Positions 1 through 64,000 of a DNA stretch of 64,000 nt are shown in pieces. Source of the DNA: Gammaproteobacteria bacterium. GTDB taxonomy: Bacteria; Pseudomonadota; Gammaproteobacteria; Pseudomonadales; Azotimanducaceae. The position numbers and the translations under genes were made by a program. Below the pieces are notes generated by a model, which did not search any database, was not told the origin of the DNA, and was given only the letters and a program-made list of their open reading frames with translations. The stretch spans positions 592,627 to 656,626 of the forward strand of contig VXNM01000010.1 of NCBI GenBank assembly GCA_009840545.1, given 5' to 3'. Positions within the stretch are counted from its first letter, which is position 1. The number at the start of each line of letters is the position of its first letter.

Positions 1-383
1 TGAGCTATCCATTCGCAGGATTCGGTTGACGTGTCGCCGTCGTCATCGTTGTTGGTGTCCATTTCGGCGACCGTGATTTCGGTGACGGTGATGTTGACAT
101 CTAGTTCGTAATCTTGGACGTTAAAGCGGCCGGTGGATAGGACGGGGTCGTACAGGTGGTAGATCTTGCCCGTGCAGGAGTTCCAATAGAGCGCATTGAG
201 GGTCCAGAATCCAGAAGGGTAGATGTTGTTGTAGTATTGCACTTTCCATTCACAGGATTCGGTTGGCGTGTCGTCATCGATATCGTCGTTGGATTGAGCT
301 TGCGCGACGCAGCCGATATTGCCAGCGATTAATAGAGTGGCGATTAGCGGAGCGAGTTTATGGTGGTTGGTCACCTGAGACAT
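1..383 (-). CDS. Exported Asp-rich protein of unknown function, cut by the left edge
   Basis: Only the first 127 codons lie in the window; the gene starts at the ATG at 383 and runs off the left end. Residues about 9-29 form a hydrophobic signal peptide with a likely cleavage after AQA; a Cys at 25 is preceded by NIG, a poor lipobox, so a soluble secreted protein is more likely than a lipoprotein. The mature part begins with an Asp/Thr-rich linker that ends in TESCEW (residues 41-46), and nearly the same linker and TESCEW return just before the window edge, about 80 residues on. Between them is an aromatic- and Asn-rich stretch with a second Cys (NSCTGK). This looks like the start of a tandem-repeat secreted protein. 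I do not recognise the family. Confidence 0.6.
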   Translation of the reverse strand, partial: MSQVTNHHKLAPLIATLLIAGNIGCVAQAQSNDDIDDDTPTESCEWKVQYYNNIYPSGFWTLNALYWNSCTGKIYHLYDPVLSTGRFNVQDYELDVNITVTEITVAEMDTNNDDDGDTSTESCEWIA

Positions 384-826
384 GTGATTTTCTCTCGGTG
401 TAGATCCTCTAAAACTACACAAATTGTATGGGAGTTACTGCTTAAATAGACAAGCTCTTTGACAAAGGCGGAAGTTGCGTGCGCAACACAGATGAGTGCG
501 GTCGAGCAAGCAACAGTCCCCTGTTGACCACTCTAAAAAGGCAGGAAACTGCCTGTCACTCAGCCTATTTGTGACCCCCTGTCCACTTCGAGACAGAAAT
601 AGGCAGTCATTCGCTTAGGTAGTATACCTGTTTACTTATAGCAGTAATTCCCTTGAAAGCGTCCAAAGTGACCAAAGCAAGTAGCAGTCGAGTTTCGTTC
701 TTGAAGCCAAGCTTAAACTGACTCAGAGAACGGCGAAACGCGTTAATTCCCGTAGAAGCAATTTGTTACACTAGGTTTAGAAGCTAGTCTCATTTAGAAA
801 ACACTGTTCGTATCCCCAGTTTAGCC
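384..826. other. Intergenic region without a recognisable gene
   Basis: This 443-base stretch separates the leftward exported-protein gene from the rightward uvrD gene. It should hold both promoters, but I cannot point to a convincing pair of -35 and -10 boxes. I see no tRNA, no strong hairpin followed by a T run, and no open frame with coding character. Confidence 0.5.
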
Positions 827-3106
827 TTGTCTCATAGTCCTTCAACCAGTTCCGATCCCATCCTTCAAACCCTAAACACCGCCCAACAAGACGCAGTTAG
901 TTCGCCTCCAGGAAACATGCTCGTGTTAGCAGGCGCTGGGTCGGGAAAGACACGGGTTCTCGTACATCGCATCGCATGGCTCATTGAGCGATGTGGTGCC
1001 TCGCCCTATGAAGTCCTGGCGGTCACGTTTACTAACAAAGCCGCCAGTGAAATGCGCACCAGGACGGAGAATCTGCTTAATTTTGGGATTGGTGCGATGT
1101 GGATTGGCACATTTCACGGATTGGCCAATCGCCTGCTCCGCATTCACTGGAAAGAAGCCGAACTACCTCGTTCGTTCGAAGTGATTGATGCAGCCGATCA
1201 ACTGCGCCTTGTAAAGCGATTAGTCAAGGAGGCGGATCTCGACCCAGATCAATTTCCTGCGAAGGATGTTGTCAATTCGATCAACAAATGGAAAGAGGAA
1301 GGCCAACGACCACGGCATGTCTTCGTCGAAAACTCGCGGGTTAAGCAGATTCATCTGGACCTCTACATTAGATACCAAGAGCTCACGAATGCCGCCGGAC
1401 TGGTTGATTTTGCCGAGTTGCTCTTGCGCTCACACGAACTATGGCTTGAGAATAAGGAGCTGCTAGCTCAATATCGCCAACGTTTCCGATACATCTTGGT
1501 TGACGAGTTTCAGGATACCAATGGCATACAGTTCGCGTGGATTCAGATGTTGGTGGGCAACGACAACTTCGTTATGGCGGTTGGCGACGACGATCAGTCA
1601 ATCTACGGTTGGCGGGGAGCCCGTCTTGCGAATATCTTGGAGTTTGAAAAGCAGTTTCAAGATGTCAAGGTCATCCGCCTTGAACAAAACTATCGCTCCA
1701 CCCAAACCATCCTCAACGCCGCCAATGCTCTCATTAAGCACAACGGACAGCGACTTGATAAGACCCTTTGGACTGACGCTGGCAGAGGCGATCCCATTCG
1801 CATATTTTCCGCGCATTCGGAATTCGAGGAAGCTCGTTATGTGGTGGACAAGTGCCAACAATGGATGAACGACCGAGATTTCGGTCCCAACGACATAGGG
1901 ATTTTGTATCGAAATAACGCACAGTCTCGCGTTCTGGAGCAGGAATTTAGCCAGCGAAATGTACCCTACCGAATCTACGGTGGAACTCGGTTCTACGACC
2001 GAATGGAAATTCGTGATGCAGTCGGCTATATGAAGCTTATCCACGACTCCCAATCAGATATTGCCTATGAACGTGTCGTGAATACACCTCCTCGCGGAAT
2101 TGGAGCGAAAACGCTTGAGCTTGTACGGGCAGCGTCAGAAGAGAACAACACCTCACTCTGGGAAGCGACGCAGCGGCTTGTAATGAATGGCGACTTGAAG
2201 GGTAGAGCAAAACTTGCACTACAACGGTTCGTCGAGCTAATCGAGTCTTTGAGAGGTACGGCTCGGGGAAAGACATTGGAGGAGATTGCACGAATCGCAG
2301 CTATCGATTCAGGATTGTGGGACTACCACGGAAAGGAATCTGGGGAGACTGGTCGTGCTCGGCGGGAAAACCTCGAAGAGCTAGTCTCCGCATGTGCGCA
2401 ATTTGCCGGACCGGCCCATCTTCCGGTTGAGGGCGAAGAAGATAATCTAGAACAGAATGTGAACGAGAAACTTCGGAACTTTCTTGATCAAGCGATGCTG
2501 GACGCGGGCGAATACCAAGCGACAACCCATGATGCAATCAACATGATGACAGTGCACTCGGCAAAGGGACTGGAGTTTCCGGTTGTCTTTATTGTTGGAC
2601 TCGAGGAGGACCTCTTTCCTCACAACGATGCGAACGGCGACTTCACAGTCGAGGAAGAAGAACGACGGCTAGCGTACGTCGGAATTACGCGATCGATGCG
2701 CCTACTGTACTTATCGCATGCATCCTCACGCACACGATTTGGTCAGCAACACATGCGTTGCATTCCTTCACGATTCTTGAAAGAGCTACCGAAACAAGAC
2801 GTTTCATATGTCCGCAGGTCGGCAAATCCTCATTGGCGAACTGGGTCGCAAGGACTTTCGGCAGATCGAAGCACCCGGAATACCAGTCGCTCGGATTTAC
2901 CCCCGATGATGCAAGACCCTGTGGAACCCAACCACACCAAGTGGCAAATTGGGAGTGAAGTGAGTCATAGCCGATTTGGTATAGGTACGATAGTGAATAC
3001 GCGCGGACGGAAGGAAAGCCTCGTGTTGGAGATCGAGTTTTCCGAAAGCGGCCGTAAGTGGCTGGTCGCCGAGACACCACATTTGCAGGTGGGAGTGAAA
3101 CCATGA
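827..3106 (+). CDS. uvrD: DNA helicase II, UvrD/PcrA-type superfamily 1A
   Basis: A 3'-5' DNA helicase that unwinds nicked DNA in nucleotide-excision and mismatch repair and clears RecA from DNA. All SF1A motifs are visible: Walker A GAGSGKT (about residues 36-42), motif II VDEFQDTN, motif III GDDDQSIYGWRGA, motif IV QNYRST, motif V TVHSAKGLEFPVVF and motif VI LAYVGITRS. The last 50 residues (from WQIGSEVSH) match the Tudor-like C-terminal domain through which UvrD/PcrA bind RNA polymerase. Length (759 aa) is normal. The chosen start is TTG at 827, because the first in-frame ATG falls inside the Walker A strand and would remove the Q motif; no good ribosome-binding site is seen before it. The stop overlaps the next gene's ATG by ATGA, so the two may be translationally coupled. 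Confidence 0.95.
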   Translation: MSHSPSTSSDPILQTLNTAQQDAVSSPPGNMLVLAGAGSGKTRVLVHRIAWLIERCGASPYEVLAVTFTNKAASEMRTRTENLLNFGIGAMWIGTFHGLANRLLRIHWKEAELPRSFEVIDAADQLRLVKRLVKEADLDPDQFPAKDVVNSINKWKEEGQRPRHVFVENSRVKQIHLDLYIRYQELTNAAGLVDFAELLLRSHELWLENKELLAQYRQRFRYILVDEFQDTNGIQFAWIQMLVGNDNFVMAVGDDDQSIYGWRGARLANILEFEKQFQDVKVIRLEQNYRSTQTILNAANALIKHNGQRLDKTLWTDAGRGDPIRIFSAHSEFEEARYVVDKCQQWMNDRDFGPNDIGILYRNNAQSRVLEQEFSQRNVPYRIYGGTRFYDRMEIRDAVGYMKLIHDSQSDIAYERVVNTPPRGIGAKTLELVRAASEENNTSLWEATQRLVMNGDLKGRAKLALQRFVELIESLRGTARGKTLEEIARIAAIDSGLWDYHGKESGETGRARRENLEELVSACAQFAGPAHLPVEGEEDNLEQNVNEKLRNFLDQAMLDAGEYQATTHDAINMMTVHSAKGLEFPVVFIVGLEEDLFPHNDANGDFTVEEEERRLAYVGITRSMRLLYLSHASSRTRFGQQHMRCIPSRFLKELPKQDVSYVRRSANPHWRTGSQGLSADRSTRNTSRSDLPPMMQDPVEPNHTKWQIGSEVSHSRFGIGTIVNTRGRKESLVLEIEFSESGRKWLVAETPHLQVGVKP

Positions 3107-4206
3107 AACACACTTTAGTTGCTTTTGCATTTCTGGCTTTGGCTATGGGAGGTTGTACCACCGATACGGGGTCCGACAGAGATGCTTCTGTTGCAACAAC
3201 GGTAGAGACTTTCGAGTGGAAGCTCATAACAACATGGCCCAAGAACTTGCCAGCGTTAGGAACTGCCCCGGAACGATTGGCTGTACTCATCGACGAAATG
3301 TCTGCCGGCCAATTGAAGATCAAAGTTTATGGAGCCGGTGAACTAACGGGAGCTACCGAAGTCTTCGATGCGGTATCGGCTGGAACGGCGGAAATGGGGC
3401 ATGGAGCCGCTTACTACTGGGTGGGAAAAGCTCCTGTGGCAGCTGTATTCACCACACTGCCGTTTGGAATGAATGCTCAGGAAATGAATGCGAGGCTTCA
3501 CTTTGGCGGCGGGTTAGAGCTGTGGCGAGAACTCTATGAGCCCTTCAATCTCATTCCGATGGCCGCCGGAAATTCCGGAGTCCAAATGGCAGGTTGGTTC
3601 AACAAAGAAATCAATTCTCTCGAGGATCTTAAGGGATTGAAAATGAGAATTCCTGGACTGGGGGCGGAAGTCATGAATAGGGCGGGAGCTGCGCCCGTTT
3701 ACTTGCCTGGAGGGGAGATCTTTACGTCATTGCAAACGGGAGTCATTGACGCAACGGAATGGGTGGGTCCTCTGAACGATCAAACGTTGGGGCTTCACGA
3801 AGTCGCAAAGTATTACTACTACCCTGGGTGGCATGAGCCGAGCGCTGCCATTGAATTGATCGTTAATAAGGAAGCGTTTGAAAGTCTGCCGATCCACCTA
3901 CAACGCATGGTTGAGACGACCGCTCGTGCCATCAATCAGGACATGGTCGATGAGTTCAATGCGCGGAATTTCTCGTCTCTAAGGTCTTTGGTCGAAGAGC
4001 ATGGGGTGGAACTGAGAAAACTGCCTGCAGACGTTCTGCAGCGGCTGAGAGAATTATCGGACGAAGTCATAGACGAAGTTGCAGGCACCGATGAACTCTC
4101 GCAGCGCATCGTTGATTCGTATCGAAATTTCCAACGCGAGATTCAGTCGTGGAGCGATATTTCGGAGTACGCCTACTTTCAGGCTCGGGACGCCGAGGGG
4201 GATTAA
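3103..4206 (+). CDS. dctP: TRAP transporter substrate-binding lipoprotein, DctP family (TakP-like)
   Basis: Periplasmic solute-binding subunit of a tripartite ATP-independent transporter. The ATG at 3103, inside ATGA overlapping the uvrD stop, gives a 367-residue protein with a lipoprotein signal ending LAMGGC (Cys about residue 17), so it is probably tethered to the membrane. A longer reading from 3058 would put 15 residues of uvrD shadow in front of this signal. The body has the DctP pattern, with AGELTGATEVFDAV, the helix around GLKMRIPGLGAEVM carrying the carboxylate-binding Arg, and TGVIDATEWVGP. The last motif and the tyrosine-rich stretch after it resemble TakP-type 2-oxoacid binders, so a keto acid ligand is plausible but not shown. 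The permease genes lie just downstream on the opposite strand, converging on this gene. Confidence 0.9.
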   Translation: MKHTLVAFAFLALAMGGCTTDTGSDRDASVATTVETFEWKLITTWPKNLPALGTAPERLAVLIDEMSAGQLKIKVYGAGELTGATEVFDAVSAGTAEMGHGAAYYWVGKAPVAAVFTTLPFGMNAQEMNARLHFGGGLELWRELYEPFNLIPMAAGNSGVQMAGWFNKEINSLEDLKGLKMRIPGLGAEVMNRAGAAPVYLPGGEIFTSLQTGVIDATEWVGPLNDQTLGLHEVAKYYYYPGWHEPSAAIELIVNKEAFESLPIHLQRMVETTARAINQDMVDEFNARNFSSLRSLVEEHGVELRKLPADVLQRLRELSDEVIDEVAGTDELSQRIVDSYRNFQREIQSWSDISEYAYFQARDAEGD

Positions 4207-4225
4207 GGTTTGCAGCTCGTCTCCG

Positions 4226-5587
4226 CTAGAGCGCGCGAGGTAGCCAAGTTGCCAATTGCGGGAAAAGCACAAGCAGAAGCAGCAACATCAGTTGCAGCGC
4301 AATAAACGGAATCACACCTCGGTACATGTCTGCCGTGCCAATCTCGGGCGGTGCCACACCACGCAAGTAGAAGAGAGCGAATCCAAACGGCGGAGTTAGA
4401 AACGAGGTCTGAAGATTCACGGCCACCATTACTCCAAGCCAAACAGGATCCACGCCCATCGAAAGCAGTATGGGTCCCACAATAGGTAAGACTACGTACG
4501 TGATCTCAATGAAATCCAGCACGAACCCCAATAGGAAGATCGCGACCATGACAACAGCCATCGCAGCGACAACACCACCGGGCAGGCTGAGAAACAAACC
4601 ATGTACAAGATCGTCGCCGCCATAGCCACGAAACACAAGCGAAAAGACAGATGCTCCTATCAATATGAAGAAGACCATCGAAGTGGTCTTCATGGTTGAG
4701 AGCACAATTTCTTGTAGCACCCTGAGATTGATCGCTCGGTAGACTACGGCCATTGACAACGCGCCGACTGCCCCGACGCCTGAAGCTTCTGTGGGTGTCG
4801 CGATCCCCATCAAAATTGCTCCCAGCACGGCGACAATGAGAACGATGGGAGGAATTAAGCTTGAAAATAGCGCGCGTAGTTCTGGTTTTTCGTCGTCCGT
4901 TGTAGGCGGTGCGCTAGAGGGTTGAAGGTTTCCGCGAAGCAGAACATAGGCGCAGTACAAGACGACGAGAACCAATCCTGGAAACAATGCACCAGCGAAT
5001 AGGTCGCCCACAGAAACCGTCTTTGGAGAGAAAACACCTTGTCCCAGTTGAGCTTGCTGATACGCGTTGCCAAGTACATCTCCGACGAGTACGAGTGCTA
5101 TTGAAGGGGGAATGATCTGCCCTAGAGTTCCCGTCGCCGAAATCGTTCCGGTAGCAAGCCCGTGGTCGTAGCCTTGTCGGATCATCGCTGGCAAAGAAAG
5201 CAAACCCATCGTGACAACAGTTGCCCCAACGATTCCCGTGCTTGCTGCCATTAGCATTCCCACGAGTACGACTGCGAGTCCGAGTCCACCTCGGGTTCTT
5301 CCAGCGAGCTGAGACATTGTCTTCAACAGCGACTGAGCGATATTGGTGCGCTCAAGCGTTACTCCCATCAAAATGAAAAGAGGAACGGCCAAGAGAGTTT
5401 GATTTGTCATCAGCGAGAAAATCCGCGAAGGCAGAAATCCGAGATCTTTCGGATCGAACACGCCAAACACTATTCCGACGAACGCAAAGAGCAATGCCAC
5501 TCCGGCGAGTGTCAATGCCACGGTGTACCCCGATAACAACGCGACGAAAACTGCCGCGAACATTAGAAGAGGAATGAACTCAGTCAT
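4226..5587 (-). CDS. dctM: TRAP transporter large permease, DctM family
   Basis: Inner-membrane ion-coupled translocation subunit of the TRAP transporter, 453 residues with about 12 hydrophobic segments. Family marks include AVPLFILMGVTLERT, STGIVGATVVTMGLL and GQIIPPSIALVLVGD, the last near the sodium and substrate sites in studied homologues. It overlaps the small-permease gene by 4 bases (ATGA), so the two are surely coupled. Its stop lies 20 bases from the end of the convergently transcribed binding-protein gene, which makes one functional transporter from two transcripts. An inserted hydrophilic loop rich in Pro, Asp and Glu (around SSAPPTTDDEKPE) is seen near residue 225. Substrate is inferred only from the binding protein. 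Confidence 0.93.
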   Translation of the reverse strand: MTEFIPLLMFAAVFVALLSGYTVALTLAGVALLFAFVGIVFGVFDPKDLGFLPSRIFSLMTNQTLLAVPLFILMGVTLERTNIAQSLLKTMSQLAGRTRGGLGLAVVLVGMLMAASTGIVGATVVTMGLLSLPAMIRQGYDHGLATGTISATGTLGQIIPPSIALVLVGDVLGNAYQQAQLGQGVFSPKTVSVGDLFAGALFPGLVLVVLYCAYVLLRGNLQPSSAPPTTDDEKPELRALFSSLIPPIVLIVAVLGAILMGIATPTEASGVGAVGALSMAVVYRAINLRVLQEIVLSTMKTTSMVFFILIGASVFSLVFRGYGGDDLVHGLFLSLPGGVVAAMAVVMVAIFLLGFVLDFIEITYVVLPIVGPILLSMGVDPVWLGVMVAVNLQTSFLTPPFGFALFYLRGVAPPEIGTADMYRGVIPFIALQLMLLLLLVLFPQLATWLPRAL

Positions 5588-6075
5588 TTCTTGTGCAAGT
5601 CGCCAATGCGCCGGGTTATCTCAAGCGTGGATTGAAGAACTAGGAGAATCGCTGTGATGGGAATAACGGTTTTCAAGAGATAAACTCCAGGAATTCCTCC
5701 AACTTCCCGCGATCCCTCAAAAACCCTCCAAGAAGCCGCGACATATTCGAGGCTGAATATTGCAATTACAAGGCACGTTGGAATGAGAAAGAGGATGTGA
5801 CCGGCGATGTCTACGAGAGCTTTTGATCGGGGACTGAAACGGCTATAGAACAGGTCGACTCTGACGTGTCCATCATGTTTCATCGCATAGGAGAGACCGA
5901 ACATGAACATCAGAGAGTGCATGTAAATTACGGATTCCTGCAGGTAGATTTCCCCTCCGGCTTGGAAGATGTAGCGGCGTGCTACAACGATTACCGTGAC
6001 GAATGCCATTAAGAGCACTAGCCACGCAACGCACTTGCCAATCCATTCAACTACGCTTTCCAGCAGGACTTTCAC
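5584..6075 (-). CDS. dctQ: TRAP transporter small permease, DctQ family
   Basis: Small membrane subunit that pairs with DctM. The 163-residue reading has four membrane helices: about residues 15-34, 47-63, 88-108 and 128-150. The family pattern SWRVFEGSREVGG before the last helix is clear. Two starts are possible: TTG at 6102, inside ubiA, and GTG at 6075, one base after the ubiA stop. I prefer the GTG, because the TTG adds a Cys-rich stretch with no counterpart in the family. It follows ubiA on the same strand and overlaps dctM by 4 bases. Confidence 0.85.
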   Translation of the reverse strand: MKVLLESVVEWIGKCVAWLVLLMAFVTVIVVARRYIFQAGGEIYLQESVIYMHSLMFMFGLSYAMKHDGHVRVDLFYSRFSPRSKALVDIAGHILFLIPTCLVIAIFSLEYVAASWRVFEGSREVGGIPGVYLLKTVIPITAILLVLQSTLEITRRIGDLHKK

Positions 6076-6076
6076 G

Positions 6077-6976
6077 TCACAATTGGTGCCCCGGCACAGC
6101 AACCATATAGTTCAGCACGATGCCGGTGAACAGAACCAGTCCGACCGTCGCATTGTTCTTGAAGGCTCGAAAACAGTGCTCTCGTTTACGCGACCAGGTC
6201 AAACATGACTGATAAAAAAACAGGCATGCTACAACCACAGTTGAGAACAAAAACAGAACGTTCAGTTTCGCGATTGCTCCGAGAACCAGCAGTAGTGCCA
6301 ACACTGTCAATTGAAGTGCAGCAATCACGTACCGATCCAACCAACCAAGAAGAATTGCCGTGGACTTCAACCCAATCTTGAGATCATCTTCACGATCCAC
6401 CATGGCGTACTGTGTGTCGTAAGCCACAATCCATACAAAGCTCATTGCAAAGAAGCAAAAAATAGGCAGCGAAATAGCATTGGAAATCGCTGTTCCCGCC
6501 ATCAAAATACCCCAGCTAAATGCTACTCCGAGGATCAATTGCGGTAGATGTGTGAACCGTTTCATAAATGGATAAATTGCAGAGATCAAGACTCCGCCCA
6601 GCGCCATCCACCACGTCGTCACATTTAGAGAGAGCACTAGACAAAAACCGATAAGAAGAAGAAATGCCAAACAAACTAGTGCATCCTTGGTTTTCAATCG
6701 GCCATCGGCGAGAGGTCTGGACCTTGTTCGTTCAACATGCGGGTCGAAGTCTTGATCAGCAAGGTCGTTGATTACGCAACCCGCTGCACGCATTACAAAC
6801 GTTCCCAACACAAAGATCACGAGAATGGGAATTGGTGGCGTTCCCTCCTCTGCAATCCAAAGTGCCGCTAGCGTGGGCCACAGCAATAGCAACGATCCCA
6901 CTGGGCGATCCAACCGCATGAGTTCCCAATAGGCTCTAGCGGTTTCCGCTGTGCTACGTTGCGAAGGAGATTCCAT
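6077..6976 (-). CDS. ubiA: 4-hydroxybenzoate polyprenyltransferase
   Basis: Membrane prenyltransferase that attaches the polyprenyl tail to 4-hydroxybenzoate in ubiquinone synthesis. Both Mg-diphosphate motifs are present: NDLADQDFDPHVERTRSRPL (first Asp-rich motif with the following Arg pair) and DTQYAMVDREDD. The 299 residues form about nine helices, as usual. ATG at 6976. The usual partner ubiC (chorismate lyase) is not adjacent. Instead ubiA is followed with a 1-base gap by the TRAP small-permease gene, so it appears to head a transcript that also carries dctQ and dctM. It diverges from the rubredoxin gene, as in other gammaproteobacteria where rub and ubiA are near each other. Confidence 0.95.
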   Translation of the reverse strand: MESPSQRSTAETARAYWELMRLDRPVGSLLLLWPTLAALWIAEEGTPPIPILVIFVLGTFVMRAAGCVINDLADQDFDPHVERTRSRPLADGRLKTKDALVCLAFLLLIGFCLVLSLNVTTWWMALGGVLISAIYPFMKRFTHLPQLILGVAFSWGILMAGTAISNAISLPIFCFFAMSFVWIVAYDTQYAMVDREDDLKIGLKSTAILLGWLDRYVIAALQLTVLALLLVLGAIAKLNVLFLFSTVVVACLFFYQSCLTWSRKREHCFRAFKNNATVGLVLFTGIVLNYMVAVPGHQL

Positions 6977-7213
6977 ACCGTGAATAGCTCGAAGTTAAGG
7001 TTGTTACAGCATGCAGCCGTGTTGCCAATTGCATACCGCTCATAAGACTGAGATTCCTGCTGGGTCTACTAAAGTTCGATTATTTTAGGAGCCAAAAAGG
7101 TCACCTTAGTTGGGAAACGGAATCCCTCGACGATTGAAGACATGAGGGCGAACAACGGGTCTAAATTGGTACTATCGTGCTCCCAATCACCTTCCCAGAG
7201 AAAAAAATCACGG

Positions 7214-7378
7214 ATGCGAAAGTGGCAGTGCATCGTCTGTGGCTGGATATACGACGAAGCCCTAGGCTGCGAGGAAGAGAACATTCCTCCTGGCACCCAA
7301 TGGAGCGATGTTCCTGAGGACTTTTTTTGTCCAGAGTGTGGTGTTGGCAAAGAAGACTTCGAGATGATCGAAATCTAA
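7214..7378 (+). CDS. rubA: Rubredoxin
   Basis: A 54-residue one-iron electron carrier. The four iron-binding Cys are in the two standard CxxC motifs, CIVCGW near the start and CPECGV near the end, with the conserved WSDVPEDFFCP stretch between. In aerobes this type passes electrons to oxygenases such as alkane hydroxylase, or serves redox stress defence; which one applies here is unknown. The start is the ATG at 7214, preceded by a purine-rich AGAGAAAA stretch; a longer reading from 7142 would add 24 non-homologous residues. It converges on recG. Confidence 0.92.
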   Translation: MRKWQCIVCGWIYDEALGCEEENIPPGTQWSDVPEDFFCPECGVGKEDFEMIEI

Positions 7379-7399
7379 GGATCTGCACTGTGGCAGACG

Positions 7400-9424
7400 T
7401 TAGACCGCGGCGTAATCGCTTTCTGACGGAGTCCATGTATCGATGATCTTGGATGCCATATCGGGGTTCTCCTTCAACAGTCTTTCTCCTTGCACTCGCG
7501 TCTCTTGAAGAAGCTCTGCATCCATGACCAAGTCCGCGATCCGAAAACTCTCGGTTCCTGATTGTTTCTTTCCAAATACTTCGCCGGGCCCTCGAAGGGA
7601 CAGATCGAGATGAGCAAGTTCAAAACCGTCGGTGTGTTTCTTTAGCGCGTTCAGACGATTTCGAGATGCCGTGGAAATCGGAGGATCGTACATGAGCATG
7701 CAGTAGCTTTTTTTAGTTCCTCGACCGACGCGCCCTCTCAATTGATGCAGTTGCGCCAAACCCAGACGATCTGCATCGTCTACAACCATGAGAGTCGCAT
7801 TCGGTACGTCAATCCCCACTTCTACAACAGTCGTCGCAACTAGCAATTGGATTTCGGCGGATCGAAATCCCTTCATAATTCGATCTTTCTCTTCAGTCTT
7901 CATTCTGCCGTGCAAGTGTCCGATTTTCACTTGAGGAAGTTTGGCTTTGAGTTCTTCGAGCACATCAGTCGTACCTCGAAAATTCCCATCGTCTGGATCG
8001 CGCGGATCGATTGCGACACAAACCCAGTACGCCTGCTGTCCCGAAGCGAGTAGGTTACCCACTGCGGAAATCACCCTTTCTCGCTGCTTTGCACTATGGA
8101 CAGTGGTCTCGATGGTTTGACGTCCCGGAGGCATTTCATCGATGACTGAAACATCCATATCAGCAAACAAATACATTGCAAGTGTGCGTGGAATTGGAGT
8201 TGCCGTCATAATGAGCTGGTGCGGCAGTCGACCCTTGTCCCGCAACTGCATTCGTTGATGAACTCCAAAACGATGCTGCTCGTCGATGATCGCTAGTCCA
8301 AGCGACTTGAACTTAGTGGATGCTTGAAAGAGCGCATGTGTTCCAACAATCACGGTGTCGTCACCTCGTACGATGGCTTCCTGTCGCGCCTTTCTCGCAG
8401 ACGTGGGCATTCTTCCTGTGAGCAAACCTACTTGAATACCCATTGGAGAGAGCCATTGTGAGAGTGTCTCGTAGTGTTGTTCAGCTAGTAGCTCTGTTGG
8501 AGCCATAAATGCTGTTTGAGTGGAGTTTTCGGCGGCTCTGACAATGGCCAAAGCCGCGATGACTGTCTTGCCAGAACCGACGTCCCCTTGAAGAAGTCGT
8601 AGCATCGGCTTAGGTCGAGAAAGATCGGAGAGAACTTCCTGAACAACTCTCCGTTGTGCATTTGTCAGGGAGAAACCGAGGGAGCGCAAACACATCGAGT
8701 GCAAATCGCGTTCTCTGTCCAATGCGATTGTCGAAAACGACCCACGCTGAATTTGTCTCCTGTGCCGTAAGAGCAGAAAGGCCAGTAATTCATCGAAAGC
8801 AACACGTTTTCGTGCCTCATGCAATCCATCCCAACCGCGATTGACATCTGGCTCATGAAGAAATCGAAGAGCTTCTCCCAGAGTCAGCCCTTGGTGGGTG
8901 TAATTTGGAAGAAAGGCGGTCTCGTTAAGCGCTTTGCGAATTAGGCTTCCAATCCGTGCACTAGTCAGTCCTTGTGTCGCTGGATACACAGGAATGTATT
9001 CAGGTTGCGGCGCCCCGGGATCACTTGTGAAAACTCGATATTCGGGGTGGATCATCTCCATTCCTTTGCGTCCGAGTCGAACTAGCCCGTACACTCTCAA
9101 CCACACTCCCTCTTGCAACTGGTCCATCTGACGCGAGCTGTAATGCAGCAATCGCATATTCAGTCGCGTTTGATGTCCTTCTCCAATGGAAACATAGACA
9201 CTAGGACGTGGGCCCCTTACGACTTCCACGCCGAGCACTCTTCCTTGCACGTAGTGTTCTGCACCCGATGAAATTCGTTCGATTGGCGTTATCTTTGTGC
9301 GGTCTTCATACCGGAATGGCAAATGGAGAATGAGGTCCGTTTTGGTACGGATGCTGAGACGCTGAAGTCTCGCCGCCATGGCAGGACCAATTCCTCGAAG
9401 TTGGGAGACGGATTCTGACGGCAC
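7400..9424 (-). CDS. recG: ATP-dependent DNA helicase RecG
   Basis: Branched-DNA helicase that regresses stalled forks and processes Holliday junctions. The 674 residues hold an N-terminal OB/wedge domain with RGIGPAMAARL, Walker A GDVGSGKT (about residue 280), DEQH box in IIDEQHRFGVHQR, motif III TATPIPRT, and the C-terminal helicase lobe with GRVGRG. The C-terminal TRG region with FGKKQSG is complete. Start is GTG at 9424. It is 17 bases downstream of ridA in the rpoZ-spoT-ridA-recG run. Confidence 0.96.
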   Translation of the reverse strand: MPSESVSQLRGIGPAMAARLQRLSIRTKTDLILHLPFRYEDRTKITPIERISSGAEHYVQGRVLGVEVVRGPRPSVYVSIGEGHQTRLNMRLLHYSSRQMDQLQEGVWLRVYGLVRLGRKGMEMIHPEYRVFTSDPGAPQPEYIPVYPATQGLTSARIGSLIRKALNETAFLPNYTHQGLTLGEALRFLHEPDVNRGWDGLHEARKRVAFDELLAFLLLRHRRQIQRGSFSTIALDRERDLHSMCLRSLGFSLTNAQRRVVQEVLSDLSRPKPMLRLLQGDVGSGKTVIAALAIVRAAENSTQTAFMAPTELLAEQHYETLSQWLSPMGIQVGLLTGRMPTSARKARQEAIVRGDDTVIVGTHALFQASTKFKSLGLAIIDEQHRFGVHQRMQLRDKGRLPHQLIMTATPIPRTLAMYLFADMDVSVIDEMPPGRQTIETTVHSAKQRERVISAVGNLLASGQQAYWVCVAIDPRDPDDGNFRGTTDVLEELKAKLPQVKIGHLHGRMKTEEKDRIMKGFRSAEIQLLVATTVVEVGIDVPNATLMVVDDADRLGLAQLHQLRGRVGRGTKKSYCMLMYDPPISTASRNRLNALKKHTDGFELAHLDLSLRGPGEVFGKKQSGTESFRIADLVMDAELLQETRVQGERLLKENPDMASKIIDTWTPSESDYAAV

Positions 9425-9441
9425 AATCCGTACCGATATTT

Positions 9442-9828
9442 CTAGTCGCTAAGAATTGCTAGGGCTTCGACTTCGATGGTCGCACCTCGAGGCAAAGCAC
9501 TGACACCTATTGCTACTCGAGCGGGAAACGGATACTGAAACGTCTCGCTCATTACCGCATTGACCATGTCGAAATTCTTCAGATCCGTCAGATACACGGT
9601 GAGTTTCACTATATCTTGAAGCGAGCCTCCAGCCGCGTTCACAACGGCTGAAATGTTGGCGAACACTTGCTTGGTTTCCTTGCGAAATGAACCGCTGACA
9701 AGCTCCATGTTCTTAGGATTCAATGCGATTTGACCGGACATGAAAATTGAGTTGCCGACGCGTATGGCATGAGAGTAAGGACCGATCGCGTCGGGTGCGT
9801 CTTCCGCGGAGATTGCTTTTCGATTCAT
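9442..9828 (-). CDS. ridA: RidA-family reactive enamine/imine deaminase
   Basis: A 128-residue YjgF/YER057c/UK114 protein that hydrolyses reactive 2-aminoacrylate-type enamines released by PLP enzymes. Key marks: GPYSHAIRVGN near the start, SGQIALNP, and the catalytic Arg in PARVAIGVSALPRGA with the following Glu in IEVEALA. It probably forms the usual trimer in the cytoplasm. It sits 7 bases after spoT and 17 before recG, a conserved gammaproteobacterial order. Confidence 0.95.
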   Translation of the reverse strand: MNRKAISAEDAPDAIGPYSHAIRVGNSIFMSGQIALNPKNMELVSGSFRKETKQVFANISAVVNAAGGSLQDIVKLTVYLTDLKNFDMVNAVMSETFQYPFPARVAIGVSALPRGATIEVEALAILSD

Positions 9829-9835
9829 GAATACC

Positions 9836-12031
9836 TTAGTGTGTCAGTCTTTGAACGCTTGAAGTGTCGGTTCGCGCATCCAAACTTCGTATGATGCGTC
9901 GCAGGTGTTTGAGACTTCGCACTCCTACATCCATTTGCACGGACGACAGTTGCGGAGTTCGTTCCGTTACGTCTAGCATGCTAATACCTGCGCCTAGGGC
10001 ATTCACGTCTTGTGCCAACGAGGCAAGAATTCCCAGATGTGGTTCGATGTCGACGCGCAAACGCGTAACGAACTCGCCTTCCGGGTTGTCCGTCCAGCTT
10101 ACGGGCATGATGGTGTGTTTCGCCTCAACCGATTTCATGTTTCCACACTGCGCACGGTGAACGACGAGTCCCTCTCCTTGCGATATGTGCCCAATAATGT
10201 CGTCCCCCGGAACAGGACCGCAACAACGACCGTAGCGAACTCCCATGTTCTGACCGCCCTGCACATAGATCGGCGCACCGTGTTCGATATTGCTGGTATC
10301 GTGGTCGGCAATGTCCTCTTCAAGCAGTCGCTGTGCCACTTGGTACGCTAAAAGGTTGCCACGCCCAACCTCTTCAAACATTTCGTTGCGTTTTCTAACG
10401 TTGAACTCTCGAAATACTTTCCTCAGACGCCTAAAGTCAAGCTGCTCGAGTGAAGTGTTGGCGTTGGCCAGGGATCTGTTGAGCAGATTTTTGCCTAACA
10501 CGATCGATTCTTCTTCTCCTCTCGAACGTAGACGGTCACGTATTGCCGAACGAGCCTTGGCTGTTTGCACAAAGTTCAGCCACATTGGATCTGGATGAGC
10601 GGCAGCTGCGCGAACAATGGAAACTGTTTGCCCTGATTCCAGTATCGATGAAAGAGGAGCGACCTGCCCATCTATACGACAAGCGACACACTGATTTCCT
10701 ACATCAGTGTGAACTGAGTAGGCAAAGTCGACAGCACAAGAACCAACGGGCAACGCCAATATGTCACCTTGTGGTGTGAACACATAGACCTCGTCGGGAA
10801 AGAGATCGGTCTTAAGATTTTCAATGAACTGAACAGCATCTCCTCGATCTTGTAGGTTTAGAAGATTGCTTATCCATTCACGAACGTCGCTTGTTGCAAG
10901 TGTTTGGCTGTCCTCATCGGAATCTTCCTCGGACTGCTTTATCCATCCTGCGATAAGCCCATAGTTTGCGACCTCGTCCATGTTCGAAGTTCGAATCAAG
11001 AGCTTGATCGACTTGGCCCCAGGTCCCACCAACATCACATGAAGCGATTGGTATCCATTCAGCTTTGGAATTGAAATGTAATCGCGAAATGCTCTGACTT
11101 TGGGTTTGTAGAGGCTGTGTGCCAACCCCAGGGCTCGGTAGCAGTCATCGGTGGAGTCGACAACGACGCGATAGATCAAAGTGTCCATAAACGCGTCGAA
11201 TGTTTCCTCGTGGTCGCGCAGGGAGCGATAGATGGAGTAGAGCTCCGTTTCTACGTAGTCTATTCGTGCATTGATCCCTGCTTCTCTAAAACCGGATTCA
11301 AGCTTTTGATGAACGGACTTTATCCTGTCCTTGTCCTTTTTGCGCACTCGCTTTACAAGGCGATCCAGACGGTCCGAGCGTAGTGGGTAGATGGCCTCGA
11401 AGGAAAGTCGTTCGAGTTCCTGCTTGATTACATAGATGCCCAGTCTGTTTGCCAGCGGCACGAACAAGTCCATCGTTTCGCGGGCTATCCTCTTGCGGCT
11501 GTCCCTTGACATCACGCCAATAGTGCGCATGTTGTGCAGCCGGTCAGCGAGTTTCACGAGAATGACTCGGATATCGCGAGACATGCTCAGAGTCATCTTG
11601 TAAAAATTGAGAGCTTGAGCTTCGGCATGACTATCGACGAGGTGAGAGAGTTTCGAAACACCATCGACAATGTCTGCGATTCGCTCGCCAAATGCACCCG
11701 CTAGTGAAGATTTGTTTACGTTCGTGTCTTCAAGAACGTCGTGCAACAGTGCTGCACAAATGGTTTCGGGATCGAGTTTGAAGCTTGCGAGTATGTTGGC
11801 TACTGCAAGCGGATGAGTTATGTAGGAGTGGCCAGTTCGCCGTTGTTGGCCTGTATGCGCCTTTTCCGCGTATTCGTAGGCGTCGGCAACCAGTCGGATT
11901 TGTGCTGGAGACAGATAATTGAGACGACGATTGAGTTCATTGCCGAGCAACGGCGCTGCGAGCTCATCACTGCGAGCGCGCTTTTCAAGTACATTCTGAA
12001 AGTAAGACTCAGAAGTCGCTGGAGGACTCAT
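9836..12031 (-). CDS. spoT: SpoT-type (p)ppGpp hydrolase with degenerate synthetase domain
   Basis: A 731-residue long RSH protein with HD hydrolase, synthetase-fold, TGS, helical and ACT regions. The hydrolase site looks complete: YITHP (70-74), HDVLEDT (97-103), [11 protein letters not shown] (160-170). The synthetase region keeps the fold ([17 protein letters not shown], 315-331) but lacks expected active residues. In E. coli SpoT, as I recall it, the Arg/Lys of SGREKHLYSIYCKM bind nucleotide; here the stretch is [13 protein letters not shown] (259-271). The catalytic Glu of EVQIRT is Lys in IKLLIRT (342-348). The Asp after the first motif (D283) remains. I infer a mainly or wholly hydrolytic enzyme, as described for some Moraxellaceae SpoT proteins; a separate RelA would then make the alarmone. 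The start overlaps rpoZ by 23 bases. Confidence 0.93.
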
Positions 12032-12284
12032 CTCCTCTATCTAGTCGGGTGACGGGATTGACTTCATCACTAAAGTCGTCGGTAGCCTCTCGCAAGGTAT
12101 CTTCGTTGATCAATCCCTCGGCTATTTCACGCAATGCGATCACTGTATGTTTGTCATTTTCTTCGGGTACAAGCGGGTCCCCATTGAGCAACTGAAGTTG
12201 CCGCGCACGATCAGTGGCGAGCCGTACCAGCTCAAATCGATTCTCTACATGTTCGAGGCAATCCTCGACCGTTACTCTTGCCAT
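12009..12284 (-). CDS. rpoZ: RNA polymerase omega subunit
   Basis: A 91-residue omega subunit with the standard N-terminus [20 protein letters not shown] and the helix containing [15 protein letters not shown]; it helps assemble beta-prime and is part of the ppGpp-binding site 1 of RNA polymerase in gammaproteobacteria. ATG at 12284. It leads the rpoZ-spoT-ridA-recG run and its end overlaps spoT by 23 bases. The guanylate kinase gene that often precedes rpoZ is absent; instead an acyl-CoA dehydrogenase gene lies 53 bases upstream on the same strand. Confidence 0.95.
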
Positions 12285-12337
12285 GAATGTCCGATTTTTG
12301 CAAACAAGTCCAAGTTGCGCATTGTAACTGAAATTCC

Positions 12338-13513
12338 CTAGTCTGGAAGACCCAGGACCCTCTTTGCGATGATGTTCAATTGAATTTCGTTGCTACCGCC
12401 TGCAATGGACCCCGCCTTTCCAGCTAGCCAGCCCTGCAAGATAGCCCTGTTAGAGGAAGTTTCGCTTGTATTCCACTCAAATGCATCGGTACCTAGCATG
12501 GAGACTTGCAACTCCGAACGCTCTTTTCGGAGGTTCGCTCCGTAATATTTGAAGATGGAGGTTTGGGGACCCGGTGTCGAGCCTTGAGACTCTTCTACCG
12601 TTCGTCTTTGGGTGAGTCGAAACGCTTCGGCATTCATAGAATGTTGGACGATATCCTTCCGTAGATCGGCGTTGGCGATCTTTCCGCTGGTCAGTCCCAC
12701 GGTTTTTCGAGCCAATTGGTCGAGGGATGGTCCGGATTCTCTGTTTCGACCTGAGGCAAGGGTGTTCATGCCGGATCGCTCGTGCTGAAGCAGTCGCTTA
12801 GCCACCGTCCAACCCTTGTTGAGCCCACCGACTACGTCCTCCTTCGCTGCAATCGCATCGTCGAAGAATGTCTCACAGAAAGGGGAGATCCCGGAAATCA
12901 GTCGTATGGGTTTCACCGTTACCCCTTGTTGGTGCATCGAGAACAGCAAGAAGCTGATCCCCTCATGCTTTGGTGCATCGGGATCCGTTCGCACCAAGCA
13001 AAATATCCAGTCGGCGTATTGAGCTCCGGAAGTCCAAATTTTCTGTCCATTGATGACAAAGTGGTCCCCTTCATCCACTGCGCGGGTCTGTAGCGAAGCT
13101 AAGTCGGATCCAGAACCGGGTTCCGAATAGCCTTGACACCATCGAACTTCTCCACGTGCGATGCGGGGTAAGTGACGTGCTTTTTGATCTTCGGTGCCGT
13201 GTTCCAAGAGAGTTGGTCCAAGCATCGTAGTACCCATACCTGCCAGGGGTGCTGGGATTCCTAGTGACCTCATCTCTTCGAGCAAGGTCACATATTGGTC
13301 TTTTGAGAGGCCAGCTCCGCCGAATTCCTTTGGCCACATTGGGACTGTAAAACCTCGTTCTGCAGCCCGTTCCAACCAAGTCTTTCGATTCCCGGACACG
13401 GGTGTTTTCTGTCCGGCTTTTGGGACAATCTCACTCTGGAGCAAGCTGGAAGGACAGCTCTGCAATAACCATTCTCGGGTCTCTGCCCGGAAGTTTGAGG
13501 CCGTAGGTGCCAT
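12338..13513 (-). CDS. Acyl-CoA dehydrogenase family flavoprotein
   Basis: A 391-residue FAD enzyme that introduces a double bond into an acyl-CoA. The fold is clear: [13 protein letters not shown], the FAD-contact motif [33 protein letters not shown], and the C-terminal [21 protein letters not shown]. It resembles the large group used for branched-chain, steroid side-chain or aromatic acyl-CoAs more than the short-chain enzymes, but the substrate cannot be read from sequence. No other beta-oxidation gene is near. It is probably transcribed from its own promoter in the gap between it and tolC. Confidence 0.9.
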
Positions 13514-13737
13514 TTCGGATCAGCTCGCTATTGCTACGAGATGATGGTAAACGAATAGCGAAGGAAGTCTACAGTATTTGTCGTATAAAGTCAGGAGGAA
13601 AGCTCTAAGCGTCCTGTACAAACGGACTCTCTCAATGTAGATTTGTTGGTCTACATTACGGGATGAATCCGAAAAGTTCAAAGTATGGGAGTTTTTGCGC
13701 CTCTGATAAAATTCAAACAAAACACATAGGTGCTCTT

Positions 13738-15165
13738 ATGCGACGTCTACTCGCAATTCTCCTGCTTGGATTCGGTTTCTCCGCCAGTGGAGATGACATT
13801 CTTCAGGTGTATCAACAAGCTCATCAAAATGACCCCACCTTCGCCCTTTCGGAGATTGGGCACAGAATTCAGAAACTGAACAATTACCAAGCGCACACCC
13901 AGTTGCTCCCGCAAATTAGGTTTAGCATGCCGCGAGGCCGGAGTACCAACGAGAACCGTACTACATATCCGGATGAAGCAATCAATGATCCGCGCTATGC
14001 CTTTTTGGGCGCAACTCAGGAGAACAATGGAGTATGGTTCGAGAGGGAGACGGAACAGGTTGGTTGGAGCGCAAACCTAAGCCAGACGGTTTTCAGTGTG
14101 CCTACTCTGATCAACGTCATGACCTCCCGAAAGTCCACGGTGTCCAGTGATTACACGTTGTTCAGCTCGGAACAAGCTCTCATTATTCGAGTCGTAGAAG
14201 CCTACTTCAGCGTACTTAGAGCGGGAGCTTCCCTTCAGAACTCTCTTGCGTCAGAGGATGCAATTAAGAGGCAGCTGGAACAAGCGGAGCAAAGGTACGA
14301 AGTTGGGTTGACAGCTAGTACGGATGTATTGAACGCAAGAGCGTCCTATGACGACGCAATTGTTAGCAGAATTCAAGCGTGGAACTCTTTTGATATTGAG
14401 TTTGAAGCACTTCGCGTACTTACAGGAGTAACAATTAATGAACTGTCAGGACTAGATGAGGACTTTCCAATTCAAAATCCTGTTCCCAATTCGGAAGAAG
14501 CATGGGTGGAGATGGCGCTCAAGAACAATCCACAGGTACGTGCTCAAGAAATTAGCTATGAGTCGGCCAAGCTTCGGCACTGGGGACAACTTGCCAAGGA
14601 CCTACCGAGCATTACGCTGGGCATGAGTTACAACCGTTCGGAACAACCCTTTAACCTCGGTGGCCAAGACACACCTTGGGATTATGTTTCCGAGCGCAAA
14701 GGCTTTAACATCGGATTGACATTCTCAGCTACTGTGTCTGCTGGGTCCCGCTTTGCGCAGGATCGGATCAGCGCTCTTAATCGGGAACAGTCCCGACTTC
14801 AGTTAGTTCAGCAAAGATTGAACGTTGAGAACCAAACTCGAAGACAATTTCGGACAGTTGTGACAGACGTTCAAAGAGTGCAAGCACGACTGCGCGCGAT
14901 CGCTTCAAGCGAGGCTTCCAAGCAGGCGACTGAAACGGGTTATGAAGTTGGCACGCGGAACATCGTAGAAGTTCTGAATGCGCAGAGAGCTTTGTTCGGT
15001 GCGCAGTTGGCATACCAGAACGCGAAGTACGACTATATTCTCGGCATGCTGCGATTGAAGCAAAATGCTGGTGTCTTAACCGCTGCAGAGATAGAGGAGC
15101 TCAACCGCTTCATGGACAACGAGAACACTGTTAATCGGCCGACATCTATGAGTGGTCGTCAATAG
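13738..15165 (+). CDS. tolC: TolC-family outer-membrane channel
   Basis: Outer-membrane/periplasmic tunnel used by RND and ABC exporters and type I secretion. The ATG at 13738 gives 475 residues with a signal peptide (about residues 1-18, MRRLLAILLLGFGFSASG) followed by DILQVYQQAHQNDPTF, the usual start of mature TolC. An upstream reading from 13663 would place 25 extra residues before the signal. The internal repeat is visible: QRYEVGLTASTDVLNARASYD in the first half matches TGYEVGTRNIVEVLNAQRA in the second, the two alpha-barrel hairpins. Its end overlaps the convergent waaA by 20 bases. Confidence 0.94.
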   Translation: MRRLLAILLLGFGFSASGDDILQVYQQAHQNDPTFALSEIGHRIQKLNNYQAHTQLLPQIRFSMPRGRSTNENRTTYPDEAINDPRYAFLGATQENNGVWFERETEQVGWSANLSQTVFSVPTLINVMTSRKSTVSSDYTLFSSEQALIIRVVEAYFSVLRAGASLQNSLASEDAIKRQLEQAEQRYEVGLTASTDVLNARASYDDAIVSRIQAWNSFDIEFEALRVLTGVTINELSGLDEDFPIQNPVPNSEEAWVEMALKNNPQVRAQEISYESAKLRHWGQLAKDLPSITLGMSYNRSEQPFNLGGQDTPWDYVSERKGFNIGLTFSATVSAGSRFAQDRISALNREQSRLQLVQQRLNVENQTRRQFRTVVTDVQRVQARLRAIASSEASKQATETGYEVGTRNIVEVLNAQRALFGAQLAYQNAKYDYILGMLRLKQNAGVLTAAEIEELNRFMDNENTVNRPTSMSGRQ

Positions 15166-16426
15166 TCGCCTCAATCCATTGAAAAATGGAGGATTGCAAT
15201 CGGGGAAGAGCACCTTGATTGTTTGAAACGACGCTGCGGACCCGATGAGACTGGCGGTTCCACTCGTCTCTGGCTTCGTAAAGTTGTATGACAGTGGAAG
15301 CAAGATCGTCAGCGTCGTTTATCTCGCTGATGCAATTCTGCCGTTCAAAGCGATTGCAGATGTCGGCAAAGTTGTGTCGATCCGGTCCCATTGCAATGGG
15401 AATTCCCTGTATCGCGGGCTCAATCGGGTTGTGTCCACCAGTTCCTTGGAGTGATCCGCCGACAAAGGCTAGTTTGGCGAATCCGTAGAGCCGGAACAAG
15501 ACTCCCATCTGTTTAACCAAGATGACCGCGACGTCTTCGCTCACACGGTCTTGAGTTTCAGTTACAAATCCGGAACTCCGACTTAGCTCAAGCAGTTCCG
15601 CACATCTGTGAATATGTCGAGGCGCAAGGATCAAGAGCGCATTTGGAATTGACTGTCTGATTTTCTTGTGTGCCTTGAGCGCGACCAGTTCTTCTCCCGG
15701 GTGTGTACTTCCTGCAATCCATATGCACTCCTTGGTCGATCTGAGCGATTCCATTGCATCCTGTAGAGGGGAAGGCAGAGCAGGTGGTGCCTCTACGTCC
15801 CATTTCACACTGCCCGTAACTGTTGTTTGAGGCCTTGGATAGCCCAGACTTGCGAATCGATCGGCGGAGTCGCTATCTTGACAAGCGATTCCGCCCACAG
15901 AATTGAGCATTGAAGTCGTAAGATCCCTCAATCGTGCGTAGCCCCTCAGCGATTTCGTCGATAGTCGCGCATTGATGAGGTAGACGGGAGCACCCGTTGA
16001 GCGTGTCTTTCTCACAAGGTGAGGCCAGAGTTCGGTTTCCATGAGTAGCAATATTCTTGGTTTGATCCGACGCAAGAATCTAGCGACCGAACCGGGCGTA
16101 TCGTAGGGTGCATAGCAATGATCGACTCGGTTTCCCAATCGAGTCACGACTTCGCGTGATCCCATAGGAGTTGTCGTAGTAACCAAGATTTGGAGGTTCG
16201 AGTCGACTCCTAGCAATTGCTCGACGATTCGAGCTGTTGCAATCGCCTCGCCCGCTGAAACCGCATGAAACCAAATGCAATTTTCGGGAATGTCTCGTGG
16301 AACGAAACCAAAACGTTCACGCTTTCGCGGACGATACGTCGAGTCCCCGATTCCCCGAATTAACAGAAATGCAAAGAGGAAGGGAACGCTCAAGTACGAA
16401 AGGACTGAATAGACAACTCTAAACAC
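15146..16426 (-). CDS. waaA: 3-deoxy-D-manno-octulosonic acid (Kdo) transferase
   Basis: Adds Kdo to lipid A precursor at the inner membrane. The 426 residues carry an N-terminal membrane anchor (about 6-24), the acceptor-site region FHAVSAGEAIA with its essential Glu, METELWPHLVRK, GSTHPGEE and the GT-B nucleotide-sugar region FVGGSLQGTGGHNPIEPA. Next to tolC it follows an arrangement known in several gammaproteobacteria. It converges on tolC with a 20-base overlap and diverges from the Hsp20 gene, so its promoter shares the gap with the heat-shock promoter. Confidence 0.95.
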   Translation of the reverse strand: MFRVVYSVLSYLSVPFLFAFLLIRGIGDSTYRPRKRERFGFVPRDIPENCIWFHAVSAGEAIATARIVEQLLGVDSNLQILVTTTTPMGSREVVTRLGNRVDHCYAPYDTPGSVARFLRRIKPRILLLMETELWPHLVRKTRSTGAPVYLINARLSTKSLRGYARLRDLTTSMLNSVGGIACQDSDSADRFASLGYPRPQTTVTGSVKWDVEAPPALPSPLQDAMESLRSTKECIWIAGSTHPGEELVALKAHKKIRQSIPNALLILAPRHIHRCAELLELSRSSGFVTETQDRVSEDVAVILVKQMGVLFRLYGFAKLAFVGGSLQGTGGHNPIEPAIQGIPIAMGPDRHNFADICNRFERQNCISEINDADDLASTVIQLYEARDEWNRQSHRVRSVVSNNQGALPRLQSSIFQWIEATIDDHS

Positions 16427-16465
16427 TGTCTGTCAGAGAGAACCTCGAAAAAATGGGCAAATGCT

Positions 16466-16494
16466 CTTGAAATTCCCCATTCCGTTCCCATTTA
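16466..16494 (+). promoter_or_regulatory. Sigma-32 (RpoH) heat-shock promoter of the Hsp20 gene
   Basis: CTTGAAA at 16466-16472 and CCCATTTA at 16487-16494 are separated by 14 bases. This matches the RpoH consensus (CTTGAA, 13-15 bases, CCCCATTTA) almost perfectly and lies 54 bases before the Hsp20 start. Confidence 0.85.
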
Positions 16495-16505
16495 TCTAGC
16501 AAGGC

Positions 16506-16521
16506 CCAAGTGAGAACTTGG
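16506..16521 (+). other. Leader hairpin with GAGA tetraloop
   Basis: CCAAGT (16506-16511) and ACTTGG (16516-16521) form a 6-pair stem closed by GAGA, a GNRA-type loop, in the untranslated leader of the Hsp20 mRNA. It ends 11 bases before the ribosome-binding site AAAGGAG and does not cover it, so it is more likely a stability element than a thermometer. Confidence 0.45.
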
Positions 16522-16547
16522 CGAAAACTCAAGAAAGGAGAACAAAA

Positions 16548-16994
16548 ATGAGAATCATAGATCGACATCCAGTTTGGTCTCCTGCAAACATTATGCAGCG
16601 AGACTTTGAGGACAGTTTGTGGAATGTGCTGCCTCGCGTAGCCGGCCAACTGTCAAGACGTGCCTCGGAGTGGATTCCGGCAACCGATATCCAGGACGAA
16701 GGCGATAAGTTTGTTTTGCGTTCTGATCTACCCGGCCTCAAAGCGGAAGACATCGACATCACGGTCGAGAACGATTTGCTTTCGATCAAAGGTGAAAGAA
16801 AAATTGAACGAAACGATGAAAATGGAAGCTTCCGCCGTTTCGAACGAGTCCAAGGTAGTTTCGAGCGATCCTTCACTTTGCCGGATACGGCCGATCCCGA
16901 TCAAGTCAATGCATCATGCAAAGACGGTGTTCTTGAAGTGGTGATTGGCAAGCGAGCATCCACTCAACTCAAAAAGATTGCCGTAGACTCTTAG
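16548..16994 (+). CDS. Hsp20/alpha-crystallin small heat-shock protein
   Basis: ATP-independent holdase chaperone of 148 residues. The alpha-crystallin domain runs from about WIPATDIQDEGDKFVL to the end, with the strand DLPGLKAEDIDITVEND and the closing motif CKDGVLEVVIGKR. The ATG at 16548 is chosen over an upstream start at 16518 because a strong AAAGGAG sits 7 bases ahead of it. A near-consensus RpoH promoter and a strong terminator flank the gene, so it is a single-gene heat-shock unit. The C-terminal IxI oligomer motif is not obvious (the tail is STQLKKIAVDS, with KIAV at the place). Confidence 0.95.
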   Translation: MRIIDRHPVWSPANIMQRDFEDSLWNVLPRVAGQLSRRASEWIPATDIQDEGDKFVLRSDLPGLKAEDIDITVENDLLSIKGERKIERNDENGSFRRFERVQGSFERSFTLPDTADPDQVNASCKDGVLEVVIGKRASTQLKKIAVDS

Positions 16995-17017
16995 TCTTCA
17001 AGCGGCAAACAAGAAAA

Positions 17018-17053
17018 AGCGGGCGCGTCCGTAAGACGTCGCCCGCTCTTTTG
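17018..17053 (+). terminator. Rho-independent terminator after the Hsp20 gene
   Basis: AGCGGGCGCGTC (17018-17029) pairs with GACGTCGCCCGCT (17035-17047), 12 pairs with one bulged base, five-base loop, followed by a T-rich run (CTTTTGTTT). It starts 24 bases after the Hsp20 stop. Confidence 0.9.
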
Positions 17054-17144
17054 TTTCTGAGTTCGAGTGTGTCGCAGGTTGTCCCGATTTCTGTCACTGG
17101 GTGTTCAAACTGACTCTAGGAAGTTGACGCCTCCCGAACGTTCT

Positions 17145-19127
17145 TCATAGTCCGTCGGGACCGCAATCCTCTTTCAGGAATCGTAGCATCGCAGTGTAAA
17201 AGTCTTCGCGATGCTTGTAGTTCAACGTTGAAAAGAAGTGAGCAGCGTTTGGAAGTTCGATGTATTCGTACTGCTTCTCCCACTTGTCCAATTCTCGACG
17301 GTAGCGGGTCACATGATCCAGCGATACCCGTGCATCAGCATCGCCGTGGATTAGAAGCATAGGTACGTTGACCTTTTCAGCCTCGTCGGTAGGTGAAACT
17401 GCGTCCAGCCACGTGCCCATTTGCTCATCTTCCTGGGCGCCCGAAAGCTGGTATCGATAGTTGTTTAGTTGCATCACTGGGTCGGCAACTGCAGCACCCG
17501 CGACCACGCACTGATAAATCTGTGGATCTCGAGTTGCCGCCACCAAGGAAGCGTATCCTCCGTAGGACCATCCTGCCATGGCCATGCGGTCAGGATCGGC
17601 CAATCCTTCCTCAACCAGGTACAGTGCACCAGCGTCCTTGTCCGCTTGCATACCTCTTCCCGCTTGGCTCCTCGGAGTGAAACTAGCTTTGTAGAACTTG
17701 GTGCCGTAGTTATGCGATCCGCGATATTGAGGTTGAAGTACGAGGTAACCATGGTTTGCCAGCATTTGGGCCCATGGATCGTAGGTGATGGTTTCGGTGA
17801 CGTGGGGTCCGCCGTGTGGGAAAACAACAAGCGGAAAAGGAGGTTCTCCGTTCGGAATAGTTATGTAGCCAGCGATTTCCAAGTCATCTTCAGACTTGTA
17901 CTTAATGTACCTGACATCTGCAAGTCTCTTGCTGTCAATGTCTGGCGCAATGCTACCTAAGACCGTAAGTTTTCCACTTGCAAGCAAGAAGTAAGTCCCA
18001 GGATCGCGGGGACTGGTGTTGTAGATAACCATTGCGTTGCCATCTACAGACTGACTGATGATATCGACCGATCCAGCATTGGGGATGATGTTGTTTAACT
18101 GAGCGTCTATTCCTCCTTCTCGTTCGTCGAGGAATTCTCTGTGACGACGGTCGGTGAAATACTGAATTCCCGTAACTTCGCCCATGTGCTTCCAGGTATT
18201 GGAGTGGTAGATGGGAGACAGAGCGTCAACGTCCGGACGACGGTAGATAAGCTCTGCAAACTTCTTATTCTCCATGTCATACGACCAAAAACCCGCTTTG
18301 TCTTGGCCATTGGTCGCTATCACGAATACGTGGTTTGGAGCTGCAGGGTCAGTTCCTACTGGACTAAACTGTTCAAAGGAGTCGAAACTCAATCGGTAGT
18401 ACTCCTCCCAGTCGGAGCTACCTTCAGGGCGATAGTAAAAGACAATTTCTTGCGAGTTTGAGTCTTGTCCGGTTGCGCGGACTGGATTTCCAAGGCGGTC
18501 AAAAGCGATCGAGTATTGTGACATCTTCGCTCGAATTACTAGACTCTTGCTTCCCGTTTCGAGATCGAGTTCGTAGTACGCCGTGGGTCGGTAGGCGGTC
18601 GCCAATCTACCGCTTGCCGCTGCTCCTTCTTGGATTGCAGTCATGACTTTGGTCGGTTTCTCTGGAAGAACGTGAACCACGCCGCCTGATTCAGATCCAA
18701 AAGCCTTTTGTGTCTTGTCCTCTACATTCACCAAAACGAGCTTGAACTCAAACACTCCGCGATTGAAGCCCTGAGTTTGGCGGCGTACTTGCTGGCGAAG
18801 ATTCATCAAGAAAGTTGTATCGCTAACCCAAGAGTACGCCTGTATATCCATGGGCTCAGATGTCTGGCGGAGGACCAACTTCATGTCGTCCGGATCTGTG
18901 ATGTCGTAGATATAGATGGCGGGTCCAGAGAGAATCTTAGGATCCTCGAAGCGAATCATGCTGAGATATTGTCCGTCAGGGGAAACCCGTACGGTTCGTA
19001 TGCTGGGATTCGCTGCCCACACATCCGGCGGATAGGGTTCGGGCGTAGCGTCTTCTGCGCATACAGCGACGCAGACCAGCCAAGCAATTGAGGAACTCAA
19101 AAGATACTTCAGCGCAACATTTCTCAT
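17145..19127 (-). CDS. Exported S9-family prolyl oligopeptidase-like peptidase
   Basis: A 660-residue serine peptidase with a signal peptide (about 1-24, cleaved near VCAED). An N-terminal beta-propeller spans about residues 30-395, and the alpha/beta-hydrolase domain follows. The catalytic triad is seen as Ser in GWSYGGY (about 522), Asp in IHGDADARVS (about 594) and His in PNAAHFF (about 629). HGGPH near residue 430 forms the oxyanion region. It likely cleaves oligopeptides in the periplasm or at the surface. It follows the TonB-dependent receptor on the same strand, 94 bases on, beyond a terminator-like hairpin; together they suggest peptide scavenging. Its leader shares AAAAGGCAATG with the receptor and its decayed copy. 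Confidence 0.92.
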   Translation of the reverse strand: MRNVALKYLLSSSIAWLVCVAVCAEDATPEPYPPDVWAANPSIRTVRVSPDGQYLSMIRFEDPKILSGPAIYIYDITDPDDMKLVLRQTSEPMDIQAYSWVSDTTFLMNLRQQVRRQTQGFNRGVFEFKLVLVNVEDKTQKAFGSESGGVVHVLPEKPTKVMTAIQEGAAASGRLATAYRPTAYYELDLETGSKSLVIRAKMSQYSIAFDRLGNPVRATGQDSNSQEIVFYYRPEGSSDWEEYYRLSFDSFEQFSPVGTDPAAPNHVFVIATNGQDKAGFWSYDMENKKFAELIYRRPDVDALSPIYHSNTWKHMGEVTGIQYFTDRRHREFLDEREGGIDAQLNNIIPNAGSVDIISQSVDGNAMVIYNTSPRDPGTYFLLASGKLTVLGSIAPDIDSKRLADVRYIKYKSEDDLEIAGYITIPNGEPPFPLVVFPHGGPHVTETITYDPWAQMLANHGYLVLQPQYRGSHNYGTKFYKASFTPRSQAGRGMQADKDAGALYLVEEGLADPDRMAMAGWSYGGYASLVAATRDPQIYQCVVAGAAVADPVMQLNNYRYQLSGAQEDEQMGTWLDAVSPTDEAEKVNVPMLLIHGDADARVSLDHVTRYRRELDKWEKQYEYIELPNAAHFFSTLNYKHREDFYTAMLRFLKEDCGPDGL

Positions 19128-19160
19128 GATGTGTTCATTGCCTTTTCGCTACAGCAAGAA

Positions 19161-19192
19161 GCGGAACCGCTACAGATTGGTAGCGGCTCCGC
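19161..19192 (-). terminator. Strong hairpin between the TonB-dependent receptor and S9 peptidase genes
   Basis: GCGGAACCGCTAC (19161-19173) and GTAGCGGCTCCGC (19180-19192) form a 13-pair stem with one mismatch and a six-base loop. On the minus strand it begins 30 bases after the receptor stop and is followed by TTCTTGCT, a weak T tract. It probably reduces read-through into the peptidase gene or shields the receptor mRNA end. Confidence 0.6.
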
Positions 19193-19221
19193 AGTTTCGC
19201 TCTAAATTGAGCTAGGTTGAA

Positions 19222-22200
19222 TTAGAGGCCACCTCCAAGACGATATGAAAAGCTTGCATATAGAGCACGACCCATGAGATCGTATCCAGCGCCCAAAGGA
19301 GTATTGCTCCAAACGGGAACCCCCGTTTCCCCATCAGCTACAAAAGGAGGCTCAGCATCTGTTATGTTGCGTATTCCCGCTGAGAATTGGAATGATTGAC
19401 GCCTCATGGAAAACGAGAGTGCATGGTTGTAGTAGAAACCTCGAGACGAATCAATCGCTCGACACAACACATCGTCTTCGTCTGGTCCCAAGCAAGTCCA
19501 CGCATTAAAGGTCGGGACTGAACCCCACGGATCTTCAAAAAAGTCGTGCTGATCCTGCCGACCCAAGACTTGTGTGCTTAAGGCTATGCGCATGTCATTG
19601 AAATCAGCAGCAACGACAAGCCGATGTCGGTATCTGTGGTATCCCCATTCAGACACCCGCTCTCGCCGATTCTCAATCTCCGTTATCGTAATAGACGAAC
19701 GTTCTAGCAGCTTGTGCCCAATGTAGTCTGCCGAGAACAGAATGGGACGATCGAGAATCGTATACGTGTCGGAAAATCTCAGATTAAAGTCGATTCCGCG
19801 AACTGTCTCGTTGTCACGATTAATGAATCCTTGATGGATATAGGTGATGATCGGATTATCGGCCTCCGTCGATCGCGTAATCCTTTGACAGAAGGGACTG
19901 TTGAGGGCAAGCGTGTAGTAGCAGTCAGCGATAATGAAGCCAGCGCTCGGCTCGATGATCGTGTCGTCCACAAGGATCTTGTAGACATTTGCACCCATCG
20001 AGAGATTAAACGCATTCGTGAAGGGCTGCTCGAAACTAAATCCCCAAGTTTCCGAAGTGGAGGTCTCTGGGTTCAAGTCGAGAGAACCACCTTGGGCAAC
20101 TTCTACGTTATACACAGAAAAGCCGGTCATAACGTGAGGGTCCGCACCATTATTGCGACAGTTTTCCAGGATATGTTCGTCTCTAGTGTCGTTGTCTTCA
20201 ATGTATTCGCCGGTAATGGGGTCGATTGCCTGATTGGGAATCACGCATGGATCAAACACATTCAAGAATCCGGTCTGAGCCTTTAGGAATAGATTCCTAA
20301 GATTAGGACCACGGAACGACGTTCCTTTAGTTGCCCGAATAAGTAGCGATGAGACCGGACGATATGCCAACTTGCCGGACCAAGTCCAAGCTCTACCGGC
20401 AAATTCATCGTCGGAGTGTCGCGCAGAAAGGTTGATCGTTAGTTCGTCGACAAAGTTCAAATTGCCGATAAGTGGCATCTCAATTTCTCCGAACCACTCA
20501 CTGATGTCTTTCTCGCCTTCAGCGCCTTGGTCGGCGGAGAATCCAAAAAACTTGCCTTCCGAAGCAACATCGTTAGGAATAGATTCGATGCTGTCATAGC
20601 GCTTCTCGTAGCCAATTCCAGCGGACACAGCACCGCCATGCAAGTCAAAAACATTCCCCGTAATGAAAATCGAATACACGGTTTGCTCAATTTGAGTATC
20701 GAATTCTCGAGTTCCGAACAAGTAATCTCGCTCTTGCTGGGTTGCGAAATGACCCTGTTGGTCGGGAGAGAGAACGCTGGGAGCAAACAGATTTACAGGT
20801 ACACATCCCGCGAAATCGTTGGGATCGCTTACGATTCCGAAGTCATCCACGCATGGAGTGCCGGAGAAGGAATAATTTCCAAGACCGAGTTGCAGCCTGT
20901 CGTCCAATACACCTTCTCGATGTGAGACACCCGAGGAGTCTGAGTGAGCTACATAAGCTTCGCCCGTCCAGCCGCTAACTGAACCAGTGTTCAGGAACGG
21001 AATGTCGAAGCGTACACCTCCCACATATCTCCATTGCGCGACATCGACATGCGAGATGTTTCGGTCGCCCTCAATGACAACCACTGGTTGAACAGGCCAA
21101 GGTCCGAGCGGAGGCACTGTCTGATCACATGTACCACCTGGTCCTGGATCGCAACCAAATGTTTCGAATACTGCTTGCCGGACTGAATCCAACGCAAGAA
21201 ATTCGTTAAATGCGACTCCACAGTCTACTCCTATCGAGCTGTTTGGGTTACAAATGTTGTAGGGACTGTTGGCATTGACCACTGGAAACAACTGATAGCC
21301 GCCGCCATTTTGAACCGTGGAGCGATCGCCATAAATGAACTCAAAGAAAGGAGTGATGTTTGATTCGCCTTCAAACGTGTACTCACCGTAGGACATGAAA
21401 TTTACACGACGAAATTGGGGATACAGAGTACGGAATTGTTCGTTTACGTCTCGGATGTAGGGTCGCCATGAAACGTCATTGAATCCGTCACTATCTTCAT
21501 CGGACCAGAACCATTGTCCTCCCAAGCGCAATCGGGACATGGAAAAGTTATTCCATCCTCCAACCGATTCTCCTGGAGTTGAGAAAAGAAGTCCCGCATA
21601 GGGAACTCGAGTCACCCATCCACCATGCAGTCCAGGATATCCACAATTGTCCCACTCCATGCCGTACCAGTATTCAAACCACCTGTTCTTGGATCTAACT
21701 TCACCATCGGTTGTAATTTCGGCGTCGCTTGAACATCCTGATGTATAGGGGGATTGCGCAGCTGTTACTTCATCGCTGTAGTTGTAGCTTGCTCCCATTC
21801 CAATGAAGCCACGGTCATAGTTCTTACCCCATGTCAACGCAATGTTTCTGCCTGAGGTGCCCGCATACTGATCGCGGTCCGCGAACAAGTCAATCTCGAG
21901 CCCGTCGAAATCGCTTCTGAGGATGATGTTCGCAACACCCGCAATTGCATCGGATCCATAAACGGAGGAAGCGCCATCCAGCAGAATCTCATACCGTTGA
22001 ACGAGGATACCGGGTACCAGATTAAGGTCAGGACTACTTGGAGCTCCTTCGACTCCAGCTGGGGCTACTCGTCGTCCATTGATTAGAACCAAGGAGCGAT
22101 CAGCTTCCAGACCGCGAAGTGCAATTGTCGACGCAGACGGTCCATTGTCCAAGACATAACCCGTAAAGGTGAGATCGATTTGAACCCCGCTGGCTTGCGT

Positions 22201-22494
22201 TGACTTTTGGAGGATCTCCGCCGTGTCAACGAGACCGGCTTCTCTCTCAACTTCTGCCTCAATAATCTGTAGTGGAGAAATGTTGTCGTACGTCGAACGC
22301 TTCAACCTAGATCCCGTAACCGTTAAGGTTTCCATGTCTTCTTCAGCTGCGTCCGTCGATTCGGACTCTTCCGCCGTCGTTTCATCTTCGTCTTCTTCAT
22401 CGGTTTCCTGCGCCCACGATGCAAGCGACCATGAAAGCACGAGCAACGTGAGCAACCACAGTAAGGTGGTTTTTCTTTGGAATCTTCTAGACAT
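19222..22494 (-). CDS. TonB-dependent outer-membrane receptor
   Basis: A 1090-residue TonB-dependent transporter. It has a signal peptide (about 1-28), then a very acidic linker (Glu/Asp/Thr-rich, about 30-52), the TonB-box-like METLTVTGSRLKR, a plug domain with ALRGLEADRSLVLINGRRV and YEILLDGASSVYGSDAIAGVANI, and a beta-barrel ending in the aromatic-terminated strand YASFSYRLGGGL. The type resembles the large receptors of marine gammaproteobacteria that import oligopeptides or glycans. The next gene on the strand is an exported S9 peptidase, which supports peptide uptake; this is inference. A decayed copy of its first 100 codons lies about 640 bases upstream. Confidence 0.94.
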   Translation of the reverse strand: MSRRFQRKTTLLWLLTLLVLSWSLASWAQETDEEDEDETTAEESESTDAAEEDMETLTVTGSRLKRSTYDNISPLQIIEAEVEREAGLVDTAEILQKSTQASGVQIDLTFTGYVLDNGPSASTIALRGLEADRSLVLINGRRVAPAGVEGAPSSPDLNLVPGILVQRYEILLDGASSVYGSDAIAGVANIILRSDFDGLEIDLFADRDQYAGTSGRNIALTWGKNYDRGFIGMGASYNYSDEVTAAQSPYTSGCSSDAEITTDGEVRSKNRWFEYWYGMEWDNCGYPGLHGGWVTRVPYAGLLFSTPGESVGGWNNFSMSRLRLGGQWFWSDEDSDGFNDVSWRPYIRDVNEQFRTLYPQFRRVNFMSYGEYTFEGESNITPFFEFIYGDRSTVQNGGGYQLFPVVNANSPYNICNPNSSIGVDCGVAFNEFLALDSVRQAVFETFGCDPGPGGTCDQTVPPLGPWPVQPVVVIEGDRNISHVDVAQWRYVGGVRFDIPFLNTGSVSGWTGEAYVAHSDSSGVSHREGVLDDRLQLGLGNYSFSGTPCVDDFGIVSDPNDFAGCVPVNLFAPSVLSPDQQGHFATQQERDYLFGTREFDTQIEQTVYSIFITGNVFDLHGGAVSAGIGYEKRYDSIESIPNDVASEGKFFGFSADQGAEGEKDISEWFGEIEMPLIGNLNFVDELTINLSARHSDDEFAGRAWTWSGKLAYRPVSSLLIRATKGTSFRGPNLRNLFLKAQTGFLNVFDPCVIPNQAIDPITGEYIEDNDTRDEHILENCRNNGADPHVMTGFSVYNVEVAQGGSLDLNPETSTSETWGFSFEQPFTNAFNLSMGANVYKILVDDTIIEPSAGFIIADCYYTLALNSPFCQRITRSTEADNPIITYIHQGFINRDNETVRGIDFNLRFSDTYTILDRPILFSADYIGHKLLERSSITITEIENRRERVSEWGYHRYRHRLVVAADFNDMRIALSTQVLGRQDQHDFFEDPWGSVPTFNAWTCLGPDEDDVLCRAIDSSRGFYYNHALSFSMRRQSFQFSAGIRNITDAEPPFVADGETGVPVWSNTPLGAGYDLMGRALYASFSYRLGGGL

Positions 22495-23130
22495 ATTGCA
22501 TTGCCTCTTTTTCTATGTAATTTCGAACACAGTGAGCAGGGCGAAGCGGGACACTCTCAACCGCAGCATCAACTCTCCTGCACTCATGAGTTCTTATGTG
22601 TACTTTAGCAGATTTAACGAGATAAAGGAAGCGACTCCAATGCGGTCAAAGGCGCACGAAATGATCTAGAAAAGGGTTATACGGTTCGCAATTCGAGAGT
22701 CGTTAATCTCGTAGGTTCAGCATCTCTCTTAGACCATGGCACAGTCGCGGGGTGTAACCGTTCAAGTGGATGAACTTTGCGGGAATGTCTACCAGCTCGA
22801 AGGCGATGAAATTTTGCCTGGGAATCCCTTTCAAGATTGATCAGAAATCTTGCGGACACGAGAAAGATTCTGATTGGTTTGCACAGTATGGATGATGAGC
22901 GCAAGGTAGCCTGAGAAGTCTGGGTGCTGCGGTGTTTCTTGAGCACCACCAATTCAAGAAATAACCCTGGAATTGACACCGTACTTCAGAGAAGTGCCAG
23001 AGTCCGACTGATCTCGTTCGTCAATTTCAGTGAAATTCTGGCTCGGACGCATTTTGTCAGTTCTTGGTTTAAGAAAGCCCGATGCGGTTGACGCGTCCCT
23101 TGAATTCATGGTTGCATGGATTGGCCGCGC
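22495..23130 (-). other. Gap with no intact gene between receptor gene and its decayed copy
   Basis: About 640 bases. Short open frames on the minus strand (for example around 22677-22979) have no recognisable domain and change frame often, which fits decayed coding sequence. Directly before the receptor start is AAAAGAGGCAATGCAAT, which contains the likely ribosome-binding site AGAGG. I see no tRNA or strong terminator. Confidence 0.4.
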
Positions 23131-23592
23131 TTAATTTAGCTCCTGAAACACGTCCTTCATGTCCGAACTACCCAAATCTCGCTCGCGTTTTGCGTCAATT
23201 ACTTGGACTAGCGCCGTATTGTTGATTGACGAATTCTCCGTCTTATGTGGAGATACTGACCCTGCAAACACAGTGACTGCACTGAGTGTGCGGGTATTGG
23301 GTTGCCTTTTGAAAGGTTCTAGCCGCATCGGCAAGTCCTGCTTCTCGATCCACCTTTTCGCTCACGACTGTTAGTGGTGAGCTGATGTAGGAAGCAGTAT
23401 GCTTCAACCGTGCTCCCCGAATGGGTTGGCGTTCCACGTCCGTATCGAGATCGTTCATCGATTTGGATTTGCAGAGGAAGCTTCTTCCATGCCTTCATGT
23501 GCATCTTGCGCCGCCGATGCACGTGACCAAGAAAACACTGCCATCACGATCAACAACGCAAGAGTGAATTACTGCCCGAATTGAGTGGTCAT
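23131..23592 (-). pseudogene. Decayed N-terminal copy of the TonB-dependent receptor gene
   Basis: Starting at an ATG at 23592 there is a frame with TAA as codon 8, then FTLALLIVMAVFSWSRASA, clearly similar to the live receptor's signal peptide (LLWLLTLLVLSWSLASW). After a shift of frame comes a stretch from about 23455 to 23300 with RGARLKHTASYISSPL and VDREAGLADAARTF, matching GSRLKRSTYDNISPL and VEREAGLVDTAEIL of the live receptor. The leader GAAAAGGCAATGCAAT before the ATG is also nearly identical. At least one nonsense codon and one or more frameshifts are present and the plug and barrel are missing, so this is a remnant of a duplicated receptor gene. Confidence 0.75.
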
Positions 23593-23892
23593 ATTGCATT
23601 GCCTTTTCACATATGGAAGCTCGAAAATCGTGCACGGAAAGTGCGGACGAATCTCCTGATTACCCTAACAGATTACTGAACGGATTAGCAAACTTCTGGA
23701 TGCATAAAAAGATGCGACCAGAGAATCTATGCTAGCCTCATTGATTGCTACAAGTCGGCTTGAACTGCACGTATTGAGGCAATCCAACGCAATTCGTTGG
23801 AGTATTCCAGCCACCACTGACATTTGGTCTTAGAGGTCTGATTATTAAAGAAAAAAGCTGTTACAGGGGGACCATCCAATGCAAGACTTAGC

Positions 23893-24111
23893 TTATTTAT
23901 TTCGATTCGATTTTTGGTTGGATTTTTGGGACAGCATTGTCTTCAGTGCACTCATTCCATAGCCAATTAGAATCGTCGCACCCACAATGAACAAAGCAAA
24001 CCAAAATTTTTCCCAGGTAGAATCGAAGTCCTCCAGAATGAGCAGTGCTAGGGCAAAGATCAGCCCGAAGTTTAAGTAGAACTCAAACTTCGATTTCATA
24101 CCTTCCATCAC
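23893..24111 (-). CDS. Small two-helix membrane protein of unknown function
   Basis: A 72-residue protein with two hydrophobic segments (about 10-27 and 35-55) joined by a short acidic, Trp-containing loop (DFDSTWEKFW), and a basic Asn/Lys/Ser-rich tail (SQKSNQKSNRNK). By the positive-inside rule the tail is cytoplasmic. It is the last of a minus-strand run of envelope-type genes. No family recognised; moderate confidence that it is real, based on the clear membrane pattern. Confidence 0.5.
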   Translation of the reverse strand: MMEGMKSKFEFYLNFGLIFALALLILEDFDSTWEKFWFALFIVGATILIGYGMSALKTMLSQKSNQKSNRNK

Positions 24112-24246
24112 AACTACGTCCTTGTGCTTTCAATGTAGTGTGTTCGCTTGCGTCTGGCTTGATTTCCCGGCGAACTAGTCGATTCAACGTTGGCAAGCTC
24201 CGTAGAGCTTGAAGATCTGACCGATGCCAGAAAGAATGCTCGGAGC

Positions 24247-25062
24247 TCAATCCAATCCCATGAGTTCGCACTTGCGTTTCATAATGCCCTTGAGATCTTT
24301 GCGGTGGCAGGGAATTAGTAGAGCATCGCGTTCGGCTCCTCGATTGCCATCGATTCGGTACTTCTCTGTCAACCAAGTCTGGACATGAATGACCTCAACT
24401 TTGTCATTCTTTCGAAATCGCAATTCTTCGTTAGCGATGTACTCAAAGAGTTTTCCATCGTCCAGCAAAATGAGATGCACGTTACGGTCGACACGTCCCA
24501 CGCGCTCAATTGTCGCTTCCCATCTGGTTGTTTTGTCTTTTTTTTCGTCTCCTTTAGGCTCTTCTGTTTCCTGTTCGTCGGAATCATCGGTTTGGTCTGA
24601 ATTTGATTTCCCCCCAGGCAACACCGCTCGTACTGGCGCAGTCAATGCCCCAGCCAATCTACCAAAGAGACCTCGTCTCTTGCGCGGTTCCGTGTCCTCG
24701 TCGCTCGACGAGGTGTCAATTTCATCGGTTGTTTCAAGCTCTAATTTTGTTTCGTTTACAGTTTCGTCATGTGAATCTGCGTCGAAGTCCTCTCGTAGCC
24801 ATTCAAGAACGTCGTCGAGGTCTTCAAGCAAGTTTCCTTCCTCATCGACCATGTCGTCGCTGAGGGCGAGTTCATAGCATCTTTGCCGCGTAGATTCATC
24901 GTCGATGGCACCGCACTGTTCGAGTAACTTGCATAGGGCTCGCTTGCTTTCTGGCAGTGCATCGCAATTGATATCACTTTTTTCTTCGTCTGACATTAGG
25001 GGAACGCTGATCAGGACGAATAATCCAGCAATCAGAAAACGGAAGTAGTCAAAACGCAGCAA
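24247..25062 (-). CDS. Membrane-anchored or exported acidic protein of unknown function
   Basis: I take the TTG at 25062 as start, giving 271 residues with a hydrophobic N-terminus (about 6-22, FRFLIAGLFVLISVPLMS) as signal or anchor. A longer frame from 25284 overlaps the upstream gene and adds residues without family sense; an ATG at 25002 would lose the signal. A small Cys-containing region follows (INCDALPESKRALCKLLEQCG, CYELA), then a long Asp/Glu/Ser/Thr-rich linker with a basic RKRRGLFGRLAG patch, then a C-terminal beta-rich domain from about ATIERVGRVDRNVHLILLD to the end. Follows the TPR/TonB_C gene by 124 bases. Function unknown. Confidence 0.6.
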   Translation of the reverse strand: MLRFDYFRFLIAGLFVLISVPLMSDEEKSDINCDALPESKRALCKLLEQCGAIDDESTRQRCYELALSDDMVDEEGNLLEDLDDVLEWLREDFDADSHDETVNETKLELETTDEIDTSSSDEDTEPRKRRGLFGRLAGALTAPVRAVLPGGKSNSDQTDDSDEQETEEPKGDEKKDKTTRWEATIERVGRVDRNVHLILLDDGKLFEYIANEELRFRKNDKVEVIHVQTWLTEKYRIDGNRGAERDALLIPCHRKDLKGIMKRKCELMGLD

Positions 25063-25186
25063 AAAGCTAACTCCGTAGACAGCATCGAAATCACAATTAA
25101 CCCAAGTATACGAGCGATTTACATCTAGGGCGAGCTTGAGAGACTGTTGGACACGGTCACAGTGGATCTTGCATCGAGTACAACGA

Positions 25187-26416
25187 CTAACGGGCCAACG
25201 TGTAGTTGTAGACGAACGGCACGTTTCGTGTACGTACAGGTTTGCCGTCCTTGAATGAAGGTCGGTACTTTGCGCGTTCCGCAATTACACGAACTCGGTA
25301 CTCCATGCGTCGATCAGGCGAAGTGGAAATTGTCTTTCGGCCCACAACCTTTCCCCGGTCGTTTATGTGAAGTGCGAGCTTCACGGTTCCGATCCTACCC
25401 TGAATCTCAAGGCTCCGTTGAGGACTGATCCAGGAACGAGTGACGGACATATGAATGATGTTGGGCTTGTCAAAAGCTTGAACCAGCAATTCGGGGGTTG
25501 ACTCAAGCAATTCCCAAGCTTCCTCGTAGTACTGAATTCCCTTGTGTGGTCTGTTGAACATGACATGCCAATCTGCCAACTCTAAGAGTGCCGATGCTTG
25601 TTCTACGTCTGTCGAAACGGGATTGGAGAGCACAATGTGAGCTATGTCTTGCAATTCGGTCGTACCGCGTTCATACACGCTTGGCCTTCTTCTGAATTCT
25701 CTTGGATCCCATCCTGGAACTTGGACCCGAAACCTAGGAGCTAGACGCGTTCCGGGAGTAGGGAACCTGGTCTCGCGAAGCGCTTGTACATAGCCACGTC
25801 TAACAGCGAGAGTGAACGGATGCGCAGGTGGGTAGTGTTCTCCTACATATTCGCGTAGGGGTCCGTAAAGGACAAGTGCCCCGGAAAACTTTCGTGTAGA
25901 TTCGTACCAATCCAAGAGTTGGATAAGACCTCGGATGCGTCTTGGGTCCAGTGCGCTTTCGTATTGATTTAGAACTATTTTGTAAGCATGTTCATGGCGC
26001 GCATTTGCGTCTTGCCAAGCTCCTATCTGAATGAGCGAATTCGCTTCGCGGTATGCGATGCGCATTTGTTCAGGCGCAAGCGGCCCTTCCACAATGCGGG
26101 CGACATCGGAGGCGTTGCGATAAGCTCCCAAAGCGTCGAAATGCTGACCAAGTGCGAAGTTTGCATCGCCAAGCAGGACCCATGGCTCAACCAACGCTTT
26201 GTCATATAGTCCCGAAGTGTCCTTAATGTCCTGGATCATGTTCTCAAGTACGGGAATCACAACATCCGCTTCGCCCGAGTCGATTCGGTTCTTTAAGACC
26301 TCGAGGTCGTTCGACTCCTTAGTGCTCTCTTGTGGCTCGGCCCCAAAGCTGCAAAGTGCAAAACAGAGTAGAACAATACAAACAACGCGTCCCAATATTG
26401 TGTTATGTCTATTCAT
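25187..26416 (-). CDS. Exported helical-repeat protein with C-terminal TonB_C-like domain
   Basis: A 409-residue protein with a signal peptide (about 8-25, cleaved near SFGAE). The middle (about 35-300) is a TPR-like array, for example LLGDANFALGQHFDALGAYRNA and LLELADWHVMFNRPHKGIQYYEEAWELL. The last 70 residues (from GTVKLALHINDRGKVV to YRPSFKDGKPVRTRNVPFVYNY) have the TonB C-terminal fold pattern. A periplasmic scaffold that touches outer-membrane partners is the likely role; it lacks TonB's Pro-rich span and a clear membrane anchor, so it is not a normal energy transducer. Its ATG overlaps the end of the upstream broken gene by 8 bases. Confidence 0.8.
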   Translation of the reverse strand: MNRHNTILGRVVCIVLLCFALCSFGAEPQESTKESNDLEVLKNRIDSGEADVVIPVLENMIQDIKDTSGLYDKALVEPWVLLGDANFALGQHFDALGAYRNASDVARIVEGPLAPEQMRIAYREANSLIQIGAWQDANARHEHAYKIVLNQYESALDPRRIRGLIQLLDWYESTRKFSGALVLYGPLREYVGEHYPPAHPFTLAVRRGYVQALRETRFPTPGTRLAPRFRVQVPGWDPREFRRRPSVYERGTTELQDIAHIVLSNPVSTDVEQASALLELADWHVMFNRPHKGIQYYEEAWELLESTPELLVQAFDKPNIIHMSVTRSWISPQRSLEIQGRIGTVKLALHINDRGKVVGRKTISTSPDRRMEYRVRVIAERAKYRPSFKDGKPVRTRNVPFVYNYTLAR

Positions 26417-27517
26417 CTGGGATTTCTTGGACGTCGAACTTCATGATCTTGGACACGCTTTTAAGAGTCTCTCGACGTAGGTACGGTAGCCAGGGTCGTG
26501 TTTCTTCAATTGAAGTGAGAAAGTCTTTGTCCTTCACTCCTCGCCTATAGTATTCGGTAACCGCCCAGACATCACCGAGCCTTGCTGCGATAGACAACAA
26601 GCGAGAGGACTCGTCGTTCAGGATCTCACGTTGAAACCTAATTTCGTGCTCGGCTCCCATTGCAACAGATCTTCGCCAAATTGTTCCACATACTCGGCCA
26701 TAGCGGATTGTCGGACGGACGGCCAGCCATTCAATGGCTGAGACAGACTTGAATCGAATTTGGAACACTGTGCTTTTATCCACGCTGATCGCAATAGCCT
26801 GTTCTTTAGCCTTTGTCTTCGTTGCTTGTACGTGTCAAGATCCAAGTCCCGAATGTGCTCGAACTGAGTCAGTTGATACTCGTAGTAGCTCATCCTATCT
26901 TCTGTCAATCCTTCGAATCCAACTGCCATCGGACCAAACCAATCATCTCGATAGTTCGTCGTGGAAGGCATGCAGTACTTTATGAACAGAACATTACCTG
27001 CAATGGCTTCTGCATTGCAGTGGACATGCAGCTCTGGGTGTATTGGGCCTTCTTCCAATCGGCATTCCTCTCTGCTCAATGCCTCCAACACCGAACTACG
27101 ATTAGTACTAGGATCTTCAAACACTCTGTCAAAAGATGGAAGTGCACCAAGATGCAGCAACCTATCAATCCTGTTCTCTCAGTGCGGCAGCACTGAGTCA
27201 ATGAAGAATTCATCGAGAGCGTCGATACATTCACTTGGCAATTCGGCAAGTACATCAGGACAAGCAGTATTTAAAAATTCCAAACTCGACATTGGCGGTT
27301 CATTCAACTCAGTACTGGAATTGGCACTAGCTAAATAGCTCCGAGAGTGGCTCGATTGAGAAGCGAGGACTTGCTTGCTCGGTTCAAGTGTGGTGCCACT
27401 AAAGCGCTCTCCGCCATTACATTGCACAATTAGGAAGAGCACATCACCAGAAAGCGCGAGTGAGGCAGCGACAACTACAGCGGCTAACACTAGACGATTT
27501 CGACCTAAGATCTCCAT
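26409..27517 (-). pseudogene. Broken gene for an exported or anchored protein (in-frame TGA plus frameshift)
   Basis: A normal-looking start at ATG 27517, with GGAAGAG ahead of it, encodes a signal anchor (about residues 8-33, RLVLAAVVVAASLALSGDV). The frame stops at TGA 27181-27179 (after FIDSVLPH) and continues in the same frame from ENRIDRLLHLGALPSFDRV for another 180 codons to 26618. Coding character then passes to another frame (FQREILNDESSRLLSIAARL) that ends at 26409, overlapping the next gene by 8 bases. One ancestral gene of about 370 codons is thus split by one nonsense codon and one frameshift near 26640-26660. The surrounding residues do not look like a selenocysteine site. Function unknown; sequence error is possible. 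Confidence 0.6.
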
Positions 27518-27670
27518 AGCTCTTCCTTCACTTCCTGGGGTAATCTCTAGTCCGGACTCCGATCTGGTCGTATCCTGCAATTGGTTCGATCAAACGTACT
27601 ATGTTTCTCTAAGACTTGTTGGCCAATCCGATTCGTTAATCTTCAGAACGTCCCTAGCGAGAATTTTGCC

Positions 27671-28207
27671 ATGAAGAAGCCGTTTCAAACAGACATCGAA
27701 ACTATTCAAAAACGTGCGCGAGAAAAAATTGCGCAAGGTGCTGTCACCGATGCGTATCTCGCCGATAGAAGCTTGGTTATTGATGTGCTCAATGACATCC
27801 TTGCAACTGAGATCGTATGTGTCCTTCGGTACCGAAATCATTACTTCACTGCGTCGGGAATCAATGCTGGACCAATAGCAGCAGAGTTTCTAGAGCATGC
27901 GAACGAAGAACAGATGCATGCGGACTGGGCCGCGGAACGCATCACGCAATTGGGCGGTTCACCTAACTTTAACCCTGAAGGACTGCTTTCTAGATCGCAT
28001 GCCGAGTACAGCGAGGGAGAAACACTGCAGGAGATGATTGAAGAGGATCTTGTTGCGGAGCGAGTCGCTATAGAGACGTATTCGGAAGTGATCCGATGGC
28101 TGGGAAACGACGATCCTACAACGCGTCGAATGATCGAAGACATCCTCAAGATGGAAGAACAGCATGCAGACGAGCTAGCGAGCCTTCTGGCAACTTTGCC
28201 AGATTAA
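27671..28207 (+). CDS. Ferritin-like/bacterioferritin-family protein
   Basis: A 178-residue four-helix diiron protein for iron storage or oxidative protection. Metal ligands are seen as Glu in LATEIVCVLRYR, ExxH in NEEQMHADW, Glu in EEDLVAERVAIETY and ExxH in KMEEQHADEL. The heme-ligand Met of classical Bfr is not evident, so it may be heme-free. ATG at 27671; an upstream reading from 27581 would add 30 residues with no similarity. Diverges from the broken gene at 27517 and converges on the SUMF1-fold gene with a 4-base gap, so its terminator must lie inside that gene or be Rho-dependent. Confidence 0.88.
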   Translation: MKKPFQTDIETIQKRAREKIAQGAVTDAYLADRSLVIDVLNDILATEIVCVLRYRNHYFTASGINAGPIAAEFLEHANEEQMHADWAAERITQLGGSPNFNPEGLLSRSHAEYSEGETLQEMIEEDLVAERVAIETYSEVIRWLGNDDPTTRRMIEDILKMEEQHADELASLLATLPD

Positions 28208-28211
28208 TTCG

Positions 28212-29786
28212 CTAGTCGTACACGACTCGAAACCCAATCGTTTCAGTCTGGTGATTGATTGGCACTTTTCGACTGAACGTTGTTCTTGTCGTCTCTTCGC
28301 CAGGAAGCATCCAATTGCCCCCCTGTACCCACATCGCCACAGTGCCCGCATCGATTGTGACGGAGCGAGTCCACTCGGAGACGTTTCCACCGAGATGCCG
28401 AATACCCCCTGGAGTGATGTCATTGGTCTTGGAATCGCACTTGGCGAGCCGTCCAGCTGCATCGTCACCCGTCGTCGCAATGGCAGCATCGTAGGTGTCG
28501 CCCCAAGGGAACAATCGTTTCTCAGTCCCAGCAGCTATCGCTCTCCATTCCTCGGAAGTGGGCAGTCGCCCGCCTGACCAACGCGCAAACGCATCTGCCG
28601 ACCACCAACTGATCCCTGTTACAGGGAAATAGAGGTCTTCCTTTTGCTTTGACCAGTTCATCGGTTCATGGGAGTGTCCTGCAGGTTCGTTGTCATTAGC
28701 ATAGAGTCCAGCATTAACGAGAGGGTCTGCAAGGAACTTCGCATAGTCGTTTCGACTTACTTCACATCTATCCGCCCGCAGCCTTCCCAATGACTTTTCC
28801 GTTGATAGGACCAGCTTCGCAAGAGAGACGTCGCTATCTGGAGGTAAAGCCGTGACAAATTGTGTGACTCGTGCTTGAGCAGGCAGCCCGACGGTGTAGT
28901 CGCCGCCCTCCAACAGTACGGTGCTGCCGGCAGGTGTTCCCCAGGGCAGAACAGGGGGAGGAGGATCTTCGTATACGCACCGAAAACCAAGATGATGACT
29001 CTGGATCTCCGAACTAACTGGTAGCCATGCAGCACTCAAGGCATAGAGATCGCGAGCATTGATGCGCACGGGTGGTGCTCCAAACACCGGAATTTGACCA
29101 GGTCCTGTAAGCAAAGTAGGAGCTGTAGTTCCCGCCGTCCATTCCATGACATTGTTTGCCAAGTCTTGCACGCCCAAGGGAGTACCCGTCGTTGGATGTG
29201 TACGACATGGTTGCTGAGCGTTTCGGTCGGGCTCCGTGAACGGCCATGCTGTATCGTTGAAGTCGTTTCCCCAAGGATATAGGCGTCCCTGTCTACCTCG
29301 AGCGATGGCTTCCATTTCTTCAACCATTGGGAGGCGCCCTCCCACACTCCGACAGTACGTCGAAGCACCACGAAAACTCACGCCGCTGGCAGGAGAATTT
29401 AGTCTTCCCGCGCTTCTGTGTCCTGTGGAAGCGGAAGCCAACCAGTCTGGTGGCTCGGCATCGGACTGGTTACGAGATGTTGCCCACTCAACAAATCGCT
29501 CGTACTCTATCTGTGAAACTTCGCATTCATCCACCTGAAGGGGCGCAAGCAAGATCTGCCGTTCCGGTTTGTCGAGACGAATGCGGAGCTCCGTACTAAA
29601 CCATTGACGATCCAGCATTTTGAGTACGGCGTCATCTACGTTTCGCGCTCGTTTGCTTGGTGCTTCCCAGGCGCGTAATTCAACTTCGATGGCGTCGATA
29701 TCCGTACGACCAACATTTAGCCATGTAATGGCAATGCCAGCGAGTAGCAGTGCAAGCAGAATGAGGATGGGTTTGCGCCAACTCAT
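28212..29786 (-). CDS. Membrane-anchored protein with two SUMF1/FGE-fold domains
   Basis: A 524-residue protein with an N-terminal membrane helix (about 6-22) and two copies of the formylglycine-generating-enzyme fold. Domain 1 covers about residues 85-275 (VDECEVSQIEYERFV, GGRLPMVEEMEAIARG, YPWGNDFND, NNVMEWT, GFRCVYE); domain 2 covers about 330-524 (ADRCEVSRNDYAKFL, GGRLPTSEEWRAIAAG, FPWGDTY, GNVSEWT, GFRVVYD). The paired catalytic Cys of true FGE, expected shortly after the RGGSW-like stretch, is absent in both; domain 2 has QGGNWMLPGEE there. So it is not expected to make formylglycine and may act as a binding or structural part. It is the last gene of a four-gene overlapping operon. Confidence 0.85.
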   Translation of the reverse strand: MSWRKPILILLALLLAGIAITWLNVGRTDIDAIEVELRAWEAPSKRARNVDDAVLKMLDRQWFSTELRIRLDKPERQILLAPLQVDECEVSQIEYERFVEWATSRNQSDAEPPDWLASASTGHRSAGRLNSPASGVSFRGASTYCRSVGGRLPMVEEMEAIARGRQGRLYPWGNDFNDTAWPFTEPDRNAQQPCRTHPTTGTPLGVQDLANNVMEWTAGTTAPTLLTGPGQIPVFGAPPVRINARDLYALSAAWLPVSSEIQSHHLGFRCVYEDPPPPVLPWGTPAGSTVLLEGGDYTVGLPAQARVTQFVTALPPDSDVSLAKLVLSTEKSLGRLRADRCEVSRNDYAKFLADPLVNAGLYANDNEPAGHSHEPMNWSKQKEDLYFPVTGISWWSADAFARWSGGRLPTSEEWRAIAAGTEKRLFPWGDTYDAAIATTGDDAAGRLAKCDSKTNDITPGGIRHLGGNVSEWTRSVTIDAGTVAMWVQGGNWMLPGEETTRTTFSRKVPINHQTETIGFRVVYD

Positions 29787-31498
29787 TCCGATCTACGCAT
29801 ACCTGGTCTCCAGAACAGCAACAGAAGCAAGACCATTGCTCCAAGAATGCAATAGAGGATCACGAGCCAAGTTCTGACTCCGAAGAAGGCGACATCTGCT
29901 TGAACCGTAATGGGTTGATTGTCGATTCGCACCCGATTGCTATCGGCGAGTACCGTAAGAAAACCGTCCTCATCGATTGTGGAATAGACAAAGCCGACGA
30001 CAAAGTCGTTGAGGCTGGCAGAAATGTAAGCGATCGCCCGCCAGCTCGGCTCGTCTCCTGTTTCAGTACCCAGTGGTGTCAGCACAACGGAACCTTGACC
30101 CAATGCAACCTGCAGTCCTCGCCAAATGTCTGGAAACTTGTTCAAACTCAATCTCGGCAAGACCATATCGAAGCCCTCGGGAGGATTGTCAGGATCCACT
30201 CTGGCTTCAACCTCCAAGAGAATGCGGTTAGATAGAAGCCGTAATGAAGCGTGGCCCGGTTCCTGAATTGGTACGAGAGTGATTGGTATTGGGTCAAATC
30301 TTGATGCGGGGCCTCCAAGGCGACCAGCCATTTCCAATGAGTCGTGGAGGTCTTGAATGACTGAAGTCTCTTGTGCTGTCAATGCGTCTAGCTTATCGAG
30401 GTTTTCAGCAATCTTAAGTAGGAAATCTTCCAACAATTCGGTGGGCGGTAAATTCTTGTCCAAGTAATCTTGAAGTTCGCTAATGTAAATCATTAGCGCA
30501 CCAAGCAAAGACGGTAAATCTGTGTCCTCAAGTGGGAGGCTAGTCTCCGGCTGAACCAGCGATTGGGGATCTGCCAATCGAAGTTGAAAGGTGTTTTGAT
30601 TGGAACTATCAGCTCCAGGTGTTCCTACGCTACCAGAACCGGAATTACTGCTTGAGTTGGGCGTCGTCGCATCGGGAAAACTACCCATTGCACTTGGATC
30701 CATGGGACCTTGACCGATCCCCAAGCTTGAGCCTTCTGGAATATCCGTTGAGTCCAGACCGGAACCGCAGTCCATACCAGGTGGACAATCGCCCATGGTT
30801 TCTGGAGGCCAGGTTCCACTTGAATCGCCGTCGGCATCCCCACCTCCACCTTCAAGAAGCTCTTCAAAGAGCGAATTGACTTGGGACTCACCGCCAGATG
30901 CGCCTCCTTGGCCAACACAGTCTTCAAAACTCATGCCGGGCGGACAGTCTCCGGGAGCTCCGGATCCCAAAGCGCCGCCTTTGCCCCCCATGAAGTGCCA
31001 GTGCCAAATGCGAATTCCGTGGTCTCGCAGAATGGACATGAGCAAGTAATACGTTCCTACATCATAGATGTCGCCTCGGATACTCCCACGCGCGGTCGTA
31101 GGTAGTCGATAAAGAAAGTCGTCGAGAGTATTGGGCGTTTGAAGTAGCTCTCCCCTTGTCCACACAGTACCAGAGTAGGGATCTCGTACCACATTGCGAT
31201 GGAATTCCAGCACGGGCATGATTTCAGGATGCCAAACTTGATCTTGCGGCGAGTTTTCATAGTCGTGCAGCAGTGCCGGCGGACTCGCAGCCATCTTATT
31301 CAGGACAAGCGATGTGCTGAATTCACGGGTCATGACGACACCTATTTCCTGAACCTTTTCTGTGTAGCGTTCTTCCTTCTCGGCTCGGGCAGCGATGCTC
31401 AAAACGATCACGATAACGAGTACAGCCACTCCGTTGGCAAGAATGTCGACAAGCGCAACTCCAGCGAAGTTAGGAATTCGAGAAGCCGAAGAGGTCAC
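29783..31498 (-). CDS. Large two-helix membrane protein with TolR/MotB-like N-terminal helix
   Basis: A 571-residue protein of unknown family. The N-terminal helix (about 13-37, ALVDILANGVAVLVIVIV) holds an Asp at residue 18, placed like the proton-coupling Asp in ExbD/TolR/MotB. Residues 40-165 are mixed; 170-305 are low-complexity Gly/Ser/Pro/Asp with two GDCPPGM motifs (183-189, 236-242), each followed by another Cys. A coiled-coil-prone region spans about 325-395, a beta-rich domain 405-535, and a second membrane helix 543-563 with a short basic tail. The middle should be periplasmic. It overlaps its neighbours by 4 bases on both sides. Its place after a TolQ-like channel gene suggests a stator or transducing partner; this is inference. 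Confidence 0.75.
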   Translation of the reverse strand: MTSSASRIPNFAGVALVDILANGVAVLVIVIVLSIAARAEKEERYTEKVQEIGVVMTREFSTSLVLNKMAASPPALLHDYENSPQDQVWHPEIMPVLEFHRNVVRDPYSGTVWTRGELLQTPNTLDDFLYRLPTTARGSIRGDIYDVGTYYLLMSILRDHGIRIWHWHFMGGKGGALGSGAPGDCPPGMSFEDCVGQGGASGGESQVNSLFEELLEGGGGDADGDSSGTWPPETMGDCPPGMDCGSGLDSTDIPEGSSLGIGQGPMDPSAMGSFPDATTPNSSSNSGSGSVGTPGADSSNQNTFQLRLADPQSLVQPETSLPLEDTDLPSLLGALMIYISELQDYLDKNLPPTELLEDFLLKIAENLDKLDALTAQETSVIQDLHDSLEMAGRLGGPASRFDPIPITLVPIQEPGHASLRLLSNRILLEVEARVDPDNPPEGFDMVLPRLSLNKFPDIWRGLQVALGQGSVVLTPLGTETGDEPSWRAIAYISASLNDFVVGFVYSTIDEDGFLTVLADSNRVRIDNQPITVQADVAFFGVRTWLVILYCILGAMVLLLLLFWRPGMRRSE

Positions 31499-32043
31499 GG
31501 CAGGTCCTCAACATGATCCTGAATGTACTCAGGAATGTCATCAAGCATCACGGACTTGAGGAATTCGTTGTCCGCTATGACCCAGCCAATCCGCAAAGGT
31601 CGGTAGGGCCACATGTCATACAAGCAATTACGTGCCACAGTCATTGTTGCGATGCTTCCTTCGAGCAGAAAGAACAACAATTGATCGTCTCCGTCTCCGT
31701 ACACACGTTCTGCATAGCGACGAAACGCGCTGCCAGGCTTACAGATGTCATCGCGGGCAACACCTTCGGCGGTTTCCACGATGCGCACAGCTTCCGGAAA
31801 CACAATGATCGAATAGCCGGAACTGCCGTCCATGCGTTCAATGCGATAGTGGCCCTCGGTCGTGGACTCACTGATTCGTTCTCGAACAGCCGCTTCCGAA
31901 ACCACGTTGACAACGAGAAGGAACACAAGCATCAGTGCAAACATGCCGCCGAATACGGCCATCATTGGTGCACTGTTTTCCTCTTGCTGCGAGATTCCCG
32001 CAGTGCTGTTTCGAGAGGAACTACTGTGAGTTTCAGTGAACAC
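31495..32043 (-). CDS. Single-pass membrane protein, possible ExbD/MotB-like partner
   Basis: A 182-residue protein with a short Ser-rich cytoplasmic head, one membrane helix (about 27-48, MMAVFGGMFALMLVFLLVV) and a periplasmic domain. Topology and position match ExbD/TolR, but the helix lacks the conserved Asp, with Gly-Gly in its place. The periplasmic domain (from about 60) has two Cys (DDICKPGS, ARNCLYDMW) and no OmpA-type peptidoglycan motif. It overlaps the TolQ-like gene upstream by 11 bases and the 571-residue gene downstream by 4. The Asp of the pair may be supplied by that next protein. Confidence 0.72.
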   Translation of the reverse strand: MFTETHSSSSRNSTAGISQQEENSAPMMAVFGGMFALMLVFLLVVNVVSEAAVRERISESTTEGHYRIERMDGSSGYSIIVFPEAVRIVETAEGVARDDICKPGSAFRRYAERVYGDGDDQLLFFLLEGSIATMTVARNCLYDMWPYRPLRIGWVIADNEFLKSVMLDDIPEYIQDHVEDLP

Positions 32044-33070
32044 GTACGTTGTCGCGCAGATATCGTTCTAGTGAGGTCAATGTACGTTCTTCACCACGCT
32101 GAACAAGTGCGAGTAGAAGAGCCAATGCAATGCTGAGTGAAAGTGCAATGAGCGTAGTGTCGAACGCGATGCCCAACGGTGAAATTGCGGCTCCAAGTTC
32201 GCTTGACAAGCCACTGAGTCCTGATTCGGACGAAATGATTCCTCGAATGCCATCTGCGGCTAGAGAAATGCCAAGGACAGTTCCGATGAAACCCAAGACA
32301 GGTGTCGCAAAGCTTATGTAACGAGGCACGAGATAAGACTCGTCGTGTCGTCGCCAAAGGAACTGAAGCTGAACATCTAGACTGTCGGCATCGCGAGCTA
32401 CGTTTCGTACCCTATCAATGTTCGAGTTTGCGACCGGTCCGTCGTCGTTTTCCCATTTGTTCATCGACAATCGAAGAAAAAATGCATTCCACCATTTGCT
32501 GAGTAATAGAAGCACTCCCCAATAGAAGATAAACACGGTCACAGGCGGAATGATCCCTCTGCTAAGGAAACGCTGGGTTACGTTGTGAGCAATTTCTACA
32601 ACTCCTTCAATCCATTCCATTAAGAGCAAGGTTCCCGCACAAAGGATGAGTGCAGTAACCATCGTCAGGTATAGACTGGGTCCCCCAAGAAATCGAGCCA
32701 ACCACTCCAACGCGTCAGTCTGACGCATCGAGGCAGCTTCAATCCACAGGCCTGTTATATATAGCGCAATGGCCACGACGAACAAGGGTGCGAGCCGCGA
32801 GGTCCATGATCCACTCTCGCCTTGGAAAATGATCTCTAACGCGGGCAGTGCAAAGGTGATTGCTACTGCGGACAAACCGACCATTCCTGTGTAGCCGAGC
32901 GAGAGAAGTAACGTTCGTCGTGTCGTGCGCCACGAATAAAGGCCACCGACCACCACGATCGCAAGAATAATGGGTATTGCCGCAAGCACTATCGGTTGGT
33001 TGAATGCTTGAACGACGTTTACTGATACGAGACTTAGTAGTAACAGATATAGGATTGCGGCTATAACCAC
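32033..33070 (-). CDS. MotA/TolQ/ExbB-family proton-channel-like protein with extra N-terminal helices
   Basis: A 345-residue membrane protein with about eight helices. The last two carry the family signature: PVLGFIGTVLGISLA (257-271) and AISPLGIAFDTTLIALSLSIAL (295-316), the pore-lining helices of MotA/TolQ/ExbB with the polar Thr pair. Four additional N-terminal helices (about 3-22, 28-46, 55-78, 94-112) come before the core, which normal ExbB or TolQ lack. A cytoplasmic segment (about 205-250) precedes the signature, as expected. First gene of a four-gene overlapping operon (33070 to 28212), so it probably powers the complex made with the two following membrane proteins. GTG or ATG choice: the ORF starts with GTG at 33070 (GTGGTTATAGCC). 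Confidence 0.82.
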   Translation of the reverse strand: MVIAAILYLLLLSLVSVNVVQAFNQPIVLAAIPIILAIVVVGGLYSWRTTRRTLLLSLGYTGMVGLSAVAITFALPALEIIFQGESGSWTSRLAPLFVVAIALYITGLWIEAASMRQTDALEWLARFLGGPSLYLTMVTALILCAGTLLLMEWIEGVVEIAHNVTQRFLSRGIIPPVTVFIFYWGVLLLLSKWWNAFFLRLSMNKWENDDGPVANSNIDRVRNVARDADSLDVQLQFLWRRHDESYLVPRYISFATPVLGFIGTVLGISLAADGIRGIISSESGLSGLSSELGAAISPLGIAFDTTLIALSLSIALALLLALVQRGEERTLTSLERYLRDNVRVH

Positions 33071-33272
33071 ACTCTATCCTTAGGGCTTTCCGGAAATTAG
33101 AGGGAGAATTCGGATTGAAATGGTATCGCATTTAACCAAATGGCCATGTAGCGATGTGTTTTCCTTTAGATTAGAAGAATTGGAATCGGTTCGGGAGTTG
33201 AATACATTTGGTTAAGATGGCACTCGTCAGTGCCAAAGTGGCAATCTTTAGAGTCGGGACGGAGTTATAGAC

Positions 33273-34925
33273 ATGAAGAGTGCTTTGTATGGGTTGGTAG
33301 GTGCAACTAGAACCCGCTTGTTGATCGCGGGCACATTGCTCTCGGCAATCATTGCGGTGAACCCAAGTGTGGCTGCAGAAGAGTCTGAGTCGTCCGATGA
33401 AGCGCCGGGTCTTACTGTTGAGACGAATGCCGGTAAAGTGCGAGGACAGCTGGAGGACGAATCGGTACGAGTGTTCAAGGGTATACCGTTTGCGGCTCCT
33501 CCGGTGGGGGACCTGCGTTGGAGTGAGCCTCGACCTGCAGAGAGCTGGAACGGAGTTCGAGATGCAACGGAGTTCGGAGCGGATTGCATGCAGCCCGCTG
33601 GTGGTATCGGTTCTAGCCAAGCCGAGAAGTCGGAGGATTGCCTCTACCTAAATATTTGGTCGGTTGAAAGGGACGAACCTCAACCGGTCATGGTCTGGAT
33701 CCACGGCGGAGGATTTAGCTTTGGTAGTGGAGCCAATGAGGGTTACGACGGTACAGAATTCGCGAAGTCCGGCGTCGTTTTAGTGACGATTAATTACCGA
33801 CTGGGCCTTGCAGGATTCTTTGCACACCCTGGCTTGAGTGAAGAATCGGAAATGGGGATTTCGGGTAACCAAGGAATCCACGACCAACTTGCCGCTCTTA
33901 TATGGGTTCAGGAAAACATCGCCGCATTCGGCGGTGATCCCAACAACGTTACGATCTTTGGAGAGTCAGCCGGATCCATGAGTGTCTGCTATTTAATTGC
34001 AACTCCTCTGTCCAAAGGACTGTTCCAAAAGGCTATTGGACAGTCTGGAGGTTGTTTCAACAAACACCCAACACTGGATGATCCACTAGAAAATCCCGAG
34101 CAGACTCGAGGTGAACTTGCCGGAGGCGGCCATGCTGCTGGTGTAGTCATGGCCCAAGCACTTGGCGCTACAGGAGAAGGGATTGAAGCTATTGAAGAAC
34201 TGCGAGAAATGGACTGGGGTGCACTTGTTGTGGCGCATCAGCAGAGCGGTGTTTCGTTGTCATGGCGATCAATCTATGTAGACGGCTATCTGTTCCCGGA
34301 TCAAATGGGCAACTTGCTTGGCGCTGATGGAGGCAATCCAGTGCCTTCTCTTGTTGGCTCCAACACCGACGAAGGTACTTGGCTCTACGCTGGAATCCCC
34401 GAGCGCAGTATGGAGGACTGGAAGACATCGGTTCGTGAGAATACGGAAAGGGACGCGGAGAAGTTCATCGAACTGTACATGGAAGACGCAAGGAAGTCGA
34501 CTAAGACCGCTTCCCAGCAAATGATCTCGGACGTTGTCTTTGCCTGGGAAATGCGGAAGTGGGCACAGTTGATCACTCAACGGGGATCAGATGCGTATAT
34601 GTATGTCTTTAGTCATGCACCTTTCTTTCCCGGCTTGGGCCCAGAAAGACCTATGGGTGCATACCATGCTGGAGAAATTGCCTTTGTCTTCAATAACCGG
34701 AGTGAAACGAATTGGAATGAAGACGATCACATGGTTGCAGATCTAATGCATGCCTATTGGGTGAATTTCGCGAAGACTGGATCGCCAAACGGAAACGGTC
34801 TTCCAACTTGGCCCGTTTACGACGCTGACCTTGACAATGCATTGGAAATAAACGCGAATCCGGAAACCATCAAGGGATGGCGCAAGGCGAAATTGGACGG
34901 TTGGGAATCTATAGTCGAGTACTAA
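33273..34925 (+). CDS. Exported type B carboxylesterase
   Basis: A 550-residue alpha/beta-hydrolase of the carboxylesterase/para-nitrobenzyl esterase group. A signal peptide (about 8-31, cleaved near VAAEE) sends it to the periplasm. Visible marks: FKGIPFAAPPVGDLRW, EDCLYLNIW, oxyanion HGGGFSFGSG, nucleophile elbow FGESAGS (Ser about residue 231), acid in GSNTDEGTW (about 366) and His in AYHAGEIAFVF (about 464). ATG at 33273, with CGGAG just ahead. Diverges from the TolQ-like operon. Natural ester substrate unknown. Confidence 0.93.
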   Translation: MKSALYGLVGATRTRLLIAGTLLSAIIAVNPSVAAEESESSDEAPGLTVETNAGKVRGQLEDESVRVFKGIPFAAPPVGDLRWSEPRPAESWNGVRDATEFGADCMQPAGGIGSSQAEKSEDCLYLNIWSVERDEPQPVMVWIHGGGFSFGSGANEGYDGTEFAKSGVVLVTINYRLGLAGFFAHPGLSEESEMGISGNQGIHDQLAALIWVQENIAAFGGDPNNVTIFGESAGSMSVCYLIATPLSKGLFQKAIGQSGGCFNKHPTLDDPLENPEQTRGELAGGGHAAGVVMAQALGATGEGIEAIEELREMDWGALVVAHQQSGVSLSWRSIYVDGYLFPDQMGNLLGADGGNPVPSLVGSNTDEGTWLYAGIPERSMEDWKTSVRENTERDAEKFIELYMEDARKSTKTASQQMISDVVFAWEMRKWAQLITQRGSDAYMYVFSHAPFFPGLGPERPMGAYHAGEIAFVFNNRSETNWNEDDHMVADLMHAYWVNFAKTGSPNGNGLPTWPVYDADLDNALEINANPETIKGWRKAKLDGWESIVEY

Positions 34926-35101
34926 GCGAACGACTTCTGAGCAGATGAGATTTTCAGTCGGTTAACTCGATTTCAATTCGGAGTCTGGAGCTAAGACTGC
35001 CGACGTAGAGTTTGTCAATGTTCAAGAATGCACCAATAGGGCCGGGAATTCACCTCGTCAAGTCCTAAACCGACAGTGGGGTCTCGCAATCCGTAGCGGT
35101 T

Positions 35102-36154
35102 TTGCTAGGATTTACAGCCCTCTCCAGCTCCTGCACTCACGTGGACTACCCCAAACAGCCTGATACTTACGCCAGCATCTTCAGGACTGAAACTGATGTG
35201 CAACTTCCGGCAAAACCGGACAATCGCACTCGCTACATGTACTTCAAGACTATCGCACGAGGCGGAAAGTGTGTCATTAGCTCTTGCAAAGATCTTCACC
35301 TGAGACGTACAGTTTGCTACAAGACGTTGCGACCTGAACTCGCCAAGAATCCTGCGGAACAAGAGAGATTCTTGCGCGAAGCGCGAATTACTGCGATGCT
35401 GCAGCACCCCAATACGATACCGACCTACGAACTAGGCCGAGATGTGCGTGGAAACTATTACTTCACCATGAAGTTGGTTCATGGTTCAACACTCCGTGAG
35501 TTGATCCAGCGATGCATCGAACGCCGAACTCACCAAGTCGAGGGATTTGGACTTCCCAGACTCATCGAAATCCTCATGCAAGTGTGCCACGCAACACATT
35601 ACGCCCATATTCACGGAGTCGTACACAGAGACATCAAACCCGAGAATGTGCTGGTCGGGGACTTTGGCGAGGTCATGTTGCTAGATTGGGGCACAGCCAA
35701 GGTATGGGATGACAGCAGTAGGTCAAATGTCCATGAGGACATGCTTTCTCCCGAATTCAAGCTTGCAAAAATCGACATAAGCGATTCAAACATTGAGCTG
35801 ACCCGTCGTGCCCCGCTGGATGGTACTCCGCCGCACATGTCAACGGAGCAACTGCTCGATCCTCTAGATATTGACCACAGAACTGACATCTACAGTATTG
35901 GTACTGTTCTGTATGAGATTCTGACGTTGCGGCGAATGTTTCGGGGAGAGGACGTGGAATCGGTTTTGGAACGCATTCGAAATCGAGATTTTGTGCCACC
36001 GCGAGAGCGAAGTCCAAATTTGGACATTCCAATCGAACTGGAGGATATTTGTCTACGATGCACTTTGCTCAACCGAGAGGAGAGGTTTCAATCGGTAGAC
36101 ACTCTCATCTCCGAACTTGAACGATGGACGCACCAAGCCAGAGCAGCTAGCTAA
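35102..36154 (+). CDS. Serine/threonine protein kinase (Hanks type)
   Basis: A soluble kinase of about 350 residues with no membrane helix or sensor domain. The glycine loop is modified (IARGGKCVISSCKD, 51-64), the ATP Lys is in VCYKTL (about 74), the catalytic loop is HRDIKPEN (175-182), and the Mg-binding DFG is DWG (195-197). The substrate-binding segment reads GTPPHMSTEQ (241-250) in place of a standard APE. These variants occur together in a bacterial kinase subfamily, so activity is likely. Start is unsure: TTG at 35102 or GTG at 35141; neither has a strong ribosome-binding site. It follows the esterase on the same strand by 176 bases. The SUMF1-fold operon is close by, but linkage is only positional. 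Confidence 0.85.
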   Translation: MLGFTALSSSCTHVDYPKQPDTYASIFRTETDVQLPAKPDNRTRYMYFKTIARGGKCVISSCKDLHLRRTVCYKTLRPELAKNPAEQERFLREARITAMLQHPNTIPTYELGRDVRGNYYFTMKLVHGSTLRELIQRCIERRTHQVEGFGLPRLIEILMQVCHATHYAHIHGVVHRDIKPENVLVGDFGEVMLLDWGTAKVWDDSSRSNVHEDMLSPEFKLAKIDISDSNIELTRRAPLDGTPPHMSTEQLLDPLDIDHRTDIYSIGTVLYEILTLRRMFRGEDVESVLERIRNRDFVPPRERSPNLDIPIELEDICLRCTLLNREERFQSVDTLISELERWTHQARAAS

Positions 36155-36225
36155 TCGGCCCGTACATGGGAGTGTGTTCCTCTCTTTGCTAAGATAGCTT
36201 CGCTTGCCGAATTGAGGAAAATCGG

Positions 36226-36444
36226 ATGGACGTGAAGATCACATATTGCAATTCTTGAGGCTACAAACCTAAAGCGGCCAGTTTGGCTGCAAAACTAGAG
36301 AGCGAACTTCAAGCTAGCGTCGAACTGATTGCTGGAGGCGGCGGGATCTTTGATGTGGATGTCAACGGATCAATCGTTTACTCGAAGCATCAGACCGGCG
36401 AATTTCCGGACGAAACATCGCTAGTCGATCAACTTCGCGCCTAA
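36226..36444 (+). CDS. Rdx/SelW-family selenoprotein (Sec encoded by TGA at 36256-36258)
   Basis: A 72-residue thioredoxin-like protein read through an in-frame TGA. It begins MDVKITYCNS, then TGA, then GYKPKAASLAAKL. The redox motif is C-x-x-Sec (Cys 8, Sec 11) after the first strand, exactly where the SelW/SelT/SelH (Rdx) family has it. The rest fits the family too: an alpha helix, GGGGIFDVDVNGSIVYS, and the hallmark SKHQTGEFPDE near the end. ATG at 36226 has GAGGAAAA ahead. A hairpin of SECIS type lies 15 bases after the TGA. Expected role is thiol redox chemistry; partners are unknown. Selenocysteine machinery (SelA, SelB, SelC, SelD) must be elsewhere. The gene stands alone between the kinase and thiG. 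Confidence 0.85.
36259..36300 (+). promoter_or_regulatory. Candidate bacterial SECIS element
   Basis: Fifteen bases after the TGA, GCGGCC (36274-36279) pairs with GGCTGC (36285-36290), six pairs including one G-U, around the loop AGTTT. A G within the first two loop bases and this distance from the TGA are the known traits of bacterial SECIS stem-loops read by SelB. Confidence 0.65.
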
Positions 36445-36486
36445 GCAAGTTTCATCAAAGCAGATCGATTCGTGAATCGGCGTCGG

Positions 36487-37293
36487 CTAGGACGCTTGAT
36501 TCTGAACTTTTGATTGCCAGAAAGGCGTACCCACGATAGGCGTCGAAGCATGGGCTGTGTCGCTTGGTGCCATCGGTCCAGCGAGATACGCTAATCGTCC
36601 AGCTTTTACTGCGTGGCTCATTGCAGTTGCCATTGCCACCGGATCATCCGCGGTTGCCACGGCAGTGTTGACTAGTACGCCATCAAATCCCAATTCAAGA
36701 GCAGTTGCAGCATGGGAAGGCAGACCGATTCCTGCGTCGACGAGCAATTTCGCGTCCGGAAGGCGATCTCGAAGAGTCTCCAGCGCGTAGGTGTTGATTA
36801 GTCCCTTGCCTGTCCCGATCGGTGATCCCCAGGGCATGATGACTTCACACCCTGAGTTGTACAGTCGTTGGCACACGACCAAGTCGTCTGTGCAATAGGC
36901 GAAAACCTTAAAATCCAGTGCAAGTAATTGTTCGGTCGCGGTTAGTAGCTCGTAGGGATTGGGTTGGAGGTTGTACTCGTCGCCGGTAACCTCGAGCTTG
37001 ATCCAATTCGTTTCGAATATTTCTCGACTCATTTGCGCTAGAGTTACGGCCTCATGCGTACTGTGGCAGCCTGCTGTGTTGGGAAGAATATGGCAACCCA
37101 ATTTAGAGATCCGATCCCATATGTTTTGTCCTCCCTTTGTTGCCGGTGACTGACGGCGCAAACTGGTCGTGACAACTTCCGCCCCAGACTGTTGAATAGC
37201 ATCCTCCATGATCGCGGGCGAAGGGTAGCGAGCGGTTCCGAGAAATAGTCGACTGTTCAGTTGCACCCCGTATACGTCCCACGCATCAGACAT
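36487..37293 (-). CDS. thiG: Thiazole synthase
   Basis: Joins deoxyxylulose phosphate, dehydroglycine and the ThiS thiocarboxylate into the thiazole of thiamine. The 268-residue TIM-barrel has the Schiff-base Lys region [22 protein letters not shown] and [13 protein letters not shown] for phosphate binding, and VLVNTAVA. The ATG at 37293 is one base beyond the thiS stop; a longer frame to 37377 overlaps thiS and is not used. Last gene of thiC-thiO-thiS-thiG. Converges on the selenoprotein gene. Confidence 0.95.
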
Positions 37294-37294
37294 C

Positions 37295-37492
37295 CTAGCC
37301 TCCCTCAATTGGGGAGAGGACATCGAGACTATCGCCCTCTTGGACCCGGTAGTGGGACCAAGACTCCTTCTCCACAAATTCTTGATTGACCGCTACGACA
37401 ACCTTGTTGCATTGGTAGCCTAGTTTCTCGAGTATGTTCGTCAGTCGATGTGATGCTACATCGACTTTGTCACCGTTTACGAGTATGCGAAT
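37295..37492 (-). CDS. thiS: Sulfur carrier protein ThiS with a non-standard ATT start
   Basis: A 65-residue ubiquitin-like sulfur carrier, beginning [14 protein letters not shown] and ending in the required Gly-Gly (SPIEGG, stop TAG). No ATG, GTG or TTG is in frame at the 5' end. The frame opens between ATT codons at 37495 and 37492, preceded at a good distance by a perfect AAGGAGG (37510-37504) within the end of thiO. I therefore infer initiation at ATT, 37492 or 37495. It overlaps thiO by 16-19 bases and is followed by thiG with one base between, so it is in a coupled operon. The C-terminal Gly is activated by ThiF, which is not in this window. Confidence 0.88.
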
Positions 37493-38457
37493 AATTTGCG
37501 CACCTCCTTGGATACCGCACCGACCACTGCCGGTGCTATGAGAAATCCGTGACGATACAACCCATTAACGCTTAACACGCCATTTCTCCAAGTGACACGC
37601 GGTGTGTTGTCAGGATATGCGGGTCTTAGTCCCGCCTTTAGCTCAACAATCTCTGCCTCTTCGAAACCGTCATGAATGGTGTACGCAGCGGTCAAAAGCT
37701 CCAAAGCACTCTGAACAGTAACAGCACCCCTAAACTCGCTTTCCAACTGAGTAGCCCCGATTACATATTGGTCTCTGCATCGTGGCGACACGTAAAGTCG
37801 GTACCTAGGATGAAGCAACCGGACTGGCCGTGACAAGTGGACGGTGGGAGCATGAAGACGAATGACTTCGCCACGAACGCCTCGCAACTCTGGATCATCG
37901 GATCCTACACCTCGACAATCAAGAACCAAGTCTGCATTCAACTCATGAGGACTTACCGAATGGTTGTAATTGACCGTGCCGCACCTGCTTCCCAGTTCGT
38001 TCAGCAATGACCGATTGTCAAGCCATCCCTCTAGTTCCAGCAGGATTCCATGGTCGAATCGGTCTGCAAGCGCTGGTTCAAGTTCTCGAATTTCGACACG
38101 GGTCAGGTTGCGAAACGCTCCAACCTTGTGGCGCTTTAAGCTGGATTCGAACTTCCGAAGCAAACTCTCGTCTCCTGGGTGAGCAACCACAATCGATCCA
38201 TCCATGCCATACGGCACATTGAGACCCTCAAGCCACTCTGGCCAGATTCGTAGACTTTCGATAGCCATTTGCCAAACAGTGGCGTCCGATTCGGGACGTT
38301 CGCTTTGGGGCGCAAGCATCGAAGCGGAAACGTACGCAGCACTTGTCGGTTCGAACTCGTCGTCTTTTTCGTAAACGATTACGTCGTCTCCTCGGCGTAA
38401 GAAATGCCAACCCAACATTCGGCCGATGAGGCCAGCCCCAGCAATTTTGATTTCCAA
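37477..38457 (-). CDS. thiO: Glycine oxidase ThiO (FAD-dependent)
   Basis: Oxidises glycine to the imine used by ThiG, the oxygen-dependent alternative to ThiH. The TTG at 38457, 4 bases after the thiC stop with AAGG ahead, gives 326 residues starting LEIKIAGAGLIGRML, the FAD dinucleotide-binding fold. A longer frame from 38535 lies inside thiC. Other family points: EPTSAAYVSASMLAPQ, LDCRGVGS, and the C-terminal VNGLYRHGFLIAPA, where the Arg-His-Gly-Phe stretch belongs to the active-site and FAD region. Confidence 0.93.
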   Translation of the reverse strand: MEIKIAGAGLIGRMLGWHFLRRGDDVIVYEKDDEFEPTSAAYVSASMLAPQSERPESDATVWQMAIESLRIWPEWLEGLNVPYGMDGSIVVAHPGDESLLRKFESSLKRHKVGAFRNLTRVEIRELEPALADRFDHGILLELEGWLDNRSLLNELGSRCGTVNYNHSVSPHELNADLVLDCRGVGSDDPELRGVRGEVIRLHAPTVHLSRPVRLLHPRYRLYVSPRCRDQYVIGATQLESEFRGAVTVQSALELLTAAYTIHDGFEEAEIVELKAGLRPAYPDNTPRVTWRNGVLSVNGLYRHGFLIAPAVVGAVSKEVRKLFAYS

Positions 38458-38461
38458 AGCG

Positions 38462-40363
<1,902 letters not shown>

Positions 40364-40380
40364 CTAGCATGGTCGAGGTA

Positions 40381-40458
40381 CGTTCCCTACGCCGGTACTA
40401 ACCGGATCAGGTTCTACGGGTTCGCAAGTCGCGTCTCAACCGAACGGTACCCCGACTA
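40381..40458 (-). promoter_or_regulatory. TPP (thi-box) riboswitch controlling thiC-thiO-thiS-thiG
   Basis: Read on the minus strand, the leader has the conserved blocks in order: TCGGGGTACC, GGTTGAGA (consensus GGCTGAGA, one change), GAACCTGATC, CCGGTTAGTACCGG, GCGTAGGGAAC. The stretch 40380 to 40349 leading to the thiC start, which includes the ribosome-binding site, is the likely expression platform. No T-tract terminator is seen, which points to control of translation. A -10-like TATACT (40470-40465) lies just upstream, with a poor -35. Confidence 0.93.
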
Positions 40459-40823
40459 ACCTATAGTATAAACATGACTGAGCGGACTATTGTCGATTTT
40501 CTTGTGCGAGTATTGCGAAAGAACGACGTGACAAATGAATTGCTTTCTACATCTATTCCTGAAGTGAATAGGTCAAGGCAAGAGGTATTCGGTTAATGTG
40601 GTTGAGCACAATGCTTGCAAGAATAGGCTTCAACGTGAAATCATTGGTCACCCAAACGAAGTTTGAGCCTGCCTTTCAAATGGAAAAACACTATGGAACT
40701 CAATCCAGGTAATTGGGTCTATGTTTTCATTCTGGAGAGTCAATTGGTGGCGTTTGAGCCAGTGAGTCAGACCCGAACTTCGCGCCGCTACTACAAGCTC
40801 TTTCGCGTGGGGGGAGGATGCAC
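40459..40823. other. Gap between thiC leader and the barrel-protein gene
   Basis: Holds the thiC promoter region at its left end. A possible 44-codon plus-strand frame at 40693-40827 ends in an ATGA overlap with the next gene. Otherwise I see nothing. Confidence 0.4.
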
Positions 40824-41444
40824 ATGAGAAAGCTCTTGGCGACTTTGACCGTAGTTCTGGGAACCGCAACTCTAGCCCAAGATCACTTTCTCTTGGGATC
40901 TTTCGGATACAGTCATCCTAGCTTCGATGAGATTGGGGGCAGTGCCCAAGTTTTTTCGGGCGGGCTTGGCTACCACGGATTCTTCGAGAACGGTTTGTAC
41001 CTCGGCGCTAACTATGCCTATGACCGCGGTGAGGGTAACGATTGCAACTTTTTTCCATGCATTGATGCTGTTCTTGAGAAACGTGATGTTGGGGCGTATT
41101 TTGGCTTCCAATTCAATGTATTCACGCCGTTTGTGAGTGTGCACTCTTCGACTCCTATTTGGGATACAACCGAAATTCTCAGGAGCTTTGGGCGCGATCG
41201 CGAAGAGAAGGTAATGGATTATGGAATTGGAACTTGGGTGGACGGAGGAGGCGCCATGCCAAATTTGTGGCTCAGGTTTTCCGCAGATGGAATTGAAAAG
41301 AACAAAGGTATAGAGCGATCGCTCACGGGCATGGGCATTTACCGACTTCGAAAGAATCTGGTTGTCGGCGCGAAGTTCTCACTCTTCATCGCCGATGAGG
41401 ATAGGGGTTCTAAGACGTCGCTTGTTTTGGGTTGGAGGTTCTAG
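40824..41444 (+). CDS. Small outer-membrane beta-barrel-like protein
   Basis: A 206-residue exported protein with a signal peptide (MRKLLATLTVVLGTATLAQ, cleaved after LAQ or TLA). Alternating Gly/aromatic strands such as FSGGLGYHGFFENGLYLGANYAYD, YFGFQFNVFTPFVSVH and the terminal LVLGWRF with C-terminal Phe suggest an eight-stranded barrel of the OmpA/OmpW-like type. Two Cys in GNDCNFFPCID may pair. ATG at 40824 preferred to 40818, because the GGGGGAGG ribosome-binding site directly abuts the latter and is 6 bases from the former. Function unknown. Confidence 0.72.
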   Translation: MRKLLATLTVVLGTATLAQDHFLLGSFGYSHPSFDEIGGSAQVFSGGLGYHGFFENGLYLGANYAYDRGEGNDCNFFPCIDAVLEKRDVGAYFGFQFNVFTPFVSVHSSTPIWDTTEILRSFGRDREEKVMDYGIGTWVDGGGAMPNLWLRFSADGIEKNKGIERSLTGMGIYRLRKNLVVGAKFSLFIADEDRGSKTSLVLGWRF

Positions 41445-41620
41445 CACATCCGGAATTCCGATTCTCTAGCAATCTGAATAATTCACCAGCATCACCCTGT
41501 TCTACCCAACCATACAGACTTCGGTTTGAGACCAAGATTGCGTTGGCTTGTTCTTGATTCAAGCCGCGCTATTGCGTATTGTTCTGGATAGGAAACCTAG
41601 TAAGGACACTCCATCTGGTG

Positions 41621-42346
41621 ATGCCATCAGAACGAAAGAAACTACGACTACCTTCCGGTCCTGACAAGATCCTTGAAGCTGGAGTGAAATTTCTTGATCA
41701 GTTTTGGGATAGGTCGCAATACGAGATTGGAGGAGGAACCGTTCTTGCCGCACGATGGCACCACCGACACAGCACGGACGTCGATTGTTCCATGAATGAA
41801 GAGACTTTTCGTTTGGTCTACGAGAACGATTCTTCCTCGATGATCTCTTCACTTGGGGAACTTGAAGACATTGGTGCGCTGCAAGACAAGGAACTGCACT
41901 CGAGAGTTCTCGTATTGGATTTCACTGATCTTGGACAGTTGTCACTCGTCGCTGGTAATAGGCTAACGCGCTCTTGCCAAGTTCAGGAGTACGAAGTAAG
42001 TACCGGCATAAGGCTGGAACCTACTGCAGAGATCTTGGCTAAGAAAATTGCATTTAGGGTTTTGGATGGTCGGTGGAAACAAAGGGATTTCTTTGACCTT
42101 GTAGTGTCTAGCAACTGTGAGCCCGAAGCCTACAAGATTGCAATAGATGTACTCACAGACAAAGAAAAGAATGCCGTTGGGGAAATTCTTCGATCTCGAC
42201 TGTTAGGCTCAACATTGGAAATAGGCGATGTACAAGAACCTTTTGACCAAGATGTTGCCGATTCAACATGGGACTTGGCTGCGCAGCTACTTGAAGGAAA
42301 GGACATAAACCTACCGTCGTTACCGGGTAGGGAAACGCCTCCTTAG
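41621..42346 (+). CDS. AbiEii/AbiGii-type nucleotidyltransferase (toxin-like)
   Basis: A 241-residue DNA-polymerase-beta-fold nucleotidyltransferase. Key motif: YEIGGGTVLAARWHHRHSTDVDC, with the GG-T and the D-x-D metal ligands, followed by the family's later Lys and Asp positions in KKIAFRVLDGRWKQRDFFDLV. In type IV toxin-antitoxin systems such proteins modify tRNA 3' ends and abort phage infection; the AbiEi antitoxin usually lies just upstream, but none is seen here. The next gene downstream is unknown and might be a partner. A TTG at 41579 is an alternative start. The stop TAG is followed in the same frame by the next coding frame. Confidence 0.72.
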   Translation: MPSERKKLRLPSGPDKILEAGVKFLDQFWDRSQYEIGGGTVLAARWHHRHSTDVDCSMNEETFRLVYENDSSSMISSLGELEDIGALQDKELHSRVLVLDFTDLGQLSLVAGNRLTRSCQVQEYEVSTGIRLEPTAEILAKKIAFRVLDGRWKQRDFFDLVVSSNCEPEAYKIAIDVLTDKEKNAVGEILRSRLLGSTLEIGDVQEPFDQDVADSTWDLAAQLLEGKDINLPSLPGRETPP

Positions 42347-42364
42347 CACGACTCATTCCACGAT

Positions 42365-42874
42365 TTGGGTTTAAGATTGTTCGGTGGAAACGTAGACTTC
42401 GGATCGCGACAAGTAATGCTCCTACCCACGCCTGGAAAGATCTGGCCTCTCAAGGCCTTTGACTATCCTCACAACCACAAGTCGTGTAAAGCCGGAGACA
42501 CCAGAGTGATCGGCATGATGCTCAATGCATATATGGCAGGACATCCGCTCAGACCCTCAGTTGAACAGATTGTGGATTGGGTGAAGAACCCGGAGACCAT
42601 GACAAGAGGCCAAAGATCCGCGCTCCGAGAGTTCGTCGACTCGTGGGCATTCTTCGATCTGTGGAGTTTTCACTTCAATTCTGGATGCACGATCTACGAG
42701 ATTGCTAAAGCGATGCGAGTCGCTGGTGCTTTGGCACCTTTTCCCGTGCACTACATCAACTCATTGGCAAGGGGTTACATCGAAAGTGGAGAGGGACCAG
42801 ACGATACAGAGTGCCTTGTACGCAATGCAAGGTGGGGACTGGGGGCCAACTCCAATTGGCGCGGATTCATTTAG
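42365..42874 (+). CDS. Unknown protein between nucleotidyltransferase and halogenase-like genes
   Basis: About 169 residues if read from TTG 42365, or 152 from ATG 42416. It is in the same frame as the nucleotidyltransferase gene before it and separated by a single TAG and 18 bases, so an older fusion cannot be excluded. Composition is that of a soluble helical protein (VEQIVDWVKNPETMTRGQ, REFVDSWAFFDLWSFHFN). Neither start has a good ribosome-binding site. No domain recognised; it does not look like AbiEi. Confidence 0.5.
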   Translation: MGLRLFGGNVDFGSRQVMLLPTPGKIWPLKAFDYPHNHKSCKAGDTRVIGMMLNAYMAGHPLRPSVEQIVDWVKNPETMTRGQRSALREFVDSWAFFDLWSFHFNSGCTIYEIAKAMRVAGALAPFPVHYINSLARGYIESGEGPDDTECLVRNARWGLGANSNWRGFI

Positions 42875-42922
42875 GTGTGACGATGCATTCGAGAGTCATC
42901 AAGTCCCCATGGATGATGCGTC

Positions 42923-44194
42923 ATGATTCAGCCGGGTAAGCAGTTTCTCAAGCGAGTCGCCGTGGTGGGTCGAGGGACCGCAGGGTCTTTGGCAGCTGCC
43001 AACATTGCACGATTCTTGCCTGAGAACGAGCATGAAATACACCATATCTACGACTCGCGAATTCCGACAATTGGCGTAGGTGAAGGAAGTTGGCCCAGCT
43101 TGGTCCAAGAATTGAAGCAGCTAACCAATCTACCTCATGAAGAAATCCAGCAGCGACTGAAGGGAACGAGAAAATACGGTGTTGCTTTTGAAGGATGGGG
43201 ACGCCGCAAACGAGATTTCACTCACTTTTTCACTCCACAGCAAGTGTCCTATGCCTACCATTTGTCCGCTGATCTCCTAGCGGACCTACTGCTCGAGAAT
43301 ACTCCTACACAACACATAGACGCTAACGTGGTTGGGATTACAAGCGAGGAGGACGGAGCATCTGTGGAATTTGAGGATCGCTCCGCTGAAACCTACGACC
43401 TAGTGTTCGATGCACGGGGATTCCCGAGAGGTCTTGATGCCGATCAACACATTGACATATCGTTCATTCCGACCAACACGGCTGTCATACGACGGTGCCC
43501 AACAATCTTTACCGAACAGGACAGGCTCATCACCGAACATACCTATACACGTGCCATTGCTCGCCCCCACGGCTGGGTTTTTGTAATTCCACTGACTGCG
43601 CATACATCGTACGGCTATATTTTCAATCGCGATGTATCCAGCCTGGAAGCTGTCGAGTCAGATTTCGACGAACTTCTGGAATCGGAGGCGGTATCAGAAT
43701 TTGAGCAGCGTGCTGTCCTTCAATTCCCAAACTTCGTGCATCGTCAACTCTACGATGGAGTGGTGGCTCGGGTTGGAAACGCCGCTGCATTCATGGAACC
43801 GTTGGAAGCGACGGCCATTGTGTCTGCGCAATTGCAGATTGGAATGGTTTTGCATATGCGACTCAATCGGTCAATAGAACATCTGAAGCGCGATGCCCCG
43901 ATGGTCAATCGATTTCTAATCAATACGGTACTACGCTATGGTCTGTTCGTCGGCTGGCATTATGCGTGTGGCTCACAATACGACAGCGAATTCTGGAATT
44001 TCGCCCGAGACAAAGTTTGGTCCCAACACCCGACCGTAGCGGATCCAAAAAAAGTGGATTGTGACGCGCTAGAAAGGTTCGAGGATATGCTGCGCCTATT
44101 GGAGTGTCCAGTGATTGAGAGAGAAGACTGGCACAAGACCTGTGCCGTCCCTCTTACCAGTTATGCCCAGATTTCGCAAGGATTGGGCTACTAG
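42923..44194 (+). CDS. Flavin-dependent tryptophan-halogenase-like protein
   Basis: A 423-residue FAD protein related to PrnA-type halogenases. The FAD fold GRGTAGS (16-22) and GVGEGSWPS (51-59) are clear. The halogenase signature WxWxIP appears as WVFVIP (218-223), one change. A Lys near the catalytic position is present in RKYGVAFEGWG (Lys 84), but I cannot prove it is the chloramine Lys. The protein is about 100 residues shorter than PrnA, so halogenase activity is uncertain; a related monooxygenase is possible. Such genes often lie beside TonB-dependent receptors in marine gammaproteobacteria, but here none is adjacent. ATG at 42923. Confidence 0.78.
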   Translation: MIQPGKQFLKRVAVVGRGTAGSLAAANIARFLPENEHEIHHIYDSRIPTIGVGEGSWPSLVQELKQLTNLPHEEIQQRLKGTRKYGVAFEGWGRRKRDFTHFFTPQQVSYAYHLSADLLADLLLENTPTQHIDANVVGITSEEDGASVEFEDRSAETYDLVFDARGFPRGLDADQHIDISFIPTNTAVIRRCPTIFTEQDRLITEHTYTRAIARPHGWVFVIPLTAHTSYGYIFNRDVSSLEAVESDFDELLESEAVSEFEQRAVLQFPNFVHRQLYDGVVARVGNAAAFMEPLEATAIVSAQLQIGMVLHMRLNRSIEHLKRDAPMVNRFLINTVLRYGLFVGWHYACGSQYDSEFWNFARDKVWSQHPTVADPKKVDCDALERFEDMLRLLECPVIEREDWHKTCAVPLTSYAQISQGLGY

Positions 44195-44229
44195 CCCTAA
44201 GAGCTTTACACTTTACTGGAAATTGGGTC

Positions 44230-44700
44230 TCACACAGAAACTGATTCAGTAAGCGCTTGCTTATCCTTGGCTATACCGATCAACGTCATCACTCCGCCCA
44301 CAAGACCAAATACAAAATATATTGTGATAAACCAGCCCGCGGTCCAAAATACTTCGATATCTTCGGGATGAAAAAGGGGATCATGGGAGTGAAAGGTCGC
44401 CTCTTCAATAGGAACAGTAACCACGAAGTAGACATACACGATGGATGCCAGGACTACTCCCACCAACGAACAAACCGTAGAGATCAGACAATATATTCGT
44501 TTGGGGTTCTTGAAGATGAGAGATCCATAGATTACGAGCAGCATGGATAGGAACAGGCCGCCCCATCCAATGACAAAAATCAAAACTGCATGCTCTTCGT
44601 TCAGGCGTAGTCCGATGGATGCCGAAAGTATGCAAATCACAGATCTAACGACACCGGCAACCCCGGCGATGACTATCAAAACTGCGCCACCTTTTCTCAT
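44230..44700 (-). CDS. Four-helix membrane protein of unknown function
   Basis: A 156-residue protein with four hydrophobic segments (about 7-27, 38-62, 72-93, 118-143). A His-rich loop (ATFHSHDPLFHPEDIE) between helices 3 and 4 might bind a metal. ATG at 44700 with GAAAAGGTGG running into the second codon region. No close family recognised. It lies in the same strand as another four-helix gene (44900-45433) 200 bases upstream. Confidence 0.6.
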   Translation of the reverse strand: MRKGGAVLIVIAGVAGVVRSVICILSASIGLRLNEEHAVLIFVIGWGGLFLSMLLVIYGSLIFKNPKRIYCLISTVCSLVGVVLASIVYVYFVVTVPIEEATFHSHDPLFHPEDIEVFWTAGWFITIYFVFGLVGGVMTLIGIAKDKQALTESVSV

Positions 44701-44899
44701 GAATTGAGTATACCTATCAAGACCATAGGGTGTTTCGACTCACGAAACTGCCAAGCTACGAATTGTCGGCCATTTTCGCACCTGTTGTCAGCAACACAGA
44801 TGCAGTAGGCGGTTGTGTCACTAACTTCTTTTGTGAAGAAAGCGGATTTATTGGGAAAGTGCTTTGTAGATTGGAAACGAGAGAGTGTAGTTTGGATGA

Positions 44900-45433
44900 C
44901 TATTGGCCGGAACTTTCCGCACGTTGACGCTCGATGACTCGCTGTAGTTTCTTTGACGCACTTAGGAGAATCAGAATACCTCCCACAACAGATAGGGCAG
45001 AGTACTCAAAAATGTTTCCCAATCCTCCCATGGCTGTACGTATAAACGTGTTGGTGATAACCAAGTCAAGTTCTGTATCGGAATCACTTCCAAGCATGCT
45101 ACCAGTAATAATCAGAACGACTAATCCCAATGCGAATGGAATCGATGCGCAGAAAATGATCCTCCACGCATACTTTCTATCTGACAACTCGAAAGCAAGA
45201 AAAGCAAACCAAGCTAGCACGACTGAGAGACCACCGGCCAGCAATGCCATGGCAGCTAAAAAGACTATAGGTAGCACCTCAATTGCCGTTAGTTTGGAAA
45301 AGGAAGTAAACGCAAGAGCACCTAGTACTTCGTAAACCGTTTCGACGGATTGCATGGCAGCTAACACTCCTCCGATGATCGCAACTATGCTGCCGATCTG
45401 TCTCAAGTATTCCTGAATCTTACCGTTAGACAC
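44900..45433 (-). CDS. Four-helix membrane protein of unknown function
   Basis: A 177-residue protein with four hydrophobic segments (about 14-30, 46-72, 88-110, 138-158) and a hydrophilic C-terminal tail (KKLQRVIERQRAESSGQ). ATG or TTG choice: the frame opens at 45433 with ATGAGCAA-like context not strongly supported by a ribosome-binding site (read ...GTCTAACGGTAAG from TTG/GTG region). Topology resembles 44230-44700, but sequence similarity between the two is weak. No function can be given. Confidence 0.58.
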   Translation of the reverse strand: MSNGKIQEYLRQIGSIVAIIGGVLAAMQSVETVYEVLGALAFTSFSKLTAIEVLPIVFLAAMALLAGGLSVVLAWFAFLAFELSDRKYAWRIIFCASIPFALGLVVLIITGSMLGSDSDTELDLVITNTFIRTAMGGLGNIFEYSALSVVGGILILLSASKKLQRVIERQRAESSGQ

Positions 45434-45639
45434 CCTTCGAATTTCCCTGTCTCATACGTTTCAACTCATTTTAAGGGACAGATTTACCCAATCTAGCCAA
45501 CTCGCGAATCGCGCATACATAGATTTCATCGAAGAATAGAATGTTCAAAACAGACCATATCAAGCTAATCCATGGACTGTCACGCAGAACCGATTCCAAT
45601 TCTGGGAAACGTCTCCTTACAAAGTTTAAAGAAGCGGAC

Positions 45640-45929
45640 CTATCAACATGAATCGGATTCGACCCAATTGTTGTCGCTTCAACGTGGGAGGGACTACTGG
45701 GTTTAACGATTGGTTTTGCAGTCGCTGACTTGGTGTTTGCAATAGGTTGATAATCGCAGGACTCGCGGGTCGGACTCCTGAAGAGGTGAGTGCTCGATTC
45801 AAGGCGAGTGGTATACGTGCCGCGTCATGGCATTTTGCAAAGTGCGTTCTGTTTTACTGGCTGATTACATTACTTTGCATTGCTGCTTGCTGGGGCACTT
45901 TCGTTGCAATCACGTCACTAGTAGGCTAG
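45640..45929 (+). pseudogene. Possible frameshifted remnant of a small membrane protein
   Basis: A stretch with coding character in one frame (VVASTWEGLLGLTIGFAVAD, from about 45665 to 45746) ends at TGA, and the +1 frame continues directly with GLAGRTPEEVSARFKASGI and a hydrophobic helix (FYWLITLLCIAACWGTFVAI) to a stop at 45929. The join near 45745 reads like a single-base shift in a two-helix protein. It could also be a genuine 60-residue protein starting at TTG 45747. Low confidence. Confidence 0.35.
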
Positions 45930-46048
45930 GGAGCAGGTGTGTGAATCCTTCTAGCGCAACAACTATTTCGAGGTGTACACTAGAGCGTATGACAATCGCC
46001 TTTCCTCAGTCAGATCTCACCGTATCAAGGGTCCGCAAAACTCGATCT

Positions 46049-47155
46049 ATGCGCCAGAAGGAACTCAATGATCGCATTCAGAAGGTCATTAAGTTCTACT
46101 GTTTCAATTTATTGGTCATTGCTTTGTTGTTTTTCTCGCCTAGTTTGGCAGCTGACGAATCCGCTACCCAAGAGGCCGAACAACCGTCCGAACGCAGAGT
46201 CGAAATCGACAGCTTTCGCGGACCTGTATTGCTGGAGCACGTTTTTCCAGTTTATCCTCAAAGTCGATTGAATGAGGGTGAAGAAAGTTGGGTGCACGTT
46301 AACTTCATGGTCGATGCAGAAGGCAAACCGTACGAGATTGTCGTAACAGACTCAATTGGACACAGTTCATTCAAAAACGCCGCAATTCGAGCAGTGAAAA
46401 GGTGGAAGTACCAGCCCGCAATTTACAACGGAGAGAAAATTGACGCTGGCGCGCAAAAAAAGATCGTGTTTCAGATTTCTGACCAACCTAAAGGAGCATC
46501 AGACAGGTTTGTATCGCTCCAAAATGCATTACGCAAAGCAGTGGCTGAAGACGACAAAGAGCAAGCCGATCGGTACTTGAAAATGCTGGAGGATGACCGA
46601 AAACATACTCTTTATGAGGATGCTTTCTTCAATTTCGCAAAGTACGAGTACATGAACAAGTGGGGCAATGAAGATCAACAACTCGATGCGCTGAATCGAG
46701 CGATAGCGCACGAGCGCACTGACAAGTACCTTCCAGCCGATGTTTATTCGTACGCGATGGGCAAGCGACTGCCCCTGCTACTCAAGAAAAGAGATTATCT
46801 GACTGCCTTCGTCACCTACGAGATCTTGTCCCGTCAGGAACTGGATGAAACGGCGAGGTCGAACCTAGAAGCCGTAGGAAAAGCACTTAAGGAACTGAAA
46901 GATAACCAAAATTCTTATGATGTCGTAGCCACCATTAGTGATGCCGCAAGCTGGAACTTGGGACTGTGGAAGGACGAATTTTGGATTGAAGACGTCGAGG
47001 GACACATTGTCGAACTAAAGCTAAGATGTCACAGGGATATGGAAATTATTCGATTTGAACCAGAAGTCAAGTACAAGATTGAACAACGTTCTGGCGGATG
47101 CTTCCTCGAGGTCCTGGGCGACAAGGGAACAACCTTCAGATTGTTTCAATCCTAA
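46049..47155 (+). CDS. Exported protein with N-terminal TonB_C-type domain and helical region
   Basis: About 368 residues from ATG 46049, with a signal peptide or anchor (about 15-34, FYCFNLLVIALLFFSPSLAADE). The TonB C-terminal domain is clear (about 50-150): VFPVYPQSRLNEGEESWVHV, NFMVDAEGKPYEIVVTDSIG, AAIRAVKRWKYQPAIYNGEK. Here it is placed right after the signal and followed by about 200 residues of helical, TPR-like sequence and a small C-terminal beta region, the reverse of normal TonB. It has no Pro-rich span, so it is unlikely to energise receptors alone. An upstream ATG at 45989 is possible but would put 20 residues before the signal. Related in design to the gene at 25187-26416. Confidence 0.78.
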   Translation: MRQKELNDRIQKVIKFYCFNLLVIALLFFSPSLAADESATQEAEQPSERRVEIDSFRGPVLLEHVFPVYPQSRLNEGEESWVHVNFMVDAEGKPYEIVVTDSIGHSSFKNAAIRAVKRWKYQPAIYNGEKIDAGAQKKIVFQISDQPKGASDRFVSLQNALRKAVAEDDKEQADRYLKMLEDDRKHTLYEDAFFNFAKYEYMNKWGNEDQQLDALNRAIAHERTDKYLPADVYSYAMGKRLPLLLKKRDYLTAFVTYEILSRQELDETARSNLEAVGKALKELKDNQNSYDVVATISDAASWNLGLWKDEFWIEDVEGHIVELKLRCHRDMEIIRFEPEVKYKIEQRSGGCFLEVLGDKGTTFRLFQS

Positions 47156-47696
47156 ACCTGACACAATTTGCTAGTCCTTCTGGAAACTACATCGAACACA
47201 GTGCACCGCTTGACGGTTTTGTAGGAGGCCATCGCCAACATTTCTCGCCGTCCAAACGCCTGAGCCTGAGCTCTTGATCGAGACTGCATAGCCGCCGCAT
47301 CCTGTTCGAATTAGTCGACCCGCAATCCTCAAATTCACTAATCCATGGGTTAACGAGTACGAAAACTTCGTGCGTGGATGAACTGAAATCCACACGGGAC
47401 TTGAACCTCTCCCGCTCCACCATTTTGAATTTCGAGCCTTTCTTGACATCAGCGAATGGCGTGCACCGACTCGACCTTCCCTCTTATTCAATTAGAACTT
47501 CATTCATGACAAACGAAAAATTTTCGGAAGTACAAACTGCGCGAAAGGCAGATCACAGCAGTCAAGTTCGTAGACTTCGTAGCTCAAACAGAGCCAAGGT
47601 AGCTACCACTGGTCTGCTGCGTGTCGTGCTCAGTTCTACGGCTGACGTACCCCAGCCAAAGAAGGACCCGCCCCTCAAGTCTACGAGGAAGCCCCG
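47156..47696. other. 540-base gap with no convincing gene
   Basis: Several overlapping open frames exist on both strands, none with a domain, hydrophobic pattern or ribosome-binding site. On the minus strand a tRNA-like GGTTCAAGTCCC sequence occurs near 47390-47405 but has no cloverleaf around it. This may be decayed coding sequence. Confidence 0.4.
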
Positions 47697-48200
47697 TCAA
47701 CGGTCGTTCAGACTCGGAACATAAGCGTACTTGTTGAAAACTTTCTTGCCTAGAATTCGCCATCCGACCGATGCGGAGGCTAACAAACATATACAAGAAA
47801 CCACCACGACAGCGACTAGGATTAGGAAATTTGTCTCGCTGAGCCCAAGTCCAATCAGTTTGACAATCCCTATGCCAATAGCCATCATTACTGCATAGAC
47901 CGGGAGCGCAACCAAGACTATAGCCCCAAACGAGAGGGCAGTCTGCTTCCAGATTGCGTCAAGTCGCTTTCTGTCTGCCCCCATCGAGACAAATGCATTC
48001 CGCACAGCGACAAACGAGACCAATAACGAGATTCCTCCAAGTGCCGCAATGGTCAAGAATATCCAGTGTAGCACGAAAGCTGACCCGATCAAGAGGATTG
48101 AACATGCAAGAAATGACACTGCGAATGACCAGGAGGCGAGTCTCCAATTGTCCAATGGAGAACTCGACGTCAACACTTTGAGAGCAGCTGGAATCTTCAT
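47697..48200 (-). CDS. Four-helix membrane protein of unknown function
   Basis: A 167-residue protein with four hydrophobic segments (about 24-46, 48-66, 88-116, 124-146). ATG at 48200, with GAGGTCAAC ahead. The helices are Ala/Val/Ile/Ser-rich without charged residues that would suggest transport. It is 65 bases downstream of the first of two paralogous helical-repeat genes and may be co-transcribed with them. Confidence 0.6.
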   Translation of the reverse strand: MKIPAALKVLTSSSPLDNWRLASWSFAVSFLACSILLIGSAFVLHWIFLTIAALGGISLLVSFVAVRNAFVSMGADRKRLDAIWKQTALSFGAIVLVALPVYAVMMAIGIGIVKLIGLGLSETNFLILVAVVVVSCICLLASASVGWRILGKKVFNKYAYVPSLNDR

Positions 48201-48265
48201 GTTGACCTCGGGTTTATGACTTCAATGAAGTTGAGCTGTGATACACAGACGTAGTAGCTCCAAAC

Positions 48266-49786
48266 CTATAACGGTTTAGACTCCGATTCTTTGTCGCCAA
48301 CACGTACTCCCTCTCTAAACCACACTTGGGATCCCTCTTCAAGCACTCTTCTAAAGTGATCCTGTACTTGCTCAGCTTGTTCCTCTGTGAGTCCAGGGTC
48401 GGTATACCTCTGGTTTCTTCTCCCCGTTTCTGAGTTGTAGTCATCGGGCAGAAAACTGCGCACGTACTCCATTTCGCTCTTCGACAAGACGTTTGTTCCA
48501 ACATTGCGACGCACAAGATTCATGGATGCCTGGTACTTGTTATCTATCGAAGGTAGATTGTCCAGTTGTGCAACAAGGGATTCAGGTTGGGATGCTGCCC
48601 ACTGTTGCACTACTTGGTTGTAATACGCTTCTCTTTCGCCTTCGGGCAGACCCAAAGCTAAGCTGTGTATTCGATCAATGTCATTGTCACGCGCTAGAAA
48701 CTTGCCAATCGTTGAATACGAAAAGAACTTTGTCAGGCCGTCGCGGACTTGAGACAGCATCCCGACGGCCAACTCAAGATCAATAGCCGCGACCTCGCCA
48801 ATCACCGCGACCTCCAACCCAAGGAGTGCATTGTCAATGGGCTGACTCAGCGCAGTTTGCAAAGCAAAATTGGGATCTTCTCGCGCCATCTTTCCTAGAA
48901 TCATCGTTAGCACTAGATCGTTGGTGTGTATGTCGTCCGACAATGCCCATTCGAGCGCAGCGTGAACGTCTATAGCGGACCAACTTGAGGCAAGTTCCTT
49001 TGTAATGCTGAACTTGAGCTCCTCGTCCGAAATGTCTTGAAGAAATGCAACTGTTCCTTCTGGATCAGTTCGAGCAAGTGCTAGAAGCGCTTCCCTCTCA
49101 CCGAGCTCTCTCAGGTTCTCCGGAAGCAGTTCAAGGTCTTCCAAGACTGTCTTAGGATCGTGTTCGGCCCAGGTGCGTACAAGCTTCTCGAGCATTTGTC
49201 GACGAACACTTCCTTCTTCTATTGCCGACACTTCATTCATCGCTTGAATGGGATTCAAGCTCACCCAAGCGGCGGCTACAGCCGATAGGGCCAGATCTCG
49301 TACGGGTCCAGAAAGCTTGAGCGCGTGCTGCAATGCGGACTCTGCATCCGTTTGCGATGCATGATGCACGATCGAACCGATGACAGCATTTTGAACGATC
49401 GGATCGGTTAGCGAGTCATTGATTCGCTGAATTACCTCGAATCCTGCTTCATCAGTCCATTCCTTTGCAATTCGTACCAGAAGATCAAGCTGTGCCACAT
49501 TCGGAAGCTCATCGGCGACCAGTTCGTTCCACGCATCCCCTGGGGGCCTGTCGGCGGTGAAGATTTCTGATTCTGTGGTTTGAGACTGGTTGGAAGACAA
49601 AATACTCGAACTTTGGTTGGAGCTATCCGAGAAACCAACGGAATTCGATCTCGATCCCTCGTCTCCGCTTTGATTGCTCAAGCTAGCCAACACAAAGTAG
49701 CCCCCCAGCGTGACGACCAATCCAAGCGCAGCACCTACCGACATCCAACCGATGGTTTGGTTTCGATTCACTTGCGAGCTTGTCAT
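48266..49786 (-). CDS. Membrane-anchored helical-repeat protein (paralog A)
   Basis: A 506-residue protein with one N-terminal membrane helix (about 13-35) and a Ser/Asn-rich linker (about 36-75). The remaining sequence is an alpha-solenoid of about 35-residue repeats in which a Trp- or aliphatic-centred helix is followed by DP/NP and an Ala-Leu helix: WVSLNPIQAM, WAEHDPKTVL, LARTDPEGTV, WSAIDVHAAL, MAREDPNFAL, WAASQPESLV. The domain should face the periplasm. It is paralogous along its whole length to the next upstream gene. Family unknown to me; likely a protein-binding scaffold. Confidence 0.8.
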   Translation of the reverse strand: MTSSQVNRNQTIGWMSVGAALGLVVTLGGYFVLASLSNQSGDEGSRSNSVGFSDSSNQSSSILSSNQSQTTESEIFTADRPPGDAWNELVADELPNVAQLDLLVRIAKEWTDEAGFEVIQRINDSLTDPIVQNAVIGSIVHHASQTDAESALQHALKLSGPVRDLALSAVAAAWVSLNPIQAMNEVSAIEEGSVRRQMLEKLVRTWAEHDPKTVLEDLELLPENLRELGEREALLALARTDPEGTVAFLQDISDEELKFSITKELASSWSAIDVHAALEWALSDDIHTNDLVLTMILGKMAREDPNFALQTALSQPIDNALLGLEVAVIGEVAAIDLELAVGMLSQVRDGLTKFFSYSTIGKFLARDNDIDRIHSLALGLPEGEREAYYNQVVQQWAASQPESLVAQLDNLPSIDNKYQASMNLVRRNVGTNVLSKSEMEYVRSFLPDDYNSETGRRNQRYTDPGLTEEQAEQVQDHFRRVLEEGSQVWFREGVRVGDKESESKPL

Positions 49787-49850
49787 GGGCAGAGCTCAAT
49801 CAAAAACAATAAAACGATTCGCACCTCACGCGCAGATAATTTGGAGCACT

Positions 49851-51323
49851 TCATTCCTCTAGGAGCTGGCTTGAATTCAGGAAGATTACATTCATTGTGT
49901 CTTCGAGCACTTGCGTTGAAATGAATCCGCCGTCCCCGTCTGGAATTAGCCCAGGAGGGGTATAGCCTTCCGGCAGGTACGTTGCCACTTTCTCCAATTG
50001 TCGGTCACTCAACGCATAGGTTTCCGGGTTGTACCGCATGAGACCTCTAGCTGCTTGTTCTTTTACCAGTTCGTTCGGTAGCCCTTCAAGGGCAGAAAAC
50101 AGTGATTCCGGATCGGATAGCGCCCATTGATACATCAACGACCCGTTATAGTTTCTTTGACCACGTTCAGATAGTCTCTCGCCCAACTTGAGAGCTTGAT
50201 CAAACTCTCCGTTCCGAATATAGGCTCGACCGACCTCACTGTACGCATGCGCAACTGTCAGGCCTTCGTTTCGTATTTGGGCTAGCATTTCTTGTGCTGC
50301 GTCAATGTCGCTTTCTACCAAGTGCTGAATGACGGTAACTTCAAGTCCGCGGTAATACTGACCTCGCAATACGATCGGCTGGTCGCGAGCAGTTTGGAAT
50401 GCAAATTCTGGGTCTTTTTCAGTGAGATTGGCCAAGACGATCATGAGAGCTTCCGCTTGAATCACGTCTGTAGGAAATTCGTTTGTTAGCACCCATTCCA
50501 ATGCAGTATGAGCGTCTGTCTGGGACCAATGAGTCGCAATCTCCTTGCTCAGTTTGTCTATGAGATCCCTGTCGGTCAAGTCTGCCATCAACTTAACGGC
50601 TTCTTCGGGCAATTTTCTGGAGATTGCGATCAGTGCTACTTCTAGACCAAGCATCCTGACGTTTTCGGGTAGCGACTCAACAGCTTTGAACAGCTCTTGA
50701 GGATCAACGCTTGCCCAAACTCTCAAGACCCTTTCCTGTAGGGTCTTTCGATCTGTCCTTGATTCAAGGATCGAAACGCTAGCTAGCGCTGCCTGGGGGT
50801 CGGCTGTAGCCCACACTTGGATAATTGCCTGCAAAGCGAATTGGCGTGACGCACCCTTCAGCTCAAGTGCTTGTTGCAACGCAGCTTGAGGATCAGCCAG
50901 CACCACGCTTTGAATCACGGATGCGATAACCGCATCGCGAACGGTTGTATCAGTTAGCGTTGCGCTGATTTGATCTATCACTTCGATCCCGTCTTTTTCA
51001 ATCCATATTTGCGCGACTTTTAGTAGAGACTCAATTTGTGCAATATTGGATTGGTTGCTCGTAAGCGCTTCCCAGGCGGCTTCTAGATCTTCGCGAGGAG
51101 AAGCCATGCTAACTTTCGGGGTGCCGTCTGGACCTGAAAGGAATGCACCGGAGCTATCCGATTCATCCAAGGGAGTGTCCTTTGATTGATCGTTTGCGCT
51201 TGACGGATCAGTTTGCACGTTCGTCAAAATGGATATGACGAAAATTAGCGCTAGGGCGACGACTGCGCCGAGAACGGCTCCAATTGTGACGAGACTTGCT
51301 TTGTGCAGATTGCGATCAGCCAT
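49851..51323 (-). CDS. Membrane-anchored helical-repeat protein (paralog B)
   Basis: A 490-residue protein with one membrane helix (about 10-33), a Ser/Asp-rich linker and a helical-repeat domain: VVLADPQAAL, WATADPQAAL, WASVDPQELF, WSQTDAHTAL, LTEKDPEFAF, WALSDPESLF. Long stretches align with paralog A, for example GIEVIDQISATLTD with GFEVIQRINDSLTD and AHTALEWVL with VHAALEWAL. The pair arose by tandem duplication and has diverged substantially. ATG at 51323. The 64-base gap to paralog A suggests one transcript. Confidence 0.8.
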   Translation of the reverse strand: MADRNLHKASLVTIGAVLGAVVALALIFVISILTNVQTDPSSANDQSKDTPLDESDSSGAFLSGPDGTPKVSMASPREDLEAAWEALTSNQSNIAQIESLLKVAQIWIEKDGIEVIDQISATLTDTTVRDAVIASVIQSVVLADPQAALQQALELKGASRQFALQAIIQVWATADPQAALASVSILESRTDRKTLQERVLRVWASVDPQELFKAVESLPENVRMLGLEVALIAISRKLPEEAVKLMADLTDRDLIDKLSKEIATHWSQTDAHTALEWVLTNEFPTDVIQAEALMIVLANLTEKDPEFAFQTARDQPIVLRGQYYRGLEVTVIQHLVESDIDAAQEMLAQIRNEGLTVAHAYSEVGRAYIRNGEFDQALKLGERLSERGQRNYNGSLMYQWALSDPESLFSALEGLPNELVKEQAARGLMRYNPETYALSDRQLEKVATYLPEGYTPPGLIPDGDGGFISTQVLEDTMNVIFLNSSQLLEE

Positions 51324-51469
51324 GACCTTCGTGCGCCGCTTAAGGAAGTGAGCTTTGGAAGTATCTTATTCGAAAATAGTTGGTGAGCAAGAAGTCCGTT
51401 GGTTCAACGCAAACTACCGTCTATCGAGCCTCATCAGAGAGAAAACCAGCTGCGAGGGAGGAGGCTTTT

Positions 51470-52807
51470 CTATCCCTTTTCCGTTCTTGGTTGGGGAATA
51501 TGGAACCTCTTGAGCGTTGACTCCATTGTGGGCTTGCCCAAACGAATTCTCTCATTGCTGAGCAACATTGAGAAGATAAACCCGAGACTGAGAAACAGAA
51601 CCCCAATCAAGAAGCAATAGATTACAACTCGATTTGGATAGTTGTCTTTCAGATAGCCCACGTAAAGCGGACCAATGATGCCGGCAAACGACCACGCCGT
51701 GAGGATCAGACCGTAGAGAGTAGACATTTTCTTTTGTCCAAATACATCGAGAACAAACGATGGCATGGTCGCGAATCCACCACCAAAGCACAACATGATG
51801 TAGCAGACTAGAGCAGAAAAGATCCAAGGATCGCGTTCAGTCATCAGTATTCCGAACACTACTGTCTGACTTGCAAGGAGAATTCTGAAAACCATCACAC
51901 GGCCGATGTGATCGGAAAGCAGTCCCCAAAGCAGACGTCCCAATCCGTTGCAGACTGAACTGGCTGCAATGAGGTTTGCTCCGTACACAGCCAACATTTC
52001 AGGTTCGACGGATGCGTCGTTCAATTCCCAAACGTCTTGAAGCAATGGCGATTGAAAACTGATTACGGAAATTCCAGCCGCAATATTGAAAAAGAAAATC
52101 AACCACATGACGATGAACTCGTAGGACTTCAAGCACCTGCGCACATAGTCAGGACGGTCCTCATCAGTTTGTTCAGCGGTGGGTACAGCTAGCTCAGTCT
52201 TTCGGGTCGTCTCGACTTGTGGTGGATTAGTGACGAAGAAGCTGGACGGAAGCAAAATGCACCCGAACAGTACTCCCAAGAGTAAGAACACTTCGGGAAG
52301 ATTCTCTTCCGTGTGGACCAATAGGGCGGGGGCTAAGAGCTTGCTGAGAAAGAGAGCTCCGAGCCCGAACCCCATGACCACCAGCCCTGTGGAGAGTCCT
52401 TTATGTTCGGGAAACCAATTAGCCACAGTAGCGACGGGAACCACATACCCGAAACCCAAACCAGTTCCGCCTACGAACCCGTAGCCAAAGAGAAACAGCG
52501 CAAGATTGTCATTTTGCAGTGCCCAGCTGGCAATGAAATAGCCTGAGCAGAACAATATGCTTCCTGCAATCGCAAGCTTTCGCGGCCCGATCTTCGGAAG
52601 CATCATTCCTGCCCATGCGGCTGACAAGCCTAGAGAGAAAATGGTCAGTCCAAAAGACAGGGACGTATCCGTGAACGACCAATCTAAGTGATCAACCAGT
52701 AGAACTTGGAAGAAACTCCAAGCGTAGACCGTACCAAAGCAGAGATGCAGCAGAATGCAGAGGAATCCTCTGGATACTCGACTAATGGTGTACGTGATTT
52801 CGGACAT
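51470..52807 (-). CDS. MFS transporter, oxalate/formate antiporter (OFA) family
   Basis: A 445-residue carrier with 12 helices and a central acidic loop (TEQTDEDRPDYVRR). The OFA look is given by LHLCFGTVYAWSFFQVLL in helix 1 and by GFVGGTGLGFGYVVPVATVANWFPEHKGLSTGLVVMGFG between helices 3 and 5. Members exchange small mono- or dicarboxylates, including oxalate-formate. Same strand as, and 12 bases after, the sensor-like gene, so it belongs with the binding protein and ThDP enzyme upstream. Substrate not known. Confidence 0.88.
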   Translation of the reverse strand: MSEITYTISRVSRGFLCILLHLCFGTVYAWSFFQVLLVDHLDWSFTDTSLSFGLTIFSLGLSAAWAGMMLPKIGPRKLAIAGSILFCSGYFIASWALQNDNLALFLFGYGFVGGTGLGFGYVVPVATVANWFPEHKGLSTGLVVMGFGLGALFLSKLLAPALLVHTEENLPEVFLLLGVLFGCILLPSSFFVTNPPQVETTRKTELAVPTAEQTDEDRPDYVRRCLKSYEFIVMWLIFFFNIAAGISVISFQSPLLQDVWELNDASVEPEMLAVYGANLIAASSVCNGLGRLLWGLLSDHIGRVMVFRILLASQTVVFGILMTERDPWIFSALVCYIMLCFGGGFATMPSFVLDVFGQKKMSTLYGLILTAWSFAGIIGPLYVGYLKDNYPNRVVIYCFLIGVLFLSLGFIFSMLLSNERIRLGKPTMESTLKRFHIPQPRTEKG

Positions 52808-52819
52808 TAGTACGAAGTC

Positions 52820-53566
52820 CTAGTTGGAGGACTCCGGTTGATCTGATTCCTTTCCAAGCTTCTCAGGATCGGATACGGTCGAAAAATACTGAAACAATCT
52901 AGCTAGGTCACCGGCTTCGTCTTTGCGTTCAAGCAGTTTCGCAAAATTACCGTCATCGGATTCCTTCTTCGCAAGCCCTACCGCGTAAGTCTGCAATTGC
53001 TCGATGGGTTTTGAAGCGAAATTCACAAACCAAATGGCGGCGAATATTCCGATGAGGAAAACGCTGGCGATCAAGTACACCTGGGCTCCAATGGCAGCCT
53101 GAATTTTCATTGATACACTTTCGAGATCCATCCCGATGTGGACGGTTCCGGCGACGCCTGCAAGTATGGGGCTTGCCACTTCCACGAAGTCACCCATTCC
53201 TCGTATGGTTCGTTGCACCGTTTCAGTGTTTGAAACGTCGCTGTCGAGAATCGATTGGGGGATGCCAGGAACGAAGGTGTGGGCTAAGAACTCTCCGTTC
53301 TCGTTTGTAATGTAGATGTACTCGATTCCTTGAATCTTGAGGAATTGGTCGATTAGAGATTGGAGGGATGACAAGTCCCTGTTCAAGATGATGTCTACAC
53401 TTGCGTCTGCAATCGTACGGGCATGTCCTTCACTGTTAGCTTGATACTCGTATGACAAGTGACTGTCCACCGCATTGATGCTCAAGACAGATGTCGAAAT
53501 GCCGATGAGTCCAAATAGTGCAATGATGCCGAAAACAGTGCGTTGAAATAGTTTGGTGATTTTCAT
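52820..53566 (-). CDS. Sensor-like membrane protein: Cache-type domain plus HAMP, no output domain
   Basis: A 248-residue protein with membrane helix 1 (about 9-31), a periplasmic domain resembling single Cache (32-158; IQGIEYIYITNENGEFLAH), helix 2 (160-183) and a HAMP domain (184-236) that starts with the conserved Pro (SKPIEQL). It stops about 12 residues after HAMP, so kinase, cyclase or chemoreceptor output is absent. There is no sign of truncation in the DNA: the stop is clean and the next gene follows 12 bases later. It begins right at the end of the binding-protein gene (0-base gap). It may sense or relay the bound ligand through an unknown partner. Confidence 0.78.
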   Translation of the reverse strand: MKITKLFQRTVFGIIALFGLIGISTSVLSINAVDSHLSYEYQANSEGHARTIADASVDIILNRDLSSLQSLIDQFLKIQGIEYIYITNENGEFLAHTFVPGIPQSILDSDVSNTETVQRTIRGMGDFVEVASPILAGVAGTVHIGMDLESVSMKIQAAIGAQVYLIASVFLIGIFAAIWFVNFASKPIEQLQTYAVGLAKKESDDGNFAKLLERKDEAGDLARLFQYFSTVSDPEKLGKESDQPESSN

Positions 53567-54868
53567 TTAGGAGAACGTACCTTTCCAATTTCGCAGTGGC
53601 ACAAAGACACCGTCTTCCACTACTGTGTAGTAGACCCGATCGAGTCCTTGTCTGCGATTGGTGTCAAACGAAACGGGCTCGCCGATGCCCAAGTCAAAGT
53701 CTTTGATGGAGAACACTGCCTCTTCCAGATCAAGACGCCTAGGGTTTGCTCCAACTCGTCTCAATATTTCCGTCATTAGCTTGGCATTGAGGAATCCTTC
53801 CAGGCTCACAAAACTGCGGTCAAATGTGGTGTATTGATCATCATCGAACTTCTCGGGCACGGCTGGGTTGTACCGGGACATGAATTCGTTGTACTCAATG
53901 ACACCTGGGAGTGTGTCGTCTGTGTAACTTGGAACGACTTGGGAATTGACAAGATGCTTGGTGTAGTCCTCGCTGTTTTCCTGCGAGTCTTCAATGAGCT
54001 TCAGGAGGTTTTCGCTTCCAACGAAAGAAAGGTTGGCAATGGGAACCTGCAATCCGCCATCGACCGCATCGCGTAGAAACGCAGCGCATGCGGCATAAGC
54101 ACCGATGCAAATAACGGCTTGTGGCTGAGACGTTTTCAATATTTCGACTTGCTCACGCAGGTTGGCGGTGAATTTGGTGCCCCTTCGGTAGGTTGCTTCT
54201 CCGACCATATTGAGGTTGTACTTTGAGAGTGCGGCGCGTACACCCGCCCATCCGCTTCGTCCGTATGCGTCGGCTTGGTAGAAGACGCCAATGCGTTCAC
54301 GCCCGATTTCCACAAAATTGTCTACGAGGCCACCAGTTTCCTGACGATACGATGCACGCAGATTGAAAGCGAAGTCTCCGTAGGGGAATTCCCGTTGCGG
54401 CTGTGCGCCGGTAAACGGAAACATGAGCATGAACTTGCGATCCTGGAACTTCTTGAGCAAGGGCAGAACCCGGGTGACTGTTGGGGTTCCAACGTAACCA
54501 AATAAGGCGAAGACATCGTCCTCAACCATCAACTGTGTGGTGTTTGTAACTGCTGGGTCGGGTTGATAGCTGTCGTCGTAGAGTTGCTGCCGAATCTCTC
54601 TGCCGAACAATCCACCTCCTTCATTGACGTGCGTGAAGTACGCCGTGGACCCCCTATACAACTCAATTCCCAATCCTCGAGTGGGTCCTGAAAACGCGGC
54701 GGATGTACCGAGCACGATTTGATTGTCACTGACGCCTTCCGAGAAAACTTCCTGTGCGACGAGACTTCGACCGGCGAACGGAGCCACTACGGATCCCGCC
54801 AAAAGCGACTTCAATACGGTGCGACGAGAAGTCAAATTGGTTCGATTGCTACGAGTCTTCGACATCAA
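53567..54868 (-). CDS. Tat-exported ABC-type substrate-binding protein (Leu/Ile/Val-binding fold)
   Basis: A 433-residue periplasmic binding protein of the branched-chain amino acid/urea group. A twin-arginine signal (SRRTVLKSLLAG, about 14-25) shows Tat export. The body has the type I fold: VLGTSAAFSGPTRGLGIE, FGYVGTPTVTRVLPLL, YQADAYGRSGWAGV. No ABC permease or ATPase genes are near, so it is an orphan. It directly abuts a Cache/HAMP membrane protein. The pair may work as a ligand sensor, or feed the OFA carrier indirectly. ATG at 54868. Confidence 0.88.
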   Translation of the reverse strand: MMSKTRSNRTNLTSRRTVLKSLLAGSVVAPFAGRSLVAQEVFSEGVSDNQIVLGTSAAFSGPTRGLGIELYRGSTAYFTHVNEGGGLFGREIRQQLYDDSYQPDPAVTNTTQLMVEDDVFALFGYVGTPTVTRVLPLLKKFQDRKFMLMFPFTGAQPQREFPYGDFAFNLRASYRQETGGLVDNFVEIGRERIGVFYQADAYGRSGWAGVRAALSKYNLNMVGEATYRRGTKFTANLREQVEILKTSQPQAVICIGAYAACAAFLRDAVDGGLQVPIANLSFVGSENLLKLIEDSQENSEDYTKHLVNSQVVPSYTDDTLPGVIEYNEFMSRYNPAVPEKFDDDQYTTFDRSFVSLEGFLNAKLMTEILRRVGANPRRLDLEEAVFSIKDFDLGIGEPVSFDTNRRQGLDRVYYTVVEDGVFVPLRNWKGTFS

Positions 54869-55035
54869 CAGCGATCAATCTAACAATGCATAAGAGAATG
54901 GTTGTTGAGGTGGCCAATTGCATTGTGGCCACGTAACTTCGAATGGGAATACATGATATGCGTAACTCATGGGATAGGAACTAAAGATGCTCGTACGAAA
55001 TTGCTCTGAGTGACGACCAAGTCTCGCTACTGCTT

Positions 55036-56676
55036 CTACGCGAATCGATCGGGTGCACGAGAGTTTTCTGCCCGAGTATGCACATCAATTAGAACCGTTT
55101 TCCCTTCCTTGTTGAGTCGTGTGGCAGATTGAAGTGCGGGTGCCATATCCTTCGCTGTTGTTACACGAATCCCTTCCGCACCCATGGCTATTGCAAGGCC
55201 TGCATAGTCCCCCTGCATGTGCGATACACCAAACTTCTCGCGAGCTACAGGGAAACCGCCAGGATAGGTTGCCATGATTCCGTTGTTGAGGACGATGGTA
55301 GTTATCGGAATTTGTGCCCGAGCGGAAGTCTCGATATCGAGACCGGACATTCCAAAAGCGCCGTCGCCCATTAGGTTGACACACATTCGGTCAGGCATGC
55401 CCATCTTCGCACCGATCATAAGCGGAATAGAAAACCCCAAATGCGTTGACTTTCCCCATCCGATATAGCTATGGGGGGTTGTTGCTTCGTAGAACGGAAC
55501 GATTTGGTCTCGCGGAGCTCCAGCATCATGGGTCACAATGGAATTTTCTGAATCAAGATTTTCGTTCATTTCATGAATGACTCGATACGGAGAGAGAGGA
55601 CTATCGTCATTGGTAAGGTAGGGGCGCCACTTTGCCATCCATGACGCCTTGGATTCCTGCACTCGCTTGCGAGTGCCTCGCTCCCGATTTTCGTTACCGA
55701 TCAAGCCCCGGACGGAATCGATGACTGCGTTTAACGTTATGCGTGCGTCGCCAACAAGTCCGATGTCTGCGGATGTGTCCTTGTTGATCTCGTCCTGATC
55801 TAGCACGGAGTGAATCAAGAACTTGCTGGAGCCGACCCGCTGTGCGTAGGGAGAGCTAGTCAGCGACGCACCCACAGCGAACAAAACGTCGCATTCGCGA
55901 AGCCAGTCGCGGGCTGGTCCAGTTGTCGTCGACCCTCCGGCACCCACAGCAAGCGGATGTCGTTCGTCGAACGCAGACTTACCAGGCATTGTGGTGAATA
56001 CAGGTGCGTCCAATAGCTCCGCGAGGGTTTTGAGTTCCTCTGTGGCTCCAGAGTTCAGTACGCCCGAACCTGCCCAAAGAAGCGGGTCTTCGGCTTCAAC
56101 GAGTTTCCTCGCGGCATCGTTGATCTCACTGGGAGACGGCATGTATTGAGTGGTTTGTGGTGACTCGTACGCGGGGGCATTCTCGGGCATCATCTGGCCA
56201 CAGACGTCAGCTGGCATTTCGACAACTACGGGAGCGGGTCGGCCGGTGCGTAAGGCATGAAAGGCACGCCGCATTACTATCGAGGTCTGGTCGGGCCTCG
56301 TTATCAATTCAGCGCTCTTGACTACATCGGACCAAGTTCGACTCGCAACGAAATTGGGTCGCACGAAGAACATATTGAGCGGATTTCCGCCCGGGAGAAC
56401 GAGAATCGGAACATTGTCGGCGTTCGCTTGGGCCAGACCACCTACGGAGTTCTCCGCACCGGCTTGAGATTGCATCAATACGACACCAAAACGCTTGCGA
56501 TCGGACACCCGAGAGTAGCCGTCCGCAGCCATGACCGCACCGCGTTCATGTCGAAACGCAATGGGACGAATTCCTTCCTTGGCAACCGCTTCAATGAGTG
56601 GATTGGACGGATAACAGGAAACCCATTGAACGTTTTCGCGTTTGAGAATCTTCGCGATGTAATCATTGCAGTTCAT
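55036..56676 (-). CDS. Thiamine-diphosphate-dependent enzyme, acetolactate synthase-like
   Basis: A 546-residue ThDP enzyme of the POX/acetolactate synthase/decarboxylase group. The activating Glu lies in AFRHERGAVMAADGYSRVS (about 44-47), and the ThDP-Mg motif GDGAFGMSGLDIETSARAQ runs on to IVLNNGIM near residues 437-465. FAD-binding features of true acetolactate synthase are weak, so a 2-oxoacid decarboxylase or ligase-like activity is as likely. It leads a same-strand series with a Tat-exported binding protein, a Cache/HAMP protein and an OFA carrier, suggesting uptake and use of a small carboxylate. ATG at 56676. Confidence 0.88.
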   Translation of the reverse strand: MNCNDYIAKILKRENVQWVSCYPSNPLIEAVAKEGIRPIAFRHERGAVMAADGYSRVSDRKRFGVVLMQSQAGAENSVGGLAQANADNVPILVLPGGNPLNMFFVRPNFVASRTWSDVVKSAELITRPDQTSIVMRRAFHALRTGRPAPVVVEMPADVCGQMMPENAPAYESPQTTQYMPSPSEINDAARKLVEAEDPLLWAGSGVLNSGATEELKTLAELLDAPVFTTMPGKSAFDERHPLAVGAGGSTTTGPARDWLRECDVLFAVGASLTSSPYAQRVGSSKFLIHSVLDQDEINKDTSADIGLVGDARITLNAVIDSVRGLIGNENRERGTRKRVQESKASWMAKWRPYLTNDDSPLSPYRVIHEMNENLDSENSIVTHDAGAPRDQIVPFYEATTPHSYIGWGKSTHLGFSIPLMIGAKMGMPDRMCVNLMGDGAFGMSGLDIETSARAQIPITTIVLNNGIMATYPGGFPVAREKFGVSHMQGDYAGLAIAMGAEGIRVTTAKDMAPALQSATRLNKEGKTVLIDVHTRAENSRAPDRFA

Positions 56677-56757
56677 AGATTTCCCTCCGCCCTGTCGGTG
56701 TGCATTGTATTAAGTGGTTTTGGTACAGTCTTTGCGGACACAATGGTGGGAGAAGAT

Positions 56758-57558
56758 ATGGAAAGTCCAATACACGTCCTGATAGACACCGATGCAAACA
56801 ACGAGCTTGACGATCAGCATGCGTTGGCCTATGCCCTACTAAATCAAGCGGACTTCAACGTGGTTGGTGTGACGGTCAACAACACTCTCAACGGCGGTGG
56901 CATTGAAGGTCAATATCGTGAAGCCGAACGTGTCATGAGATTGTGTGATCGATTCGAGGGGGTTCCACTCTTCCGTGGAGTCGAATCGAACATTGCTGAT
57001 GTGCTCCCGGACTTGAAGGAGCTGAAGCACGATGGATACGAGGGCGTGGACTTTATCGTACAGAGTGCCAAGGAGGACCGAGCGCAAAAACTCGTGGTTG
57101 TAGCGATTGGCAAGCTCACTAACGTCGCATTGGCGTTAGCCAAATCACCTGAGATTGAGAAGCAAATTCGATTGGTTTGGTTGGGTAGCAACTACCCGTA
57201 TCCAGGTGAGTACAACCTTTGGTCTGATCCAGAGTCCGTGAATTATGTGATCGACACCAACGTCGACTTCGAAATGGTAACGGTGCGTTATCGCGAAACG
57301 ACCGGTGCCACAGCAGTTAGCGTGGAGGGATCCGATATTGTCGAACGAATGAGCGGAAAAGGCATGAAAGTCTCGCCTATCGAGGGGCGACACGGCGGGG
57401 AATTCACAACATTCGGGGACTACAGCGTTTCGTTGTTCGAACATGTAAATCTCTCTCGTCGACCGCTATTCGATGTGGTCGCACTAGCCATTGTGAAGAC
57501 TCCTAGCTGGGGAAACTATCGCGAGATAGTTGGCAAACGGCTTGAAGACACGCGGTAG
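56758..57558 (+). CDS. Inosine-uridine-type nucleoside hydrolase, shortened by an in-frame TAG
   Basis: Cleaves the N-glycosidic bond of nucleosides. The calcium-binding signature is DTDANNELDDQHAL (about residues 9-22), with VVAIGKLTNVALAL and GGEFTTFGD further on. ATG 56758 is chosen because GGGAGAA sits just ahead; the frame is open much further upstream, but that part lies antisense inside the ThDP enzyme gene. It diverges from that gene. The stop TAG (57556-57558) is followed in the same frame by 33 more sense codons with a family-like C-terminal helix. So the protein either ends early or is read through. Confidence 0.83.
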   Translation: MESPIHVLIDTDANNELDDQHALAYALLNQADFNVVGVTVNNTLNGGGIEGQYREAERVMRLCDRFEGVPLFRGVESNIADVLPDLKELKHDGYEGVDFIVQSAKEDRAQKLVVVAIGKLTNVALALAKSPEIEKQIRLVWLGSNYPYPGEYNLWSDPESVNYVIDTNVDFEMVTVRYRETTGATAVSVEGSDIVERMSGKGMKVSPIEGRHGGEFTTFGDYSVSLFEHVNLSRRPLFDVVALAIVKTPSWGNYREIVGKRLEDTR

Positions 57559-57660
57559 GTGGACGACCCTGATTCGAAACGAGTGATTGGCCTTTGGGAA
57601 AACTTCGATAAGCAGTCGATCCTAGAAGACTTTTTCGCGACGTTCGAGAGAGACCCTTGA
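57559..57660 (+). other. In-frame C-terminal tail of the nucleoside hydrolase beyond TAG
   Basis: Directly after TAG the same frame encodes VDDPDSKRVIGLWENFDK and then QSILEDFFATFERDP to TGA at 57658-57660. The pattern W-E-N-F-D then a helix with DFF is typical for the C-terminus of this hydrolase group, as I recall it, so the tail looks like genuine former coding sequence. Confidence 0.6.
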
Positions 57661-57680
57661 GACGTTAACCAAACTCGCGC

Positions 57681-58316
57681 TTAGCCTTGGTCGCAAAACT
57701 GCATGTACTCCGCTATTGCCTCGTTGGGATTAGATGCACTCATAATGCCGGAGAGTACTGCCACACCTATTGCTCCAGCGTCCACACACGCTTCACATCG
57801 AGGCGGCGTGATTCCGCCCAGCGCATAAACAGGCACAGAGCTCGATTGAGAAATCTGTCGTAATCTCTGAAGACCCATAGTTTTGACACTCTTCCACGAA
57901 GGTGAGAAGACGGGTGAACATAGCACCGCCGAGACCTGAGATTGTTCAGCTGCGCGGAGCTGGTCTGCGTCATGCACGGACATGGATACAAAGTTTAGAC
58001 CGGGCTTCACTCGCTTGACTCTGATGTCCGAGGCGACTTGAGTGTGCGCTCCCCAATAGCCCAGTTGCTGAGCGTCTTCAAGGCTTCCGTTCAATATGGT
58101 TCGAGTGTTGGGTCCAAGAACCCGCAACGCTTCATGCGCCAAGCCTTCGTAGTCAACTTGGTTCACACTCTTGATTCGAATCTGAACCGCAACTTGCTTG
58201 TTTCCTTCGACAGATTGGGACAAGTGGGATAGGATTCGAAGCCACGTCTTGGTTTCGCCGACGAATTCCCAATCCGCAATGACAATCAGAAAGGGAAAGT
58301 TTTCTTTGTCTAGCAT
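57681..58316 (-). CDS. TenI-like/ThiE-fold protein
   Basis: A 211-residue protein with the thiamine phosphate synthase barrel (YALGGITPPRCEACVDAGAIGVAVLSGI near the end), but without the ThiE motifs: QYREK is VQIRIK and the NDR loop reads LNGS. This fits TenI, the thiazole tautomerase that makes the aromatic isomer of the ThiG product, more than a true synthase. Last gene of the thiD-thiE run; it overlaps thiE by 7 bases. ATG at 58316. Assignment to TenI function is an inference. Confidence 0.7.
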   Translation of the reverse strand: MLDKENFPFLIVIADWEFVGETKTWLRILSHLSQSVEGNKQVAVQIRIKSVNQVDYEGLAHEALRVLGPNTRTILNGSLEDAQQLGYWGAHTQVASDIRVKRVKPGLNFVSMSVHDADQLRAAEQSQVSAVLCSPVFSPSWKSVKTMGLQRLRQISQSSSVPVYALGGITPPRCEACVDAGAIGVAVLSGIMSASNPNEAIAEYMQFCDQG

Positions 58317-58951
58317 TCTTCGAGAGCTTTTACGAACTCGAACGTCGCACGTCCGGGATCATCTGAACTTGCTATGGCAGATAGAACTGCGATACCGGTC
58401 GCACCGGCTTCAATTACATCAGGCACGTTTTCGATGCGGATGTTTCCAATCGCAATGACAGGATGAGGACTGTCGGAGCAGATTCGAGCGAGACGTGCCA
58501 GTCCCAGTTGAGGTGCTGGGTTTTCTTTGGAGACTGTGCCGAAGATCGGACCGACACCCAAGTAGTCTACGGGTTCGTTGGAAAGCTTTGTTGCTTCATC
58601 CAAGGAGTTGGAGGTACCGCCAATTAGAGCGTCAGGTCCAAGTATCCTTCGAGCGACTGAGATCTTCAGATCTTGTCTTCCCAGATGTATTGCTTGTGCT
58701 CCGATGGCGTACGCCACATCCACTCGATCATTGACTACCAACTGAGAGTGTTCGGACTGAGCGCAAATTTCCATGATGGTAGCTGCATTGCGGCACAACG
58801 TCCTCGTATCGAAGTGGCGTTTCTCGCGGTATTGAACGAAGTCCGCTCCATTTGCTGAGACTAGTCTGGCAAGTGTGGCGTGTGTATACGATGATTGAGT
58901 GGTTTCGTCTGTTATGACGTGAAGTACCGGCCTCAAATCGGATCGCTCCAA
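58310..58951 (-). CDS. thiE: Thiamine phosphate synthase
   Basis: Joins HMP diphosphate and thiazole phosphate. The 213-residue barrel has QYREK (about 40-44), NDRVDVAYAIGAQAIHLGRQDL with the Asp ligands, GGTSNSLDEA, GVGPIFGTVSK and VIAIGNI. GlyGlyThrSerAsn replaces the more common IGxSxH in one loop. Overlaps thiD by 19 bases and the TenI-like gene by 7, so all three are coupled. ATG at 58951. No TPP riboswitch is seen ahead of thiD. Confidence 0.93.
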   Translation of the reverse strand: MERSDLRPVLHVITDETTQSSYTHATLARLVSANGADFVQYREKRHFDTRTLCRNAATIMEICAQSEHSQLVVNDRVDVAYAIGAQAIHLGRQDLKISVARRILGPDALIGGTSNSLDEATKLSNEPVDYLGVGPIFGTVSKENPAPQLGLARLARICSDSPHPVIAIGNIRIENVPDVIEAGATGIAVLSAIASSDDPGRATFEFVKALEEC

Positions 58952-59736
58952 CGATGATTGAGTATCCAGGATCTGTCGGATAAACGCCGAGCATTGAGAA
59001 TTGCACGACTAATGTAGTTCTTTGCCCGATACACCGATTCAAGAATGTCGAGACCGGTGGCTAGTCCGCAAGCTATGGCGGACGCATACGCACATCCTGT
59101 GCCGCGAACGTTTCGATTTTCAACGAATTTGTGCCCATTCACGAATTCGACAGGGGAGTCTTGTGAAGGGCCAACCAAAATGTCCAGTCCGGGCGCTTCG
59201 TGCAAGTGTCCCCCCTTTATCAGTACGTATTGAGAGCCGTGTTTCAAGAGTTCTCTTCCTGCCATGACTGCATCCTCACGAGTTGAAATCTTGATTCCAC
59301 TCAATTCCTGCGCCTCTTCGATATTCGGAGTTACGACAGTGGCCAATGGAAATAGTCTGTCGATCACCGATACACGCACCGATTCAGCCATCAAGATCGT
59401 GCCTGATGTCGTCTTGAGAACAGGGTCTAGCACGAACGGTTTTGATCCATGAAATTGCTGGAGAGCATCGCAAATTGTCTCTACGCTTTCTTGCGTTGGA
59501 ATCATTCCACTCTTTACGGCATCTACTGAATAAGCAGAGAACGCACTAGTCAGTTGGGAATACACGGACCTTGAATCCATGTGAGTCGAGGAGTGAACGC
59601 CTTCACTGTTCTGAGATGTCACTGATGTCACAACAGACAGAACGTGTAGATTCAAGGAGGAAATTGTCCTGATGTCGCACTGCAATCCAGCCCCGCCCGA
59701 ACTGTCGGACCCGGCGATCGCCAAAACGCTATTCAA
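58933..59736 (-). CDS. thiD: Hydroxymethylpyrimidine (phosphate) kinase
   Basis: Phosphorylates HMP and HMP phosphate to HMP diphosphate. The 267-residue ribokinase-fold protein begins VLAIAGSDSSGGAGLQCDI (substrate site), has SGMIPTQESVETI, LDPVLKTTSG, TPNIEEAQELSG and the anion-hole VRGTGCAYASAIA with the catalytic Asp position occupied by Cys-Ala context typical of ThiD. Start is TTG at 59736; a second TTG a few codons on is possible. First gene of thiD-thiE-tenI-like. Confidence 0.93.
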   Translation of the reverse strand: MNSVLAIAGSDSSGGAGLQCDIRTISSLNLHVLSVVTSVTSQNSEGVHSSTHMDSRSVYSQLTSAFSAYSVDAVKSGMIPTQESVETICDALQQFHGSKPFVLDPVLKTTSGTILMAESVRVSVIDRLFPLATVVTPNIEEAQELSGIKISTREDAVMAGRELLKHGSQYVLIKGGHLHEAPGLDILVGPSQDSPVEFVNGHKFVENRNVRGTGCAYASAIACGLATGLDILESVYRAKNYISRAILNARRLSDRSWILNHRWSDPI

Positions 59737-59926
59737 GTGAAACTCACGCTTGCGTTGTCGAAGATATTGCAGATGTTAAGTGAACTTTGCCAAGACGAGA
59801 ATTCGGCGAAATCTCCGATAACGTGCTTCTGCCAACCGAGTCCACTTCTAATTGCTACTATCTGTACATCACGTGCGAATTGGCACAAGAGTTCCTCAAA
59901 CGAAGTTTCTTAGGGCGAATCCATCC

Positions 59927-61318
59927 ATGATTAATCCACTGCACAACCAGTTCGCACTGGATTCCATCGAGAGCCGAGATCTCGAATCGCTTTTTCATCC
60001 TTGCACCAATTTGGCCGACTTGCACGAACGCGGACCGGCCGTGCGCAGCCGCGCTGAAGGCGTTTACATTTGGGACAACCAAGGCAAGCAGTACTTGGAG
60101 GGTATGGCGGGGCTTTGGTGCACTGCTCTTGGGTACGGTGTTCAAGAACTTGCTGAAGTCGCGTACGAGCAGATGAAGAAACTTTCGTACTCGCAGCTCT
60201 TCGCGAGCGTGACCAACGAACCCAGCGTCTTGCTCGCCGAAAAGCTCATGTCCATGGTTCCGATTGATTCGGGCCGAGTGTTTTTCGGTCTCTCAGGCTC
60301 CGATGCGAACGACACACAGATCAAGCTGATGTGGCACTACCACAATTTGATTGGTCGAACGGAACGAAAGAAAATCATTTCGCGTCACAACGGCTACCAC
60401 GGGGTAACGCTCGGGTCGGGAAGTCTGACCGGACTACCTCCATTTCATCAGAACTTCGATCTTCCGTTGACCGGAGTAGTTCACACGTCAGCTCCCTACT
60501 TCTATAGAAATGCTCTGGATGGTGAAACCGAGGAGGATTTTGCCACTCGACTTGCTGACGAGCTCGAGCAACTCATTCAACAGGAGGGGCCCGAAACGAT
60601 AGCGGCCTTCATCGCAGAACCTGTCATGGGGGCTGGCGGTGTGATCGTTCCGACTATTGATTACTACGAGAAAATCCAGAAGGTACTGGGCAAGTATGGA
60701 ATCTTCTTGATTGACGATGAGGTGATATGCGGTTTTGGTCGAACGGGGAATCCGTTCGGGTGCCAAACGATGGAAATTGAACCAACAACCATGACTTTTG
60801 CAAAAGCGCTGTCTAGTGCTTATTTGCCGATCAGTGGAGTAGTTGTTCCCGATTGGCTCTACGAACCAATCCACGACGCAACCAAGAAGAGTCAACTATT
60901 CGGCCATGGGTTCACTTATTCTGGGCATCCCGTATGTGCTGCTGTGGCATTACGGAACTTAGAACTAATGGATGAGTGGAACGTCTTTGAACGAGCGGCA
61001 CATACTTCTGTGGCTTTTCAAGAAAGGCTCTCGCTGCTCTCCAGCCATCCCCTCGTCGGCGAAGCACGGGGTGTTGGCTTGTTGGGCGCGGTCGAACTCG
61101 TTAAGGATAAGGCCACGAAGGAAGCCTTCGCTCGCGAGGAGGGAGTGGGAGCTCACTGCATGAGCCGATGCGCAGAACACGGACTCATCGTTCGAGCGGT
61201 AGGAAACGTCGTAGCGATCTGTCCACCGCTGGTTATTTCGAACGATCAGGTAGACGAACTCTTTAGCAAGTTTGCAAAGGGAATTGACGACACTTGGAAT
61301 TGGATTCAGAGCCGCTAA
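59927..61318 (+). CDS. Class III (omega) aminotransferase
   Basis: A 463-residue PLP enzyme that moves amino groups between an amine or omega-amino acid and usually pyruvate. The PLP Lys is in MTFAKALSSAYLPIS (about residue 287), the PLP Asp in IFLIDDEVICGFGRTG, and IAEPVMGAGG and HNGYHG are in place. Overall the sequence resembles putrescine/beta-alanine:pyruvate aminotransferases. ATG at 59927 is chosen over an upstream start at 59852 that would add 25 residues without similarity. Diverges from thiD and converges on amt. Confidence 0.93.
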   Translation: MINPLHNQFALDSIESRDLESLFHPCTNLADLHERGPAVRSRAEGVYIWDNQGKQYLEGMAGLWCTALGYGVQELAEVAYEQMKKLSYSQLFASVTNEPSVLLAEKLMSMVPIDSGRVFFGLSGSDANDTQIKLMWHYHNLIGRTERKKIISRHNGYHGVTLGSGSLTGLPPFHQNFDLPLTGVVHTSAPYFYRNALDGETEEDFATRLADELEQLIQQEGPETIAAFIAEPVMGAGGVIVPTIDYYEKIQKVLGKYGIFLIDDEVICGFGRTGNPFGCQTMEIEPTTMTFAKALSSAYLPISGVVVPDWLYEPIHDATKKSQLFGHGFTYSGHPVCAAVALRNLELMDEWNVFERAAHTSVAFQERLSLLSSHPLVGEARGVGLLGAVELVKDKATKEAFAREEGVGAHCMSRCAEHGLIVRAVGNVVAICPPLVISNDQVDELFSKFAKGIDDTWNWIQSR

Positions 61319-61395
61319 ACGTCGCGACTCTGCTCCAAGTTGAGCTCGCTTGGCGGTCGTGACAGGCTCCTGTCCTCTCACGACCGCCCCAAGCT

Positions 61396-62886
61396 TTAGT
61401 CCTGCTGTGCTGCTTCCTCTGGTTCCCGTGTATACATTTCAGCATCGGGCATGAGAACGAATTCCGGATAGGCTTCGATGCCGAGTTCTGCGGTGTCTTG
61501 ACCAAGTTCTTCAGTACGTGCCGAAATTCTCAGTCCAAGTAACTTGTCTACGCCGAACCACACTATAAAGGAAGTTGCGCATACGAACACACCAACAATA
61601 ACAACACCACTCAGCTGTCCGAAGAAAGTTGCATCGCTGTTGGTAAAGCAAACGGCCATAGTTCCCCACACACCAGCTACCAAGTGAGCGGGAATTGCTG
61701 CAACAACGTCGTCGATTTTCCACATTTCAAATAGACGTATCGAATAGGTACAGAGCCCTCCACCAATCGCCCCGATCACCAATGCCATCCATGTGTGCTC
61801 GTGAAAATCAGGAGCAGCCGTAATGGAAACTAGCCCGGCAATTGCGCCATTGAGCACAACGAGCAAATGCATCCGATGGAATATCAAACCCGACAGTGCC
61901 AGAGCCGCAATTACGCCAGCGGCTGCAGACAAGCAAGTATTGGCAATTACGTTGCTCATGATCACTGCGCTATCGACACTTCCAAGAGCAAGTACAGACC
62001 CGCCGTTAAAACCGAGCCACCCCAACCAAAGAATTAACACGCCTAATGTAACGATGGGAACGTTGGATGGAGGAGTGGGGTGAACGCTTCCATCACTCTT
62101 GAACTTGCCAATCCTAGGACCCACAATGAGCACTCCCATGAGCGCAGCCCACCCGCCGGTCGAGTGGACAATTGTCGATCCTGCAAAGTCGATGAACCCG
62201 AATTGCTCAGTCAGCAGACCACCACCCCAGGTCATTGCTCCCACCATGGGATAGATGATGCAAGTGAGGAAGAAGATAAACACGAAGAACGACCAGAGTC
62301 GGACCCGTTCGGCCAATGCACCTGAGACTATGGATGCGGTCGTCGCCACAAACACCATTTGGAAGAACCAGTTCGACATGCCAGAGAAACCCTGGTTGAC
62401 GACTTCACCCATCGCCGCGGCGGGATCCGCGCCTTCCGCGAGATTTAGCAGGGCTGACTCAGCGGGACTCGGAGTTTCGCCAAATGCGAGAAAGTCTGGT
62501 ACGCCGATGACCCAGTTCACGTCTTTGTACATCAAGTCATACCCGATTAGGTAATAGGTGATGCAAGCAATGGAGAAGAGGCCTATGTTCTTCAAGCAAA
62601 TTACAGAAGCGTTCTTGGTTCGAACAGACCCCGACTCCAACATCGTGAAGCCAGCGCACATCCAAAGCACGAGCGCTCCCCAAATTAAGAATGACAACGA
62701 ATTCAGTACGAATTCCGTTTCCGAATCGATTGCAGCCAGCACAGGAAAAGCCGCGACGCAAAGCACGGCCGCACCAAAGAAAATGCCGCGTCTACGCCAA
62801 TGCGGAGAATTCGGTTCCTCGGTGTTTCTTGTTTTGGGACCTGGAGTTTTTGTATTTGTTAGAAGGTTTGCGATGTTCACGGTCAT
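61396..62886 (-). CDS. amt: Ammonium transporter
   Basis: A 496-residue Amt/Mep-family channel with 11 helices after a long N-terminal part (about 35 soluble residues, then a hydrophobic segment that may be a signal). The pore twin His appear in IVHSTGGWAALMG and in AAIPAHLVAGVWGT. The second motif deviates from the usual VHGxxG: Leu-Val-Ala follows His. AAVLCVAAFPVLAA and a hydrophilic C-terminal tail rich in Glu (EAYPEFVLMPDAEMYTREPEE) are seen. No glnK gene is adjacent, which is unusual for gammaproteobacteria. ATG at 62886 (read MTVNIANLL). Confidence 0.92.
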   Translation of the reverse strand: MTVNIANLLTNTKTPGPKTRNTEEPNSPHWRRRGIFFGAAVLCVAAFPVLAAIDSETEFVLNSLSFLIWGALVLWMCAGFTMLESGSVRTKNASVICLKNIGLFSIACITYYLIGYDLMYKDVNWVIGVPDFLAFGETPSPAESALLNLAEGADPAAAMGEVVNQGFSGMSNWFFQMVFVATTASIVSGALAERVRLWSFFVFIFFLTCIIYPMVGAMTWGGGLLTEQFGFIDFAGSTIVHSTGGWAALMGVLIVGPRIGKFKSDGSVHPTPPSNVPIVTLGVLILWLGWLGFNGGSVLALGSVDSAVIMSNVIANTCLSAAAGVIAALALSGLIFHRMHLLVVLNGAIAGLVSITAAPDFHEHTWMALVIGAIGGGLCTYSIRLFEMWKIDDVVAAIPAHLVAGVWGTMAVCFTNSDATFFGQLSGVVIVGVFVCATSFIVWFGVDKLLGLRISARTEELGQDTAELGIEAYPEFVLMPDAEMYTREPEEAAQQD

Positions 62887-63183
62887 TGCCTTCTGTGGTG
62901 CAAGTGCGTCCTTCGGATTTTAGCCAATTGTGAAGACTTCAATAGCGAGAGTCGCCATTCGCCGCTAATGATTCGCATATCGAAAATCACTTAGTTCGAA
63001 CAAAAACGCATTTTCTTGATTTTTTAACATAATCATTAGTTCGTGCTAGTGTCCAAATATTGGTGAGTATGGCTTGACCATGAGCTGAAGGTCAATGCCT
63101 TGATGAGGTGTGATCCAACAATTGGTCTAGGAGAGTGTTTGAATGGGAATTCGATCAGACGATGAAATTGCAACGCATAACAG

Positions 63184-64000
63184 ATGATCAAGATTGGTCG
63201 TTCGCGACGTCTATCCCATTCTAGGAGTCCAAGTCTTATCTCATTCATTAGAGGTTTTTTCTTAGGTGCAACGGTAGTGATCGGAGCAAACGCCAGCGGT
63301 TCGAATGTCACCGAACTCGAGGAACTTTCCGAAATTCTCGAAACAGCGCGGATCGAAATGGAACTACCAGGTTTGCGCGCGGCGGCTCGATTTTCTGACG
63401 CAACCGTTGTATGTGCTGCTGCCGGTTTGGCAGATCGAGAAGCGAACGTAGCTTTGGACAATGTCGCTCCCATGCCGGGAGGAAGCACAGGCAAGACTTT
63501 CGTTGCAGCTGTGACCATGTTGCTTGTAGAAGAAGGTGTTCTTTCCCTGGACGACTTGATCTCCAAGTGGCTTGAAGAGGAACCCTGGTTCGACAAGTTG
63601 CCGAACTCTCGAGATATTCGAATATGGCATCTCTTATCGCATACGGCGGGTCTATCTGACTATCCGGAAAGCCGCAGCTATCAGATTCAATCCATTTGGC
63701 GTGCGATTCGTAGAGGGTCGATTCGGTTTGAACCCGACGAGCTCATTCGCTATACGTTGAGAAAGAGGCCGTTGTTTCCGGTGGGAGAAGGATTTCGCTA
63801 CACAGATATCGGTTACCTCGTGCTCGGAAAGGTGATTGAAGCGGCGACGGACCGACAGTATTACGATCTGTTGCGCGAAAAGATTCTCGATCCTCTGGGG
63901 CTCGACCAAGTAGTTGTGCAGGATCAATCGATTTTGCCTGAAGTAGTACCAGGCTATATGCGCGGCGCACGCAATCTCAGGCCGGATGGAAGCATGAAAA
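63184..64000 (+). CDS. Exported beta-lactamase-fold serine hydrolase, cut by the right edge
   Basis: An open frame from ATG 63184 runs off the right end (272 codons present). The start has a basic stretch (MIKIGRSRRLSHSRS) and a hydrophobic helix (about 18-36) that fits a signal peptide. The class C/esterase EstB fold shows the nucleophile motif S-T-G-K in GGSTGKTF (SxxK), a second motif with Tyr in RYTDIGYLVLGK (YxN becomes Y-T-D), and WHLLSHTAGL typical of this family. It could be an esterase or D-aminopeptidase as well as a penicillin-binding-type enzyme. No RND or other partner visible; the KTG-like third motif lies outside the window. Confidence 0.82.
   Translation, partial: MIKIGRSRRLSHSRSPSLISFIRGFFLGATVVIGANASGSNVTELEELSEILETARIEMELPGLRAAARFSDATVVCAAAGLADREANVALDNVAPMPGGSTGKTFVAAVTMLLVEEGVLSLDDLISKWLEEEPWFDKLPNSRDIRIWHLLSHTAGLSDYPESRSYQIQSIWRAIRRGSIRFEPDELIRYTLRKRPLFPVGEGFRYTDIGYLVLGKVIEAATDRQYYDLLREKILDPLGLDQVVVQDQSILPEVVPGYMRGARNLRPDGSMK

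Follow-up and report, generated by a model that had tools for sequence, protein, structure and literature searches.

A SelW-like selenoprotein gene with an in-frame TGA codon and a conserved SECIS hairpin in an uncultured gammaproteobacterium

Gene structure and protein family

The gene at positions 36226–36444 (plus strand) of the window, the whole 64,000-nucleotide stretch of DNA analysed here, almost certainly encodes a bacterial SelW-like selenoprotein, with a UGA codon decoded via SelB and a SECIS element, selenocysteine (Sec) at codon 11 and a product of the Rdx family. This reading builds on features that were computed directly: the frame, the family, the conserved TGA codon, a conserved and covarying hairpin, the genes of the Sec machinery and the predicted fold. 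The SelB mechanism of Sec insertion is well established. In the present gene, SelB-GTP with Sec-tRNA(Sec) would bind the hairpin just 3′ of the UGA, and Sec would be placed at codon 11 instead of termination. In the resulting 72-residue, thioredoxin-like Rdx product, the Cys8-x-x-Sec11 pair would probably act as a thiol/selenol reductant, a role in which both the redox chemistry and the substrate are inferred.

A single frame runs from the ATG at 36226–36228 through the TGA at 36256–36258 to the TAA at 36442–36444, giving 72 codons plus the stop. Its product reads MDVKITYCNSUGYKPKAASLAAKLESELQASVELIAGGGGIFDVDVNGSIVYSKHQTGEFPDETSLVDQLRA, with U at position 11. A possible ribosome-binding site, GAGG, lies at 36214–36217 on the same strand, 8 nt 5′ of the ATG, and is suggested by the sequence only. 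When ordinary open reading frames of at least 50 residues are listed, the selW frame is represented only by a 53-residue frame beginning at TTG 36283. The preliminary description of this DNA had placed a C-x-x-TGA motif after the first strand, at the Sec position of the family, and had named SKxxTGEFPDE as a family hallmark. Both were recovered, the former as C8-N-S-U11 behind a strand modelled at residues 2–8 and the latter as SKHQTGEFPDE.

A Pfam search of the product returned Rdx (PF10262) alone, at 72.1 bits (cut-off 22.6; E = 4.5e-20). The NCBIfam model TIGR02174 (CXXU_selWTH) was also passed, at 60.2 against 34.2, while the narrower NF041051 (Campy) was narrowly missed (84.1 versus a cut-off of 88 bits). 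The comparison with family models proposed in the preliminary description thus upholds the assignment to Rdx/SelW. With phmmer, eight distinct PDB sequences were matched, including mouse SelW (2npb), C17orf37 (MIEN1) and bacterial SelW-related structures. The C8 and U11 columns are invariant in 22 aligned proteins. An AlphaFold2 model built from 22 sequences (mean pLDDT 88.0, pTM 0.71) has the order of elements E-H-E-E-E-H-H. A Foldseek search with this model gave 23 matches at E ≤ 0.001, all of them chains of the eight PDB entries found by phmmer (SelW, SelW-related, MIEN1/C17orf37 and hypothetical proteins), with thioredoxins coming next at weaker E-values. TM scores normalised by the query were 0.86–0.91 against the SelW-related 2fa8 and 2p0g. 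The predicted fold of the product is therefore the thioredoxin-like Rdx fold.

To look for similar genes nearby, TGA-containing frames were scanned across the window, keeping those with a redox-like motif, at least 150 bases and less than 60% overlap with long frames. Of 750 frames, 21 passed these filters, and by eye selW alone was convincing. Elsewhere in the window, about 1.27 kb (22980–24246) is free of any selected open frame of at least 100 residues.

Conservation of the TGA codon and the SECIS hairpin

TGA occupies the Sec column in all 54 homologous loci analysed, the copy in the window (L020) counted. These represent 44 distinct coding sequences, as some genomes are present in both collections; six stop-free distant matches are not among the 54, one of them being L049, the only one of these fetched as a locus. 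Among 58 genomes, the window's own included, 33 had a match (35 matches in all), of which the 29 best have exactly one TGA each and the six weakest, at 31–33% identity, are stop-free. A scan of a contig collection with six query patterns, none covering the Sec position, found 25 loci, every one with TGA at that position. Across 229 genomes spread over the class, matches were present in 32, two of which have the TGA (the window's own genome and G148); the other 30 lack it and are distant (26–40% identity). The closest named relatives are gammaproteobacterial metagenome-assembled genomes (MAGs). According to the available text of PMC1794560, SelW-like is one of several families for which Sec-using organisms have hardly any Cys homologues or none at all; the lack of a close Cys form among the relatives here agrees with that statement. 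One locus, L067, comes from a MAG labelled Alphaproteobacteria, and its selW flanks resemble those of the Phycisphaerales/Phycisphaerae MAGs L065 and L066; this may reflect transfer or mis-binning.

The frame 3′ of the TGA evolves as protein-coding sequence. Compared with L021, the nearest relative found, the codons after the TGA hold 26 synonymous and 5 non-synonymous differences, where about 24% synonymous would be expected for random single changes. An alternative is that translation really ends at this TGA, or that the codon arose by sequencing error or as a pseudogene lesion, the gene then being a decayed or misread Cys form of SelW. In its favour are the weak single-sequence statistics of the hairpin (below) and the fact that TGA terminates ordinary frames in this genome, the selA frame for example. 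Against this stand the TGA in 54 of 54 loci, the intact frame and the synonymous bias beyond the TGA, and we regard a stop or lesion as exceedingly unlikely. The preliminary description had held that close relatives with the frame broken elsewhere as well would refute it; the relatives analysed keep the frame with this single TGA.

The putative SECIS hairpin lies at 36274–36290 on the plus strand (GCGGCC-AGTTT-GGCTGC), 15 bases separating the TGA from the stem. It has six pairs, one of them G-U, and the second loop base is a G, the 23rd base after the TGA. The preliminary description had likewise given a stem of six pairs beginning 15 bases after the TGA, with G as the second loop base. RNAfold adds an A-U pair, giving seven pairs and a GUU loop, so that a G falls within the first two bases of the apical loop in either form. 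The bacterial SECIS model in the available text of PMC13188914 calls for an apical loop of 3–9 nt, an (upper) stem of 4–16 bp and a G at the first or second loop position, with most elements 16–37 nt from the UGA. Tested against these constraints, as had been suggested beforehand, the window hairpin conforms.

Taken alone, the window hairpin is not significant: its fold z-score is −0.44, and 9.3% of 300 synonymous recodings do equally well. Under our own implementation of the SECIS rules (loops of 3–8), a hairpin of this kind exists in every one of the 44 sequences, and in 39 of them the loop is at the same place, with individual p ≤ 0.05 in just 12 of the 44 (300 synonymous recodings each). 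Significance comes only from comparison across relatives, not from folding of single sequences. In an alignment of the 44 sequences (A2), 96.1% of 308 cells are paired, versus at most 46.8% in slid versions. The 12 unpaired cells fall mainly at the outermost pair (7), three inner pairs accounting for the rest (1, 2 and 2), and RNAalifold, unaided, recovers the inner six of the seven pairs. Cells with double changes number 19, against a shuffled mean of 4.6; the pairs affected by double changes (2) and the further pair types seen (7) are no more numerous than in shuffles.

The stem overlaps a conserved A-x-S-L-A-A stretch of the protein, and its pairing might thus be a by-product of selection on those residues even if Sec is inserted. 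We recoded the sequences synonymously 1000 times, keeping the protein and taking codon usage from outside the stem. The observed mean of 6.73 pairs out of 7 compares with 4.86 in the recodings (maximum 5.25), and all seven pairs form in 33 of the 44 sequences, compared with 1.6 expected (maximum 6). After thinning to 26 sequences below 75% identity, the means are 6.65 observed and 4.83 recoded. Moreover, 43 of the 44 sequences have a serine in the loop, and all 43 encode it as AGT, a codon used for 14 of the 188 serines in the rest of these genes; the remaining sequence has Gly (GGT) there. Since protein-preserving recodings pair far less well and the loop codon is fixed, an origin in the protein stretch alone is very improbable, and the hairpin signal across relatives is far beyond chance.

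Selenocysteine machinery and further selenoprotein candidates

The window's own genome (3.39 Mb, 14 contigs, 96.5% complete) was searched for selA, selB, selC and selD, as the preliminary description had advised, and all four were found. Its tRNA-Sec scores 72.7 bits and is called tRNA-SeC by ARAGORN; SelB, SelA and SelD score 388, 522.7 and 261.6 bits, all over cut-off. selA adjoins selB on contig 2, and selD lies on contig 3, about 3.5 kb from selC. By itself, the tRNA-Sec cut-off is a loose test: 5 of 14 controls exceed it, as do all six genomes searched, including one (G042) that has no selA match. The earlier proposal had also stated that a full genome devoid of Sec machinery would refute it; SelA, SelB, SelD and tRNA-Sec are all present.

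SelD makes up the C-terminal portion of a 725-residue fusion protein (12462–14639 of L075, minus strand), in which it is preceded by a pyridine nucleotide-disulfide oxidoreductase domain. Among NCBIfam models, the fusion scores 375.2 with TIGR03169 (cut-off 310) and 258.8 with TIGR00476 (cut-off 125); with TIGR04369, named 'fusion_not_SelD', it reaches 436.9 and stays under the cut-off of 700. At its presumed Sec/Cys site the SelD part has GGCGSK, and given that placement this SelD is the Cys form.

In the set of 58 genomes, own genome included, 29 combine the TGA form with a selA match, 12 have a selA match only, 17 have neither and none has the TGA form alone (Fisher 5e-7, a value that ignores kinship). 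Two of these assignments rest on matches under cut-off: that of G032, a TGA-form genome whose selA match comes in two pieces, and that of G034, which has a selA match only. This distribution bears on whether an amino acid other than Sec is inserted at the TGA, through a reassigned code or general suppression, given that the frame by itself does not name the residue. The presence of selA, selB, selC and selD in the genome, the restriction of the TGA form to genomes with a selA match, the conserved SECIS element and the use of TGA as terminator of ordinary frames all speak against such a reading, leaving it a minimal probability. From the conserved TGA, the SECIS element, the machinery and the co-occurrence with selA, we infer that Sec is inserted at residue 11. 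The machinery genes, the co-occurrence and the conserved SECIS element likewise sustain the earlier view that the organism probably uses Sec.

The genome holds a second likely selenoprotein, suggested by its sequence features: a Prx-like redoxin at 1815–2519 of L087 (contig C8 of the own genome, TGA at 126135), with an NWUGYC motif (U-G-Y-C) and a SECIS-like hairpin after the TGA. None of its ten NCBIfam matches reaches the cut-off. An AhpC-TSA search of the genome gave 23 matches, of which this frame is the only one with an in-frame TGA. Searches of the same genome with CMD/AhpD found no match, with DSBA six and with Molybdop_Fe4S4 two, none with a stop. At its presumed Sec/Cys site the formate dehydrogenase has RVCHSP, which would make it the Cys form. 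Prx-like UxxC selenoproteins are listed in the available part of PMC13188914.

Known SelW proteins and gene neighbourhood

Relative to known bacterial SelW-like selenoproteins, the gene shares the family, the CxxU motif, a SECIS element next to the UGA and Sec machinery in the genome; we found no difference of substance, the lineage alone differing. With eukaryotic SelW (mouse 2npb) it has the Rdx fold in common, by sequence and structure match. The bacterial Rdx structures 2fa8, 2obk and 2p0g, which we take to be Cys-type proteins, share the fold (TM normalised by the query 0.86–0.91) at about 27–31% identity to the product; stop-free Rdx frames in relatives are likewise distant, within the range of identities given above. 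According to the available text of PMC1088965, the SECIS element of eukaryotes, unlike the one here, is located in the 3′ UTR and differs in its features.

Such SelW-like selenoprotein genes are already well known, as the portions of three sources available to us make clear. In the Sargasso Sea survey (PMC1088965), SelW-like (CxxU) is the most abundant family, with 48 genes and an unclear function; in the Global Ocean Sampling study (PMC2398784), its 427 sequences are the largest number in the rows of Table 2 available to us; and Table 1 of PMC13188914 lists a bacterial SELENOW-like family (PF10262, CxxU). NCBI models for the family (TIGR02174, NF041051) also pre-exist. A literature search on sponge symbionts and selenoproteins found nothing to the point. 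An interaction with glutathione is reported for the SelW family in the available text of PMC1088965, and the product described here is possibly glutathione-linked. With this locus, Sec use is documented for a clade of uncultured bacteria, Gammaproteobacteria by the lineage of their named relatives, together with at least one other likely selenoprotein. The locus also illustrates that a hidden selenoprotein can be correctly read from raw sequence.

Upstream of selW, a protein kinase domain protein is encoded at 35102–36154 on the same strand (Pfam Pkinase, 2.7e-31), ending 71 bases before the gene. Downstream, thiG at 36487–37377 on the minus strand (Pfam ThiG, 3.9e-96) is convergent with selW. 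The kinase upstream, with thiG and an FAD-dependent oxidoreductase downstream, flanks selW in 9 of 26 loci (the window plus the 25 of the contig collection); this arrangement did not turn up in the remaining 17, where the flanking sequence is in some cases short. The order kept in one clade, kinase, selW and then thiG and the FAD-dependent oxidoreductase on the other strand, might reflect a working link, although we consider this improbable: the selenoprotein could act with, or be regulated by, a Ser/Thr-type kinase, or could protect thiazole synthesis. If true, such a link would give bacterial SelW a physiological partner. Farther downstream, a TPP riboswitch (40367–40464, minus strand, 68.4 bits) lies just 5′ of a minus-strand gene at 38462–40348, presumably thiC.
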